From Methanobacteriota archaeon (GTDB lineage Archaea; Thermoplasmatota; Poseidoniia; Poseidoniales; Thalassarchaeaceae): a stretch of DNA of 54,915 nt. The DNA is taken from contig WTHQ01000039.1 of NCBI GenBank assembly GCA_011523055.1, positions 155,524 to 210,438 on the forward strand, read 5' to 3'. Below are positions 1-54,915 of the stretch, one piece after another. The stretch's first letter is position 1. Each line of letters begins with the position of its first letter. The position numbers and the translations under genes were made by a program. The notes beneath the pieces were generated by a model that ran no database searches, was not told where the DNA came from, and worked only from the letters and a program-made list of their open reading frames with translations.

Positions 1-5
1 AGATC

Positions 6-644
6 GTGGACGCTAAGGCAGCAGCCGACTCAATCAAACGCTGGCTTAGCGATGAAAGGCTCGAAACAAGAGAAGTTGATGACGGAAAGGCACTGTTACA
101 TCTCCATGTGAAGTACCCTCCGACCAAGGACGGACACATCTTCAATATAGTGATCCCAAAAGATCGCTCACTAGTGCTTACTTATTCTGTCACGAGGGTG
201 GATCAGGGCCAACAAAATGAAATGATTGATTTCAGAAATGAAGATCTGATAGGTTGGAAAGGGTGGCTGCACGAGGTCAGAATGAACCTTACCCGGTCGA
301 AGCTAGATTGGGTATTGCATGTCGGAAAGGAGGACGAAAAGAAGCGCCCAGGGCCGTTACAAGCATTCAATATATCCCGGCCAATTTGGTTTGACGGACT
401 GTCCCAAAATGAACTAATGCAGACCATGCGCTCTGTTTGGCTAACAAAACTGTCGATCATCCACCAAATTAAATTTGATTACGGGAAAGGCGTTGGAAAG
501 CCCGGCCCAGTTGATGACTGGAAGGCTAGGAAAAGAGGAAAAACCACTAGATCCAGCCATAACTCTGCAAACGAGTCCCCGGAGGTAAACTTCGATCATG
601 AGGCAGGGTTTGGTCAGGGCTTCGATCCAACTGAATGGGCTTGA
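6..644 (+). CDS. Hypothetical protein, possibly 5'-truncated
   Basis: I do not recognise this protein with certainty. It is 212 residues if it starts at the GTG at base 6, but the window edge is so close that the true start may lie upstream. The N-terminal part (about residues 1-160) alternates predicted helix and strands and contains the opening MDAKAAADSIKRWL; it faintly recalls the small DUF2299-type proteins of euryarchaea, but this is a weak impression. The last ~45 residues are polar and low complexity (RKRGKTTRSSHNSANE) and look disordered. No signal peptide or membrane segment is visible, so it is probably cytoplasmic. It is followed 69 bases later by the large surface protein on the same strand. 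Confidence 0.6.
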   Translation: MDAKAAADSIKRWLSDERLETREVDDGKALLHLHVKYPPTKDGHIFNIVIPKDRSLVLTYSVTRVDQGQQNEMIDFRNEDLIGWKGWLHEVRMNLTRSKLDWVLHVGKEDEKKRPGPLQAFNISRPIWFDGLSQNELMQTMRSVWLTKLSIIHQIKFDYGKGVGKPGPVDDWKARKRGKTTRSSHNSANESPEVNFDHEAGFGQGFDPTEWA

Positions 645-713
645 CTTCTACTGACCCGAAGGGGTCGACATTAAGTATGGAAGAATGACGTTTCCAATCC
701 CAGAGGTGCCCCC

Positions 714-3700
714 ATGGACACAAGACAGAAGAGATCCAGCATCACGATGACATTCCTCATGCTTTCGAGCTTGGTGGCAGTAATGGCAGTCCCGGCTCCT
801 GTCCAAGCTAGCGAGATCGTCCTGACCGATGCGATAAACATCGTGAACAGTGGCACGAACTCGGACAATATGGTGGCGGTTAATGCAGACTCAGAGGGCA
901 ACGTCCATTTTGTCTGGAGTAGGAATACGCAGCACCTCTACTACAAGATGCTTGGACCTGCCGGCGAGACGCTGATTTCCGAAACGCAGATCTCTAATCC
1001 AGGGGCCCATCAAGCATGGCACCCGGACGTCGCAATAGACTCAGAGGATAGGGTCCACATTGTTTGGGCGGATAGATCTGGCCAATGGACCATCTGGTAC
1101 CAAATGCTGGATCCAGCTATGCATGAGCAGGACGGAACGGCGGCGGTCGATGGACTGAATGGAATTTCGATCATTGATGATTATGAGATAAAAACCGCAT
1201 CTCAAGACCGTGATTGGCCAGCGATAGCAGTTGACTCCCAGGATAACGCTCACATTGTATGGCAAGACAACAGCGATCCCTTGGATCTATACTACTCTCA
1301 GACTCAAATCTACTATGAGATGGTCGAGATTGACGTATCTAGCAGAGAGGCACAGACAAAGATAGACGCCACGCTACTCACTCCCATAATCGGCATGAAG
1401 GGACATCCGGACATTGCAATTGACAGTGAAGACTTCGTTCAAGTTGTCTGGGACGATACCAGAGGTGGGAAAGTAGAGATGGTTGTCCCTATCGACACTT
1501 CAGGGTCCATGGGAACAGAGTGGGCAGACATGTGTACCGTATTTTACGGGGGTCAGTTCTCTTCCGGAGGCAACTTCATCGGACTAAAACCGATGTTAGA
1601 GCAAGCAAACATGACTGTGTTCGAAACACTTTACGGTATTGGTGGCGTACAGCAAGTTGCAGCCGCAACGTCAGGTTATTGCACAGCAGCTTACCAGACG
1701 GGAGGGTCTGGAAGCCAGGGGCCTAGGGCGAACCACCTTGGCCAAACGCCAACAGATACTTCTGGAGGAATAAGAAAACTCACCGGAGCTGTGTTGGGTG
1801 GGGCGTCCATATCCTTGAGTTACGATGGAGGCGGCCAAGGTTCTGAGGCGTGGGGCCCATCCTCGACATGGTCCTGCCTTTCTTGGAGAGACGCACAAGG
1901 CAGACTAGGAAACTTGGCGAATCCCCCCACTTCAGAAGACCACAGGTGGAACCCCAATGCCACAAAGATTGTGATCCCAATTTCTGATGAGAATGCGAAT
2001 GATGGAAGCCCTGAGGACGTCACGGACCGTGAAGCAGTAGAAGAGGCTCACGACGCATGCGTACTCGCTGGCATATCTCCTGTGCCTCTGTGGGCGGGGT
2101 CCGATAATTCTGTGGGATCACAAATGAGGGATCTAGCGGAATGCCCGAATAATCAGCCCGGAACGCCCTCTGTAGCTAGATATTGTCCAGGGGGAACACC
2201 TAGAACATCCCACGCACAAGGTGCCGTATATGCATTCCCAACCGGATCCACATCCGCATCGGAGCTTCAATTCATGGTCGAGGCACTCATCTACCTTGCG
2301 ACAAATGCGTCCAGAGAAATTTTCCTGACAGTCCTAGACCCTTACGCACTATTAGAAAATCCGTGGGTCGGATTCTCTCCCGGCCAGCCAGCAACGCAGT
2401 GCTTCCCACAATGCTCCGCAACCTCCGGCTCGAGGTACTACATAGAGGATGTCGGACCTTCACTCGACCTCGAGGGATATGGACATCTGGTTGTGGTCAA
2501 CGACACGAGAGTTACCCTACAAGATGCATACAGCCTACACCCCAGCGTAGCATTGGATAGCCAAGGCAACACCCACATAGCGTGGATGGATGGAAGGCCA
2601 TACGGCTTCGAACTAGACGTGAACTACGAGGTCTTCTACACCAGGTTGAAACTCAAGGGGTCCAGTAGCTGGGACGGTGCTAGTGATGGGCTGCCATCGT
2701 TCGGAATTAAGCAAATTATGGACTCTGCAATATCTAACGTTGAGGGTCTAGATTGGTTTGATGACAACCCTGATCGTGGACCCTATGATGCGACTTCATA
2801 CCTTCCGGGTATTCTGGTTGATGATTTCGACAATGTGCATATTGCTTGGTTAGACAACAGCAACATAAGTCAAGGCGAGTCGATAATGTACACTAGGTTG
2901 AACAGCACCACCGATGAGTATCCCAACGGATTCCCCACCCTCAACAACCTTGCTCTGGCCGTTCTAGACCAATGGGAAATATTCGAGGTCTCATCTTGGG
3001 AATCTGGGAAGCTTGGACCCAATTCAGGCCGTAATCCCCAACTCGGGACCCCTCCGGCCTTCGCCAATGATCTAGGCAGCGGGGCTCACGTTGCGTGGTC
3101 TGACTCCACTAAGTGCGGTGAAAGCAATAGTCCCAAGGAGACGCTCTGTTATGTCCACGTACTCACTGGCTTGGTGGACGTTGCACTTGCCCCATCCGAG
3201 ACATACTACCATGTCATCGAGCCAGGAGAGAGCACCATCTACAATCTCACCATAGACAATCCCACCCCCGGACCATCCGATCTCGTCGCAGATACGTTCC
3301 GCTTGACGGTGGAGAACGTACCGATGAATTGGAGTGCTACCCTGTACTATGCTTCCAATCATACTCCAATTTTCGAGTCCACACCCATCCACTTGAAGGG
3401 CAATTCGGACGGCCAGAACCTAGTGCCGCTCTACCTAAGGGTCAGAGCTCCTACAATTTACCAGGCCGAAGGAGACCAATTGGCAGAGATCAATGTCCGT
3501 GCAGTTTCGTACAAAGACCCTGCGATAGATGACGACCGCCAACTAGTCGTGCTGATGGACGTGGTCCATGGCATAGACCTCTCTACCATCAACAAGAACA
3601 TCGACGTCGAGCAAGGTGGATCTGGGACCTTTTCGATAATTGTCAGAAATACGGGCAATGTCTATGATACGTTTGCGTTCCACGACCCGACAACACTGGA

Positions 3701-5849
3701 CGGTCAAATGGAATGGGGGCTGCAGTTCGGATGGGGGGTCGATTTCCCCACTGAGGTTTCCCTAGATCCAGGCCAGGCTGTGACCAAGAACCTCCGCGTT
3801 ACAATACCCACATCTCAGACCCCCGGAACATACGTCATTTATCTGAAGGGATGGTCCACCGGCGAGCCGATATTTTCGATCGACCATGGTACCTATGACG
3901 TGTTAGGCCTATGGATTAACGTCTCCGTTAAGACCTCGGGCAATATAGTGTTCAAGATACCAGACGGAACAAACATGAACGTGCTACCAGGAGATTGTGC
4001 TGAGTTCGACATAGAGGTCACCAAGAATTACTCGCCAGGCTCATTGGTATTCACGACTCCAGGAGGGCCACAAGAACGCCCCCCTGACATATCGCAGAGT
4101 GTTTGGAGGTACGATCATTGGACCATCGATCTCGATTTCTCGGCAGCGCCCGGGGGGAACGGCATCCCTGATTCAGCTCCCAGGTACTTTGCAGTGGTAG
4201 GTAACCCATACATCGTCACTGCGAAAATGTGCTCTCCATATAATGCGACAGCTGGCTTTGGTGAGTCAGTCGTGGTGAGGGCCCATCTGGAGGGAACACC
4301 TGAAGTCAGAGACTCGGCTCTCCTATTGACAGATGTGATCCAGGTCTACGAGCTCGAAGCGGAGGTTGACACAGTTTTGCTGGACCTATATCCTGGCCAG
4401 GCTTTCCCACTCACGACCGAGGTGACGAACACAGGAAACGGACCCGATAGGTTTGACATCACCGTCGAATCGATCACTGGGCCCGAAGGAGCCTATATTT
4501 GGGATATCGACATCCCACGAGCTTACTTTGGCGAGCTATTGAGAGACGATTCCAAAGAATTCGATCTAATCATCAATGTCCCCGAAAAAACACTCGCTGG
4601 AACTTACAATGTCGTTCTGAACGTCCTGAGCGAAGAGGAGTTCGATGGAACTAGGATCAGAGACACCATCGACCTGCAGGTGCAAATTGGGGAGTTCCAC
4701 GACCTAAGAATCACGTTGGACCCTGCAATGGAATCAAAGATCAAGACAAGCGCACCAGGAAGAACCGTTCGATTCTTGATGAATCTGACCAATGCAGGCA
4801 ACGTACCAGATATTCCAATGCTCCACAATCATACCAAGCTCGGACAAGGAGGGGGATGGGACGCTGTTCCTGGCATGAATACACTTTCGAAGTGGATGAT
4901 CTCATTTGCACTGGTTGAGGATTTTGACACTGAATTCCCAAGAGAATCCCCCTGTCTTGCTGCAGATCCCAGCATAGAAAACGACCCAAGTCAATGCTAC
5001 CTCTCCACCACGAACACCGTCACCTTCCCCGAGATGGCAGCTTTCACCACCATCCAATTCGTAGCCATCATTTCAGTCAGTGACGAGGCTTCTCTCAGCG
5101 ATAGGATGATAGGAATAAAAGCCACATCCTCCCATGGTTCAGCAATAAATGGAGGCGACTTTGATGAAACTCCGCAATGGGACGACTCCTGCACACTCGA
5201 CGAGAACAAGGACGGACTCCCCGACAACTTCCCTCCGAATTGCGATAGTAATGAGCAAGTGCTCCAATTGATGCTCAGAGCACCTGATCTCAAGATTCTG
5301 TCAGCGGAATCTTCGCAATCCAGGGCTGCAGTTGGTGAGATGATATCGGTCACCGTCAAGTTGCAGAATATCGGAAACATCCACGCCACAGACGTTAGCG
5401 TGATACTCTGCGCAGATCAGAGCCCTTCAGATATCCGTAGGAATGGATGTGACGAGGACAACATAGTATACAGGCAGATGATTGAGGCAGTAATGCCAGT
5501 CTCCCAGTCCAGCAATCAGGAGCTGTTAGAAATCTCCTTGCTATACATTGTCGAAGCTGGATCGCAGGACATCGTCGTGTATGTTGACCCAGATAATGAC
5601 ATCATCGAGTCAGACGAAACTAACAATTACCTCTCCATGTCAGAGAAAATGGGCTCTAACAACCGGTTCCTTGACCCCCTTCTTCAGGCCGTCGCGACAT
5701 ACTCGGTACCTGTGATTATCATTGGTGCTACCATTGCCCTGGGAGCGGTCGCAGTCATTGTCATATGGGGTAGGAGAATCGAGGCAATGAGAGAATTTGC
5801 AGAGAAAAAGAGCATGATGACGTATTCGGATGAGGATATGGAATTCTAG
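714..5849 (+). CDS. Giant surface protein: beta-propeller repeats with inserted VWA domain, CARDB-like domains, C-terminal anchor
   Basis: This 1711-residue protein has an N-terminal signal peptide (basic RQKR, hydrophobic stretch, cleavage probably after VQAS near residue 33) and one C-terminal membrane helix (about residues 1663-1685) followed by a short charged tail, so most of it lies outside the cell. Seven copies of a blade-like motif (IAIDSxxxxHIVWxD) occur near residues 52, 103, 167, 231, 607, 702 and 780. A von Willebrand A domain interrupts the fourth copy: its metal-binding motif DTSGS is at about residue 261 and its last helix ends near 530. Further on are several NxGNxxDxF beta-sandwich repeats and a CARDB-like domain whose end reads DPDNDIIESDETNNY (about 1525-1640). 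The exact role is unknown; surface adhesion or substrate capture is inference. Its stop overlaps by 4 bases the stop of the convergent ArsR-type gene. Confidence 0.85.
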   Translation: MDTRQKRSSITMTFLMLSSLVAVMAVPAPVQASEIVLTDAINIVNSGTNSDNMVAVNADSEGNVHFVWSRNTQHLYYKMLGPAGETLISETQISNPGAHQAWHPDVAIDSEDRVHIVWADRSGQWTIWYQMLDPAMHEQDGTAAVDGLNGISIIDDYEIKTASQDRDWPAIAVDSQDNAHIVWQDNSDPLDLYYSQTQIYYEMVEIDVSSREAQTKIDATLLTPIIGMKGHPDIAIDSEDFVQVVWDDTRGGKVEMVVPIDTSGSMGTEWADMCTVFYGGQFSSGGNFIGLKPMLEQANMTVFETLYGIGGVQQVAAATSGYCTAAYQTGGSGSQGPRANHLGQTPTDTSGGIRKLTGAVLGGASISLSYDGGGQGSEAWGPSSTWSCLSWRDAQGRLGNLANPPTSEDHRWNPNATKIVIPISDENANDGSPEDVTDREAVEEAHDACVLAGISPVPLWAGSDNSVGSQMRDLAECPNNQPGTPSVARYCPGGTPRTSHAQGAVYAFPTGSTSASELQFMVEALIYLATNASREIFLTVLDPYALLENPWVGFSPGQPATQCFPQCSATSGSRYYIEDVGPSLDLEGYGHLVVVNDTRVTLQDAYSLHPSVALDSQGNTHIAWMDGRPYGFELDVNYEVFYTRLKLKGSSSWDGASDGLPSFGIKQIMDSAISNVEGLDWFDDNPDRGPYDATSYLPGILVDDFDNVHIAWLDNSNISQGESIMYTRLNSTTDEYPNGFPTLNNLALAVLDQWEIFEVSSWESGKLGPNSGRNPQLGTPPAFANDLGSGAHVAWSDSTKCGESNSPKETLCYVHVLTGLVDVALAPSETYYHVIEPGESTIYNLTIDNPTPGPSDLVADTFRLTVENVPMNWSATLYYASNHTPIFESTPIHLKGNSDGQNLVPLYLRVRAPTIYQAEGDQLAEINVRAVSYKDPAIDDDRQLVVLMDVVHGIDLSTINKNIDVEQGGSGTFSIIVRNTGNVYDTFAFHDPTTLDGQMEWGLQFGWGVDFPTEVSLDPGQAVTKNLRVTIPTSQTPGTYVIYLKGWSTGEPIFSIDHGTYDVLGLWINVSVKTSGNIVFKIPDGTNMNVLPGDCAEFDIEVTKNYSPGSLVFTTPGGPQERPPDISQSVWRYDHWTIDLDFSAAPGGNGIPDSAPRYFAVVGNPYIVTAKMCSPYNATAGFGESVVVRAHLEGTPEVRDSALLLTDVIQVYELEAEVDTVLLDLYPGQAFPLTTEVTNTGNGPDRFDITVESITGPEGAYIWDIDIPRAYFGELLRDDSKEFDLIINVPEKTLAGTYNVVLNVLSEEEFDGTRIRDTIDLQVQIGEFHDLRITLDPAMESKIKTSAPGRTVRFLMNLTNAGNVPDIPMLHNHTKLGQGGGWDAVPGMNTLSKWMISFALVEDFDTEFPRESPCLAADPSIENDPSQCYLSTTNTVTFPEMAAFTTIQFVAIISVSDEASLSDRMIGIKATSSHGSAINGGDFDETPQWDDSCTLDENKDGLPDNFPPNCDSNEQVLQLMLRAPDLKILSAESSQSRAAVGEMISVTVKLQNIGNIHATDVSVILCADQSPSDIRRNGCDEDNIVYRQMIEAVMPVSQSSNQELLEISLLYIVEAGSQDIVVYVDPDNDIIESDETNNYLSMSEKMGSNNRFLDPLLQAVATYSVPVIIIGATIALGAVAVIVIWGRRIEAMREFAEKKSMMTYSDEDMEF

Positions 5850-6592
5850 CGGACCAACCACCACGGGAGAGGAGACCCCTCCCCACCCGCGATCACATTA
5901 CCCTTGCTTTTTGCTAGGTCCCTGATCAATCTGTCACGCAGACCCGCCATTATCCCCTCAGCCTGCGATGATTGAATCCTGATGCTTTGGGAGAATAGGT
6001 CCAAGTCAACAGGCCTCCTTGGCTGATCTAGCATTGCGTGCGCAAGTTGGCGCTCTTCATAGTTCTCAGTCAATTCATCTATGCTTGGAGCCACTTTCAT
6101 CATCACCTGTTGGTGCAAAGCAACTAGAGCGTCTCTTTGTTCATCAATCTGCTCCAGCCTGTTTTGAAGCTCAACGAGAATTGACATGGCCTCGTTCATT
6201 GGAATGCTTCTTCGAGTGCCCATCTTGTCGATAATCCCCTCTAAACCTGTAGGCAATTTCGTCGACAGGCGCATCGGTCCCCCTGAGGGCATCATCCTAC
6301 CACTCGCCTTGAACAAACTAGGTCCTAAATCCAGCCTCAAACAGTATGACTCGGTGACCCTGTAAACCTTTTTTGGAGGACCGCCCTTTTCAGACGGAAC
6401 CTTCTCTACCGAAACAAATCCAGCCTCTTCCAGGATATCTAGGTGCTTTACTACTGCTTGTTGGCTTATGTTTAGAAGGTCTGAAAGTTGCAAAGCGTAA
6501 TGCGGCTCCTTTGTCAACAACTCTAATATCTCTCTCCTTGACTTATTCTCCAGTATTGACAGGAACTCATCGAACCCGACCACACTAACCAA
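5846..6592 (-). CDS. ArsR-type winged-helix transcriptional regulator
   Basis: The first ~80 residues are a winged helix-turn-helix of the archaeal ArsR type: SRREILELLTKEP, then the recognition segment LNISQQAVVKHLDILEEAG and a wing rich in Lys/Pro (SEKGGPPKKVYRV). The C-terminal half contains a long coiled-coil-like helix (about residues 125-175) that probably dimerises it. No metal-binding Cys pair is visible, so it need not sense metal. The start shown is a TTG with a TATA-like element (ggtttattcg, minus strand, 6624-6615) about 27 bases upstream, which would make the transcript leaderless; a GTG at 6583 is an alternative. It lies last in the minus-strand group topoVI B, topoVI A, membrane protein, regulator, and its target is unknown. 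Confidence 0.85.
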   Translation of the reverse strand: MVSVVGFDEFLSILENKSRREILELLTKEPHYALQLSDLLNISQQAVVKHLDILEEAGFVSVEKVPSEKGGPPKKVYRVTESYCLRLDLGPSLFKASGRMMPSGGPMRLSTKLPTGLEGIIDKMGTRRSIPMNEAMSILVELQNRLEQIDEQRDALVALHQQVMMKVAPSIDELTENYEERQLAHAMLDQPRRPVDLDLFSQSIRIQSSQAEGIMAGLRDRLIRDLAKSKGNVIAGGEGSPLPWWLVR

Positions 6593-6637
6593 CTGGCAGT
6601 TGGGTAGTGAACACCCGAATAAACCATACGAAGAAGT

Positions 6638-7402
6638 TCAACCCTCGTCCCATCCTTTCCAGTCACCGCCAGAGTCAGGATTTCTTGGGTTTGAGGGTCC
6701 TGTCGATTCACTTGGAGGGGATTCAACAACCTTAGGTTCAGTTTGACTACCTTCCATCCATGGATCAGGTGCTAATGATGCGGAAACCTCCTTCTTTTCT
6801 ATCTGGTTAATTGAGTTATACAATTCTTCGGTAGTGGGAAGTCCACCGGGCCCGAAAACCAGAATTTTTGGCTTCGTATCAGGCTTTTTGGACCCTTGAA
6901 GTATGCCGACGATCCCAATCAATGTGAAAATAGGCGCAAGGCAACAAGAAGCTGCCATGATTTGAACTGAGGATTGATCCCAGAGACTCTCACCCATTAT
7001 CACCATATCCACAAGGTAGATAGGGACTCCTCCAGTGTTTTCAATAACCAGACTCCCCTTGAAACCAGGTCCAATCTTTATCGAAGGAGAAAAGAACCTC
7101 AACCCATCTTCGCTGATTAACGTGGTATCAAAGAAACTGGGTTTGACCCCTTCGTACTTTTCTCCTTCAGAGGTCATGGTGTATTCAGCATCAGTCAGGT
7201 TTTCACTCAGGACGTATACCCAAACTTGATCTGACTCATCGACCTCTAGTATGAAACTCTGCCCATTTTGAACGATGGCCAGGTTGTTTTGTTCGGGATC
7301 AAGCTCTTCGTACCCTTCGAAGTTGAGATATGCAGATACAAATCCTACGATACACAAAAGGCACGCAACAGCGGCGAACGTTACTACCCTCCTGCGTGCC
7401 AT
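6638..7402 (-). CDS. Hypothetical membrane protein with two transmembrane segments
   Basis: I do not recognise the family. The protein is about 254 residues from the ATG at 7402 (an in-frame codon 15 bases upstream would add five residues). A first membrane helix follows MARRRVV (about residues 5-25), then an extracytoplasmic beta-rich stretch of ~125 residues, then a second helix around the Cys-Cys of ASCCLAPIF (about 155-180), and a Pro/Ser-rich cytoplasmic tail. The order resembles small archaeal surface-exposed proteins with a short cytoplasmic extension. It lies 31 bases downstream of topoVI A and 45 bases upstream of the regulator gene on the same strand, so it may be co-transcribed; a functional link to the topoisomerase is not implied. 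Confidence 0.75.
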   Translation of the reverse strand: MARRRVVTFAAVACLLCIVGFVSAYLNFEGYEELDPEQNNLAIVQNGQSFILEVDESDQVWVYVLSENLTDAEYTMTSEGEKYEGVKPSFFDTTLISEDGLRFFSPSIKIGPGFKGSLVIENTGGVPIYLVDMVIMGESLWDQSSVQIMAASCCLAPIFTLIGIVGILQGSKKPDTKPKILVFGPGGLPTTEELYNSINQIEKKEVSASLAPDPWMEGSQTEPKVVESPPSESTGPSNPRNPDSGGDWKGWDEG

Positions 7403-7433
7403 GTTCGCAAGAATCAACTCTATGATTTGGAGT

Positions 7434-8543
7434 TTAGCCGATAAAGATCCCCAACTTCTGCCTAAGCTTCTCAGGCAGGTAAGTATCCGTTACGAAGTCG
7501 AGCCCATATTTGGCCAAAGACTGCTGCTCAGCTTTCTCACCAAGTTCTAGCATCAGGTCTATTTGATCGCTCCATTCCTGATTTTGAAATCTGGGGTCAC
7601 TCTTCTCTGCTTTGAGTGCTTCAATATCCCTGGATGTAAGCTCGTCCGAGGGCAAGTCATATGCCTTTATGTCTTCAGAGTCGATTCCCAGATAGATCGC
7701 ACTGGGGGTTGCGAGATATTCAGAAATATGGGCTGTTTTTATGGCTCCGTACGCTATCGAGGCAAATATTCGGAATGACCATGGATCACAGTCCGTGAAT
7801 ACCACTATTGGCAGCCCCCACTCCTCGTTTATCCTCTTCATTATCCTCCGAGTTGAACGGGCTGGCTGCCCCTTTAGGTGGATAAGGCCACATTTGGCGG
7901 ACTCATCAAACCCATTTTCTACTAATCTATCGAACATTCCACCAGTTTCTATGGCCATCATGAATTCTATATTGTGATCAACCAAGCGTAACTTCTCTGA
8001 TTCCACGTTGTAGGGCACTCCGTAACCTGAGTCGCCAACATCATCTCTGCAGTTTATCCTCATCCATTCGCCACGTCTATTCTTTTCCTCAAACGTAAGA
8101 TTGCCAATAATCCTTGCACCATCCTCCTCAGGCCTCAGTTTGAAATCCTCTCGCAAACATCCCGTAACGATTTCTAGATCCTCGGCAAGATTGTTGCTTT
8201 CGTTCTGTGAGCCAAATTTTCCATATCCCCATCCCTCAGAAATGTAGTACATCTCTCTCAATGTTGAGGATTTTTGACCTTGAATCATCTCTTCCATGAA
8301 TTCGGTTACAAACAGGGCCCTCAGTAGTTGATGTGCAGATCCAAGACTAGTCGCATCCCTTATTGTCTTCTTCTTACCATATTTGTAGACGTTCAACCGC
8401 TCATCGAAATCTATGTTTTTCTTCGATCTAACTGGAAGGGTCATTCTAGGAGGTTCCCCTCTCATCATCCTATCGTGCATTTCCGCAGCCACAGCATGGA
8501 GCGCTTCGATGGTCTCGTCTTTACTTCGAGTTTTTTCTTTCAT
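7434..8543 (-). CDS. top6A: DNA topoisomerase VI subunit A (Spo11-like)
   Basis: This is the DNA-cleaving subunit of type IIB topoisomerase VI. The 5Y-CAP winged-helix domain carries LREMYYIS, where the second Tyr is the expected catalytic residue, and the Toprim domain carries the acidic residues of MMAIETGG and FTDCDPW (DxD). At about 369 residues it has the normal family length. The start is placed at the ATG at 8543, 11 bases after the topoVI B stop, because the longer in-frame opening at 8582 would run into the topoVI B gene and lacks the family pattern. With topoVI B it forms the A2B2 enzyme that relaxes supercoils and decatenates chromosomes. The pair is translationally close and surely one operon. 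Confidence 0.96.
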
Positions 8544-8554
8544 AATTACCACTC

Positions 8555-10612
8555 TCAGAATAATTTGTCTCCAGCTTCCCAAACTTGTGACTTCACAATT
8601 TCTGAATCTACGATTCTGTGAGAACTCTCTTCTGGTTCGGGCGAATTGTCAATTTCGACGAATTCTTCTACCACTTCTTGGAGGCGTTCTTGTTTTCGAG
8701 CTTCCTCAAGCAGAGTCTCGTCTATTTTCTCGGCCCCGATTATCTCGCCGTTACCTCTGTAGAATATTTCAGCTTCTTTCCAATCCCCTTTGTTTAAACC
8801 ACTCACTGAGAAGCTAATCATGGCCATGTCCCCCGGATTAATTGCATCCAATCTCCAGGCCCACAACCCTCTAGCTTCTTTCCTCCCGCCCCTCTCATTA
8901 TGTGTCATGCGAGTGGACTTGTCTTCCGGCCATTTTGCGATAATCGTGTAGGCTCTAGCTCTTGCTGTGTAGTTGAATATCTTTATCGAGCATTTCGCAA
9001 CTTTTTCCTTTTGATCCCACACCACCTCTTCCTCGCAGAAAACTGCATTCATTATTTTGGTTATAATGGGGGATAAATCTGGGGTTTCCCTACCAAGCAT
9101 TGATGATGATTTGGAGGCTATTTCTGGAAGAATTTTGTTTATTAGGTCGAATTTCTCTCTGGATTTCTCCCTCTGTCCTACACGTTTCCTGTGGCTTTGT
9201 AGGCCCCTGCCAACTTCGAATAGTGCCCTGCGCAACTCATCAAAGACCTCCTCATTATCGGATACAGCCTCCTTTGCCTCACTCGTGAATTGTACATTGG
9301 TGGAGGCAAGGTGAACAAGAATCGCAGCCGGACCTTTGGGAACCCCCTTCCCACCAGTTTGCTCAAGACCGTATCTTCTCCAGTCTATCGACTCAATTGC
9401 TTTGGTCAGCAAGCAACCACCTTGTTGATACATCAAAGGCACCCGATTTGCGAATCGAAGCAACTCTACTGTCCCATCAGATGGTAAATCCCCACCGAAT
9501 ACCAGTCCAACTTCTACTTGAAACGGGTTTCCTTGGCTGACTGAGGGATTGCGTGTCACCGTTGCTGCGTATCTGGAATCGATGGCCTTCTCCAATCCCT
9601 TTTTGATCAATAAATCTTCTATTGGAGAAAGGCAGTCTACCGGAGGCGATTGGATCTTAACCGCCATGAACGCGGCTAGGAGGCTTTGTATGGCGTCTAC
9701 AGGTAGACCCGACGGACGCCTCTTCTCATCTAGATTAGCATGCTCGAGGATCTTCTTTGCGACCAAGGGAGATACCTTTTCAAACTCTTTTCGCAAGAAG
9801 GATTTGACATTCCTTTCTTTAGTATCTTTCAACATGCGCTGCAAGGTTCCAAATTGCATGCCATGTGGGTGTGGCTTTATCTCAACTACCGGTCGAGGCA
9901 ACCTGCTTGTAGTTCTAATCCACTCGCCCTCATCCACTATCTCTCCTTCCTTACCTATTACCCTCAGTCGTATAGTGGCATGTGGATTGACGATCGATGT
10001 CATCCTTAGGTACTGATGCACTGATTGACGGCCACGTTGGTATTTTGCAGCCATAACTGTCCTGATTCGTAGCCCATGATGGGTTTTCATCCCGCTTTCC
10101 TCGAACCATTCTTCAAGAGGAATCCTTTCTTCGTTGGATTTCAAAGCTCGATTGTTCTTTGTGTCTAAAGCGAGATCGACTTTCACCGCCGTCGACTCAG
10201 CCTCAATTTTGGAAATAACGGTAGTCGTGGACCCAGTGGTGAGCTGAGAATACATCACCACTCCAGTTATGCCAATGCCCTGTTGCCCCCTTGTTTGCCT
10301 GATTGCGTGGAATCGAGACCCAAGCAGGAATTTACCAAATACATTCGCGATAGAGTCTCTTGGTATTCCCGGACCATTGTCCTGAGTCACCAGTTCTAAT
10401 TTCCCTCCCTCAATCCGTCTGATTAGAACATCAATGTCTGGCAGAATGCGGCCCTCTTCGCAAGCATCAAGTGAATTATCCACTGCCTCTTTGACAGCTG
10501 TGATGATCGCCCTCTGATGTGTGTCGAAACCAAGAAAGTGCTTGTTCTTCTCGAAGAATTCACTGATGGAAATCTGTTTTTGCTTATTTGCGATCCTTTG
10601 AGCTTTGTCCAT
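8555..10612 (-). CDS. top6B: DNA topoisomerase VI subunit B (GHKL ATPase)
   Basis: This is the ATP-binding subunit of topoisomerase VI, 685 residues. The GHKL fold shows its N-box (KEAVDNSLDACEEG, about residues 39-53), the ATP-lid Gly motifs (TQDNGPGIP and GQQGIGITG) and a transducer domain with the expected Lys-containing segment around GTLQRML and later blocks. The C-terminal ~200 residues form the Ig-like stalk seen in methanogen-type subunits plus a charged tail ending at the stop shared closely with topoVI A. The ATG at 10612 opens with MDKAQRIANKQKQISISEFF, matching the family start. A TATA-like gattttaacc lies far upstream near 10745, in a 149-base gap that holds no other gene. Confidence 0.96.
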   Translation of the reverse strand: MDKAQRIANKQKQISISEFFEKNKHFLGFDTHQRAIITAVKEAVDNSLDACEEGRILPDIDVLIRRIEGGKLELVTQDNGPGIPRDSIANVFGKFLLGSRFHAIRQTRGQQGIGITGVVMYSQLTTGSTTTVISKIEAESTAVKVDLALDTKNNRALKSNEERIPLEEWFEESGMKTHHGLRIRTVMAAKYQRGRQSVHQYLRMTSIVNPHATIRLRVIGKEGEIVDEGEWIRTTSRLPRPVVEIKPHPHGMQFGTLQRMLKDTKERNVKSFLRKEFEKVSPLVAKKILEHANLDEKRRPSGLPVDAIQSLLAAFMAVKIQSPPVDCLSPIEDLLIKKGLEKAIDSRYAATVTRNPSVSQGNPFQVEVGLVFGGDLPSDGTVELLRFANRVPLMYQQGGCLLTKAIESIDWRRYGLEQTGGKGVPKGPAAILVHLASTNVQFTSEAKEAVSDNEEVFDELRRALFEVGRGLQSHRKRVGQREKSREKFDLINKILPEIASKSSSMLGRETPDLSPIITKIMNAVFCEEEVVWDQKEKVAKCSIKIFNYTARARAYTIIAKWPEDKSTRMTHNERGGRKEARGLWAWRLDAINPGDMAMISFSVSGLNKGDWKEAEIFYRGNGEIIGAEKIDETLLEEARKQERLQEVVEEFVEIDNSPEPEESSHRIVDSEIVKSQVWEAGDKLF

Positions 10613-10761
10613 CTGGCCACCATCCTCCCAGGTCCTCCCAATGTCCCAATGACATGGGGCCTGTTGTCGGTATGGAGCCCACCCAGTCAGATAGCACTTA
10701 GAGCATGCCCTCAGAGTTATGACTCCAATGGCAAAGTCATGGGTTAAAATCGACGTTCAAG

Positions 10762-12750
10762 TCAATCGAAGAGATCGGGACGCCATGCAGATATCTTTCC
10801 AGTGAATGCACTCGCCATGACCGTTAGTGGGCTGGCTAAGTACAATTTGCCCGGACCTGACCGGCCTTGGAAATTCCTGTTTATTGCAGAAACCGTGACC
10901 TCTTCCGGGTTATTGGAAATTCCAGGTCCTGCTCCGATACACGCGCCACAGCCGGGATCAATCAATTTGACCCCAGCCCTTTCAAACATCTCTGACCAGC
11001 CTTTCTTCTCGGAGAATTCTTTTACTGCTCTGGATCCAAATTGTATGTAGCAATCCACACCATCAGCAATCTTGATTCCAGCATTCAATGCGGCTTCCGT
11101 GACTTTGGCATAGTACGCGAAGTCGTCGTCCTTGCCAGCCGTACAAGAACCTGCATACGCTATGTCAATGGAAACCTCTCCTATGTCTTCTATGTAGGCT
11201 CCATTGGTTGGGTCTGAAGGGATTCCCATATTCGGGTTGCCAGGGTGTGCGACCATCGGTTTGATGTCATTTAGGTGAATTTGATGAATGCCGCCGTGAT
11301 ATTGGGCATCTAGGTCGGGAAGGACAAATGAAGACCTGATTTGTTCTTCGCTAAGCCCCCTCCTCCGCTCCATTAGCCAATTTACTGTAGCATCATCGGG
11401 CTCACATATTCCCGTTTTTGCGCTACACTCAGTCGCCATGTTACACAGGGTCGCTCGCTCATCCATGGACAGTGAACTCAGACCGGGTCCTCCGAATTCC
11501 ATGGAACGGTCAAGTGTGTCTGAATTCTTGGCATAGTTCCACAGAATGTGTAGAATCACATCTTTTGCCGTACATCCAGGATCCAACTCTCCTGTAAACT
11601 CAAATCGAATGCTTTCCGGTACTTTCACGAAAGCAAATTGATTGTGTACCAGATTGGCATATTCCGTCGATCCTACGCCATAAGTGAGCGCATTGGAGGC
11701 CCCACCCATGCAGGTGTGGCTGTCTGTGGCCTGAATGAAATCCCCCACATCGATGAATTCCTCTCTAGCGACCTGATGACAAATTCCAGGGCTTACTCCA
11801 TTCTCAGCAGAGTAATCCCTTACTCCAGTGTGCCTTTGGAACTCTTTCTGCAGATCCCTTAGTGTTTCTATTTTTGATACGAAGGGACCGTACCTCGGTA
11901 TGTCTGTAGCGTACAGGAGGTGATCTTCGAATACAGCAAACTTCGATGGATTGGCTATCGTATAGTCGGATCCATACTCTGCAGACAGAAAAGTATGGAC
12001 TTGAGCAGTCGTGTATTCATGTGAGTAGCCTCCATCAACGGAAGCTAGCACAGCATCGCCAGGAGAAACATAGCAGTCACCCTCTTCATTGCTAATCAGC
12101 TTCTTCGCAACTATCTTTTCTGCCATCGTCATAGGTCGGGGCTTCTTTGAAACGGCCGGTAACTCGATCAAACCCTCTCGCAATTTCTTGGCAAAGGGGA
12201 GAATCCCTCCATTTTCTAGGATCAGCTTTGTCACATCATCGTACTTTCTTGTGAACTCATCAAGGGGAATCGCCTCTCCTTCTTGCAATCTCGTCAAGAG
12301 GGAATGATCCCCCATTATCTGCCCTAGATTTATGTTGTTGCGTTCATGGATGGGGGCGAAGGAAGCCGCAATTACAATGCGTACCCCAGACCACCTCTCG
12401 CATTGAGGTGCGGTTTCTCTACTGCTCCCCGTCCCTTTTCTGTGTCCACTGACAATTACCTCAAACCCTCCATTTTTCAACGCTCCAGGTTTGAAGATTC
12501 TCTCACCGTCTTGTAATAGGCCTGCATATGCGTTTTCAGCAATATCGGCAGGCTCGTGGTCGAAGCACACCCATGCCGGAGTCATGACGTCAGTGTTGAT
12601 ATCGTCTAGTAGATCATCGACTTCTAAGTCGTTCATGGATAAATCAAGTCCTTCGTAGAGTTGGGCTCTGATGAGAGAAAGATCCTTTGTTAGGAATAGC
12701 ACTCTTGCTCCGGGAGATAGGGAAATCATCTGTGGTGGCCACGCGTCCAT
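10762..12750 (-). CDS. Aconitase-family hydro-lyase with swivel domain at the N-terminus
   Basis: The 662-residue protein contains both halves of the aconitase/isopropylmalate dehydratase superfamily in one chain. The swivel (LeuD-like) domain comes first (about residues 30-190, with GHRKGTGSSRE), then the LeuC-like catalytic domains (about 215-660). The Fe-S ligands are seen as GSCTAGK and DPGCGACIG, and the TDSHTCMGGA block is present. Domain order resembles bacterial AcnB without its HEAT domain rather than AcnA or mitochondrial aconitase. An ordinary aconitase role (citrate to isocitrate) is likely because isocitrate dehydrogenase is nearby and no leucine-pathway gene is in view, but a homoaconitase or methylaconitate activity cannot be excluded. 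The ATG at 12750 is preceded by a good aggggag ribosome site. Confidence 0.88.
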   Translation of the reverse strand: MDAWPPQMISLSPGARVLFLTKDLSLIRAQLYEGLDLSMNDLEVDDLLDDINTDVMTPAWVCFDHEPADIAENAYAGLLQDGERIFKPGALKNGGFEVIVSGHRKGTGSSRETAPQCERWSGVRIVIAASFAPIHERNNINLGQIMGDHSLLTRLQEGEAIPLDEFTRKYDDVTKLILENGGILPFAKKLREGLIELPAVSKKPRPMTMAEKIVAKKLISNEEGDCYVSPGDAVLASVDGGYSHEYTTAQVHTFLSAEYGSDYTIANPSKFAVFEDHLLYATDIPRYGPFVSKIETLRDLQKEFQRHTGVRDYSAENGVSPGICHQVAREEFIDVGDFIQATDSHTCMGGASNALTYGVGSTEYANLVHNQFAFVKVPESIRFEFTGELDPGCTAKDVILHILWNYAKNSDTLDRSMEFGGPGLSSLSMDERATLCNMATECSAKTGICEPDDATVNWLMERRRGLSEEQIRSSFVLPDLDAQYHGGIHQIHLNDIKPMVAHPGNPNMGIPSDPTNGAYIEDIGEVSIDIAYAGSCTAGKDDDFAYYAKVTEAALNAGIKIADGVDCYIQFGSRAVKEFSEKKGWSEMFERAGVKLIDPGCGACIGAGPGISNNPEEVTVSAINRNFQGRSGPGKLYLASPLTVMASAFTGKISAWRPDLFD

Positions 12751-12837
12751 GTGTCTCCCCTGGACCCGACTGGGGAAGGAGGGTTATGATGCCAGCGGGG
12801 AAGTGAGGGAAGAATACGAATTCAATTTATAGTTAGA

Positions 12838-12845
12838 TTTATAAG
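12838..12845 (+). promoter_or_regulatory. TATA box of the TFB gene
   Basis: The element tttataag, in an AT-rich stretch (ttatagttagatttataagag), lies about 37-44 bases upstream of the TFB start, putting transcription start near 12868-12872 with a short leader that includes the aggtgg ribosome site. Confidence 0.6.
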
Positions 12846-12881
12846 AGTTGGAAAACGAAGATTATAATGCTTTAGGTGGCT

Positions 12882-13811
12882 ATGATGTCAGAGTACTTGG
12901 TTGAAGACATAGTGAAATGTGATGAGTGTAGTAGTAGGAACTTAACACGTGACGAGACCCGCGGCGAGGTAGTTTGTGACGATTGTGGACTTGTGTTAGA
13001 AGACAAAGTAATCGATCAGGGTGCTGAGTGGCGTGTATTCAGCCCTGAACAGGGCGATCAGAGAGCAAGAACCGGGGCTCCTATGACCGTCATGCTCCAC
13101 GATAAGGGACTTTCGACTGACATTGATTGGCAAAACAAGGACTACTCTGGCAAGACGATATCAAGTCGATACAGATCCCAATTCTACCGCATGAGAAAGT
13201 GGCAGAAGAGATCCAGAGTCTCAAACGCTACCGAGAGGAATCTTGCAATGGCACTTGCTGAGCTAGATAGGATGGCTAGCCGATTGGATTTACCCAAGAC
13301 CATCCGAGAAACCGCAGCAGTGAATTACAAGAAAGCCGTGGAGAAGAGGCTCATCCGAGGACGCTCCATAGAAGGTGTCGCAGCAGCCTCTCTGTACGCT
13401 GCATGCCGCCAATGTAACAACCCAAGGACTCTCGACGAGATCGGTGAGGCTAGTAGGACAGGTAGAAAGGAAATAGGCCGGACTTACAGGTTTATGGTCC
13501 GAGAACTGAAAATGAAAATCCCCCCAACCAAACCAGAGGACTATATTCCTAGGTTCTGCTCGGGATTAGACTTGGATGCGGAAGTGCAATCAAAGGCCTA
13601 TGAGCTTATACAGAAAGCACAAGAAAAGGAACTTACGAGTGGTAGAGGCCCAACGGGGATAGCAGCGTCGATCATCTACATTTCCAGTGTATTGTGCGGA
13701 AAGAGAAGGACACAGAGAGAGGTTGCCGAGGTAGCTGGGGTCACTGAGGTGACAATAAGAAACAGGTACAAGGAACTGATTCAGAACCTAAATATCGAAT
13801 TAGAGATATGA
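12882..13811 (+). CDS. tfb: Transcription initiation factor TFB
   Basis: This is archaeal TFIIB, which bridges TBP on the TATA box and RNA polymerase. An N-terminal zinc ribbon (CDEC...CDDC, about residues 10-32) is followed by the B-finger region (residues 40-60, GAEWRVF) and two cyclin repeats (about 105-200 and 205-300), the second carrying the helix-turn-helix that reads the BRE ([20 protein letters not shown]). About 309 residues is the normal length. The start is put at the ATG at 12882, five bases after aggtgg; a second ATG follows at once and a GTG precedes at 12876. Its stop overlaps the start of the next gene in ATGA, so the two are translationally coupled. Confidence 0.96.
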
Positions 13812-15070
13812 CATCCGGTGCCAGAATGCGCCGTCGGGACCCTGAGAACTTAGTTCACGAGGAAACTGGCAAGTTGATAGAGAAATCAATCTTCCTCGCA
13901 TGGTCGAGTTTCAATATTCCTGACCCAATCTACGAGCTGCCTGATTTCCCAGCGATTAGGCCAAGTGGGGCGCTAACCTTGATTCAACAAGGACTCGGAC
14001 TACATTCCGCTGACATGATGGGGTTCAGACTCAGACTAGAAAACAGCGTCAGCGAGCACTATCGTATGGTACCAGGACACTTTGATGAAGATGAGAGGCG
14101 CTTGTCTTGGATGTCAAAAAACATCAGCCTCCTGGCAGATGATGTTTGCACAAAGACTGCTTCAGACTGGTTAGAATTAGCCCTCGATGAAAATCACTCT
14201 GATGCAGATCGATGGTATCTTGGATATTCCTTACTTGCAGGCAGAATTCTATGTGGCTCTGAGTCTGCGTCTTCAAATCAATCGATCCCGCTCGCAATTG
14301 CCTTTGGTGGTTTTGCAAATGACAACATGAGAGAAGCCCCTCATCCCTCTGGCATCAACGCAATAAATTGCCTGTTTGATGCTTCGGAACAATCAGAGCA
14401 CTCCTCATCATTGGATTCTTGGATCTCAATCCTCGCAACTCACGAATCAGTATCTAGCATGCTTAGCATTTCAAATCGCGCTGCTGATCGCTTGATACAG
14501 GAGAGAAAAAAAGCCTCAATTGAATGTATGAGTGCCTTGGTACAACTGATACCTCATGATATAGACTCAGCCTCGCACGGGATCAATAGAGTCGTTAATG
14601 AAGGCGGTAAATCAGCTAAATTACTGGTGGCGAAGAACCTTGATTCAATTGCAGGTAGAGATTGGAGATTGGGTTTGGACTTGTACGACCAACTATCAAC
14701 GACATCCGATGATGAAATACTGTATATCCTAGCCTCATACCTCTATTCACTTTGCCATGATGATCCTTCCTTGTTCCAAATCAGAGCGTTGAACCTAATT
14801 GAAATCGGGAACGACAAGGTTACCAGGAGGTTAATTGAGTCTGGTTTCAGAGGATATCTAGATCGCAACCCAAGCGATGATCACTCACTTTTAGCTATGG
14901 CTTGGAACCACGGCGGACCTCTAACAAGGTCACGATTGAAGGGCCTCATCTTCCAGCAGAAAAAGGCATCAAAACACGGTTTCGAGAAGACCCTTTCACG
15001 GATTGCCGAAATCTCAGAATCCCAGGGCAGAATCCTGTCTGAGTACATACTGGGCCGCGAAACTTCCTGA
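13808..15070 (+). CDS. Unknown helical protein coupled to TFB
   Basis: I do not recognise this 420-residue protein. It is almost entirely predicted alpha-helix, with weakly repeating Leu/Ala pairs resembling HEAT or ARM-type solenoids, for example around residues 190-330. There is no signal peptide, membrane segment or catalytic motif. Its ATG overlaps the TFB stop (ATGA), so it is made from the same transcript and probably in fixed ratio with TFB. A role as a helical scaffold is inference. It ends three bases before the convergent RNR gene stop. Confidence 0.75.
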
Positions 15071-15073
15071 TCA

Positions 15074-18000
15074 TCAAGAACATCCGGTGGTGGAGCCACA
15101 GGCATTGCACTTCAGACATGTTCCATTTCTCACCATTTGACTACTTCCGCATTCATCGCAGATGTCTCCAGTGAAACCCCTTTCCCTAGCCAATCTTCTT
15201 GTCTTCGTGACCTCGTCTTCTTCTGCTTCCATGGTCGAGGAAGTGAGCGTCATCTGTACTTCTCTCTTCTCACCTTGGTGTCGGACTAGCCCATCGTCTG
15301 TGGGGACCGGCCTGCTGATTGAAGTCGCCTCAAGATCTTCCTCAGATACATGTGCCAAATCATTTCTGTCTAGATACTGGATAGCGAGCTCTCTGAAAAT
15401 ATAATCGACGATGCTAGTGGACATCTTTACTCTTCCACTGCCTCCCTGGACCATTCCACTCGGCTCGAACTTTTGGAATGTGAATGACTTGACAAACGCG
15501 TCTAGTGGCACACCATACTGCAAGCCAATTGAAACCGCTATTGCAAATTGGTTCAGCATTGACCTCCAAGCTGCACCCTCCTTCGATGTCGTGATCATGA
15601 TTTCACCCAATCTCCCATCTTCATATTCACTCGATGTGAGGTAAACTGTGTGTCCTCCGACGCGAGACTTCGTGGTCTTCGATGTACGAACATCTGGCAG
15701 GGCCTTCCTAGCAGCAATGAAACTCTGCACGACATTCTCTGCGATTGGCCTCGCTAGGTCATCTGGGACTGGTATCGCTTTGACGGCATCTTCAACCATG
15801 TCCCCAACCGTCCCAGAGGAATCCTCTTCCTCAAGTATCGATGTATCGACTATTTGGCTCATCAGTGGTTGCGATAGCTTACTTCCATCTCGATACACAG
15901 CGCATGCCTTGTTCATAGTGCTGTGACTTAGCTCATATGCCTCGCGAATATCGTCAATCGATGCTGATGCAGGCATGTTGATCGTCTTGGAAATTGCACC
16001 AGAGATAAACGGCTGAGCAGCGGCCATCATTAGAACATGGGCCTGCCAGTCAATCGATCTTGTGCCATGCTTGCCACAAGGGGTCGCGCAATCAAACACG
16101 GGAAGATGCTCTTTCTTTAGCCCCGGCGCTCCCTCAATACTACCGTATCCGAAGATCATATCATTCGCCTGGTCGATCTCTTCGGGAGAGAGGCCAATGT
16201 GCGACAACGTGTCAAAGAATACATTCTGACAATCCTCGTCGGTCATTGCCAAGACATCTTTGCAAAAGTCCTCTCCCAACACGGATGGGGAGAAGGCCGA
16301 TCTGATGTCAAAGACATCAGGCATTGAGGACTCAATCTTTGAGAGGACCTCATCGGTAAATCCCTTCTCCTTGAGATCGATGGGATCAAGACCAGGGCTG
16401 CCTGAGAGTCGGCCAGTGCCCATTATGTGGTCAACGATTGCAGTGACCTCTGAATCTGTATAGCCCAAGCGCTTCAATGCACTTGGAACTCCTCTGTTGA
16501 TTATTCTGAGTGTGCCCCCACCGGCCAGTTGCTTGTATTGAACTAGTGAGAACTGAGGCTCAACGCCAGTCGTATCTGCAGCCATGACCAAGCCAATGGT
16601 CCCGGTTGGAGCGATCACTGTCGTCTGCGCATTTCTGTACCCGAATTCCTCTCCTCCTTGTACTGCTCGATCCCAAGCTGATTTGGCAGCATCCAAGAGG
16701 TCGCTGGGGCAACGCTTCGCATCTATGCCCATCGGGGTTATTGTGAGCCCCTCATATTCACTTCCATTGGCATTGTATGCGGCTCTTCTGTGGTTTCTCA
16801 TCACCTTGAGCATGTGATCTGCATTCTCCGCATATTTTGGGAATGGTCCGAGCGATCCTGCGAGCTCTGCTGAAGTGGCATAGGACTCGCCACACATGAT
16901 CGAGGTTAAGGCCCCACACACTGCGTATGCTCGGTCGTCCGCATAGGGCAACCCCATGTGCATCAGGAGTGAGCCCAAGTTGCAGTATCCTAGCCCCAGA
17001 GTTCTGTATTCGTATGACTTCCTTGCGATTTCCTCAGACGGGAACTGGGCCATTAGGACGCTTATCTCAAGCGTCATCGTCCACAACCTCACACTATGTT
17101 GGAATGCAGATATGTCAAATTTCTGAGCTTCAGTATCGAAATAGTGCAATAGATTGATGCTGGCCAGGTTACAAGCAGTGTCATCCAGGAACATGTATTC
17201 CGAGCATGGGTTCGACCCATTGATCCGACCTCCCTCGGGACAGGTGTGCCATTCGTTTATGGTGGTGTCAAATTGGACTCCGGGATCAGCACACGCCCAA
17301 GCGGTGTATGCAACTTTGTCCCATAGCTCCTTCGCTGGCATGGACCTACAGGGTTCGGGTTCTCTACCACTCTCACTAGCACTCTTTAGCTCGGTTCGGT
17401 GATAGAGATTCCAGGTCCCATCATTCTCCAAAGCATCCATGAAGGAGTTAGGAACACGAACAGAGTTGTTAGAGTTTTGACCTGAAACGGTACCATAACC
17501 CTCTCCCTGCCAGTCTGTGTCCATCTTTTCAAAATGGATTGATTTCCACCCTTGCTCAGCGAGATCCAAGAATCTCTTGACATGTGAGTTGGGAACGTGG
17601 TTTTTCACGGCTTTGGCAGCAGCCTTCTTCAATTCAAGATTTGAATTCATGTCCAACTTGTCACCATCTCCGTCATAGCTCCATATCGCATCCATGATCG
17701 CATCTGCATGGGTTTGTAGCAGATTAGATCCAATAACCAATGCCGAAACCTTCTCTTCCTCCGATAGCTTCCAATCTATGTATTCCTCTATGTCGGGATG
17801 ATCTAGGTCTAATGTGACCATCTTTGCCGCTCTCCTTGTTGTGCCACCTGATTTTATGGCACCAGCGGCTCGATCCCCGATTTTGAGGAAGGATATCAGG
17901 CCACTGGACGTACCGCCTCCTGAGAGCGGCTCCCCGGAACCTCTTATGTTCGAGAAATTGGACCCCGTTCCAGAGCCGTATTTGAAGAGTAGAGCTTCTC

Positions 18001-18718
18001 TGTTCCACAATCCCATTATTGAGTCAGACCCACCGACCAATGAGTCTGAAACGGACTGAATGAAACAGGCGTGGGGCTGTGGGTGCTCATACGCATTTGT
18101 AGATGCCATCAATTCTCCTGTGGACGGATCTACATACCGATGCCCTTGGGCGGGCCCTTCTATGCCGTAGGCCCAATGCAATCCTGTGTTGAACCACTGC
18201 GGGCTGTTTGGTGCTGATCGCTGACTGGCAATCAAGTAACACATCTCATCGAAGTACGCCCTCGCATCAGCCTCGGCTTCAAAATAGCCATGCTTCCATC
18301 CCCAATACGTCCAGGTTCCCGCTAAGCGACGGAACAATTCTCTTCCATGACTTTCTCCGATATACCTCTTCTCGGGATCGAGTGCCTGCAACTTCTCATG
18401 GTCAGGAACACTCCTCTGTAGCCATGTCGGGACCCCCTTCTCTTTCACCTTCCTGAGTATCGCCGGAACTCCAGCCTTTCTCAGATACTTCTGAGCGAGT
18501 ACCTTTCCTGCCACTCCTGAGAAGCCAGAAGGCAATCTGACCTCATCTATGCGATGTGCAAGCGAACCATCCGCGTTTCGAATCTCGACGTCCATCTCAA
18601 TCCATTCGAATTGATCGAAGGGATCTTCTCCTACGGTCGTGAATCGTCTTTCAACGACTAACCCAGTTCCAATTGGTCCTTCCGAGTTCTTGCCTCCTTT
18701 CTCAGTTCTGGTTTGCAT
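15074..18718 (-). CDS. nrdJ: Class II (adenosylcobalamin-dependent) ribonucleotide reductase
   Basis: The enzyme makes deoxyribonucleotides with adenosylcobalamin as radical source. The long form (about 1214 residues) has the active-site blocks SAPNSPQWFNTGL, PHACFIQSV, FKYGSGTGSN, the C-containing NGSNPCSEY and the ATP/TIGLVMAADTTG region. The C-terminus carries a zinc-ribbon-like tail: CDEC...CLKC with terminal CGSTTGC, typical for the redox-active end of this subgroup. No intein is visible. The start is shown at the ATG at 18718 (ggag ten bases before); an ATG at 18739 is also possible. A TATA-like element sits at 18870-18861, leaving a leader of over 100 bases in which I see no cobalamin-riboswitch core. 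No other RNR is seen in the window; a cobalamin adenosyltransferase is at 27.2-27.8 kb. Confidence 0.95.
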   Translation of the reverse strand: MQTRTEKGGKNSEGPIGTGLVVERRFTTVGEDPFDQFEWIEMDVEIRNADGSLAHRIDEVRLPSGFSGVAGKVLAQKYLRKAGVPAILRKVKEKGVPTWLQRSVPDHEKLQALDPEKRYIGESHGRELFRRLAGTWTYWGWKHGYFEAEADARAYFDEMCYLIASQRSAPNSPQWFNTGLHWAYGIEGPAQGHRYVDPSTGELMASTNAYEHPQPHACFIQSVSDSLVGGSDSIMGLWNREALLFKYGSGTGSNFSNIRGSGEPLSGGGTSSGLISFLKIGDRAAGAIKSGGTTRRAAKMVTLDLDHPDIEEYIDWKLSEEEKVSALVIGSNLLQTHADAIMDAIWSYDGDGDKLDMNSNLELKKAAAKAVKNHVPNSHVKRFLDLAEQGWKSIHFEKMDTDWQGEGYGTVSGQNSNNSVRVPNSFMDALENDGTWNLYHRTELKSASESGREPEPCRSMPAKELWDKVAYTAWACADPGVQFDTTINEWHTCPEGGRINGSNPCSEYMFLDDTACNLASINLLHYFDTEAQKFDISAFQHSVRLWTMTLEISVLMAQFPSEEIARKSYEYRTLGLGYCNLGSLLMHMGLPYADDRAYAVCGALTSIMCGESYATSAELAGSLGPFPKYAENADHMLKVMRNHRRAAYNANGSEYEGLTITPMGIDAKRCPSDLLDAAKSAWDRAVQGGEEFGYRNAQTTVIAPTGTIGLVMAADTTGVEPQFSLVQYKQLAGGGTLRIINRGVPSALKRLGYTDSEVTAIVDHIMGTGRLSGSPGLDPIDLKEKGFTDEVLSKIESSMPDVFDIRSAFSPSVLGEDFCKDVLAMTDEDCQNVFFDTLSHIGLSPEEIDQANDMIFGYGSIEGAPGLKKEHLPVFDCATPCGKHGTRSIDWQAHVLMMAAAQPFISGAISKTINMPASASIDDIREAYELSHSTMNKACAVYRDGSKLSQPLMSQIVDTSILEEEDSSGTVGDMVEDAVKAIPVPDDLARPIAENVVQSFIAARKALPDVRTSKTTKSRVGGHTVYLTSSEYEDGRLGEIMITTSKEGAAWRSMLNQFAIAVSIGLQYGVPLDAFVKSFTFQKFEPSGMVQGGSGRVKMSTSIVDYIFRELAIQYLDRNDLAHVSEEDLEATSISRPVPTDDGLVRHQGEKREVQMTLTSSTMEAEEDEVTKTRRLARERGFTGDICDECGSSQMVRNGTCLKCNACGSTTGCS

Positions 18719-18860
18719 GGGGTAGCATCTCCTAGTCATTCCCGCCCCTATGGACAGAGCGAGGGACTCAATATCGACGCTGGAGGGTGTTTAATGGTTC
18801 TCCAAAGGAAACCTAGGTTCATCACGATTACAGAAGGCATTTTTCCGTTAGAATAGCACT

Positions 18861-18870
18861 AAAAATATAC
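18861..18870 (-). promoter_or_regulatory. Probable TATA box of the RNR gene
   Basis: On the minus strand the sequence gtatattttt lies between the OsmC-like gene stop and the RNR start. It is the only clear TATA-like element there and implies a leader of about 115 bases. Confidence 0.4.
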
Positions 18871-18873
18871 TTT

Positions 18874-19263
18874 TTAATTTTTAAAATCTAATTCCCAGCT
18901 GAGATCGACGCCCCCTCTTGTCAGCATTATGCCGACTGAGCAGAGCTTCTCATGAGACTGATGAATTATACGATTTATGAGCGCTTCCGGAACGCCTCCT
19001 CTTATCACATATCTAAAGTGAATTTTCTCGAACACTCTTGGTGAGTCAGAAGCCCTCTCCGACTCTATTTCAACACGCGCCTCCCTGATTCGCTCTCGCC
19101 TATCTTTGAGACCTCCGATCACATCGATCAATGAGCAAGTAGCATGGGCATGCAGGACCATCTCCATGGGACTCGGAGAGTTTTTGTCATAGATGGAGAA
19201 CCTTTTCCCGCTTTCCGTACTTCCATCGTAACCCTCTCCATTCCATGTCACCGTCCCTCGCAT
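18874..19263 (-). CDS. OsmC/Ohr-family protein
   Basis: About 129 residues in the OsmC fold, a family of small proteins that reduce organic hydroperoxides or have unassigned thiol roles. The opening [14 protein letters not shown], the [21 protein letters not shown] helix and the strand [19 protein letters not shown] fit. Only one typical Cys is clear (CSLID; the second expected Cys may correspond to EKLCSVG), which is the two-Cys pattern of OsmC. The ATG at 19263 is chosen because the family begins at this point; the open frame continues upstream but into sequence that does not match. It is divergent from isocitrate dehydrogenase with about 80 bases between. Confidence 0.85.
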
Positions 19264-19342
19264 GACTCGCCATGACAGTGGCCCTATGATGAGGGTTGGC
19301 TTCATGAGGGAGACACACGTGAGCGTCAGCGAGGGTGGTACC

Positions 19343-20566
19343 ATGGGGTCAGCAATAGAGAAGACAAACACAGGAATATCCGTACCTGATGATCCGATAA
19401 TCAACTACATCGAGGGTGATGGGATAGGTGCGGATATCACTCCTGTGATGAAGAAAGTTGTTGATGCTAGCGTCAGGCTAGCCTATGCTGAAACCAAGAA
19501 AATTTTCTGGAATGAAGTCCTTGCAGGTCAGAAAGCATTCGATTCCACCGGCGAGTGGTTGCCCGAAGAGACCCTCCGATCAATGAGGAAGGGACTCATT
19601 TCCATAAAGGGCCCATTAACAACTCCAGTGGGCGGGGGCATCAGGAGTCTGAATGTAGCCCTCAGACAGAAACTCGACCTTTTTGCTTGCGTAAGACCGG
19701 TGAGGTGGTACGCTGGGACCCCCAGCCCAGTCAAGCAGCCAGAGGCTGTTGACATGGTAATTTTCAGGGAGAATAGCGAAGATGTGTACGCGGGAATTGA
19801 GTGGGAGTCCGGGAGTGAGGGAGCCAGGAGAGTCATACAATTCCTACAGGATGAGATGGGAGTCGACAAGATCAGGTTCCCGAAAACCTCCGGAATCGGA
19901 ATCAAACCCGTTAGCAAAGAAGGGACGATCCGAATAGTAAGGGCGGCGATCAACCATGCAATAGCAGAGGACAAGTCGAGTGTGACGCTCGTGCACAAAG
20001 GCAACATAATGAAATTCACAGAGGGCGGTTTCAGAGATTGGGGCTATGACCTCGCACGGAAGGAGTTCGGAGCGAAAGAGATTGGAGATGGACCCTGGTG
20101 CGAGCTTGTAAACCCGATATCAGGCAACAAGGTCGTGATCAAGGACGTTATCGCAGACGCAATGCTACAACAGGTTCTCACAAGGCCCAGGGAGTACAGC
20201 GTTCTGGCAACAATGAATCTCAATGGAGATTACATATCAGACGCACTGGCAGCTCAAGTTGGTGGAATAGGTATCGCACCGGGTGCAAACATAAACTATG
20301 ACACAGGGATAGCCATATTCGAAGCCACGCATGGCACGGCACCAAAATACGCAGGCCAGGACAAAGTAAACCCCGGGTCGATTATATTGTCCGCGGAGAT
20401 GATGTTACGTCATATGGGCTGGTCCAAAGCAGCCGATTTGATAGTTAAGGGCGTCGAGCGTGCCATCTCATCCAAGACAGTAACATACGATTTTGAGAGG
20501 CTGATGGATGGAGCGAAATTGCTACAGTGTAGTGAATTCGGCGACGCAATCATATCTCACATGTGA
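19343..20566 (+). CDS. icd: Isocitrate dehydrogenase, NADP-type
   Basis: Oxidative decarboxylation of isocitrate to 2-oxoglutarate. About 407 residues with the family signature [17 protein letters not shown], the substrate-side [13 protein letters not shown] loop and the cofactor block [17 protein letters not shown]; the KY there corresponds to the residues that select NADP in E. coli Icd. The ATG at 19343 follows gagggtgg and is preferred over longer in-frame starts at 19262 and 19289, which would run into the OsmC-like gene. It ends near a shared intergenic region holding the rhodopsin terminator. With the aconitase-family enzyme at 10.8 kb it supplies two TCA-cycle steps. Confidence 0.95.
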
Positions 20567-20631
20567 TCATGTTAACAGCAGTGAGAGATTGCCTCGCCAC
20601 CGCTCATTTTCAGTGACGGGTTCCTTGAAAT

Positions 20632-20670
20632 AAAAAAATGGCGGGAGGGCCCGATTGGGCCCCCACCGCC
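20632..20670 (-). terminator. Hairpin terminator of the rhodopsin gene
   Basis: Between the convergent isocitrate dehydrogenase and rhodopsin stops, an inverted repeat (ggcgg..gggccc gatt gggccc..ccgcc, 20640-20670) forms an 11-pair stem with a small internal loop. On the minus strand it is followed by a run of seven T (20638-20632), so it resembles an intrinsic terminator for rhodopsin. The plus-strand side has only weak T content. Confidence 0.7.
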
Positions 20671-20708
20671 TTGTTGCGTGTTTCTAGTGTGGCGATCCGT
20701 TTACCGAA

Positions 20709-21578
20709 TCAAGCCATGGCTGCGGTTGCCTTCTTGGCTCCCATCCATGCCACAACACCGAAGCCGATCTTGTTGATCATGTCAGCAATGTTGTATAGCA
20801 CACCCATTAGCTCCTGGTTACCATCTAGTAGGTTGGCTTCAGGGCTGAACAGGTAGCCGATTGGGTAGATGATCCACCCAACAACGATGAACATTCTGAG
20901 AGCGTTAAGGCTCCACTCCAGCTCGGCCTTTACCTTGCTGTTGTCGATTCCCTTTGGCTCCATGACACCGAATGGGTCACCAGCAGCGACGATGATCATT
21001 GCCCATCCAACACCGCTCAGGATCAAGCAGATCAGACCAGCGCTGTCACCGAGTGTGTCGGTCATAAGACCTGTCTCGCCAGCGAATCCCCAGCCGATCA
21101 TCCAAACGGCTCCGAAGAAGCAAACATTGGCGAAACCACCGATACCAGGAATGGTAGCGTCGGTGATTGCGTCCTTCCCTACTAGGCTTGGGAACTTTAG
21201 CGCCATCAATGGAACAGTGATGAGCCAATCCATGTACCTGTAGTGGACGCTGACAATCCCGTCCTCTACGTATGCGCCACGCATGTAGTAGTAGTGGAAT
21301 GCAGCGATACCGACGATGAGAGCTGATATGGTCATCGTGGTTCTGTATTCTTCTGCAACGCTGTTTCGCTCCATTACGAAGAATATGAACGCAGCTCCCA
21401 TCGATATGTAACCAACGAAGAAGAGGAAGAATGTCAGTAGAGCCATTCCTTCGTAGTCATTCGGGTTTGCGTATTCCGATGCAGATGCAGTGGACAATCC
21501 CAGAACTCCCAGTGTCAAAACAGCGAGTATTGGGGCACTCATTCTCAGGCCTTTTCTATAGGATGGATTAAGATCCAT
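20709..21578 (-). CDS. Proteorhodopsin-type proton pump with DTK motif
   Basis: A seven-helix retinal protein of 289 residues with a cleavable-looking N-terminal signal (about residues 13-33). Helix C reads YRYMDWLITVPLMALKF: the proton acceptor is Asp117 and Thr121 follows, but the donor position is Lys128 where most proteorhodopsins have Glu. The spectral-tuning site is Met125, which predicts green absorption. His95 pairs with the acceptor as in proteorhodopsin and the retinal-binding Lys is Lys270 (IADMINKIGFG). Light-driven outward proton pumping is inferred from the family. It is followed by its own terminator and has a TATA box 27 bases upstream of the ATG, so its mRNA is probably leaderless and monocistronic. 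No carotenoid or retinal synthesis gene is in the window. Confidence 0.96.
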   Translation of the reverse strand: MDLNPSYRKGLRMSAPILAVLTLGVLGLSTASASEYANPNDYEGMALLTFFLFFVGYISMGAAFIFFVMERNSVAEEYRTTMTISALIVGIAAFHYYYMRGAYVEDGIVSVHYRYMDWLITVPLMALKFPSLVGKDAITDATIPGIGGFANVCFFGAVWMIGWGFAGETGLMTDTLGDSAGLICLILSGVGWAMIIVAAGDPFGVMEPKGIDNSKVKAELEWSLNALRMFIVVGWIIYPIGYLFSPEANLLDGNQELMGVLYNIADMINKIGFGVVAWMGAKKATAAMA

Positions 21579-21600
21579 GCATACTCGCTGAAATTAACCT

Positions 21601-21610
21601 ATATAAATAC
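21601..21610 (-). promoter_or_regulatory. Rhodopsin promoter TATA box
   Basis: The minus strand reads gtatttatat, centred about 27 bases before the rhodopsin ATG at 21578. Transcription would start at or next to the start codon. Confidence 0.7.
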
Positions 21611-21622
21611 CTGTCACTCGTC

Positions 21623-21632
21623 TACTATAAAC
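21623..21632 (+). promoter_or_regulatory. Probable TATA box of the methyltransferase gene
   Basis: The element actataaaca is about 37-46 bases upstream of the chosen methyltransferase start at 21669 and points away from rhodopsin. Confidence 0.45.
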
Positions 21633-21668
21633 AATACGCTTCATATGCTTTTTTGGCCACGAGAACTC

Positions 21669-22334
21669 ATGGTTGATCATAGGGATTTGGTGCGCAAGCT
21701 CTCGTCCACCGCTGCTGACACTGAGAACCCACTCTCCTGGTTCGAAGAACTTTACATGAGGGCGAATCGGGATGAACGGCTCATCCCATGGTCTGACGGA
21801 AATCCGAATCCAATGCTGGTTGATTGGGCGATCGGAAAACCGACAGGCAAGGCCATTGTTGTCGGGTCTGGGCTTGGTGACGACGCTGCGTTTCTGGATG
21901 ATAGAGGATGGCAAGTGACTGCATTCGACATCTCTTCGACAGCGATAGATTGGTCCAGAGAGAGATTCGGCCAAAGCTCCGTCAGATGGATGGTTGCTGA
22001 CCTGCTAAACCTACCAATGGACTGGATCGGCGGATTTGATTTGGTACTTGAAATTCATACCCTTCAAGCAATGCCGGAGGAACTACGGGCTGCCGCCGCA
22101 AAAAAACTCGCACCGCTAGTCTCAGAAAATGGACACCTAGTCTGCATAGGCCGCTACACCTCGGGCGATGTTGGCATCGAAGGGCCTCCATGGCCGTTAG
22201 AACGCTCCTTCATAGAGGGCATCGGCCAAGATCTAGGTAGGATGAACTTGGTGAATTTTAGATTACCATTTGATGAAATTCCTGTCACACGATTCAGAGC
22301 GTCATGGGAACGCAGAATGGGTAAGATCAACTAA
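21669..22334 (+). CDS. Class I SAM-dependent methyltransferase (TPMT-like)
   Basis: About 221 residues with a Rossmann methyltransferase fold. Motif I is AIVVGSGLGDDAAFL, followed by the acidic ribose-binding strand VTAFDISSTAIDW and the substrate loop FDLVLEIHTLQAM. The N-terminal WFEELY...IPWSDGNPNPML resembles thiopurine-methyltransferase-type enzymes. The substrate is unknown. The ATG at 21669 starts the conserved part; an in-frame ATG lies 24 bases upstream. Its last bases overlap by 8 the 3' end of the convergent PIN-domain gene. Confidence 0.85.
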   Translation: MVDHRDLVRKLSSTAADTENPLSWFEELYMRANRDERLIPWSDGNPNPMLVDWAIGKPTGKAIVVGSGLGDDAAFLDDRGWQVTAFDISSTAIDWSRERFGQSSVRWMVADLLNLPMDWIGGFDLVLEIHTLQAMPEELRAAAAKKLAPLVSENGHLVCIGRYTSGDVGIEGPPWPLERSFIEGIGQDLGRMNLVNFRLPFDEIPVTRFRASWERRMGKIN

Positions 22335-25300
22335 CGGCCTTGCTAATCTGGTCAGCATTTTCGACCACCAAGAAGCCATAATGTTCTTCCAGGGACCTCC
22401 TGATCATTCTAAAGTCAGAATCCCTGGTTGCGACGAGTATGGAGCCGACGTCACGTAACTTGGGCGATACGATGCTGGAGTAAGTTGCTAGGCTGGCAGC
22501 ATCGAGAATGATCTCTAAGTCTCCTTTTTCGGGATAGATCGCTTTTCCGTCAATAACCGATCTGGATGGCTCATCGTCCCTTCGGAGACGCTTGCTCTCG
22601 TCTATCTTCTCGAAGATGTTCGAGTGGCTTTGCAGGAAGCCATTCAATTCGCTGGCAATCGAGGCATCATGCTCGAAGGCGAGATCGATCCCGCTGAATG
22701 TCTCGATGATGTAGCCTCGAACATTTTCAATCTCCTCATCGTTAATCGAAGACCAAAAGCCTTCGTCCTGGTATTCACCATGGAAAAGCATGCGTGATGA
22801 GGTGACGTCTCGCGCTCTGTGGAAGAACTCTCCAATAACCGATTTTGGCAAGAATGTCTTGATTGCCCCCGCGTCCTTCTGCCTCCTCAACGCCCACTGG
22901 AATGCCCGCTCTAGGGACCAATTCAGGTTCCCAAACCCATCAGGTGAACCCCGTTTGATCAATTCGTCTTTGAAAGCATCAATGAGCAGGTTTGTGTCGA
23001 CGATTACTAGCGGCCTGAGACTACTAATGTTGAACGTTCTTCGATCACGAATAGCGATGGAGGACTCCAGCGTTGTGAACATTGATCTTTGAGACCGCCG
23101 GAGTCTCTTCACGCCCTCACCATCGAAATTTCCATGATTTATCGCGGATTGAAACATCCTCAGACCGGAAAGGGGCTTCCTCTCAGCTTGTTCTTGGGCA
23201 ATCAAGGAGATTTCGAGAACGTCCCTCCCCTTGGTCAGCTCTTCCTTCAACCTCCTCTCTAGCCTATCCTCGTTCCTCCGAGAAGGTTGGTTCAGCCTCT
23301 TCAGCGCCGCCTTTACCCTTCCCTCGAAGGGGTCATTGGGTAGACCCAGTTCATTAGGGTAGCCCCTCAGTACGCTGAATTCCTGAACCTTTGCATCCTG
23401 ATCAAGATGGGAGGCAAACTCCAGCACAAGCTTGGTCGCTGCATCGCTTCTCCCGTTGTCATACTCGCTGCATACCCTGAGGAACAACTGGAACCTACGG
23501 GTGATCGCAGCCTTCAATTCGCTATTGCTCTCAATGAGCCCAACAGCCTGTTTCCAGGCCTTCGCATGAGCCAGGTGAATCAAGGCCATGCGCCGAAGTT
23601 GGGTGGTTCTCTCGAATCCTTCGGACTCGGACCGCCTAGCAGCTTCCAAAAAGCACCTACCCGCATTGAGATGGTCCCCTTTATCGATCGAGATACCCGC
23701 CCGTACTATCTGGGAGCTTGCAGAATCTGGGGCGTGTTCGCGATACCATTCTTCCATTTCGGGGATGGCGAGTTGATATTCTTCTATCATCTCCGAGATC
23801 GAAATAACGGTTTGTATCGAAAGATCGGCTTCTTGCACCAGAAAAGCGAGGGTCTCTATTGCTGTCCTTCTCTTCCCTTCATCATGCATTTGTAGTTCTA
23901 TCCTGGCCCTATTCAGCCTAAGTGAGGCGACCAAGGACAAGAAGAGGGACCCTTCGACACCACTTAGACTTGCATTTTCCGCAGCGATCAATAGGTTCTC
24001 TATGCTATTCTCCTTTACGATCCCAGTTCCGTCCTCAAGCAGAGCCCTCCTAGTCTGATTCAATGACTTAATTCCACTAGTCCCTAATTTATCATGGAGA
24101 GCACTGAGATCATGTGGAAATCCGTTTATGACGGAAATCAACGCGACTGAGACCTCGCTTAGGCAACTGTCCTCAATCCTCTGGAGGGCTTCGATGGATT
24201 TCTGCTTTAGCGATATCAATTGATCCAATTTATTGATCCCTATTCTCGCAGAAAGAAGGTGCCATACGAGTAGCCCTCGTAATGGATTCTGTTCGATTGC
24301 TTCATCGCCAAGAATCTCTGAGAGTAGTTCTATTTTGTTCGCCTGGGTGGCTATGTCCGATATCGTGTTTAGATACGTCCCCTCTAGTCCCCTTGTGATA
24401 ATCTCCTGGGCCACCGCGGTCTTGATGTGTATCGATTGTGCTTCGTCCTCCAAGATCGAGATCAGACTTGAAGAATCAACTTTGCTCACGTTCTCGGATG
24501 CCAAACCCAAGAGAAGTGCGTCATTGTCTGGCATCCTTCCTATGGCGATAAGAGCGTCGGTTGGGTCCATCGGACGATCGAGGATGATCCTACGAGCCTC
24601 ATCAAACCTTCCTGCGTCAATCAATCTCATCCCAATCATCGAGCTCAGTTTAACTGGCCAATCCGAGCCATGATTGTCCAGTAGACCTCCACCGGATAGG
24701 AGGAGGTCCAAGTCAAGGTCCAAACTAACAAGTTCAGAAGACCTCCAGGCCTCGATACAAATTGCAAGAGATAAGGGACCTTTTGGCTCAAGCCTTGCCC
24801 ATTTGTCCACCTCTGACGTTTTTCCAGAGATTCTGAGAGAGTTCAAGGCCAGATTCAACCTTGATGTCTCTTCGAGCTCAGAATTTTCCAAAGCATACTC
24901 AAGAACTTCACGTGCATCTTCCCCTATAGATGACTTCAATATTCCAACGAACAAGGATCCTGCATGACTATTCGTATCGAATTCCTCTAGGTACTTCCTT
25001 ACTCTTTTTGGGTCAACTTTGGAGGAGTACTCACGTCTGAGCATCAAGAGGGACTTCCTCTGTTTCGAAGACAACTTAATTGGAGGGTCAACGGACAGCC
25101 ATTCTGACATGGATTCGTGGTTCATTGGGTCGAAATCGGAGTTCTCCACCCAAAATTTCACGTTTGTTTGATTGTCCGAACTTTCCTTGACTGGGAACCT
25201 GCTTAACTCAGCGAAAATCGGCGCTTCTCGGGCCAGTCTCTCCCATGCGGGGTGAATGCCCTCACCGCACTTCTTCCTCACATCACTGGCATCACTGGCA

Positions 25301-25638
25301 TCACTGGCTCGGATGCCAGATTCAGCCTGTGAGAGGATGTGCCTGCAGAGTTGGAATGCAGGGTTGCCCTCATCCTCGTCTCCAATTACCAAATCATTGG
25401 GGTCCGTTGTCGGGCGACGGACTCTCCTGCCTCCACGACGTTGCATTTTTTTCGATCCATCAACACCTTCATCAAATTGTTTCGGACCGGTTTTTGCTGC
25501 AGCGATTTTTATCAGCGCCTTCCAAGATTTGGGCAATTCCTCATACCCAACCGTACGTGAAACCTTCCTTAGCCTCGCTCTCTCGTCGTCGCCCGCGGAG
25601 GATAGGGCTTCCAGGCATTCCAATAGTTGGGACTCCAT
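22327..25638 (-). CDS. Large helical-repeat protein with C-terminal PIN nuclease domain
   Basis: This 1103-residue protein ends in a PIN-type ribonuclease domain (about 876-1103). Its four acidic positions are visible: Asp in VDTNLLIDAF, Glu in VIGEFFHRA, Asp in EIILDAASLA and Asp in ATRDSDF. The first ~870 residues are helical, with short Leu/Ala-rich pairs resembling TPR or HEAT-like repeats (for example around residues 330-560), and begin with a charged linker (residues 60-90, RRGGRRVRRP) that could contact nucleic acid. A 9-base tandem repeat (catcactgg three times, near 25283-25309) encodes SDASDASD. The DHH phosphoesterase gene lies 37 bases upstream on the same strand, so the two are probably an operon. 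A role in RNA processing or decay is inference. Confidence 0.85.
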   Translation of the reverse strand: MESQLLECLEALSSAGDDERARLRKVSRTVGYEELPKSWKALIKIAAAKTGPKQFDEGVDGSKKMQRRGGRRVRRPTTDPNDLVIGDEDEGNPAFQLCRHILSQAESGIRASDASDASDVRKKCGEGIHPAWERLAREAPIFAELSRFPVKESSDNQTNVKFWVENSDFDPMNHESMSEWLSVDPPIKLSSKQRKSLLMLRREYSSKVDPKRVRKYLEEFDTNSHAGSLFVGILKSSIGEDAREVLEYALENSELEETSRLNLALNSLRISGKTSEVDKWARLEPKGPLSLAICIEAWRSSELVSLDLDLDLLLSGGGLLDNHGSDWPVKLSSMIGMRLIDAGRFDEARRIILDRPMDPTDALIAIGRMPDNDALLLGLASENVSKVDSSSLISILEDEAQSIHIKTAVAQEIITRGLEGTYLNTISDIATQANKIELLSEILGDEAIEQNPLRGLLVWHLLSARIGINKLDQLISLKQKSIEALQRIEDSCLSEVSVALISVINGFPHDLSALHDKLGTSGIKSLNQTRRALLEDGTGIVKENSIENLLIAAENASLSGVEGSLFLSLVASLRLNRARIELQMHDEGKRRTAIETLAFLVQEADLSIQTVISISEMIEEYQLAIPEMEEWYREHAPDSASSQIVRAGISIDKGDHLNAGRCFLEAARRSESEGFERTTQLRRMALIHLAHAKAWKQAVGLIESNSELKAAITRRFQLFLRVCSEYDNGRSDAATKLVLEFASHLDQDAKVQEFSVLRGYPNELGLPNDPFEGRVKAALKRLNQPSRRNEDRLERRLKEELTKGRDVLEISLIAQEQAERKPLSGLRMFQSAINHGNFDGEGVKRLRRSQRSMFTTLESSIAIRDRRTFNISSLRPLVIVDTNLLIDAFKDELIKRGSPDGFGNLNWSLERAFQWALRRQKDAGAIKTFLPKSVIGEFFHRARDVTSSRMLFHGEYQDEGFWSSINDEEIENVRGYIIETFSGIDLAFEHDASIASELNGFLQSHSNIFEKIDESKRLRRDDEPSRSVIDGKAIYPEKGDLEIILDAASLATYSSIVSPKLRDVGSILVATRDSDFRMIRRSLEEHYGFLVVENADQISKAVS
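25282..25309. repeat. Three tandem 9-base units
   Basis: The unit catcactgg occurs three times in a row inside the PIN-domain protein gene and encodes Ser-Asp-Ala repeats in a linker. Slipped-strand variation in length is plausible. Confidence 0.8.
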
Positions 25639-25675
25639 GCTATGATGCTCCGCATTCCTGCTCCGGCGATGAGGC

Positions 25676-26677
25676 CTACATCAACACATCGTCGTTGTAA
25701 ACAGACCTCGTTCCCCATTGAACAAGCCATTGTTTGATGTTTTCTTCGATGTCATTTTGCGTGACTGGCCTCTCGACAGGGAGCCCCCTCTCGAGGGGGA
25801 TGATCCTGCAACCACAAGCATCTCGATGACCGCCTCCGTCCTCATCGAATCTATTGGCGAGATTCGTAAGGTCAAATATCCCACCACTCCTATGAAGAAA
25901 CGAGTTAGTGTAGAATGAGGCGGAGACGGGGTAGTCCCCCATTGCATCAAATGACCCGCCCAGCGATCCATGGATAATCATGCATGCATCACACTCATCC
26001 CCAGCATGGGAAGTAACGGCATACCCATTCGACCTCATTCCCAGCCCATGCATCCTGACTATGGCCATTCTATCTACTATCTCGATCCTGTCTTCGATAA
26101 CTTTGGCAAGGGACTTGCTTTCCGACTTTCGAGTTAGAATGGCATCAGAGACGATAGGATCCCTCTCAACTTCGGCAATGCTGTGGCCTTCACTGAATAG
26201 GCTCAATACCCTCATCGCTACCTCATCTGAGACGCCTAGGCAGCGCCCGATCCAAACCATGGGCTCATTGGATAGGTACTCGTCTTCGGTGATTTCACCA
26301 CTGTCTAACTTGTCTGTCCAGTGCAATGCGTCCTTGAGATCGCTCAGGTCCAAGACACCTCCATACAGTTTGGCCGCCACTCTTGCTGCCGAGGGTGAAG
26401 AGTCCCAAATTCTGTTAGGCTCAACCTCATCGGTCGTAGGTTTATTCGACATGTGGTGGTCTATCGAGAGTCCGCAATTTTGGTGGTGAGGGAGATCGCA
26501 GATGGCAGTGCTGGAGTCAATCCAGTCGTCAAACTCACCGCCTTTCAACGCACCCGGGTGCCCAAAAACAACCTGCGAATTCGGGTAAGCCCTCAGTAGA
26601 ATGGCCCCGCACAAAACCCCATCGAGATCACTGTCAGTGAGAATTTTCCTGATTCCCAGTGATGAGGGCCAACCCAT
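25676..26677 (-). CDS. DHH-family phosphoesterase
   Basis: A 333-residue member of the DHH/DHHA1 superfamily (RecJ, nanoRNase and pAp phosphatase relatives). The N-terminal metal site shows TDSDLDG (about residues 14-20) and SIDHHMS (about 71-77); the C-terminal DHHA1 part ends with GGGHRDACG (about 285). No OB-fold or extra nucleic-acid domain is seen, so a short-oligonucleotide or nucleotide phosphatase activity is more likely than a processive exonuclease, but that is inference. It is immediately upstream of the PIN-domain protein on the same strand (37-base gap) and divergent from the Nudix gene. Confidence 0.85.
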   Translation of the reverse strand: MGWPSSLGIRKILTDSDLDGVLCGAILLRAYPNSQVVFGHPGALKGGEFDDWIDSSTAICDLPHHQNCGLSIDHHMSNKPTTDEVEPNRIWDSSPSAARVAAKLYGGVLDLSDLKDALHWTDKLDSGEITEDEYLSNEPMVWIGRCLGVSDEVAMRVLSLFSEGHSIAEVERDPIVSDAILTRKSESKSLAKVIEDRIEIVDRMAIVRMHGLGMRSNGYAVTSHAGDECDACMIIHGSLGGSFDAMGDYPVSASFYTNSFLHRSGGIFDLTNLANRFDEDGGGHRDACGCRIIPLERGLPVERPVTQNDIEENIKQWLVQWGTRSVYNDDVLM

Positions 26678-26723
26678 GTCTTGTGGGCTGGATCATGGGT
26701 TGTATTGCTTCCGCCTCCGAAGA

Positions 26724-26731
26724 GTTTTACT
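26724..26731 (+). promoter_or_regulatory. Probable TATA box of the Nudix gene
   Basis: gttttact lies 24-31 bases upstream of the Nudix ATG at 26755, implying a leaderless or nearly leaderless transcript. Confidence 0.4.
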
Positions 26732-26754
26732 CTTGAACAATTATCGAGTATGAC

Positions 26755-27162
26755 ATGGAAACCTCATGTGGCTTTGTCTTAATGAATCACGATAGCGTGC
26801 TGCTCTTGCAATACCCACAGGGCCATTGGAGCTTCCCGAAGGGTCACGTTGAGGATGGGGAGGACCATCACACTACAGCAAGAAGAGAACTAAAGGAAGA
26901 GACGGGAATAAGTAAAGTGATGATAATTTCCGGCTGGCAAAGACGTTCTGAGTATACCTATTCAAGACGGGGATCCCCTAAGAAAAAACAAGTGCATTGG
27001 TATCTCGCAACCACAGAAGAGTTTCTTGTTACATTGTCACATGAGCACACAAACTTCCTCTGGCTCGATCCCAGTCGAGCGGTGGAACAACTAACATTTG
27101 ATCAGGAGAAAGAGATACTGAATGACGCCATGGAATTCATCGACCAAGCTCGTTCGGTCTAA
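26755..27162 (+). CDS. Nudix hydrolase, Ap4A-hydrolase-like
   Basis: A compact 135-residue Nudix enzyme. The Nudix box is complete: GHVEDGEDHHTTARRELKEETG, spanning about residues 31-52, with the catalytic REL..EE core. The preceding WSFPKGH is typical of diadenosine-tetraphosphate hydrolases, so cleavage of Ap4A-like dinucleotides or another nucleotide diphosphate is likely; the substrate is inferred. It stands alone on the plus strand between two minus-strand genes and ends three bases before the convergent cobalamin adenosyltransferase gene. Confidence 0.9.
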   Translation: METSCGFVLMNHDSVLLLQYPQGHWSFPKGHVEDGEDHHTTARRELKEETGISKVMIISGWQRRSEYTYSRRGSPKKKQVHWYLATTEEFLVTLSHEHTNFLWLDPSRAVEQLTFDQEKEILNDAMEFIDQARSV

Positions 27163-27165
27163 CAT

Positions 27166-27798
27166 TCAAGCGACCCTCTTGCCCAATGGAACCCATAATG
27201 TCTCATCCTCCCCTTGTTTAAGGGTGAGCCACCTAGCTAGGACGAAGAGCCAGTCCGAGAGTCTGTTAAGATAGACAACAACAGTGTTGCGGAGGCCACC
27301 AGGATCTCCTTGAATGATTGAGCAAGCATATCTCTCCGCCCTCCTCACAACAGTTCTCGAGAGGTGACATGCGGAAACTACCGCTGTCCCCGTTGGAAGA
27401 ATAAAACTCTCAAGCGGTTTCAACTCAACCAACATATCGTCCATCTCGTGCAACAGCAAATCACAAGAGTCATCGGTCAGGAGGGCCATGGCTTCTGGCA
27501 AGGAATCGGGTGGACATGAGCATTCGCCTCCTAGGTCAAAGAGCTCCTGTTGAACCCTCCCCAGCATTGCCTCAGCACGGTCTCTTGATGTGATGAAGGT
27601 TGTCAAGGGCCCTCCATCCGGAGCTTCTATGGGTGCCCTCATCAATTCACTTCGAATCATTCCGATGAACGAGTTTGCCTCGTCAATGGTCCCATACAGT
27701 TCTACTCTGGAATCAGACTTGGACACTCTTGAGCCGTCTAGGAGGTGAGTTTCGCCGTCGTCCCCTCCACCAGTGTGGACCCTGTTGATCTTGACCAT
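27166..27798 (-). CDS. Cob(I)alamin adenosyltransferase, PduO type
   Basis: A 210-residue enzyme that adds the adenosyl group to cob(I)alamin. The N-terminal block VHTGGGDDGETHLLDGSRV with SRVELYGTIDEANSF is the PduO/MMAB signature and the C-terminal YLNRLSDWLFVLAR completes it. It gives adenosylcobalamin, the cofactor of the class II RNR about 9 kb away. The ATG at 27798 lies 18 bases after the stop of the small membrane protein, on the same strand, so these genes may be co-transcribed. Confidence 0.93.
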   Translation of the reverse strand: MVKINRVHTGGGDDGETHLLDGSRVSKSDSRVELYGTIDEANSFIGMIRSELMRAPIEAPDGGPLTTFITSRDRAEAMLGRVQQELFDLGGECSCPPDSLPEAMALLTDDSCDLLLHEMDDMLVELKPLESFILPTGTAVVSACHLSRTVVRRAERYACSIIQGDPGGLRNTVVVYLNRLSDWLFVLARWLTLKQGEDETLWVPLGKRVA

Positions 27799-27816
27799 GA
27801 TGTTTGGAATCGCTTC

Positions 27817-28545
27817 TCACATATCATCAGTCGGTTCTGACCATGACGAATCCCTCAGGCTCTGAAGAGCGTCATCCAGTGCGTCACTCCAGGCCGAGTC
27901 GACAGCCTCCCAACCACCCAGTTGACCCAACTTCTCCTCGTTTTCGATTGCGAGCTTTTCCTGTCCTAGGTGTCTGTGGATTTTTGTGATTGCGGCGTAA
28001 CTCATCGCACCGAGCCAATCCTCATTTGCGTCCCATGAGTTTTCGAAGTGGGCCAAAGCGCCTGATGGACCTTCCAAAAGCCCTCTTTGTATCTGCCTCA
28101 ACCCTGCCTTGGACCAGGAAATCCCAGGAACTCCAATTATTAGTCCCTTGAAAATTAGGTAGATTTCCATGAGGATCAGTACCGATGCAAGTAGGAATGA
28201 TGAGAGTTGCTCCTGAGTCCCGCCGTTTTCCCAATAACCCACCATTAGTGAGATGCCACCCACGACCAGCAAGCAGCCACCGAACGGGGCAACTATCACA
28301 TCCCTTAGGGTTTGGGCCATGTGCCACGATCCAATGAGCGTACCGTAAGCGCCCAGGATCATTGAAATCATTGCTGGGACTTCTGGATTAGTGTTCCTAG
28401 GCCCCTGTTCGGAGATCAGCAAAACAGCACACATGATCAGGATGAGATAAGAAAACCTCCTTGAAATCTCAGGAAATGGCTGATGCTCGGACAAATAGAG
28501 GCAGGCACCGCCCAAGGCCAGAAGGAACACTATCCATGATATCAT
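27817..28545 (-). CDS. Hypothetical membrane protein
   Basis: About 242 residues with five to six hydrophobic helices in the first 160 residues and a soluble Trp-rich tail (about 165-242). I do not recognise the family. The start is placed at the ATG at 28545: it overlaps the stop of the upstream gene in ATGA and is preceded by a strong gggtggag ribosome site. Longer in-frame starts up to 28605 would overlap the upstream gene by about 60 bases and are less likely. It belongs to the minus-strand run ending with cobalamin adenosyltransferase; whether it shares a function is not clear. Confidence 0.7.
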   Translation of the reverse strand: MISWIVFLLALGGACLYLSEHQPFPEISRRFSYLILIMCAVLLISEQGPRNTNPEVPAMISMILGAYGTLIGSWHMAQTLRDVIVAPFGGCLLVVGGISLMVGYWENGGTQEQLSSFLLASVLILMEIYLIFKGLIIGVPGISWSKAGLRQIQRGLLEGPSGALAHFENSWDANEDWLGAMSYAAITKIHRHLGQEKLAIENEEKLGQLGGWEAVDSAWSDALDDALQSLRDSSWSEPTDDM

Positions 28546-28865
28546 GAAGCTCCACCCTTCCATCCAGGCATCCAGAAACGATCGTTGTCTAGCCATTCCG
28601 ACCATTCGGAATCATTCGCCCTGAGTAGCCTAAGCGCTCGTCGATCAAGACCCTGCTTCAAAGTGTCCTCAATCTCCTGCCTCTTCCAAGAATCCTCCCA
28701 CTCTACCTGCAGTTCTCTGACGAAGCGCTGTCCTTCGGCCCGATTGTCAAAATTACGTTCGCAAATTTCTCTGAGTTCCTGCAACCACACCCTGGTGCCC
28801 AAGATGTGGGGCTCATTGTCCATGTGCCCCCTGGGTTTCTTTCGGAAAAGCCAATCCCAGAACAT
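28542..28865 (-). CDS. Small hypothetical protein
   Basis: A 107-residue soluble protein, rich in Trp, Arg and Glu, with mostly helical character (ELREICERNFDNRAEGQRFV). No known motif is recognised. The start at 28865 has a gaggg ribosome site; an ATG at 28928 has none and lies inside ccatgg, base-shared with the start of the divergent RlmH gene. Its stop overlaps the start of the next membrane protein (ATGA), suggesting coupling. Confidence 0.6.
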   Translation of the reverse strand: MFWDWLFRKKPRGHMDNEPHILGTRVWLQELREICERNFDNRAEGQRFVRELQVEWEDSWKRQEIEDTLKQGLDRRALRLLRANDSEWSEWLDNDRFWMPGWKGGAS

Positions 28866-28926
28866 GTTGCCCTCGTAGCACGCGTCTTGACAAACGGCTA
28901 TAGTCACTTGTTGAAGATCCCTATCC

Positions 28927-29361
28927 ATGGGCAGAGTGGTGGTCCATCTCCATGGTCGGGCAAAAGACGCCTCGTTTAGAGCATCGATATCCGATTATGC
29001 CAACCGACTGTCATCGTCTGGTGTCACATTGGTGGAGCACAGGAACCAAAAACAGCCCGCCCCATACCTGAAGGAGATCGTGGAGAAGAATCCCGACGAC
29101 GACATAATCCTCCTAGAAGAGGACGGCGAACAACTCAACAGTCTCCAATATGCTGAAAGACTCAAACAGTGGACCTTGTCTCGCAGAGACACACACTTGG
29201 TTGTGGGCCCACCAGGAGGCTTTGGACAATCGAGCGACCCACATATTTCCATCTCACTGGGGATGATCACGTTGCCACATGAACTCGCCGCTGTGGTATT
29301 GTTGGAGCAGCTGTATCGTGCATCGACCATAAACAGGGGATTGCCGTATCATCGAGGGTGA
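28927..29361 (+). CDS. rlmH: 23S rRNA pseudouridine-1915 N3-methyltransferase RlmH
   Basis: A SPOUT-class methyltransferase that modifies helix 69 of 23S rRNA. The 144 residues show the SAM knot signature LVVGPPGGFG and end in LYRASTINRGLPYHRG, matching the strictly conserved LYRA...PYHR tail of RlmH. The start at 28927 fits the family N-terminus (RVVVHLHGRAK); a TATA-like gctatagtc lies about 21-29 bases upstream, so a leaderless message is possible. RlmH is widespread in bacteria and patchy in archaea. It is divergent from the small hypothetical gene and convergent with panD. Confidence 0.93.
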   Translation: MGRVVVHLHGRAKDASFRASISDYANRLSSSGVTLVEHRNQKQPAPYLKEIVEKNPDDDIILLEEDGEQLNSLQYAERLKQWTLSRRDTHLVVGPPGGFGQSSDPHISISLGMITLPHELAAVVLLEQLYRASTINRGLPYHRG

Positions 29362-29387
29362 AAACGACCTTAGTCTACAACCTTGAA

Positions 29388-29747
29388 TCATCCAATGTTT
29401 TGGATTTGATTATCTTCGTTCACAATCACAATTTTCGGCTTGTGCCCAGCAATATCATAGGCTTCAAGGGCCACATATGACAGTATGATTACAAGATCCC
29501 CGGGCTTTACGAGGTGCGCCGCGGCTCCGTTAATGCAGATTTCCCGGGACCCCTTGGGAGCCTTGATGGCATAGGTTTCGAGCCTTGAACCGTTAGTCAC
29601 ATCCAGCACAGTGACCTTCTCCCACTCGACTATGCCTGCAGCTTCCATGAGGTCCGTGTCTATGGAAATCGAGCCAACATAATCGAGGTCAGCTTGAGTG
29701 ACCCTGGCCCTATGTATTTTACCGCTGAGTAACATTTTGGAAGACAT
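29388..29747 (-). CDS. panD: Aspartate 1-decarboxylase, pyruvoyl type
   Basis: This enzyme makes beta-alanine for pantothenate and coenzyme A. The self-cleaving site is YVGSIS (Gly25-Ser26 in this start choice), preceded by LLSGKIHRARVT and followed by SIDTDLMEAAGI, NGAAAHL and PGDLVIILSY. Length is 119 residues from the ATG at 29747, close to the bacterial enzyme; in-frame codons upstream would add up to 19 residues. Many archaea use a different decarboxylase (MfnA type), so this bacterial-type PanD suggests transfer, though the origin cannot be tested here. It is divergent from the giant surface-protein gene. Confidence 0.93.
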   Translation of the reverse strand: MSSKMLLSGKIHRARVTQADLDYVGSISIDTDLMEAAGIVEWEKVTVLDVTNGSRLETYAIKAPKGSREICINGAAAHLVKPGDLVIILSYVALEAYDIAGHKPKIVIVNEDNQIQNIG

Positions 29748-29842
29748 GAAAACACCGATTGCCAAACCCTCACTCACATCATGTTTGAGTTGATACTTCC
29801 ACACTCGTCATGATACTCACACCCCCCGTTCGCGAGTGCGAT

Positions 29843-29851
29843 TCAAATATG
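29843..29851 (+). promoter_or_regulatory. Probable TATA box of the giant surface-protein gene
   Basis: tcaaatatg lies about 32-40 bases before the GTG start; transcription would begin near 29872-29878, with a very short leader that includes ggtgg. Confidence 0.35.
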
Positions 29852-29882
29852 TGTTGAACACAAGGACCAACGCGGTGGTCCT

Positions 29883-32800
29883 GTGATTGTAGATTATGGT
29901 AGAAGAAAAGAAGTGGGCAGATCCCTCTTCCTCGTGCTATTGATGATTGTAAGCCTTCAGACGCCTACGCTAATCCCAACCACGACGGATACATCGAATG
30001 AGGGTACTACATACCGATCCCAATATCAAGACCAAATCCAATCAGAGGACATCGATACCACCACAATTTACTCACCGGATTTCACGATGCTCCCGGATCA
30101 CCCAGCCTTTCATGATGCATCATGGTCAGATCCCGGCCTTCTCTACGGGAGAATAACCGATGTCTCCTTCCTCAGCGACGGATACAAATTCATGGTCGAA
30201 GAAACCGAAACGGAGGACCACGATAACGATGGAATCAATGACCTGGATGATTTGGATGACGATAACGATGGCATCTCCGACCTCATCGAGCGGTTTGACG
30301 GATGCTATGGCACAGATCCATACGACCATGATAATGATGGCGTGAAGGACGAGTTCGACTACGATGACGACAACGATGGCATTTTGGAGGGCCCTATCGA
30401 TTACACACAAGGCACAGACCCCTGGAATGTTACGTCAGATCGATACGTGGACCCCCAGACTACTCACCCATGGACGGGACTCCCTGTGGGAACCGGGTAC
30501 TTGGTGGATCAGAACCCGTATGACCACGACAATGACGGCGTCACGGATGAGGACATAGATGGATCCGGAAAGGGATCATATGACGAGGATGACGACAACG
30601 ACGCTAGGATTGACCAGTTCGTCTGGCCATGTGACTTTGACGGTGATGGCCTTCAAGATTATTGGGACGCAGATGACGACAACGACGGCATCTCCGATAT
30701 CTGGGACACACACCCATGGAATAGCTCTGAGACACGAAACATCACAGCCACCGCACAAAATTGGAGCGCAGCAGAATCATGGGCATCAAGCAAGACACAT
30801 CAGATTTCAATAACCGAGAACGGTTTTTCCACACCTGACCTGGACATAGAAATCGGAGACTCGGTGAGGTGGACCAATGATGACATCGTGAACCGCACTG
30901 TGACGGCTGCAGATGGCTCATTCGACAGCGGGGTTATCCTCCCCGGCCAATCCTTTGTTCAATTATTTGAAACTGAGGGATTGACTAGGTACTCTGAAAC
31001 TGCCGGCACTGGAATCCCTGATGGGACCATTAGTACAACTGCCGCAACAGGCCTACCTTTCCCAGATGCGTTCAACCTCGACTTCGACACATATGGAAAG
31101 GAAAAACTCGACTTCGCGTTCAAGGAGCAGAATCTTTGGCACCCACGGGACCCCTCTTTCAACCAGATAGTGGATGGAGACCTAGACGGCGATGGCCTTC
31201 CAAACTTCATCGATCCAGACAATGACAATGATGGAACCCCAGACTCGGCCGACACAGATGACGACAATGATGGCCTGTTGGACATGTGGGACATTGATGA
31301 CGACAACGACGGTATACCGGACAACTGCCTGAACGTCCTAAGCCCCCAGGACAACATGGACGGTTTCTCAGAGTACTTCGGCCAGACCCCCGGCGTAGAC
31401 TGTGAAATCGACTACGACAGGGACGCTGACGACGACGCCTACAGAGCGATCGACTCTGACTATGACTTGGTTTGGGATTGGAAGGATACGGACCTCGGTG
31501 CAGCCGATCCCGCGGACAACCTATTGGGGAATCCAGCAATCGATCCCAGTGACCTACCGTATGACCTGGACAACGACGGTATTCTGAATCAAGACGACCC
31601 ATATCCAATGGTTCACTCTGATGTCATTGACACATGGAACTGCGAGTCACTGCAGAATCCAAATCCGGTGAACCCCGATCCTCGTTGCCTCACTGAGCGC
31701 AAATCATACACGGGGAACAACGATTGGGACGGGGACGGCTTTTCGAATTGGGAGGATGTCGATGACGACAACGATGGCGTTCTCGATTGGCTTGACATCG
31801 ACGAGAACTGCGACTTGGATGACGACAACGACTTGCATCTTCTCAACGGCTCCAGGTACAGGGACGACGGCCCAAACTCCATAGACACGGACATCGATGG
31901 CGACGGCCTTTCGAATGACGAGGACTGGGATGACGACAACGACGGCATTTCCGACCTCTACGACCCAGATGATGGAAACTGCGGAGTTGTGGACATTGAC
32001 TCGACAGACCAATTCGACAATTCCTACTCCCATCAGGACGGCGATATCATTGACGGAAGTGAGGACGGTCAAATTTACACCGCTACTGGGACCCTACAAT
32101 GGGACATGTTCTGGCACTTCAGTCCATTCTTCGAGGAGCACGGCTTCGTCCTGCCGTACAACGGTTATCAGTCCGACTCCACACTAGGTCCTCCCACAAT
32201 CGTGTCAAACGGGAACGTACCTGAGATGTACTGGCACGTGATGATGAAGTGGAGCCCATGGAATGGAAACAACTACTTCGATATTGACATGGACGGAGAC
32301 TCCCTGGTCAATGGCATCGACGTGGACATGGACGCTGACGGGGTTCCAAACTGGTGGGATAGGGACGAGGGCTCCGATGGGAGATTGGATGTAAACGACC
32401 CGGCCTACGGAGGCTCTCTTGATGACGGGGAATGCGACTTGTCCATGTCCTTCCTACTCGGCTTGGATGACGATGAGGTAAGCTGTGGCGTGGCATTGGC
32501 ATGGCTCTATGGCTTCCCCCTGAGCCAAGCCAGATCCAGCAATGGAGTACCATTCGTATTACCATACTCCTCCAGACCGGACCCGCAATACACCGACGGC
32601 CCCTACAACGGGGAGAACTCCGCGGGGATCAACGACTTTACCTGCGAAAACAATTGTTTCCATTTCGACTTCCTCGGACCAGCCGATGCGGGCCCTTCAG
32701 CTGCAGTCACGTTCGATGACATGATCAACAACAGGGATCTGTGGACAGCCTACGTAGGAATCAACTTCGGCATGTTCCAATGGGTTTCCGACGGCAATGG

Positions 32801-35800
32801 GAACCTATTCCCAGATGAATTTGCAGACCTCATCGACAACAACGAGGACCCAGATGACGACTGTGGTGCTCCGGTAACTGGGACACCAAACCCCTCCTGC
32901 ATGGTCAACGACACAGCCGACTTGGATGACGATTTCGATGGGGTTTTCGACCACTGGGATGTTGACGACGATAACAATGGGGTCTGGGACTTCTTCGAGG
33001 TTGATGTAAATGATGACCTGGATGATGACTCAAACACCGAACCCCCAGGGAGCTTCTTCACAGGATACAATTGCGATGATCAGGACGACGATGGCACAGA
33101 CACAGACCCCGATGGAGATGGCTGGTACCAGTCTGTCTGGGACAGGGGGAGACTAGGCCAAGGACTGTTATTCCCACAATACTATGACGTCGACAACGAC
33201 AATGATGGCGTCCCGGACGGAGAGGATCCGGATGACGACAACAACGGCGTACTAGACGTCGATCAAGAACTAATCTGCTTCCAAGGAGAGGAACAGAGTC
33301 CATGGGACCACGACAACGACGGGATACCAGATTGGGCGGACTCAGATTGGGATGGAGATGGAATCTCGAACACGATCGAGCTAGCAGGTGGCGGAGCCTC
33401 CCATCCAATCGCTCCATGGGACCACGACAACGACGGACTCAGAGACGACATCGACCTAGATGACGACGAGGATGGCATGAACGACGAGGACGAGGTCATG
33501 TTGTGGCCAACCAGATTCAACTCCAACTCTACCAATCCATGGGACCATGACGACTATGGAACTGGATCAGGACTATATGACCCCACGAACGCGTCCACTG
33601 GCCCCGATGCCCAAGATGAAGACGATGACTCAGATGGACTCCCGGACATCGATTGGGATCATCTCGAAGAGAATCAATTCTGCACTGATTCAAATGGGGC
33701 CCAGCAACCTGCAAGCGACTGGGACAACGATAACGACTGCATATTGGACGCGGATGACAAGCCACCGACGAGAATCACGCTGAACCCAGTGCAAACAGTA
33801 TGGTTGGATGCCCAGTTCCCCGCAGTCTTCAGCGGACGCGTCGACGTCCTCGACTTGGAGACCGGGGCGTTCGTACCCGGCCCAGACCTCCCGGTGAGGA
33901 TAGTGGTCGAATATGCAAGGAACTCGACCGAAGTCCTTCGAACAGTAGAGGTTCTTACCAACGAGGGCGGGAACTTCACAGTGGGGCAATACCTCTACCC
34001 AGAGGACATTGAGGTAGGGCCACCATCGAGGTACAACCTCCGTGCGGACGTAATTGAGATGTTCGCACACGACGGCTCCTCCTCAACCCCAACCCCCCTA
34101 GAGGTTAGGGCGAACACCACGGTGGACTATGTTTCATGGACGTACTTCAGAAGCGACGAGCAACCTCTCTTTGTGGACTTCAAGGTGCACTACGACGCAG
34201 ACTGGGAGCGAGGAATCTTTGACAACAGGATAAAGCACGCCCCAGTCTCATTCACCGTAGCAGGTGGCCCGTTCGGGAACCGCACGGCACCAACGCTCTT
34301 CGATGGATACGGGTTTGGCTACCGGGCGGACTCAAACGGATGGGTCTCCCTCACCTTCGTCCAGCAACAGGGCGCCCAGGGTTTCTGGAAACAGGTACGA
34401 TGGAACTCCACCATGGACAACGGCGAAGGACAACCAAGTGGCGGGTACGAGGAAATCGTCTGGGATGACAACGCGAAGGAACACCAGTACGTCTCGAGAT
34501 ACAACTACACGAACACCTCACTGCCAGTGGGGGACTACGAGTTCATCGGATTCTCTAGACCTGACTTGGGTGACGAATGGCCTTTCCCCCAACTGAACGG
34601 CAGCGAATCTGAAACATTCTACATTCGTTCAATGCACAGGATGTACATCGAGGCCTTGATTCACACGACTTCATTGAGGCCTGTCTACTTCTGGGACGCC
34701 ACTCAGTTCATCGGCTCCTCGTTTGGGGCATGGAGAGCACTCTTCCATGCTCCATCGCTCCAAGCAGCGGGAATATCCTACGACAATGCTAGCATCGGAA
34801 AACCATACCCAATTCTGTGGGATGGAACATCCGAGGGACTAACTGGGGAGGCTGCGAAGCTGAGACCGTTCCTATCAGCCAATCTGACCCACTGGTCGAT
34901 AGCCATGCAGAACGGAGGAGACTTCAACGCACCGCCATGCGGGCCGTCGAACCCCGCCGACCCGTTCAGCCAAACGAGGTGCGAGATCATACCAGAGCTA
35001 TTCACCGGCGAGTCCCTGAGGGTGGTCGGAGAGGTCTACAACCGCACCTTCGTCCCCTGGCCAAGTGACCCAATCGCCCTTCAAGTCGACTTAGACCAGA
35101 ATCTAATATTCTCCGGGGCACAGGAAACCGGGTTCGCTAGGGCGCCAAACATGGTTGACGGCAAAGCCCAGTTCGATTACAACTGGACCTGGTACTCGCA
35201 ATACGCAGCCGGCACATACGGCGTGAAGGCGGACTTCACGAACTCAAACTTCTACTTCACGGGCAACCAGACATCCGTGCTGTCAGCGACGGGTGCCTAC
35301 GTGAACGTCACCGTGATCGGTACGAGCCAATTCCTTCCAGTCGAGGACTCTAGGCTCTATCGCGGAGTGAACAGGACAGTTGAGGTCAGGTTGGTCGACA
35401 ACTCCCTGCAACCACTGAGGGAGGTCCCCGTCACCTACTCTTGGGACGCTGACGGCACCAACGGACTCACCTCCACCGACAAGAATGGAATATTCAAGGT
35501 AAACCTCTCAATCGGCCAAGAGCACCCCCTCGGGGCTTTCACTCTCTCATACACATACTCCGGTGACTCACTGCACCAGTCATCGGCGGGGGAAACGGAG
35601 CTCTGGGTGGTCTCACGGACGTTCATCGATCTCCAATCCAGCGTCTCAGGGGCTCTAGTTAGCGGACAAGACTGGTTCTTTACCGCACAGGTCACAGATG
35701 ACAACAGAACTGCGTTCACAAAGGACTCGGGCCAAGCACTGGACGGCTGCGGTGAAAATGGAGGCAATGTCACATTGATCCTGGAGGGATTGGACTTCGA

Positions 35801-37865
35801 GGACAGGATCCACAGGAAGATCGTAGATACCCTGTGCCCCAGTGCTGGTGCCATAACCCACCAGATGACCCTAGACCCCGAGATACTCACTTCCGATGCA
35901 CAGTCCTTCCTCCCTGATGGGTTCGGGCCAGTTAATGTGATACTCAGGTTCAATGAGAACCTCCCGCACGAGGGGTGCGGTCCACTCGGCCCCAACGCAC
36001 TCGAGATCGCCGGCGCCTGGGACGAGTGCACCCTTGACATCTACAACGACCACTACAGGAGAGTTCTCCAGTTCCAAGAGGAAGGATTCTACCTCCTAGG
36101 AGAGACTTCGTTGAGTGTGGACGAGCAGACGGTATACACCTCAGAGGCCGATCCCATAACCGGGGAATCCATCCAAAAGCCGATGACGGTTACTGGCCAG
36201 CTGGTAGATGAGCTCGGGAGAAACCTCAGTTTCCGAAACGTGAAGGTCACGTACGAAATGCTGGGCAGCCAGCTTGGGATACGAACATGCCTACCTGGCA
36301 CGACGGATGTCAATGGATTCTTCGAGATCCTCTGCTCACTGGACGGAGTCCAAGCAGGCCAGGCCAAGGTCCAGGTGTCCTACAACTCATGGGAAAACGC
36401 AGATCGCTACAGGTATCTCAACTCGACGAAGACCATGCTGTTCCCGGTCTACTCCAACTCTACGCTGCAGATGATCGAGATCGGGCCATTCAGGAACGAT
36501 GTCGACACATACACGTTTGCCAATGGTAGCACATTCCCCGTCCTCTACCTGAAGGAATCATTCCACTTCGATGCAAGACTGACTCAGGTGAATGGGAATC
36601 CAGTCGGTGGGAAATGCCTGAACATCTATCTCGACCCCGAGACCAACACCAGACCTTTCGCCACGGCGAGGACAAATGACGGAACTGGCTCAGTGGAGTG
36701 GTTTTCAGGCGACAAGGAGGATAATCCGAGTCAGAGGGGAGTCGACCCAAGTGGAGACCAACTGGAGGGCTTCAGGACCGTGAGAATCGCCTATGAGCCC
36801 ACAAGATCGGTCCCAGGAGGCTGTGAAATCGAAAATAGCCCCGTCATCAACGGCTCATACGTTGATGTCGAAGTCCTTGTCCAGAGCAGGGTGGACATCC
36901 TACTCAGTCAACAGTGGGCACGCCCAGAGGGGTACCAGGTAGGTGAAATCGTCGAGGGCTCAGTAGCCATCCTTCGTGATAGAATAGACCTGGCGGTGGA
37001 AGGCCAAACCGTGGTGTTCTCCCAGTACTACAACAACGGAACTGGCTGGGAGCTCTTCAAGGTCTACTTCACGACCACCACTGAGCAAGGCTCCGCCAAC
37101 TTCAGCTTCGAGTACACGGGGAGAGATCTCCCAGGCGAGCAATCCGCCGCGCTGGGTGGACCTGAGGCCGTCAACGGGGAATGGAAAGTCGAGGTGGAGT
37201 TCCAAGGCGACTATCGGTTCGTCAGCTCCGAATTGAGCAATACGCCCAGAATCAAACTTGCAGACCCAGTCGACGCAGAGCAACAGAGCTTCTTCACTGC
37301 TAGAGTGATGACCGTCTTGGCACTGATCCTAGTCTCGACACTCCTGTTGGCAGCCTACATGTACAGAAACTACGTGGAGAGGAGGAGAATCGAGGTACTC
37401 AGAGGAATATTGACAGATTCGCTGTGGGCACTGCAGGGACGGAACTCCTACATCGAGACCATCTTCAACTGCTACAAGGACCTGGTTAAGTTCTTCAGGC
37501 AGAAGGGAGCAATGAAGAAGGTGTACGAGACCACTAGGGAATTCGAGTACGCCGTCAACAAGATGCTCGGTGGAATCGCCCCTCCAGAGGACCTATCAGA
37601 GTTCTTCAGCATATTCGAGGAAGCTAGGTATTCGGACCATGAGATCGGGGCTGACCAACGAGACAGGGCCATAGCCTCGCTACAGAACATAATCACCCAC
37701 CTTTCCAAGTCATTGGGGGAGAGCATGCTAAGCCGTATCCGGTCTGAAGGGATGGAGATGTACGGGGCCGCTACGAAGGCTGGAGCCTTCGTGGACTCTG
37801 AGGGACAGGTGAGAATCGCTGGCGAACAGGATGACTCCGAGGAGAAGACAGGCTTCAACATATGA
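29883..37865 (+). CDS. Giant Ca-repeat surface protein with DUF4129-like cytoplasmic tail
   Basis: A 2660-residue protein with an N-terminal signal (about residues 10-35). Residues about 111-1292 carry dozens of Asp-rich motifs such as DDDNDGISD and DHDNDGV, calcium-binding thrombospondin-type-3-like. A cupredoxin-like segment interrupts these (about 306-382: FSTPDLDIEIGDSVRWTND, ILPGQSFVQLF), but it lacks the Cys and the final His/Met copper ligands. Residues about 1300-2470 are beta-sandwich repeats of the kind seen in bacterial carboxypeptidase-regulatory or Big domains (VTYSWDADG, GKCLNIYLDP). A membrane helix (about 2474-2498) follows, and the ~160-residue cytoplasmic tail resembles DUF4129, with TREFEYAV and SIFEEARYS. 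GTG start with ggtgg upstream. Function is unknown; a rigid, Ca-stabilised stalk is inference. Confidence 0.88.
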   Translation: MIVDYGRRKEVGRSLFLVLLMIVSLQTPTLIPTTTDTSNEGTTYRSQYQDQIQSEDIDTTTIYSPDFTMLPDHPAFHDASWSDPGLLYGRITDVSFLSDGYKFMVEETETEDHDNDGINDLDDLDDDNDGISDLIERFDGCYGTDPYDHDNDGVKDEFDYDDDNDGILEGPIDYTQGTDPWNVTSDRYVDPQTTHPWTGLPVGTGYLVDQNPYDHDNDGVTDEDIDGSGKGSYDEDDDNDARIDQFVWPCDFDGDGLQDYWDADDDNDGISDIWDTHPWNSSETRNITATAQNWSAAESWASSKTHQISITENGFSTPDLDIEIGDSVRWTNDDIVNRTVTAADGSFDSGVILPGQSFVQLFETEGLTRYSETAGTGIPDGTISTTAATGLPFPDAFNLDFDTYGKEKLDFAFKEQNLWHPRDPSFNQIVDGDLDGDGLPNFIDPDNDNDGTPDSADTDDDNDGLLDMWDIDDDNDGIPDNCLNVLSPQDNMDGFSEYFGQTPGVDCEIDYDRDADDDAYRAIDSDYDLVWDWKDTDLGAADPADNLLGNPAIDPSDLPYDLDNDGILNQDDPYPMVHSDVIDTWNCESLQNPNPVNPDPRCLTERKSYTGNNDWDGDGFSNWEDVDDDNDGVLDWLDIDENCDLDDDNDLHLLNGSRYRDDGPNSIDTDIDGDGLSNDEDWDDDNDGISDLYDPDDGNCGVVDIDSTDQFDNSYSHQDGDIIDGSEDGQIYTATGTLQWDMFWHFSPFFEEHGFVLPYNGYQSDSTLGPPTIVSNGNVPEMYWHVMMKWSPWNGNNYFDIDMDGDSLVNGIDVDMDADGVPNWWDRDEGSDGRLDVNDPAYGGSLDDGECDLSMSFLLGLDDDEVSCGVALAWLYGFPLSQARSSNGVPFVLPYSSRPDPQYTDGPYNGENSAGINDFTCENNCFHFDFLGPADAGPSAAVTFDDMINNRDLWTAYVGINFGMFQWVSDGNGNLFPDEFADLIDNNEDPDDDCGAPVTGTPNPSCMVNDTADLDDDFDGVFDHWDVDDDNNGVWDFFEVDVNDDLDDDSNTEPPGSFFTGYNCDDQDDDGTDTDPDGDGWYQSVWDRGRLGQGLLFPQYYDVDNDNDGVPDGEDPDDDNNGVLDVDQELICFQGEEQSPWDHDNDGIPDWADSDWDGDGISNTIELAGGGASHPIAPWDHDNDGLRDDIDLDDDEDGMNDEDEVMLWPTRFNSNSTNPWDHDDYGTGSGLYDPTNASTGPDAQDEDDDSDGLPDIDWDHLEENQFCTDSNGAQQPASDWDNDNDCILDADDKPPTRITLNPVQTVWLDAQFPAVFSGRVDVLDLETGAFVPGPDLPVRIVVEYARNSTEVLRTVEVLTNEGGNFTVGQYLYPEDIEVGPPSRYNLRADVIEMFAHDGSSSTPTPLEVRANTTVDYVSWTYFRSDEQPLFVDFKVHYDADWERGIFDNRIKHAPVSFTVAGGPFGNRTAPTLFDGYGFGYRADSNGWVSLTFVQQQGAQGFWKQVRWNSTMDNGEGQPSGGYEEIVWDDNAKEHQYVSRYNYTNTSLPVGDYEFIGFSRPDLGDEWPFPQLNGSESETFYIRSMHRMYIEALIHTTSLRPVYFWDATQFIGSSFGAWRALFHAPSLQAAGISYDNASIGKPYPILWDGTSEGLTGEAAKLRPFLSANLTHWSIAMQNGGDFNAPPCGPSNPADPFSQTRCEIIPELFTGESLRVVGEVYNRTFVPWPSDPIALQVDLDQNLIFSGAQETGFARAPNMVDGKAQFDYNWTWYSQYAAGTYGVKADFTNSNFYFTGNQTSVLSATGAYVNVTVIGTSQFLPVEDSRLYRGVNRTVEVRLVDNSLQPLREVPVTYSWDADGTNGLTSTDKNGIFKVNLSIGQEHPLGAFTLSYTYSGDSLHQSSAGETELWVVSRTFIDLQSSVSGALVSGQDWFFTAQVTDDNRTAFTKDSGQALDGCGENGGNVTLILEGLDFEDRIHRKIVDTLCPSAGAITHQMTLDPEILTSDAQSFLPDGFGPVNVILRFNENLPHEGCGPLGPNALEIAGAWDECTLDIYNDHYRRVLQFQEEGFYLLGETSLSVDEQTVYTSEADPITGESIQKPMTVTGQLVDELGRNLSFRNVKVTYEMLGSQLGIRTCLPGTTDVNGFFEILCSLDGVQAGQAKVQVSYNSWENADRYRYLNSTKTMLFPVYSNSTLQMIEIGPFRNDVDTYTFANGSTFPVLYLKESFHFDARLTQVNGNPVGGKCLNIYLDPETNTRPFATARTNDGTGSVEWFSGDKEDNPSQRGVDPSGDQLEGFRTVRIAYEPTRSVPGGCEIENSPVINGSYVDVEVLVQSRVDILLSQQWARPEGYQVGEIVEGSVAILRDRIDLAVEGQTVVFSQYYNNGTGWELFKVYFTTTTEQGSANFSFEYTGRDLPGEQSAALGGPEAVNGEWKVEVEFQGDYRFVSSELSNTPRIKLADPVDAEQQSFFTARVMTVLALILVSTLLLAAYMYRNYVERRRIEVLRGILTDSLWALQGRNSYIETIFNCYKDLVKFFRQKGAMKKVYETTREFEYAVNKMLGGIAPPEDLSEFFSIFEEARYSDHEIGADQRDRAIASLQNIITHLSKSLGESMLSRIRSEGMEMYGAATKAGAFVDSEGQVRIAGEQDDSEEKTGFNI

Positions 37866-37973
37866 TGGAAATGAGCCACAAAATCGACGTCGGGTTTTCA
37901 CAAAAGACCCCCGTGAGGTTCTTAACAGGACCTGAGGTGGCCGAGCCTACCCGAATAACGTCGAGGGAGTCAT

Positions 37974-38339
37974 ATGAGTAAAAAGAACAGGAAGACCAAT
38001 GATGCCTTGATCGCCTTGATCGGCGATTTGAAGGCAAAGAGCAGGTCTACTGGTGCCGCTATATGGCGAGACGTAGCTCATCGGTTGGAATCCAGCCGAA
38101 GCAACTGGGCCGAGCCGAACCTGAGCCGACTGTCGAGAACTGCCACTGGCGACGAGACCATACTCGTCCCTGGCAAGCTACTGGGCAGCGGCGATGTGTC
38201 CGGCGCCCCAAACGTCGCCGCATACAGCATGAGTGCCGGAGCCCGCTCCAAGATCGAAGCCGCAGGCGGGCGCGCGATGACAATCCGTGACCTGATGGAT
38301 GACAATCCGAATGGAACGGGGGTGAGGATACTTGGATAA
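37974..38339 (+). CDS. rpl18e: Ribosomal protein eL18 (L18e)
   Basis: An archaeal/eukaryotic large-subunit protein, 121 residues. The sequence SKKNRKTNDALIALIGDL, the central LSRLSRTATGDETILVPGKLLG and the end AGGRAMTIRDLMDDNPNG are conserved. A gagggag ribosome site is seven or so bases before the ATG. It opens the operon rpl18e-rpl13-rps9-rpoN and overlaps rpl13 by 8 bases. Confidence 0.96.
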   Translation: MSKKNRKTNDALIALIGDLKAKSRSTGAAIWRDVAHRLESSRSNWAEPNLSRLSRTATGDETILVPGKLLGSGDVSGAPNVAAYSMSAGARSKIEAAGGRAMTIRDLMDDNPNGTGVRILG

Positions 38340-38817
38340 TTCCAGCACACTGGTGTTCGACGCCAAGGACAAGGTGCTCGGCCGGTTGGCCAGTCACGTG
38401 GCAAGCACCCTCTTGGTAACCCGCCGGGAAGGAAGCCCGACGAAAGTGATCATCATCAATGCCGAAGACGCCATTGTGACCGGGTCAAAGGACAGAGTTC
38501 TAGCTGACTATGACAGGAAATACAAGCTCAACCACCCAAGGAAGGGCCCCTTCTTCCCGAGGATGCCGGACATGATACTGAAGAGGACCGTCAGAGGCAT
38601 GCTCCCTTACCAGAAGAAGTCCAGTGGGAGGCAGGCCTTCAAGGATTTGAGGGTCATGATAGGGACCCCCAGCAACTTGAACGGTGAAAGCCTCCCAGAG
38701 GGACACGAATGGGGAGACACCACCAAGATCGACCGCCCACTCCCGGATAGCTTCGTTAGACTCGGGGACATAAGCAAGCACTTGGGCGCAAAAACCTCGC
38801 GATGGAGTGATGCATGA
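38332..38817 (+). CDS. rpl13: Ribosomal protein uL13
   Basis: Large-subunit protein, 161 residues. It has [14 protein letters not shown], the [22 protein letters not shown] block and the C-terminal helix of archaeal uL13. The start is taken at the TTG at 38332, overlapping rpl18e by 8 bases; ggtgagg stands 4-10 bases upstream. A GTG at 38353 is possible but would cut the first residues. Its stop overlaps rps9 by 4 bases. Confidence 0.95.
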
Positions 38818-39254
38818 TGGCAAAGAGGCAGAAGAAACAGACCGTCCAGACCAGTGGCAAGAGAAAGACCGCGGTCGCAAGGGCTACCGTGAGAGAGGGG
38901 AAGGGAAGGATCAGAGTCAACTCCAAGCCAATTCACATTATGGAGCCAGAATTGGCGCGCAGAAAGGCACTCGAGCCCGTCCAGATCGCAGAGGCGATGA
39001 ACAGGCTGTCGACTGTTGACATTAACGTAGACGTCGCGGGTGGCGGCATTATGGGTCAGGTGGACGCAGTGAGGACCGCTATCGCAAGAGGCCTCGTTCA
39101 CTTCAATGACGGAGGCGCAGGGATCGACGAAGAACTCAGAGACGAGTTCCTCAGATTCGACAGGACACTGCTCGTTAACGACCCCCGACGGAAAGAGCCC
39201 AAGCACCAAATGGGCAGAGGAGCCCGGAAGAAGTGGCAGAAATCGTACAGGTGA
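38814..39254 (+). CDS. rps9: Ribosomal protein uS9
   Basis: Small-subunit protein, 146 residues, with [17 protein letters not shown] near the start, [21 protein letters not shown] in the middle and the basic tail [13 protein letters not shown] that reaches toward the P-site tRNA. The start overlaps the rpl13 stop (ATGATGG context), so it is translationally coupled. Confidence 0.96.
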
Positions 39255-39260
39255 ATTGAG

Positions 39261-39467
39261 ATGTTGATACCCATTAGATGTTGGAGTTGTGGGAAGGTAG
39301 TTGCCCACCTATACAAGAAATACAACGAGAGGACAATCGCGGGCGAAAACCCCGAAGAAGTACTTGACGACCTTAAGCTACAGCGGTACTGCTGCAGGAG
39401 GATGTTCGTGGGCCATATCGACCTGATCGATGACATCGCCCCATTCAGCCTACCTCGCGATAACTGA
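39261..39467 (+). CDS. rpoN: RNA polymerase subunit RpoN (Rpb10)
   Basis: A 68-residue zinc-binding subunit of archaeal RNA polymerase (Rpb10 homolog). It has the characteristic PIRCWSCGKVV and RYCCRRM cysteine pairs. It lies six bases after rps9 and completes the conserved archaeal cluster. The tRNA-Pro gene follows in the same direction after 45 bases. Confidence 0.95.
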   Translation: MLIPIRCWSCGKVVAHLYKKYNERTIAGENPEEVLDDLKLQRYCCRRMFVGHIDLIDDIAPFSLPRDN

Positions 39468-39487
39468 TCGCATCGGCAAGGCTTTGA

Positions 39488-42564
<3,077 letters not shown>

Positions 42565-42618
42565 GATGTCCCATGACCGGAAGACCGACATAACCATTGG
42601 GATGCTTGAGGGTCGGGG

Positions 42619-43800
42619 ATGAGAAGTATGCACGAGAAATCCCCTGGGCACCAACTTTCACCATCTTCCTGGAACAGATACGAGCAATGTCCGAGAAAGT
42701 ACTGGCTATCTCGGCAAAAACTACCCAAAAAAGCCAGTATGCCTGCCTCATTGGGGAATGCGGTGCACAACTCATTGGAGGATATATGTAATCTCGATCT
42801 CAACGACAGAGCCCAAGACGAATCAGGATGGCTACCAGTAACTTCGAAAGAAATACTGGACAGACAATGGAGCATTGAGAAGGAGGCTTTTCTGTCATCG
42901 CCAAGGCACCCCAGTTGGAAAGACGAACTAATCTCCAAAGCCTACCAGGGGCTGCTCGGGGCCCTGAAAATGCTGGTTGGGAAGTCTGACTTACCAAACC
43001 GGGAGCTCTCCGATATCACGGTATGGCAATGGAAACACGTGCAATCTCGAGTACTTGCAAGCGAGGGAACATTGGAATCAGATTGTGGGAGACTGATGGG
43101 TAGATTGGACCTGCTGATAGACGATGTAGACGACAAAGGGCGAACAAAGGGTTGGATCGTCGCGGATCTCAAGACAGGCAGGCCACCCACAGGAGATCTA
43201 GACCCGAAGGTCAATCGACAACTCCTGTTCTACCGTGACTTGCTGAAGATGGGCAGGTCTGAACATCCTGACATCAGGGCAGAGGGATGGTATTCATCTG
43301 ATCAGACCACCCATGAGGCAACTGGCCCGAATGTCATCGATGATGCCCTTGTAGCCTGGGAGGCAACCAAGCCCAGCCAGATTCCATTGGAGGGGAGACC
43401 TGGGGATTTTGCATGCAGATTCTGTGATTGGAAGGCATGGTGCCCGATATGGTGGAAAGCCACAACAGACGGCACTCTGAACAACAATGGAACATTCAGA
43501 GACGAGGTAGTCAGGATAATCAGCTATGACGAGACTGGGGGCGCTGGATTGTTGGAGAGATCAGTCGCTGTTGATGAGATTGGAACACTCGCTCCATCCT
43601 CGGAGAGGCTCGGCTTCATAGTGAGGGATCGAGCAAAGCTTCAGCTCGACAGTCTGATCGAAGAAGGTTATGATGGGGCGGTATTCATTGGAGGCGCAAG
43701 GATGACAACCAAGGTCCTCAATCTCGGAGATTGGAGTGAGATACTGAAATGGCGACCCTTGTTGGAAGGCACCGGGATCAACCAACGTAATTCGACCTGA
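42619..43800 (+). CDS. RecB/Cas4-like PD-(D/E)XK exonuclease with Fe-S cluster
   Basis: A 393-residue single-strand nuclease-like protein of the PDDEXK_1 family. The N-terminal LSPSSWNRYEQCPRKYWL, GNAVHNSLED, GRLDLLID and VADLKTGRPP blocks include the active-site Asp and DLK. Four Cys (C24, C266, C269, C275; the last three in CRFCDWKAWC) match the Fe-S cluster arrangement of Cas4 and AddB/RecB-type nucleases. No CRISPR array or cas1 is in the window, so a repair role is more likely than CRISPR adaptation. Its 3' end overlaps by 23 bases the convergent ExoX-like gene. Confidence 0.88.
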   Translation: MRSMHEKSPGHQLSPSSWNRYEQCPRKYWLSRQKLPKKASMPASLGNAVHNSLEDICNLDLNDRAQDESGWLPVTSKEILDRQWSIEKEAFLSSPRHPSWKDELISKAYQGLLGALKMLVGKSDLPNRELSDITVWQWKHVQSRVLASEGTLESDCGRLMGRLDLLIDDVDDKGRTKGWIVADLKTGRPPTGDLDPKVNRQLLFYRDLLKMGRSEHPDIRAEGWYSSDQTTHEATGPNVIDDALVAWEATKPSQIPLEGRPGDFACRFCDWKAWCPIWWKATTDGTLNNNGTFRDEVVRIISYDETGGAGLLERSVAVDEIGTLAPSSERLGFIVRDRAKLQLDSLIEEGYDGAVFIGGARMTTKVLNLGDWSEILKWRPLLEGTGINQRNST

Positions 43801-44542
43801 GCCACTCCCTTTCCCCCTCTTCGAGTGGGCTTGACCTAGATAGGAGCCAATTTCCATATGCCGGGTCTCTGGACATGATCGTGGGGAAAGCAAGACCAGA
43901 ATACTTGCCGAAAGAAATCACAGATCCCTCGTGAAAATCCCCATCCCTCAAATTCAGGTCGCCATCAGACCCCATTGATTGTGTGCCCTCATCGAAAGCA
44001 CCCTCAGCTAAATCGGGGTATTCCTCCAATATCTTCCACAGGAGAACCAGGGTCGCAGCTGCATCAGCATCAGCACTGTGCGCTCGATCAAGAATAATCC
44101 CATAACGACTGCAGAGTGAGCCAAGCGTGTGCCTACCGGGAATTCTCAATGTTCTTGCAAGCTCAAGGGTATCTATCATTCTGTAGGGCTTAGGTAGGCT
44201 CCTGCCACATCTGATGTACTCCATTTCGAGAAACTTCCAATCAAACTTCCTTAGATTGTGCCCGACTACGACTGCATCCCCCAAGAGCCCCGAAATCACC
44301 TCTGTGTGCCCTTTGAAGGGTGTATGTCCCTGGACATCCTTGTTTGTGATGCCGTGGACCCGTGTCGAGGATGGGGGAATTGGCATGCAAGGATCTACCA
44401 GGGAATCTATGACTACCCTCTCTCCATTGGCATCCACACCCACGAATGCATATTGCACAATCCTGTCCTTGCGTGGATTTAGGCCAGTAGTTTCAGTATC
44501 GAAACCAAGGACATTGAATCCCGAAAACGCATCCACATCCAT
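43778..44542 (-). CDS. DnaQ/ExoX-like 3'-5' exonuclease
   Basis: A 254-residue DEDDh exonuclease. Motifs: FDTETTGLNP (Exo I), VVGHNLRKFDWKF (Exo II region), and HSADADAAATLVLLW (Exo III with the catalytic His-x-Asp). The C-terminal ~50 residues (ISFGKYSGLAFPTIMSRDPAYGNWL) are the small domain seen at the end of ExoX-type proteins. The start at 44542 has an aggag site; a longer frame at 44614 would add a basic extension and share its start with the divergent gene. Located next to LigA and the RecB-like nuclease. Confidence 0.9.
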   Translation of the reverse strand: MDVDAFSGFNVLGFDTETTGLNPRKDRIVQYAFVGVDANGERVVIDSLVDPCMPIPPSSTRVHGITNKDVQGHTPFKGHTEVISGLLGDAVVVGHNLRKFDWKFLEMEYIRCGRSLPKPYRMIDTLELARTLRIPGRHTLGSLCSRYGIILDRAHSADADAAATLVLLWKILEEYPDLAEGAFDEGTQSMGSDGDLNLRDGDFHEGSVISFGKYSGLAFPTIMSRDPAYGNWLLSRSSPLEEGEREWLRSNYVG

Positions 44543-44612
44543 CGGGCGACGTCTCCTGTGTTGATGGTTACGGCGTGAGAAGGGCTTTGAATAACCGCCT
44601 ATTCCAGTAGCC

Positions 44613-44966
44613 ATGGTGAAGTCAATTGAAATCACGAAGTCTTCGATCAGAGAGCGCTTGATCATCGACTCTGAAGTGTGGATGGACCACCCTGATGACC
44701 ATGACTTCCAACCAAGGGCCTCGATCGAGGGCAGGGTGCTTTCGATACACAACGCTGGTGGGCCAATCGAGCCAGCCCATATCGAACTCAGCGACGAGGA
44801 GTACCTAGTAGCCGAGAGGGACAGACTCATCGAGTTGAGAGTCAAGTTCGGAGTCACTGGGATGCACGGAGTACTGACCCACAAAAATCCGAACCCAAGA
44901 ACCGGTCCGAACGCCAAGAAACTTGCTGAGTCTAGATGGAAAACACTTCTCCCATTGAGCCTGTGA
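44613..44966 (+). CDS. Hypothetical protein
   Basis: A 117-residue soluble protein with a strand-rich N-terminal half (VKSIEITKSSIRERLIIDSEVW) and a basic C-terminal stretch (HKNPNPRTGPNAKKLAESRWK). I do not recognise it. A TATA-like ttgaataac lies about 20-25 bases upstream, so it may be leaderless. It precedes the first tRNA-Arg gene by 43 bases. Confidence 0.6.
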   Translation: MVKSIEITKSSIRERLIIDSEVWMDHPDDHDFQPRASIEGRVLSIHNAGGPIEPAHIELSDEEYLVAERDRLIELRVKFGVTGMHGVLTHKNPNPRTGPNAKKLAESRWKTLLPLSL

Positions 44967-44978
44967 CGACCGTCGACA

Positions 44979-44983
44979 TTATA
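44979..44983 (+). promoter_or_regulatory. TATA element of the first tRNA-Arg gene
   Basis: ttata lies 27-31 bases upstream of the mature tRNA start at 45010, the usual archaeal tRNA spacing. Confidence 0.45.
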
Positions 44984-45009
44984 CCGAATTTGGAAATGGG
45001 AGACGCATT

Positions 45010-45086
45010 GGACCCATAGTGTAGCCTGGATATCACACGAGCTTGCGGAGCTTGTAACCCGTGTTCGAATCGCGGTGGGTCCGCCA
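45010..45086 (+). tRNA. tRNA-Arg (anticodon GCG), CCA encoded
   Basis: Acceptor ggaccca/tgggtcc, T arm ccgtg-ttcgaat-cgcgg, anticodon stem cgagc/gcttg with loop ttgcgga gives anticodon GCG. CCA is encoded. The body is nearly identical to the next tRNA, except for the anticodon arm. Confidence 0.9.
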
Positions 45087-45135
45087 CATGATCCAGATTC
45101 TTCTGGAGGAAATCTACAGCCAAGCTGCAATCCGT

Positions 45136-45140
45136 TTTAA
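45136..45140 (+). promoter_or_regulatory. TATA element of the second tRNA-Arg gene
   Basis: ttttaa at this position is again 26-30 bases upstream of the tRNA start at 45165, the same spacing as for the first copy. Confidence 0.4.
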
Positions 45141-45164
45141 TCGAGGCCTGACCTCGAAGGGGTT

Positions 45165-45241
45165 GGACCCATAGTGTAGCCTGGATATCACTCTAGCCTC
45201 CGGAGCTGGAAACCCGTGTTCGAATCGCGGTGGGTCCGCCA
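45165..45241 (+). tRNA. tRNA-Arg (anticodon CCG), CCA encoded
   Basis: Same acceptor, D-arm and T-arm sequences as the tRNA at 45010. The anticodon stem ctagc/gctgg encloses ctccgga, giving CCG. The pair probably arose by duplication and anticodon-arm divergence. CCA encoded. Confidence 0.92.
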
Positions 45242-45262
45242 TCATCCAGCACCAATCCTCAA

Positions 45263-47665
45263 TCATTCTTCCTCGTACTGGTAATCCTCATCATACTCCT
45301 CGTGATAGTCGTATTCATCATCTTGGATTCTTGTCCTTCGCCTCGGTTTCTTACTCCCTTTATTCAGCATAGTCTGCAAGACGAACAGCCCTCCTAGGCA
45401 GACGACAATCGCTCCCATTACGGGGAAGAGTGGGAAACTCTCGAGGTCCTCCTTGGTCTGAACCTCTGAATCATACGGCCTGTAGTCTGAGTTGTCACCT
45501 ACCCCGTCCAAATCAGAGTCCTTTGACTCGTCAGGATTCATGGGGAACTTGTCATTATTGTCTCCAACACCGTCCCCATCAGTGTCCTTCCACTCGGACT
45601 GAAGATTTGGGAACGCATCCTCGTTGTCGCCGAAGCCATCTCCGTCGGAGTCAGAGGATTCAGAGGGGTCATCGGGGAACACGTCAGCATTGTCCCCCAC
45701 TCCGTCACTATCCGAGTCCACAGTTTCAGTACTATCATATGGGAAAGCATCGCCATTGTCACCGACCCCGTCCCCGTCCGAGTCAACGGTCTCGCTAGGG
45801 TCGTTTGGGAAGGCGTCACTGTTGTCCCCGAAACCGTCACCGTCCGAGTCCTGTGTTTCAAGGGGATTGCTAGGGAACGCATCGGCATTGTTACCTACCC
45901 CATCACCATCCATGTCTCCAGTTTCAGTTTCGTCGTTTGGGAAGGCATCCCCGTTGTCCCCGACCCCGTCCCCGTCCGAGTCAACGGTCTCATATGGATT
46001 CAGAGGAAACGCGTCTGCGTTGTCCCCAACCCCGTCTCCATCGGAGTCAATCGATTCAGCAGGGTCATTTGGAAACACATCGGCATTGTCCCCGACCCCG
46101 TCCCCGTCTCGATCACGCCAATCCGTTGAATCCATTGGGAATGCATCTGAGTTATCTCCATAGCCATCTCCGTCCGTATCCGTCGTTTCAGATGGGTCGC
46201 CGGGGAACGCGTCGGCATTGTTGCCTACACCATCCCCATCGGTGTCAATTGTCTCATTGGGATCGTTCGGGAAAGCATCACCATTGTCACCAATTCCATC
46301 ACCATCGCTGTCAGCCCATTCACCTGGCCACAAGGGAAAAGCATCGCCATTGTCACCGACCCCGTCCCCGTCCGAGTCAACGGTCTCAAGCGGATCCTGG
46401 GGGAACACGTCAGCATTGTCCCCCACTCCGTCACCATCTGTGTCGAACCATTCATTAGGGTCGTTCGGGAACACATCCATTGGGAAGCAGTACCCGTCTC
46501 CGTCACTGTCTCTCCATTCGGTCGGGTCGTTATCGCACTCATCTGTATTCGAACCTACCCCGTCTCCATCGGCATCCAACCACTCGTCTGGGTTGTAGAT
46601 GAATGCGTCTACGTCGTCTCGGTATCCATCTCCATCTGAGTCCCGAACGAAGCCTTGTATGGCCCAATCAAATGCCTCGTCCGCCCAAACACTAGGTCCA
46701 TCGAATGGGAAGAAATCATTGTGCATTCCATCATTTATTCTCCAGTGGGAAACTCTCTCTCCAGAGCCGCAGTTGGGATAGTCGAACACATCAGTTTCAA
46801 TTCCAGGTAGTTGAGAGGAAAGATCCAGGCTTCCCTGAAAAACACGATTTTGGTCGCACCCGTATCTGTTTGCCCAGTTTGAAAGAGTGGTGTTCGCCCC
46901 GGGATGTGGCGATGGACCAATTGGATTGCCTGCCATAGAGACCTGGGGAGCGCCGTCGTAATCGACGTAATCGTCCTCTGTTGCATGAACGTGAAGGATG
47001 TCCGGACTACCCGTGTTCAAGCACTTGTTGAAATCATTCCATGTTACTCCGTTCAGCGCCACGATTGATTTTATCATGTAGCCTTTCTCACATGCCATTC
47101 TATGGCTCATGAAGGCTCCGTTGGAGAATCCGATGAAGATAATCCCCTCGGGATCCGCACCGTAGTTTTGCACAGCATCGTCAACAATAGATTCCAGCCA
47201 GCTCACATCATCAGTGTATGTTGGCCCCCATGATCCACCTTGAATGCAGCATGCATCAGTAGCGTTCCAGAAGCGTGGTAGTGGGAAGGCTTGCATGTGC
47301 CTAAGACCATCGGGTTTCAGGAGTAGATGCTCGTTTTCGTGAACGCTTTCTGTTAGTACCATTCTATCTACTATCCTCTGTCCATATCCTCCGAATCCAT
47401 GCAATGCAACGACGAGCGGTAACGGGCGCGAGTAATCATGGCCACCCGGCATTTCGAGGACCGCAGTGCGATCCGACGGACCGACGGTTACAGTAGTGTG
47501 GGCTGCTGTGTATTGTATTGGCGATCCTGTATCCGAAGAAGTGTAGTTTTTGGTTTGCTCTTGAAATTCGATCTCAGAAGCAGACATCATCGAGGAAATC
47601 GATACAAAGACTATCATCACAGCCATTAGAAGGGCCGTCTTCCTTTGCCTAACGCGGGTTTGCAT
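45263..47665 (-). CDS. Secreted PHB-depolymerase-like esterase with Ca-binding repeat stalk
   Basis: An 800-residue exported protein. A signal peptide (residues about 1-30) is followed by an alpha/beta-hydrolase of the polyhydroxybutyrate-depolymerase/feruloyl-esterase type (about 45-340): PLVVALHGFGG (oxyanion side), IGFSNGAF (nucleophile Ser), an acid in HATEDDYVDYDG and the His in GMHNDF. Then an array of 18 units of 22 residues (342-737) built on DSDGDGVGDN.DAFP.DP.ET, thrombospondin-type-3-like, and a C-terminal membrane helix (about 746-765) with an acidic tail. It would sit outside the cell on a Ca-stabilised stalk; the substrate (polyester or carbohydrate ester) is unknown. The minus-strand TATA is 25 bases from the ATG. 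Confidence 0.9.
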   Translation of the reverse strand: MQTRVRQRKTALLMAVMIVFVSISSMMSASEIEFQEQTKNYTSSDTGSPIQYTAAHTTVTVGPSDRTAVLEMPGGHDYSRPLPLVVALHGFGGYGQRIVDRMVLTESVHENEHLLLKPDGLRHMQAFPLPRFWNATDACCIQGGSWGPTYTDDVSWLESIVDDAVQNYGADPEGIIFIGFSNGAFMSHRMACEKGYMIKSIVALNGVTWNDFNKCLNTGSPDILHVHATEDDYVDYDGAPQVSMAGNPIGPSPHPGANTTLSNWANRYGCDQNRVFQGSLDLSSQLPGIETDVFDYPNCGSGERVSHWRINDGMHNDFFPFDGPSVWADEAFDWAIQGFVRDSDGDGYRDDVDAFIYNPDEWLDADGDGVGSNTDECDNDPTEWRDSDGDGYCFPMDVFPNDPNEWFDTDGDGVGDNADVFPQDPLETVDSDGDGVGDNGDAFPLWPGEWADSDGDGIGDNGDAFPNDPNETIDTDGDGVGNNADAFPGDPSETTDTDGDGYGDNSDAFPMDSTDWRDRDGDGVGDNADVFPNDPAESIDSDGDGVGDNADAFPLNPYETVDSDGDGVGDNGDAFPNDETETGDMDGDGVGNNADAFPSNPLETQDSDGDGFGDNSDAFPNDPSETVDSDGDGVGDNGDAFPYDSTETVDSDSDGVGDNADVFPDDPSESSDSDGDGFGDNEDAFPNLQSEWKDTDGDGVGDNNDKFPMNPDESKDSDLDGVGDNSDYRPYDSEVQTKEDLESFPLFPVMGAIVVCLGGLFVLQTMLNKGSKKPRRRTRIQDDEYDYHEEYDEDYQYEEE
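45455..46642 (-). repeat. Coding array of 18 x 66-bp units
   Basis: Eighteen direct repeat units of 22 codons, each based on DxDGDGVGDNxDAFPxDPxExx, run without a break. Some are almost identical at DNA level: a 50-base stretch is repeated exactly at 45744-45793 and 46338-46387, nine units apart, and another 35-base stretch recurs eleven units apart (45674 and 46400). This points to recent unit exchange or gene conversion. Confidence 0.93.
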
Positions 47666-47685
47666 GTTGTGCGAAATTTTCCGAG

Positions 47686-47694
47686 GATATATTT
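47686..47694 (-). promoter_or_regulatory. TATA box of the esterase gene
   Basis: aaatatatc on the minus strand is about 25 bases before the ATG at 47665, which predicts a leaderless message. Confidence 0.55.
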
Positions 47695-47763
47695 CTTTTT
47701 CGCAGGAAAAACAGATCTCAAAAAAGAACCATCTTCAGAATGTAACTCTTGTGCTGAACGGGC

Positions 47764-47773
47764 AATAATATAC
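47764..47773 (+). promoter_or_regulatory. TATA box of the small membrane protein gene
   Basis: ataatatact is 22-31 bases upstream of the ATG at 47795, with no ribosome site between; a leaderless transcript is likely. Confidence 0.5.
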
Positions 47774-47794
47774 TGATGGTACTCACAAAGCCAC

Positions 47795-48301
47795 ATGGCA
47801 AGGTATACGTTTCTAGGATTGATGATGCCACAGATGACCGCTGCTATAGGATATCTCCTAACGGCTCTAGGGTCCGTTTTCTGGCTTTTCACCGGATTTG
47901 TTACAGCACTGTTTCCAGCATTTTTCGGTGCCATTCTCGTGATATCCTCGATAGGATCCAAGGTCAAACCAGAAAAGAACGCAGTCTTCATGCACCTCGC
48001 GGTGTTTTCTTCCCTTGCCGCCACGACACTTGGAATCGCGACAATCGCCGTTAACCCGGAATGGGCAACCTCAGCTGCGGCAGTTGAGCAACTCCTTATG
48101 ACGATACTTTCTGGTACTCATTTGACGGTTTCATTAGCATCGTTCTCGTACGGCTCTCCATCCGAAGACAATGCCAGCAGAAGGTGCGGGCATGATGACG
48201 GCAAATGGGCCATTCCACTATCCAACAACACGGCGAATTACCCCTCTGCCAACGAGTCGTCAATTGCCGCCACGTTCCTCGTGACACCCCCTCCCAAATG
48301 A
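47795..48301 (+). CDS. Small membrane protein, C-terminus uncertain
   Basis: A 168-residue frame with four predicted membrane helices in the first ~130 residues. The core VTALFPAFFGAILVISSIGSK and AVFMHLAVFSSLA resembles a family of small unassigned membrane proteins in bacteria that end shortly after a LxxxSF motif. Here LASF is followed by a 45-residue polar extension. In the +1 frame the same bases encode RLSIRRQCQQKV and then stop (48193-48195), which would be a more usual end. Either the extension is real or there is a frameshift near 48150. Confidence 0.65.
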   Translation: MARYTFLGLMMPQMTAAIGYLLTALGSVFWLFTGFVTALFPAFFGAILVISSIGSKVKPEKNAVFMHLAVFSSLAATTLGIATIAVNPEWATSAAAVEQLLMTILSGTHLTVSLASFSYGSPSEDNASRRCGHDDGKWAIPLSNNTANYPSANESSIAATFLVTPPPK

Positions 48302-48357
48302 TTCGTCAAAGCCCGCTCGTGCACAAGCGATATGAGGACGAACACCAAACGAGGAAC

Positions 48358-48771
48358 ATGGCCTTCAGATCAACCCGGCCCATCGACTTTCCAATGGTCG
48401 ATCTTGCTGGGATAGTCTACTATCCCAGGTATTGGGACCTAGCCCATGTCTTTTTTGAGGAGGTCTGGGAGCCGCTGTGCGGCATTAGCTATCCAGACGT
48501 CCTAGCCAAGAAGCGACTTGCATTCCCCCTTGTCCACAGTGAGGCGAGCTTCCACCGCTCAATGAGCTACGGTGACGTAGCCCATTGTGAGATATCAATT
48601 GTCAAATTTGGGCACACATCAATAACTTGGAGGTTTCAAATCCGGAATCAGCTTGAGGACCTCTGTTGGAGCGCTGTGCAAACCACCGTCTGTACGAGCA
48701 TGGATTCGCTCACAGAGAAGGTAGAGTTACCAGAATGGGTCCGAACGGGCCTCAATCCAATCCTGGAGTGA
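48358..48771 (+). CDS. Hotdog-fold acyl-CoA thioesterase (YbgC/4HBT type)
   Basis: About 137 residues in the 4-hydroxybenzoyl-CoA thioesterase family. The N-terminal block PIDFPMVDLAGIVYYPRYW, with Asp and the following helix FFEEVW, fits the catalytic and hotdog-helix region. It probably hydrolyses a CoA thioester; the substrate is unknown. The ATG at 48358 with gagg upstream fits the family start; an ATG at 48298 would be 20 codons longer. It ends two bases before the convergent pentapeptide-repeat gene. Confidence 0.82.
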   Translation: MAFRSTRPIDFPMVDLAGIVYYPRYWDLAHVFFEEVWEPLCGISYPDVLAKKRLAFPLVHSEASFHRSMSYGDVAHCEISIVKFGHTSITWRFQIRNQLEDLCWSAVQTTVCTSMDSLTEKVELPEWVRTGLNPILE

Positions 48772-48773
48772 GT

Positions 48774-49172
48774 TCAGGGCTTCGGCCACTTCTTGCTTAG
48801 TGCTTTCCTCAGAGAATCATCCATCTTTGCATCCCACCAGTTAGCATCCCTCCAAATTGCATACCGCCCACGAATTCCCCTAAGGTCGGCTCCATTCATC
48901 CTCGCTCCCTGCAAGTTCGAAAGACTGAGCTTGGCTTTTGTGAATCTGGCATTCCTCATGTCAGATCCGTCCAAGGCGGCCTTCATTAAGTTGGAATTCT
49001 TGAAGGAAGCGCCCCGCATGTCCGCGCCGGAGAGGTCCGCACCCTCGAGGTCAGACCCGTCAAATATCGCGCGACGCAGGTCAGCACCAGCCAGGTCCTC
49101 TCCCCTGAGATCGGCCCTCACATGGGAGGTGTAAGACCAATCCTTACGAACCTCATTTTTCTCATTCGTCAC
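48774..49172 (-). CDS. Pentapeptide-repeat protein
   Basis: A 132-residue protein with about 16-18 consecutive A(D/N)LxX-type pentapeptides (ADLRG, ADLSG, ADMRG, SNLQG, ADLRG), forming a right-handed quadrilateral beta-helix. Such proteins may mimic DNA (as in gyrase protection by Qnr) or be structural; no evidence decides between them. Its start overlaps the upstream gene's stop by 4 bases. Confidence 0.88.
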   Translation of the reverse strand: MTNEKNEVRKDWSYTSHVRADLRGEDLAGADLRRAIFDGSDLEGADLSGADMRGASFKNSNLMKAALDGSDMRNARFTKAKLSLSNLQGARMNGADLRGIRGRYAIWRDANWWDAKMDDSLRKALSKKWPKP

Positions 49173-49693
49173 GCTGACAGCCTCTCCAGATGATTGACCC
49201 CGGCGGCTGTGAGGATTACGTGACGATTCTTGTCAGTCCCCGGAGGATAGGCCAATAGCGGGGTTTTCTCATCACCGGCCCCCCCCTCAATCATTCTGTT
49301 GATGTAGAGGGAAATATTCCATTTTTCTATATCTTCTTCAGTCCACTTCCCTGTTGATGACAAGAGTTGTTTGAGTACCCTGGGCGGGGAGTCGGCCTCA
49401 TTCTCCACCGACCGAAAGTAGTGGATTGCCGCTAGGATCAGGTCGGCGGTCCTATGAAGCCCGCAGTTGTCTATCATCCTCGCGAGATCCGCCCCCTTCT
49501 TGCTCGAGAGTTTTTCGTAATACGAATTTGACTCTCTGCTGGCCACTCTAATTTTGGAGATTGAGCCTTTCCAACCTTCCTGGTCTTTGATGCCTTGCCA
49601 CCGATCATTTACCTCTCTGATGCTTCCGCTCAGTGACACTTCCTCATCACCGACTTGGAGGTATAGACGAGCCTCTTCCACTTCGTCTTGCAT
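49169..49693 (-). CDS. Hypothetical protein
   Basis: A 174-residue soluble protein with a strand-rich N-terminus (RLYLQVGDEEVSLSGSI) and a helical C-terminal part (RMIDNCGLHRTADLILAAIHYFR) that could be a winged-helix-like fold. Unrecognised. Its stop overlaps the pentapeptide gene start (ATGA), so the pair is coupled. Confidence 0.65.
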   Translation of the reverse strand: MQDEVEEARLYLQVGDEEVSLSGSIREVNDRWQGIKDQEGWKGSISKIRVASRESNSYYEKLSSKKGADLARMIDNCGLHRTADLILAAIHYFRSVENEADSPPRVLKQLLSSTGKWTEEDIEKWNISLYINRMIEGGAGDEKTPLLAYPPGTDKNRHVILTAAGVNHLERLSA

Positions 49694-49797
49694 GCCAAGA
49701 CGTTGATGTAGCCCAATGTTAATTTTTTTGCGACTAGTCTGCTGCCGAGCGACTCCGCGACCGTTGATTTGAAGATAAGTATACTATTCCAAACTAC

Positions 49798-50568
49798 ATG
49801 GTTGATGCAACCGGCGAGGGCTATCCGCTGGTCCTTCAGAGTGGCGCTGACCCCACGAGCCTCGGGGGGGTCGCCGTATGCGGGCTGACCACCGTTGGCT
49901 CCGTCGGTGTTATCGCAGCATCCCACCTCATCACATCCCTCAACTTGAATCCGATGGGGACCGTCATACATCCCGAGTTTCCCGCAGTTGCCCTCATTCA
50001 AGAGTCAGTTCCAAAACACCCAGTAAGAGTCTATCAAGGGGAGGAAATCGGGGTCTTCATCTCCGAGATCCAATTCCCCCAAGCAAGCGACATACAATTC
50101 GGTAACACAGTGCTTGAGTGGTTCCAAGGCGGGGGCTTCGAAAGGCTCGTAATCATCGATGGTCTTGTCAGCGAAGAACTCGGACTAAAGGAGGAGGGGG
50201 ATATCTGGGGGGTAGCGTCCCTTCAAACTGGACGCGACGCCTTGGACAAAGTGGGCATAAGAAGAATACAGCAAGGCATAGTGACTGGAGTCTCCGGCTT
50301 CCTCCTAGCAGAGGGCGAGCGACAAGGATTGGACATCACCGTCCTCCTGGCAGAATGCAATCCGGTATACCCAGATGCCCGCGCGGCGTTGATCGCCGTC
50401 GAATCGCTTTGCGATATGATGGACATCGAGATACCGGTTCAGACCCTCCTGGATGAAGCCAGAGAGATCGAGAATCGTGTCCGTGAGGTCTTCGAGAGAG
50501 CCCAGTCTTCCGCATTGCCCGCTCCTGCAGACGATTCAGACGATGACGAGATAAGCATGGTCTACTGA
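49798..50568 (+). CDS. PAC2-family proteasome assembly chaperone-like protein, copy 2
   Basis: A 256-residue PAC2 protein similar in plan to the copy at 41.8 kb: GGVAVCGLTTVGSVGVIAASHL, PEFPAVALIQE, RIQQGIVTGVSGFLL, and a C-terminal coiled helix (DEAREIENRVREVFE). It ends in an acidic linker and MVY, again a short hydrophobic-aromatic tail that could touch the proteasome ring, but it is not a proper HbYX. Its stop is one base from the stop of the convergent NfuA gene. Confidence 0.88.
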   Translation: MVDATGEGYPLVLQSGADPTSLGGVAVCGLTTVGSVGVIAASHLITSLNLNPMGTVIHPEFPAVALIQESVPKHPVRVYQGEEIGVFISEIQFPQASDIQFGNTVLEWFQGGGFERLVIIDGLVSEELGLKEEGDIWGVASLQTGRDALDKVGIRRIQQGIVTGVSGFLLAEGERQGLDITVLLAECNPVYPDARAALIAVESLCDMMDIEIPVQTLLDEAREIENRVREVFERAQSSALPAPADDSDDDEISMVY

Positions 50569-50569
50569 T

Positions 50570-51133
50570 TCAGTAGAATGGGTTGACGCCAGCTGCGTGG
50601 TCGGTTGCGTCAATCACTTCAATTATCTCAGGTACGTTGTCTGTAATCATGACCTCTACGCCCTGCTTCAGGGTGACATCAGCCATTCCGCAACCCTGAC
50701 AGCCACCGCCAAACGCAATAATCGCCTTGCCGTTATCAACGCCGACAAGGTCCACGTGACCACCGTGCGATGCAACGGCTGGATTGACATTCTTGTCGAT
50801 GACGTCCGCTACTTTCTTTGATAGTTCATCCAACCACATGGGGTTAGGATTGTCGAAGCTGAACCCTCCTCCCATTAGGGTCTCCTTGAAATCCAATGTA
50901 GCCCCTTCCAGGTACTTGACACTCCTCGAAGCGATCCTAACCTGAAATCCCCTTATTTCTATTTCGAAGTCGTCATTTTTCGACTCTTCGGCTCCTACGA
51001 ATTGGAGGTCGTATTGAAAGCCCTTGGCCCCCCTTCCCACAATCTCTACCCTCAGTGCCATCTCCTCTCCCTCTTCTGCCTGGGCGGAGTAGTGTAGCAG
51101 CATCTCATGTGCCTTGTCACTTATCGTGAGCAT
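50570..51133 (-). CDS. nfuA: NfuA-type Fe-S carrier
   Basis: A 187-residue two-domain protein. The N-terminal A-type (IscA-like) domain reads GGGFSFDNPNP at the end but lacks the three cluster Cys, as in E. coli NfuA. The C-terminal NifU-like domain holds GGCQGCGMADVTL (CxxC), the cluster site. Only the part from the ATG at 51133 is taken; the longer open frame upstream runs through the moaA gene on the other strand. It is divergent from moaA, whose product needs two 4Fe-4S clusters. Confidence 0.92.
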   Translation of the reverse strand: MLTISDKAHEMLLHYSAQAEEGEEMALRVEIVGRGAKGFQYDLQFVGAEESKNDDFEIEIRGFQVRIASRSVKYLEGATLDFKETLMGGGFSFDNPNPMWLDELSKKVADVIDKNVNPAVASHGGHVDLVGVDNGKAIIAFGGGCQGCGMADVTLKQGVEVMITDNVPEIIEVIDATDHAAGVNPFY

Positions 51134-51215
51134 CGTCTTTGGCAAGGGGGAGTGAGCCTTGAACCTACTTCTAACCCGGAACCCTAATTCTCGAGTATCG
51201 CTACGGAAGGATGGA

Positions 51216-52208
51216 ATGAGGACCCTTCTGGACAAACTAGGCCGCCCCTTGCGGGACTTGAGGATATCCGTCACGGACAGGTGTAATTTCAGATGTACAT
51301 ATTGCATGCCGAAGGAGATCTTTGGCAAGGACTTCCCGTACCTGGAGAAAGCCCACATAATGACTTTCGAGGAGATTGACAGATTGGTTGGGATATTCAC
51401 GCGGCTCGGTGTGAAAAAAGTCAGGCTCACAGGGGGGGAGCCGCTATTGAGAAAGAACCTCTCGGAACTAGTCTCAATGCTTTCGATCCGGGACCTTGAG
51501 ATCGCACTTACAACGAACGGGGTGCTGTTGCCGAGATACGCACCAGCACTCTCAGCGGCGGGCTTGGATCGTGTCACTGTGAGCTTGGACGCAATCGATG
51601 AGGGGACATTCGCCTCGATAACAGACTCAGGCCATACCGTGGCTGCAGTTCTGGCTGGGATCGAGGCCGCTGAGTCAGTCGGATTGGGCCCAATAAAGAT
51701 CAACACGGTTGTGAAAAGGAATGTCAACGAGAACGAAATACTTGATCTGATCAGCAGATTCTCTAGTCGGGACATCGCAGTGAGATTCATCGAGTACATG
51801 GATGTCGGAAGCACGAACGGATGGAAAATGGATGATGTCGTTCCTGCTCGTGAGATTCTGCAAATCGTAGGTCCGGTAAAGTCGATCGAGCCTAGTAGCC
51901 CCAGTGACGTTGCCAAGATGTACCGGATGGAAGGCGGGGGGCAGGTCGGTGTAATCTCCAGCGTCACTGAGCCATTCTGCGGCAGCTGCTCTAGAGCCCG
52001 AATCTCCGCCGATGGGAGGCTATTCCCTTGTCTTTTCTCGAACAGTGGCTTGGACCTGTTGAGCCCATTGAGACAGGGGGCAGAGGATGAGTTCCTCGAA
52101 GAGGAGATTTCGCGGTTCTGGACATCGAGAACCGATCGCTACTCTGAGGTGAGGACGGACTCAAACAACAATGGCAACAAGATCGAGATGTCATACATAG
52201 GTGGATGA
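51216..52208 (+). CDS. moaA: GTP 3',8-cyclase MoaA
   Basis: A radical-SAM enzyme that starts molybdenum-cofactor synthesis from GTP. The N-terminal cluster is CNFRCTYC, the glycine motif is RLTGGEPLLR, and the C-terminal second cluster is CGSCSRAR...FPC. The polypeptide ends in the two glycines (SYIGG) that are conserved in MoaA. About 330 residues from the ATG at 51216, preceded by ggaagg; an in-frame ATG at 51159 is probably too early. No other moa gene is in the window. Confidence 0.95.
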   Translation: MRTLLDKLGRPLRDLRISVTDRCNFRCTYCMPKEIFGKDFPYLEKAHIMTFEEIDRLVGIFTRLGVKKVRLTGGEPLLRKNLSELVSMLSIRDLEIALTTNGVLLPRYAPALSAAGLDRVTVSLDAIDEGTFASITDSGHTVAAVLAGIEAAESVGLGPIKINTVVKRNVNENEILDLISRFSSRDIAVRFIEYMDVGSTNGWKMDDVVPAREILQIVGPVKSIEPSSPSDVAKMYRMEGGGQVGVISSVTEPFCGSCSRARISADGRLFPCLFSNSGLDLLSPLRQGAEDEFLEEEISRFWTSRTDRYSEVRTDSNNNGNKIEMSYIGG

Positions 52209-52216
52209 TCCTGAGC

Positions 52217-53485
52217 TCAGGCACCGTTTTTGTATAGCTCGACGATCGTGCTCCAAGGGGCGTCAGACCTGAAGGACGGCTCTCCATACCGCGAGACCTC
52301 AGCCGAGAAACCCATGGACCTGAGCCCTTGTGCCATGCTGTAGGGGCTAGGGGGGCCAGCGCCGCCTAGGAACCCAGGCAGCGAGTCGGTAACCACCAGG
52401 TGGGCCCCGTGGATGGCATTTGCCTCACTCGCGATGTTTCTGACGGCCCTTCGAGCATGCCTTTCCTCGTCCAAATTCGAGGTGGAATTTTTTGATGCGA
52501 AGATCAAGGATGCAGCCTCCTCTGACATCGACCTCATCAATCCAGCATCCCCCACGACTCCGGTCCATAACGGCCCAGAAACCCCTGGTCCCGACGGACT
52601 TGCATTGAGCGGCAACATGGCGTGCATAGGCCTAGACCCGTTGTCATGTTGGGGCAACAGGCCTGCGCTGATAGCCAGCTCCACGTCCTCTTGACTGGGG
52701 TTCGCTACCCTCCACCCGATGGACTCCTGGTGTGAGTTCGCCCCACTTTTCGATCTGTCGACGAGCACTGTGACCCTCAAATGATGCGAGTCCCAGACTG
52801 ATAGAAGGGGTGTAATCACCCTGTCATGGCGCGCTGCTGCGGTTGCAGCTGCGGCGAGCAGGACCCTGAGACCGCTGTCGTGCTTGAGGCCGTCAGGCCA
52901 AACACGCGCCCCATACCTCCTCATCAGCGGGCCGGCGGAGGACCCACTCAATGCAGCGGTGTCCGTTGCGCTCATCGACACGATAGCCCTCCGAGCTGTC
53001 GCCTGCATAGCCAGGTCCAGGAATGGCATCGGCGATCCATAGGGATCGATGTCGATCCAGTGCCAGCCCTGGGAGAGCAGCTCCCTCCTGGCGTCTCCTT
53101 GTGTCAAGGAGACATTGTGGCCCAGGGGGTCACGGGTTAGGTTGGATCGGGCCCACTCAAGAGCAACCTCGTTCATGTCGCACATCCTGACCCTCAATCT
53201 GGAGGCTGTCTTCTCAGGCAGCTCGTTCAACCACCTTCTGGTCCTTATCCCTGTGGCGCACATCGAGTCGATGGTTTGTATCCTATGAACGCCCTCCAAT
53301 GCCGAATCAGCCAGATAGTTCAGCATCAGCACACTGCGTGTTCTGTTCCCGGACATGGCCGGGTTCAGGAAACCACCGCTCTCCTTCCCTGCTGGACCCC
53401 GCCTGTCTCGATCAACAGCCACTGGGACTCGATGCACCGTGGTTCCCTCCAAGTAGGGCACTCCAGGCCAACCAGGTGGGTCCAT
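52217..53485 (-). CDS. trm1: tRNA (guanine26-N2)-dimethyltransferase Trm1
   Basis: About 422 residues. The SAM-binding start IDSMCATGIRTRRW, the catalytic DIDPYGSPMPFLDL and the ATDTAALSG loop are typical for archaeal Trm1. The N-terminal LEGTTVHRVPV and GGFLNPAMSGNR confirm the family. The start at 53485 (after gaggggg) is preferred over 53629, which would overlap the purM gene by more than 100 bases. 41 bases separate it from purM on the same strand. Confidence 0.92.
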   Translation of the reverse strand: MDPPGWPGVPYLEGTTVHRVPVAVDRDRRGPAGKESGGFLNPAMSGNRTRSVLMLNYLADSALEGVHRIQTIDSMCATGIRTRRWLNELPEKTASRLRVRMCDMNEVALEWARSNLTRDPLGHNVSLTQGDARRELLSQGWHWIDIDPYGSPMPFLDLAMQATARRAIVSMSATDTAALSGSSAGPLMRRYGARVWPDGLKHDSGLRVLLAAAATAAARHDRVITPLLSVWDSHHLRVTVLVDRSKSGANSHQESIGWRVANPSQEDVELAISAGLLPQHDNGSRPMHAMLPLNASPSGPGVSGPLWTGVVGDAGLMRSMSEEAASLIFASKNSTSNLDEERHARRAVRNIASEANAIHGAHLVVTDSLPGFLGGAGPPSPYSMAQGLRSMGFSAEVSRYGEPSFRSDAPWSTIVELYKNGA

Positions 53486-53526
53486 GCCCCCTCGAGGAGC
53501 GTGGGATTCAAGGATTGCACGCTCTA

Positions 53527-54609
53527 TCAGTATTGGTCGTACCTCAAGTTCAAGGGGGTATGGACAACTTCGCCCCCCTCGGTTACTCTCCCTACTACCT
53601 TTGTCCCTGGAACCCTCTCTTGAGCCCATTCCACGACCTCAGAAGCCACCGTCCTGTCAGCAACAACAACCATTCCCATGCCCATGTTGAAGACGCGATG
53701 CATCTCCCAATCCGATACATTCCCGACTGATCCAATCCACTCGAACTCAGGATGAGGCTCTAGGGGGTCATCGATCACGAAACCAACGGTCCGACTCAAC
53801 CTCAGGAGATTGGACAGACCCCCACCCGTTATGTGGGCTATCCCGTGTATCTTGTCCCTTGCACAGACTGACTTCTCGGAGAAAAGGAGGCTGACAATCG
53901 GGTCGACATAGATTCTCGTGGGATTCAACAACACGCTACCCAGGTCCCCCTGGTCGAACTCGATGGAACGAGACCCATGCTCGGAGGGGAATGGGCAGGG
54001 ATCCGTAAGCCCAACCCCTGATTTGGAGACCACATCTCGAACCAGAGAGAAGCCGTTCGAGTGGAAGCCGCTACTTGGAAATCCTATCAGTACGTCCCCG
54101 GGGGCTATGGCCTCTCCGGTTATTGCCATCCCAGATGGAAGCCATCCCAGAGCGGTCCCCGAGAGATCCAGCTCGGTCACGATCCCCGGCAGCGTTGCAG
54201 TCTCTCCCCCAGCGAGAGTTACGTTGGCACGCCTGCATGCCTCAGAGAGGGACCTACCAATCCGACTGTGTGCATCGTCTGATGGCCTCGGAACTGCGAT
54301 GTAATCCACGAACGCGAGTGGCTCTGCACCGACGCAGAGGAGATCATTGACATTCATGGCGACACAGTCCATCCCCACACCCTCGTAACGGGACAGGGAA
54401 TTAGCGATCTGGAGCTTCGAACCCACGCCATCGGTCGCTAGAGCCAGCCAATTTGGTCCGAACTCTATGAGCCCCCCGAAACCACCCTCTAATTTCACTG
54501 GAGCCCCAAGGGTCCCCTTTTCTCTAGTTGAGTTGGCAAGGCTGCCAATGAGCGATGCTACCGCTGATGACTCAGCATCGATGTCCACCCCCGACCCTGA
54601 GTAGGTCAT
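53527..54609 (-). CDS. purM: Phosphoribosylformylglycinamidine cyclo-ligase
   Basis: AIR synthetase of purine synthesis, about 360 residues. The opening MTYSGSGVDIDAE and ATDGVGSKLQIA, DCVAMNVNDLLCVGAEPLAF, GETATLPG and ITGGGLSNLLR are family blocks. Start at 54609; an ATG at 54627 would add six residues. It is divergent from the substrate-binding lipoprotein gene. Confidence 0.94.
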   Translation of the reverse strand: MTYSGSGVDIDAESSAVASLIGSLANSTREKGTLGAPVKLEGGFGGLIEFGPNWLALATDGVGSKLQIANSLSRYEGVGMDCVAMNVNDLLCVGAEPLAFVDYIAVPRPSDDAHSRIGRSLSEACRRANVTLAGGETATLPGIVTELDLSGTALGWLPSGMAITGEAIAPGDVLIGFPSSGFHSNGFSLVRDVVSKSGVGLTDPCPFPSEHGSRSIEFDQGDLGSVLLNPTRIYVDPIVSLLFSEKSVCARDKIHGIAHITGGGLSNLLRLSRTVGFVIDDPLEPHPEFEWIGSVGNVSDWEMHRVFNMGMGMVVVADRTVASEVVEWAQERVPGTKVVGRVTEGGEVVHTPLNLRYDQY

Positions 54610-54733
54610 GCCATCGCCTTCGTTCATGTTTTGACGTGTGCAAACGGAGGTTATTGATACCACCTCTGGCCATTGTGTAACCGACAACCCCAGAAAATTA
54701 ACAAAAAATGGAATTAATCAAAAGGGAGAGATA

Positions 54734-54750
54734 CTAAATAGAATATATTT
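54734..54750 (+). promoter_or_regulatory. Probable promoter of the lipoprotein gene
   Basis: An AT-rich block (ctaaata, aatatattt) preceded by purine-rich gggagaga (BRE-like) lies 33-49 bases upstream of the lipoprotein ATG; taggag stands as ribosome site about 10 bases before it. Confidence 0.55.
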
Positions 54751-54782
54751 CCCCAATAACCCGCTAGGAGCGTGAATACGCT

Positions 54783-54915
54783 ATGAAAACAATGAAGTTA
54801 ATTGCAACAATGATGACACTGAGTATGCTTGCAGCAGCCTTTGCAGGATGCCTCGGTGGAGATGATGAAGACGAAAAGACGACTGTGAAGATCGGTTTCC
54901 TCAACCCGATCACTG
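54783..54915 (+). CDS. Substrate-binding lipoprotein, partial (branched-chain amino acid ABC type)
   Basis: Only the first 44 residues are in the window. The signal peptide MKTMKLIATMMTLSML is followed by a lipobox AFAGC, an acidic spacer and VKIGFLNPIT, which is the characteristic first strand of LivJ/LivK-type periplasmic binding proteins. A lipid-anchored receptor feeding a membrane transporter is likely; the rest and the ligand are outside the window. Confidence 0.8.
   Translation, partial: MKTMKLIATMMTLSMLAAAFAGCLGGDDEDEKTTVKIGFLNPIT

Follow-up and report, generated by a model that had tools for sequence, protein, structure and literature searches.

The gene at positions 714-5849 (+) of the window, the whole stretch of 54,915 nucleotides analysed here, encodes a 1711-residue protein in which blade 4 of a β-propeller is interrupted by a domain identified through profile comparison as a divergent VWA. 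The order of the domains and the point of insertion are conserved, as is the locus. We consider it probable that this is a single-pass surface protein displaying, on a long stalk, a head made of one seven-bladed propeller with the VWA domain, a judgement that covers this layout jointly with the metal-dependent adhesion or receptor role discussed below.

To our knowledge, a VWA domain built into a seven-bladed propeller is otherwise known only from chordate integrins. The archaeal protein is a VWA-in-propeller protein outside animals, with an insertion site and a blade family of its own, and adds an apparently independent second example of this arrangement. In the literature searched, most of it papers available without subscription, there was no report of the architecture in archaea. 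Why the combination is favoured can now be addressed by comparison, as both parts still occur separately in related archaea. Among the planktonic archaea of surface waters, Ca. Poseidoniales have been described as the most abundant and as lacking cultured representatives (PMC6461757). For work on how their cells meet the environment, a surface protein that is near-universal and encoded at a fixed locus offers a concrete target.

Layout of the protein and its propeller

Orthologues of the gene are full length and free of stops. A putative signal peptide at residues 1-32 (714-809, +) is indicated by a hydrophobic segment at residues 8-32 that is conserved across loci. The head extends to about nt 3173, and the stalk that follows (3174-5663, +) consists of about six β-sandwich (Ig-like) domains. 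When the 1711-residue protein was searched against Pfam, the stalk alone was matched, by a NEW3-like domain at residues 1227-1303 and by CARDB at residues 1523-1641; neither propeller nor VWA was recognized. An AlphaFold2 model of the stalk (pLDDT 79.8, pTM 0.46) displayed about six β-sandwiches and a terminal helix. Hydropathy and a helix in this model point to a transmembrane segment at residues ~1660-1686 (5691-5771, +), after which a cytoplasmic tail of 25 residues (GRRIEAMREF...DEDMEF; 5772-5846, +) is conserved across orthologues. An earlier, sequence-only reading of this DNA had assigned the propeller and VWA to positions 714-2620, a range that stops within blade 5 and falls short of both the end of the head and that of the gene.

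Blades were located with leave-one-blade-out profiles. For each blade, the remaining six blades of 71 orthologues yielded a profile, which was then scanned along residues 30-985. As a result, exactly seven A-B hairpins were identified, with their tryptophans at residues 68, 118, 183, 246, 624, 712 and 795, matching the seven blade motifs claimed in the sequence-only reading. These were the top seven positions with every profile, and no eighth hairpin rose above background within residues 30-985. In the shuffle control, six of the seven blades beat 1000/1000 shuffles and blade 7 beat 996/1000. Profile scan and model place blade 1 at 855-1001, blade 2 at 1014-1208, blade 3 at 1209-1397, blade 5 at 2532-2738, blade 6 at 2796-3008 and strands A-C of blade 7 at 3039-3173 (all +). 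Strands A and B of blade 4 (HPDIAIDSEDFVQVVWDDTRGG; 1398-1469, +) were assigned by profile scan, model and junction alignment.

The remainder of blade 4 lies beyond the insert. The same reading had taken HLVVVNDTRVT as the strand on which the propeller resumes. This is a real strand, strand D of blade 4 (2490-2522, +; alignment and model), but it is preceded by strand C, which had been overlooked. With a profile made from strand C of the other six blades, we found EIFLTVLDP (residues 536-544), ~290 residues past the blade-4 tryptophan, to be the best C-strand match between residues 248 and 640 and the best unclaimed match in the protein, at a score reached by 3 of 1000 shuffles. This strand (SREIFLTVLDP; 2313-2351, +) stands directly after the last VWA helix, and its block in the head model has a pLDDT of 77-93. 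There are six D-type strands, one after strand C in each of blades 1-6. Because blade 7 has strands A, B and C without D, while an equivalent strand stands at the N-terminus (LTDAINIV...; 816-845, +), strand accounting and the secondary structure of the model suggest that the N-terminal strand completes blade 7 and closes one ring in velcro fashion.

The head was modelled with AlphaFold2 using residues 30-985 and 71 sequences. Confidence was moderate (mean pLDDT 69.9, pTM 0.68); by 10-residue blocks, pLDDT was ~85 in blades 1-4, ~60 in the VWA and ~66 in the remaining propeller. The order of strands in the model is compatible with four-stranded blades. Foldseek aligned 813-830 columns of the head with 5mum, 5mvh and 7esl, each a single seven-bladed propeller (394-419 residues); TM-scores by target length were 0.55-0.59 and the RMSD was 9-10 Å, global values that are moderate. 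An alignment span of this size agrees with one ring in which the insert takes up a large gap. The three structures, of the GH145 or polysaccharide-lyase type, have the overall ring in common with the archaeal head; they differ in being enzymes or inactive relatives, in having no VWA and in their sequences (7% identity). The fold of 7esl is seven-bladed (PMC8377490). Profile scan, model and Foldseek agree on seven four-stranded blades in one ring, the closure itself being deduced from strand accounting rather than viewed. The structure prediction that had been proposed as a check has come out, at moderate confidence, in favour of one seven-bladed propeller; neither a failure of the motifs to close into one propeller nor a VWA lying between two propellers was seen in the strand accounting, the model or the relatives. 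RIVW/LVIVD-type repeats are short tandem repeats of archaeal and bacterial surface proteins, named after an IVW-type motif and predicted to form propellers (PMC2447325); their likeness to the blades of the 1711-residue protein is one of motif resemblance only.

The inserted domain and its predicted metal site

The insert occupies residues ~253-533 (1470-2312, +), in the B-C loop of blade 4. Profile scan and model uphold the earlier placement of a VWA inside this blade, with DTSGSM beginning at residue 261 and the domain ending at ~533, where strand C follows. Both connections between VWA and blade are just a few residues long, TRGG on the way in and NASR or NNSR on the way out, and an invariant Arg-Glu pair (residues 534-535) links the last VWA helix to strand C. 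The junctions coincide in 31/31 aligned proteins, including paralogues at 31-41% identity.

The Pfam VWA model (PF00092) had no match anywhere in the source genome and, among eight members of the family, a weak match in one. Searching PDB sequences with the VWA alignment gave nothing up to an E-value of 10. An ordinary Pfam-recognised VWA was ruled out by the PF00092 and PDB nulls, and profile-profile comparison was needed. With hhalign, the insert matched a group of VWAs designated f5 (99.8%, E 1.8e-30; best of 20 column shuffles 0.062), the f5 VWAs matched 12 classical VWAs (96.5%, E 1e-9; best of 20 column shuffles 0.0085), and the insert matched the classical VWAs directly (88.8%, E 2.5e-6; best of 20 column shuffles 0.016). 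This chain of profile matches identifies the insert as a divergent VWA domain. The order of its strands and helices is compatible with an alternating β/α Rossmann-like fold, at a pLDDT of only ~60. The f5 VWAs (L153, L169-L173), from four genomes of another Thermoplasmatota family, are of the same subfamily and have DTSGSM, ESWGPGTSW and IPISDE in common with the insert; they differ in being compact and classical-looking and in their setting of Ig-like repeats, where the stretches tested contained no blades.

Residues D261, S263 and S265 of the MIDAS DxSxS motif (1494-1508, +), together with D425 in PISDE (1986-1988, +), are invariant in 71/71 aligned orthologues. By alignment with the compact f5 VWAs, the Ser/Thr of the site was placed at residues 384-385, in WGPxS/T-T/N-W (1863-1868, +), and is likely the fifth ligand. 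With the Ser/Thr placed in this manner, the insert has the DxSxS, Thr/Ser and Asp elements of a VWA MIDAS. Six cysteines of the insert are conserved or invariant across orthologues, as expected of an extracellular domain, and most residues invariant throughout the family, paralogues included, fall in the VWA.

Distribution, gene order and origin

A sample of 390 Thermoplasmatota genomes was searched with the VWA profile. The profile was present in 123 of 127 Poseidoniales, the four without a match being draft genomes, in none of the 8 genomes of the class's third family and in 4 of 255 others, all of them f5. The search of other Poseidoniales for the same domain order, suggested along with the structure prediction, reveals an architecture that is nearly universal in the order. 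Called an unusual adhesin design in the earlier reading, it is the rule within Poseidoniales and was absent from the other Thermoplasmatota sampled; integrin αI, which that reading left out, is a well-known analogue. Named relatives come from MAGs and single cells of Ca. Thalassarchaeaceae and Ca. Poseidoniales.

Both Poseidoniales families have a common gene order at the locus, consisting of DUF2299, the propeller-VWA gene, a convergent ArsR-like regulator, in some cases a small TM protein, and topoisomerase VI A and B. The ArsR-like winged-helix gene lies at 5846-6592 (-) of the window, and is a possible regulator of surface-protein expression.

Propellers without the insertion also occur. 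L139, a VWA-free relative from the same class, has seven evenly spaced, uninterrupted blades of the same type. L213 and L215 (Poseidoniales, genome G070) have 13 blades of this type in two groups of 6-7 and are apparently double propellers without VWA. All three have the blade type in common with the 1711-residue protein but not its insertion. The simplest reading is a single insertion before Poseidoniales diversified, followed by vertical descent. Recent transfer by a virus or mobile element was rejected; the viral-contig pattern matches encode no relative, and synteny at the locus extends throughout the order.

Some genomes hold one or more divergent paralogues. In L048:2284-5250 and L049:2406-5702 (genomes G041 and G029), an extra insert of ~150-260 residues, which matched no Pfam family, lies inside the VWA, so that one domain sits within a VWA that itself sits within a propeller. 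In L047:2854-5250 (G054), the overall architecture is kept while the MIDAS is broken (PTNGYM for DTSGSM, GVE for SDE), and this paralogue may use the fold without metal.

Proposed function and likeness to integrins

The B-C and D-A loops of β-propellers share one face. By this rule, rather than by direct viewing, the VWA should project from that face, like the αI domain of integrins. Emerging from the B-C loop of blade 4 and held by only a few residues at each end, it would be firmly seated on the propeller, and the six or so β-sandwiches of the stalk would lift the head off the membrane. We infer that the MIDAS (DxSxS, Ser/Thr, Asp) holds a divalent cation and binds an acidic group on a partner, candidates being another cell, a particle or a cell-surface polymer. 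Ligand binding may move the last VWA helix. Because this helix leads directly to strand C of blade 4, the propeller could feel the movement, although such coupling is speculative.

The explanation that we favour, and regard as probable, is a metal-dependent adhesion or receptor protein with a VWA-in-propeller head on a stalk, resembling integrin αI by convergence. The adhesin function suggested in the earlier reading is plausible. Published work on these archaea ascribes adhesion to archaellum, thrombospondin and flotillin genes; neither a propeller nor a VWA is mentioned (PMC6461757). In one coastal study, MGII cells in the North Sea were mostly free-living (PMC6864105), which argues against a simple role as particle adhesin, and the loss of the MIDAS in L047 indicates that ligand binding is not the sole possible use of the fold. 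A further-reaching proposal is that the protein evolved independently as an archaeal equivalent of the integrin α head. As a receptor sensitive to force or to ligand, it would respond to binding at the VWA metal site with a shift of the last helix; the propeller would change via strand C of blade 4, and the stalk and conserved tail would transmit a signal or strengthen adhesion. We regard this reading, which would make the protein a core surface receptor of a whole order of marine archaea, as quite unlikely.

Taking into account that the gene is nearly universal and its gene order fixed, which are more typical of a core role in the envelope than of adhesion in a particular niche, the protein could instead be a constitutive part of the coat, with metal-dependent contacts of the VWA between copies or with the glycan coat holding a lattice and outside adhesion being secondary. 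An S-layer is not mentioned in the published description of Poseidoniales MAGs (PMC6461757), and the stalk has a weak Foldseek match to the S-layer protein 8opr, a match of limited weight as Ig-like repeats match many folds. However, a long stalk, a large head and a single TM helix resemble a receptor more than a lattice subunit, domain searches of the protein detected no known S-layer domain, and some genomes have divergent paralogues. We judge such an envelope role to be rather unlikely.

The best structural neighbours of the head in Foldseek, namely sialidases, GH145-type propellers, a rhamnose-glucuronate lyase and PHL/PLL lectins, raise the alternative of a surface enzyme or carbohydrate-binding protein, whose propeller would be active as in the glycoside hydrolases, polysaccharide lyases and lectins of this fold and whose VWA would be a lid or docking domain. 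The likeness is one of fold only, at 6-14% identity; there is no Asp-box, and no Pfam or NCBIfam enzyme family covers the head. The concentration of family-wide invariant residues in the VWA also argues against this role, which we consider very unlikely. Highly improbable is the view that two separate propellers flank the VWA or that the insert is not a VWA, to which the silence of Pfam on both domains and the low model confidence in the insert might lend weight. With four hairpins before the insert and three after it, two closed rings of normal size cannot be built; strand C of blade 4 follows the insert, and Foldseek alignments span the gap to single seven-bladed rings. Two separate propellers were rejected on this strand accounting and Foldseek, and the profile chain to VWAs lies far above shuffles.

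For the favoured adhesion or receptor protein, the closest design is that of vertebrate integrin αI. Chordate integrin α chains with αI have a seven-bladed propeller with an inserted MIDAS-bearing VWA, β-sandwich legs, one TM helix and a short tail, and each of these is found in the archaeal protein. The integrin VWA is inserted between blades 2 and 3 (PMC12422189, PMC3192720), whereas the archaeal one lies in the B-C loop inside blade 4. The archaeal protein had no Pfam FG-GAP match, no match to a Cage regex and no GAP tripeptide. No DxDxDG-like Ca2+ loop was found in the head, a single unrelated one being present at residue 1496, and the membrane-proximal GFFKR is missing, the tail beginning GRRIEAMREF. 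Its blades are of a different family, its VWA has six conserved cysteines, and it has no known β partner; a search of the genome for integrin β (PF00362) gave no match, but control genomes were silent too. Since every integrin-defining motif tested failed (Cage/FG-GAP, Ca2+ loops, insertion site, GFFKR), integrin homology was rejected and the likeness looks convergent. Shared ancestry of the whole design with integrin α is almost certainly not the explanation: besides the overall layout, αV, α5 and αIIb chains are among the Foldseek matches of the head and αX among those of the stalk, but the integrin TM-scores are poor (0.12-0.23 by target length), the motifs and blade-4 insertion speak against it, and the αI insertion arose no earlier than the early chordates (PMC12422189).

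Two other genes of the window encode large proteins with surface features. A second giant surface protein, secreted and of 2660 residues, is encoded at 29883-37865 (+) and has a weak Big_1 match and a DUF4129 match near its C-terminus. The gene at 45263-47665 (-), possibly one of the MGII 'thrombospondin' genes, encodes a surface-anchored hydrolase of 800 residues that combines an esterase/phospholipase-like domain (Abhydrolase_2) with weak TSP_3 repeats, a TM segment and a very acidic tail.
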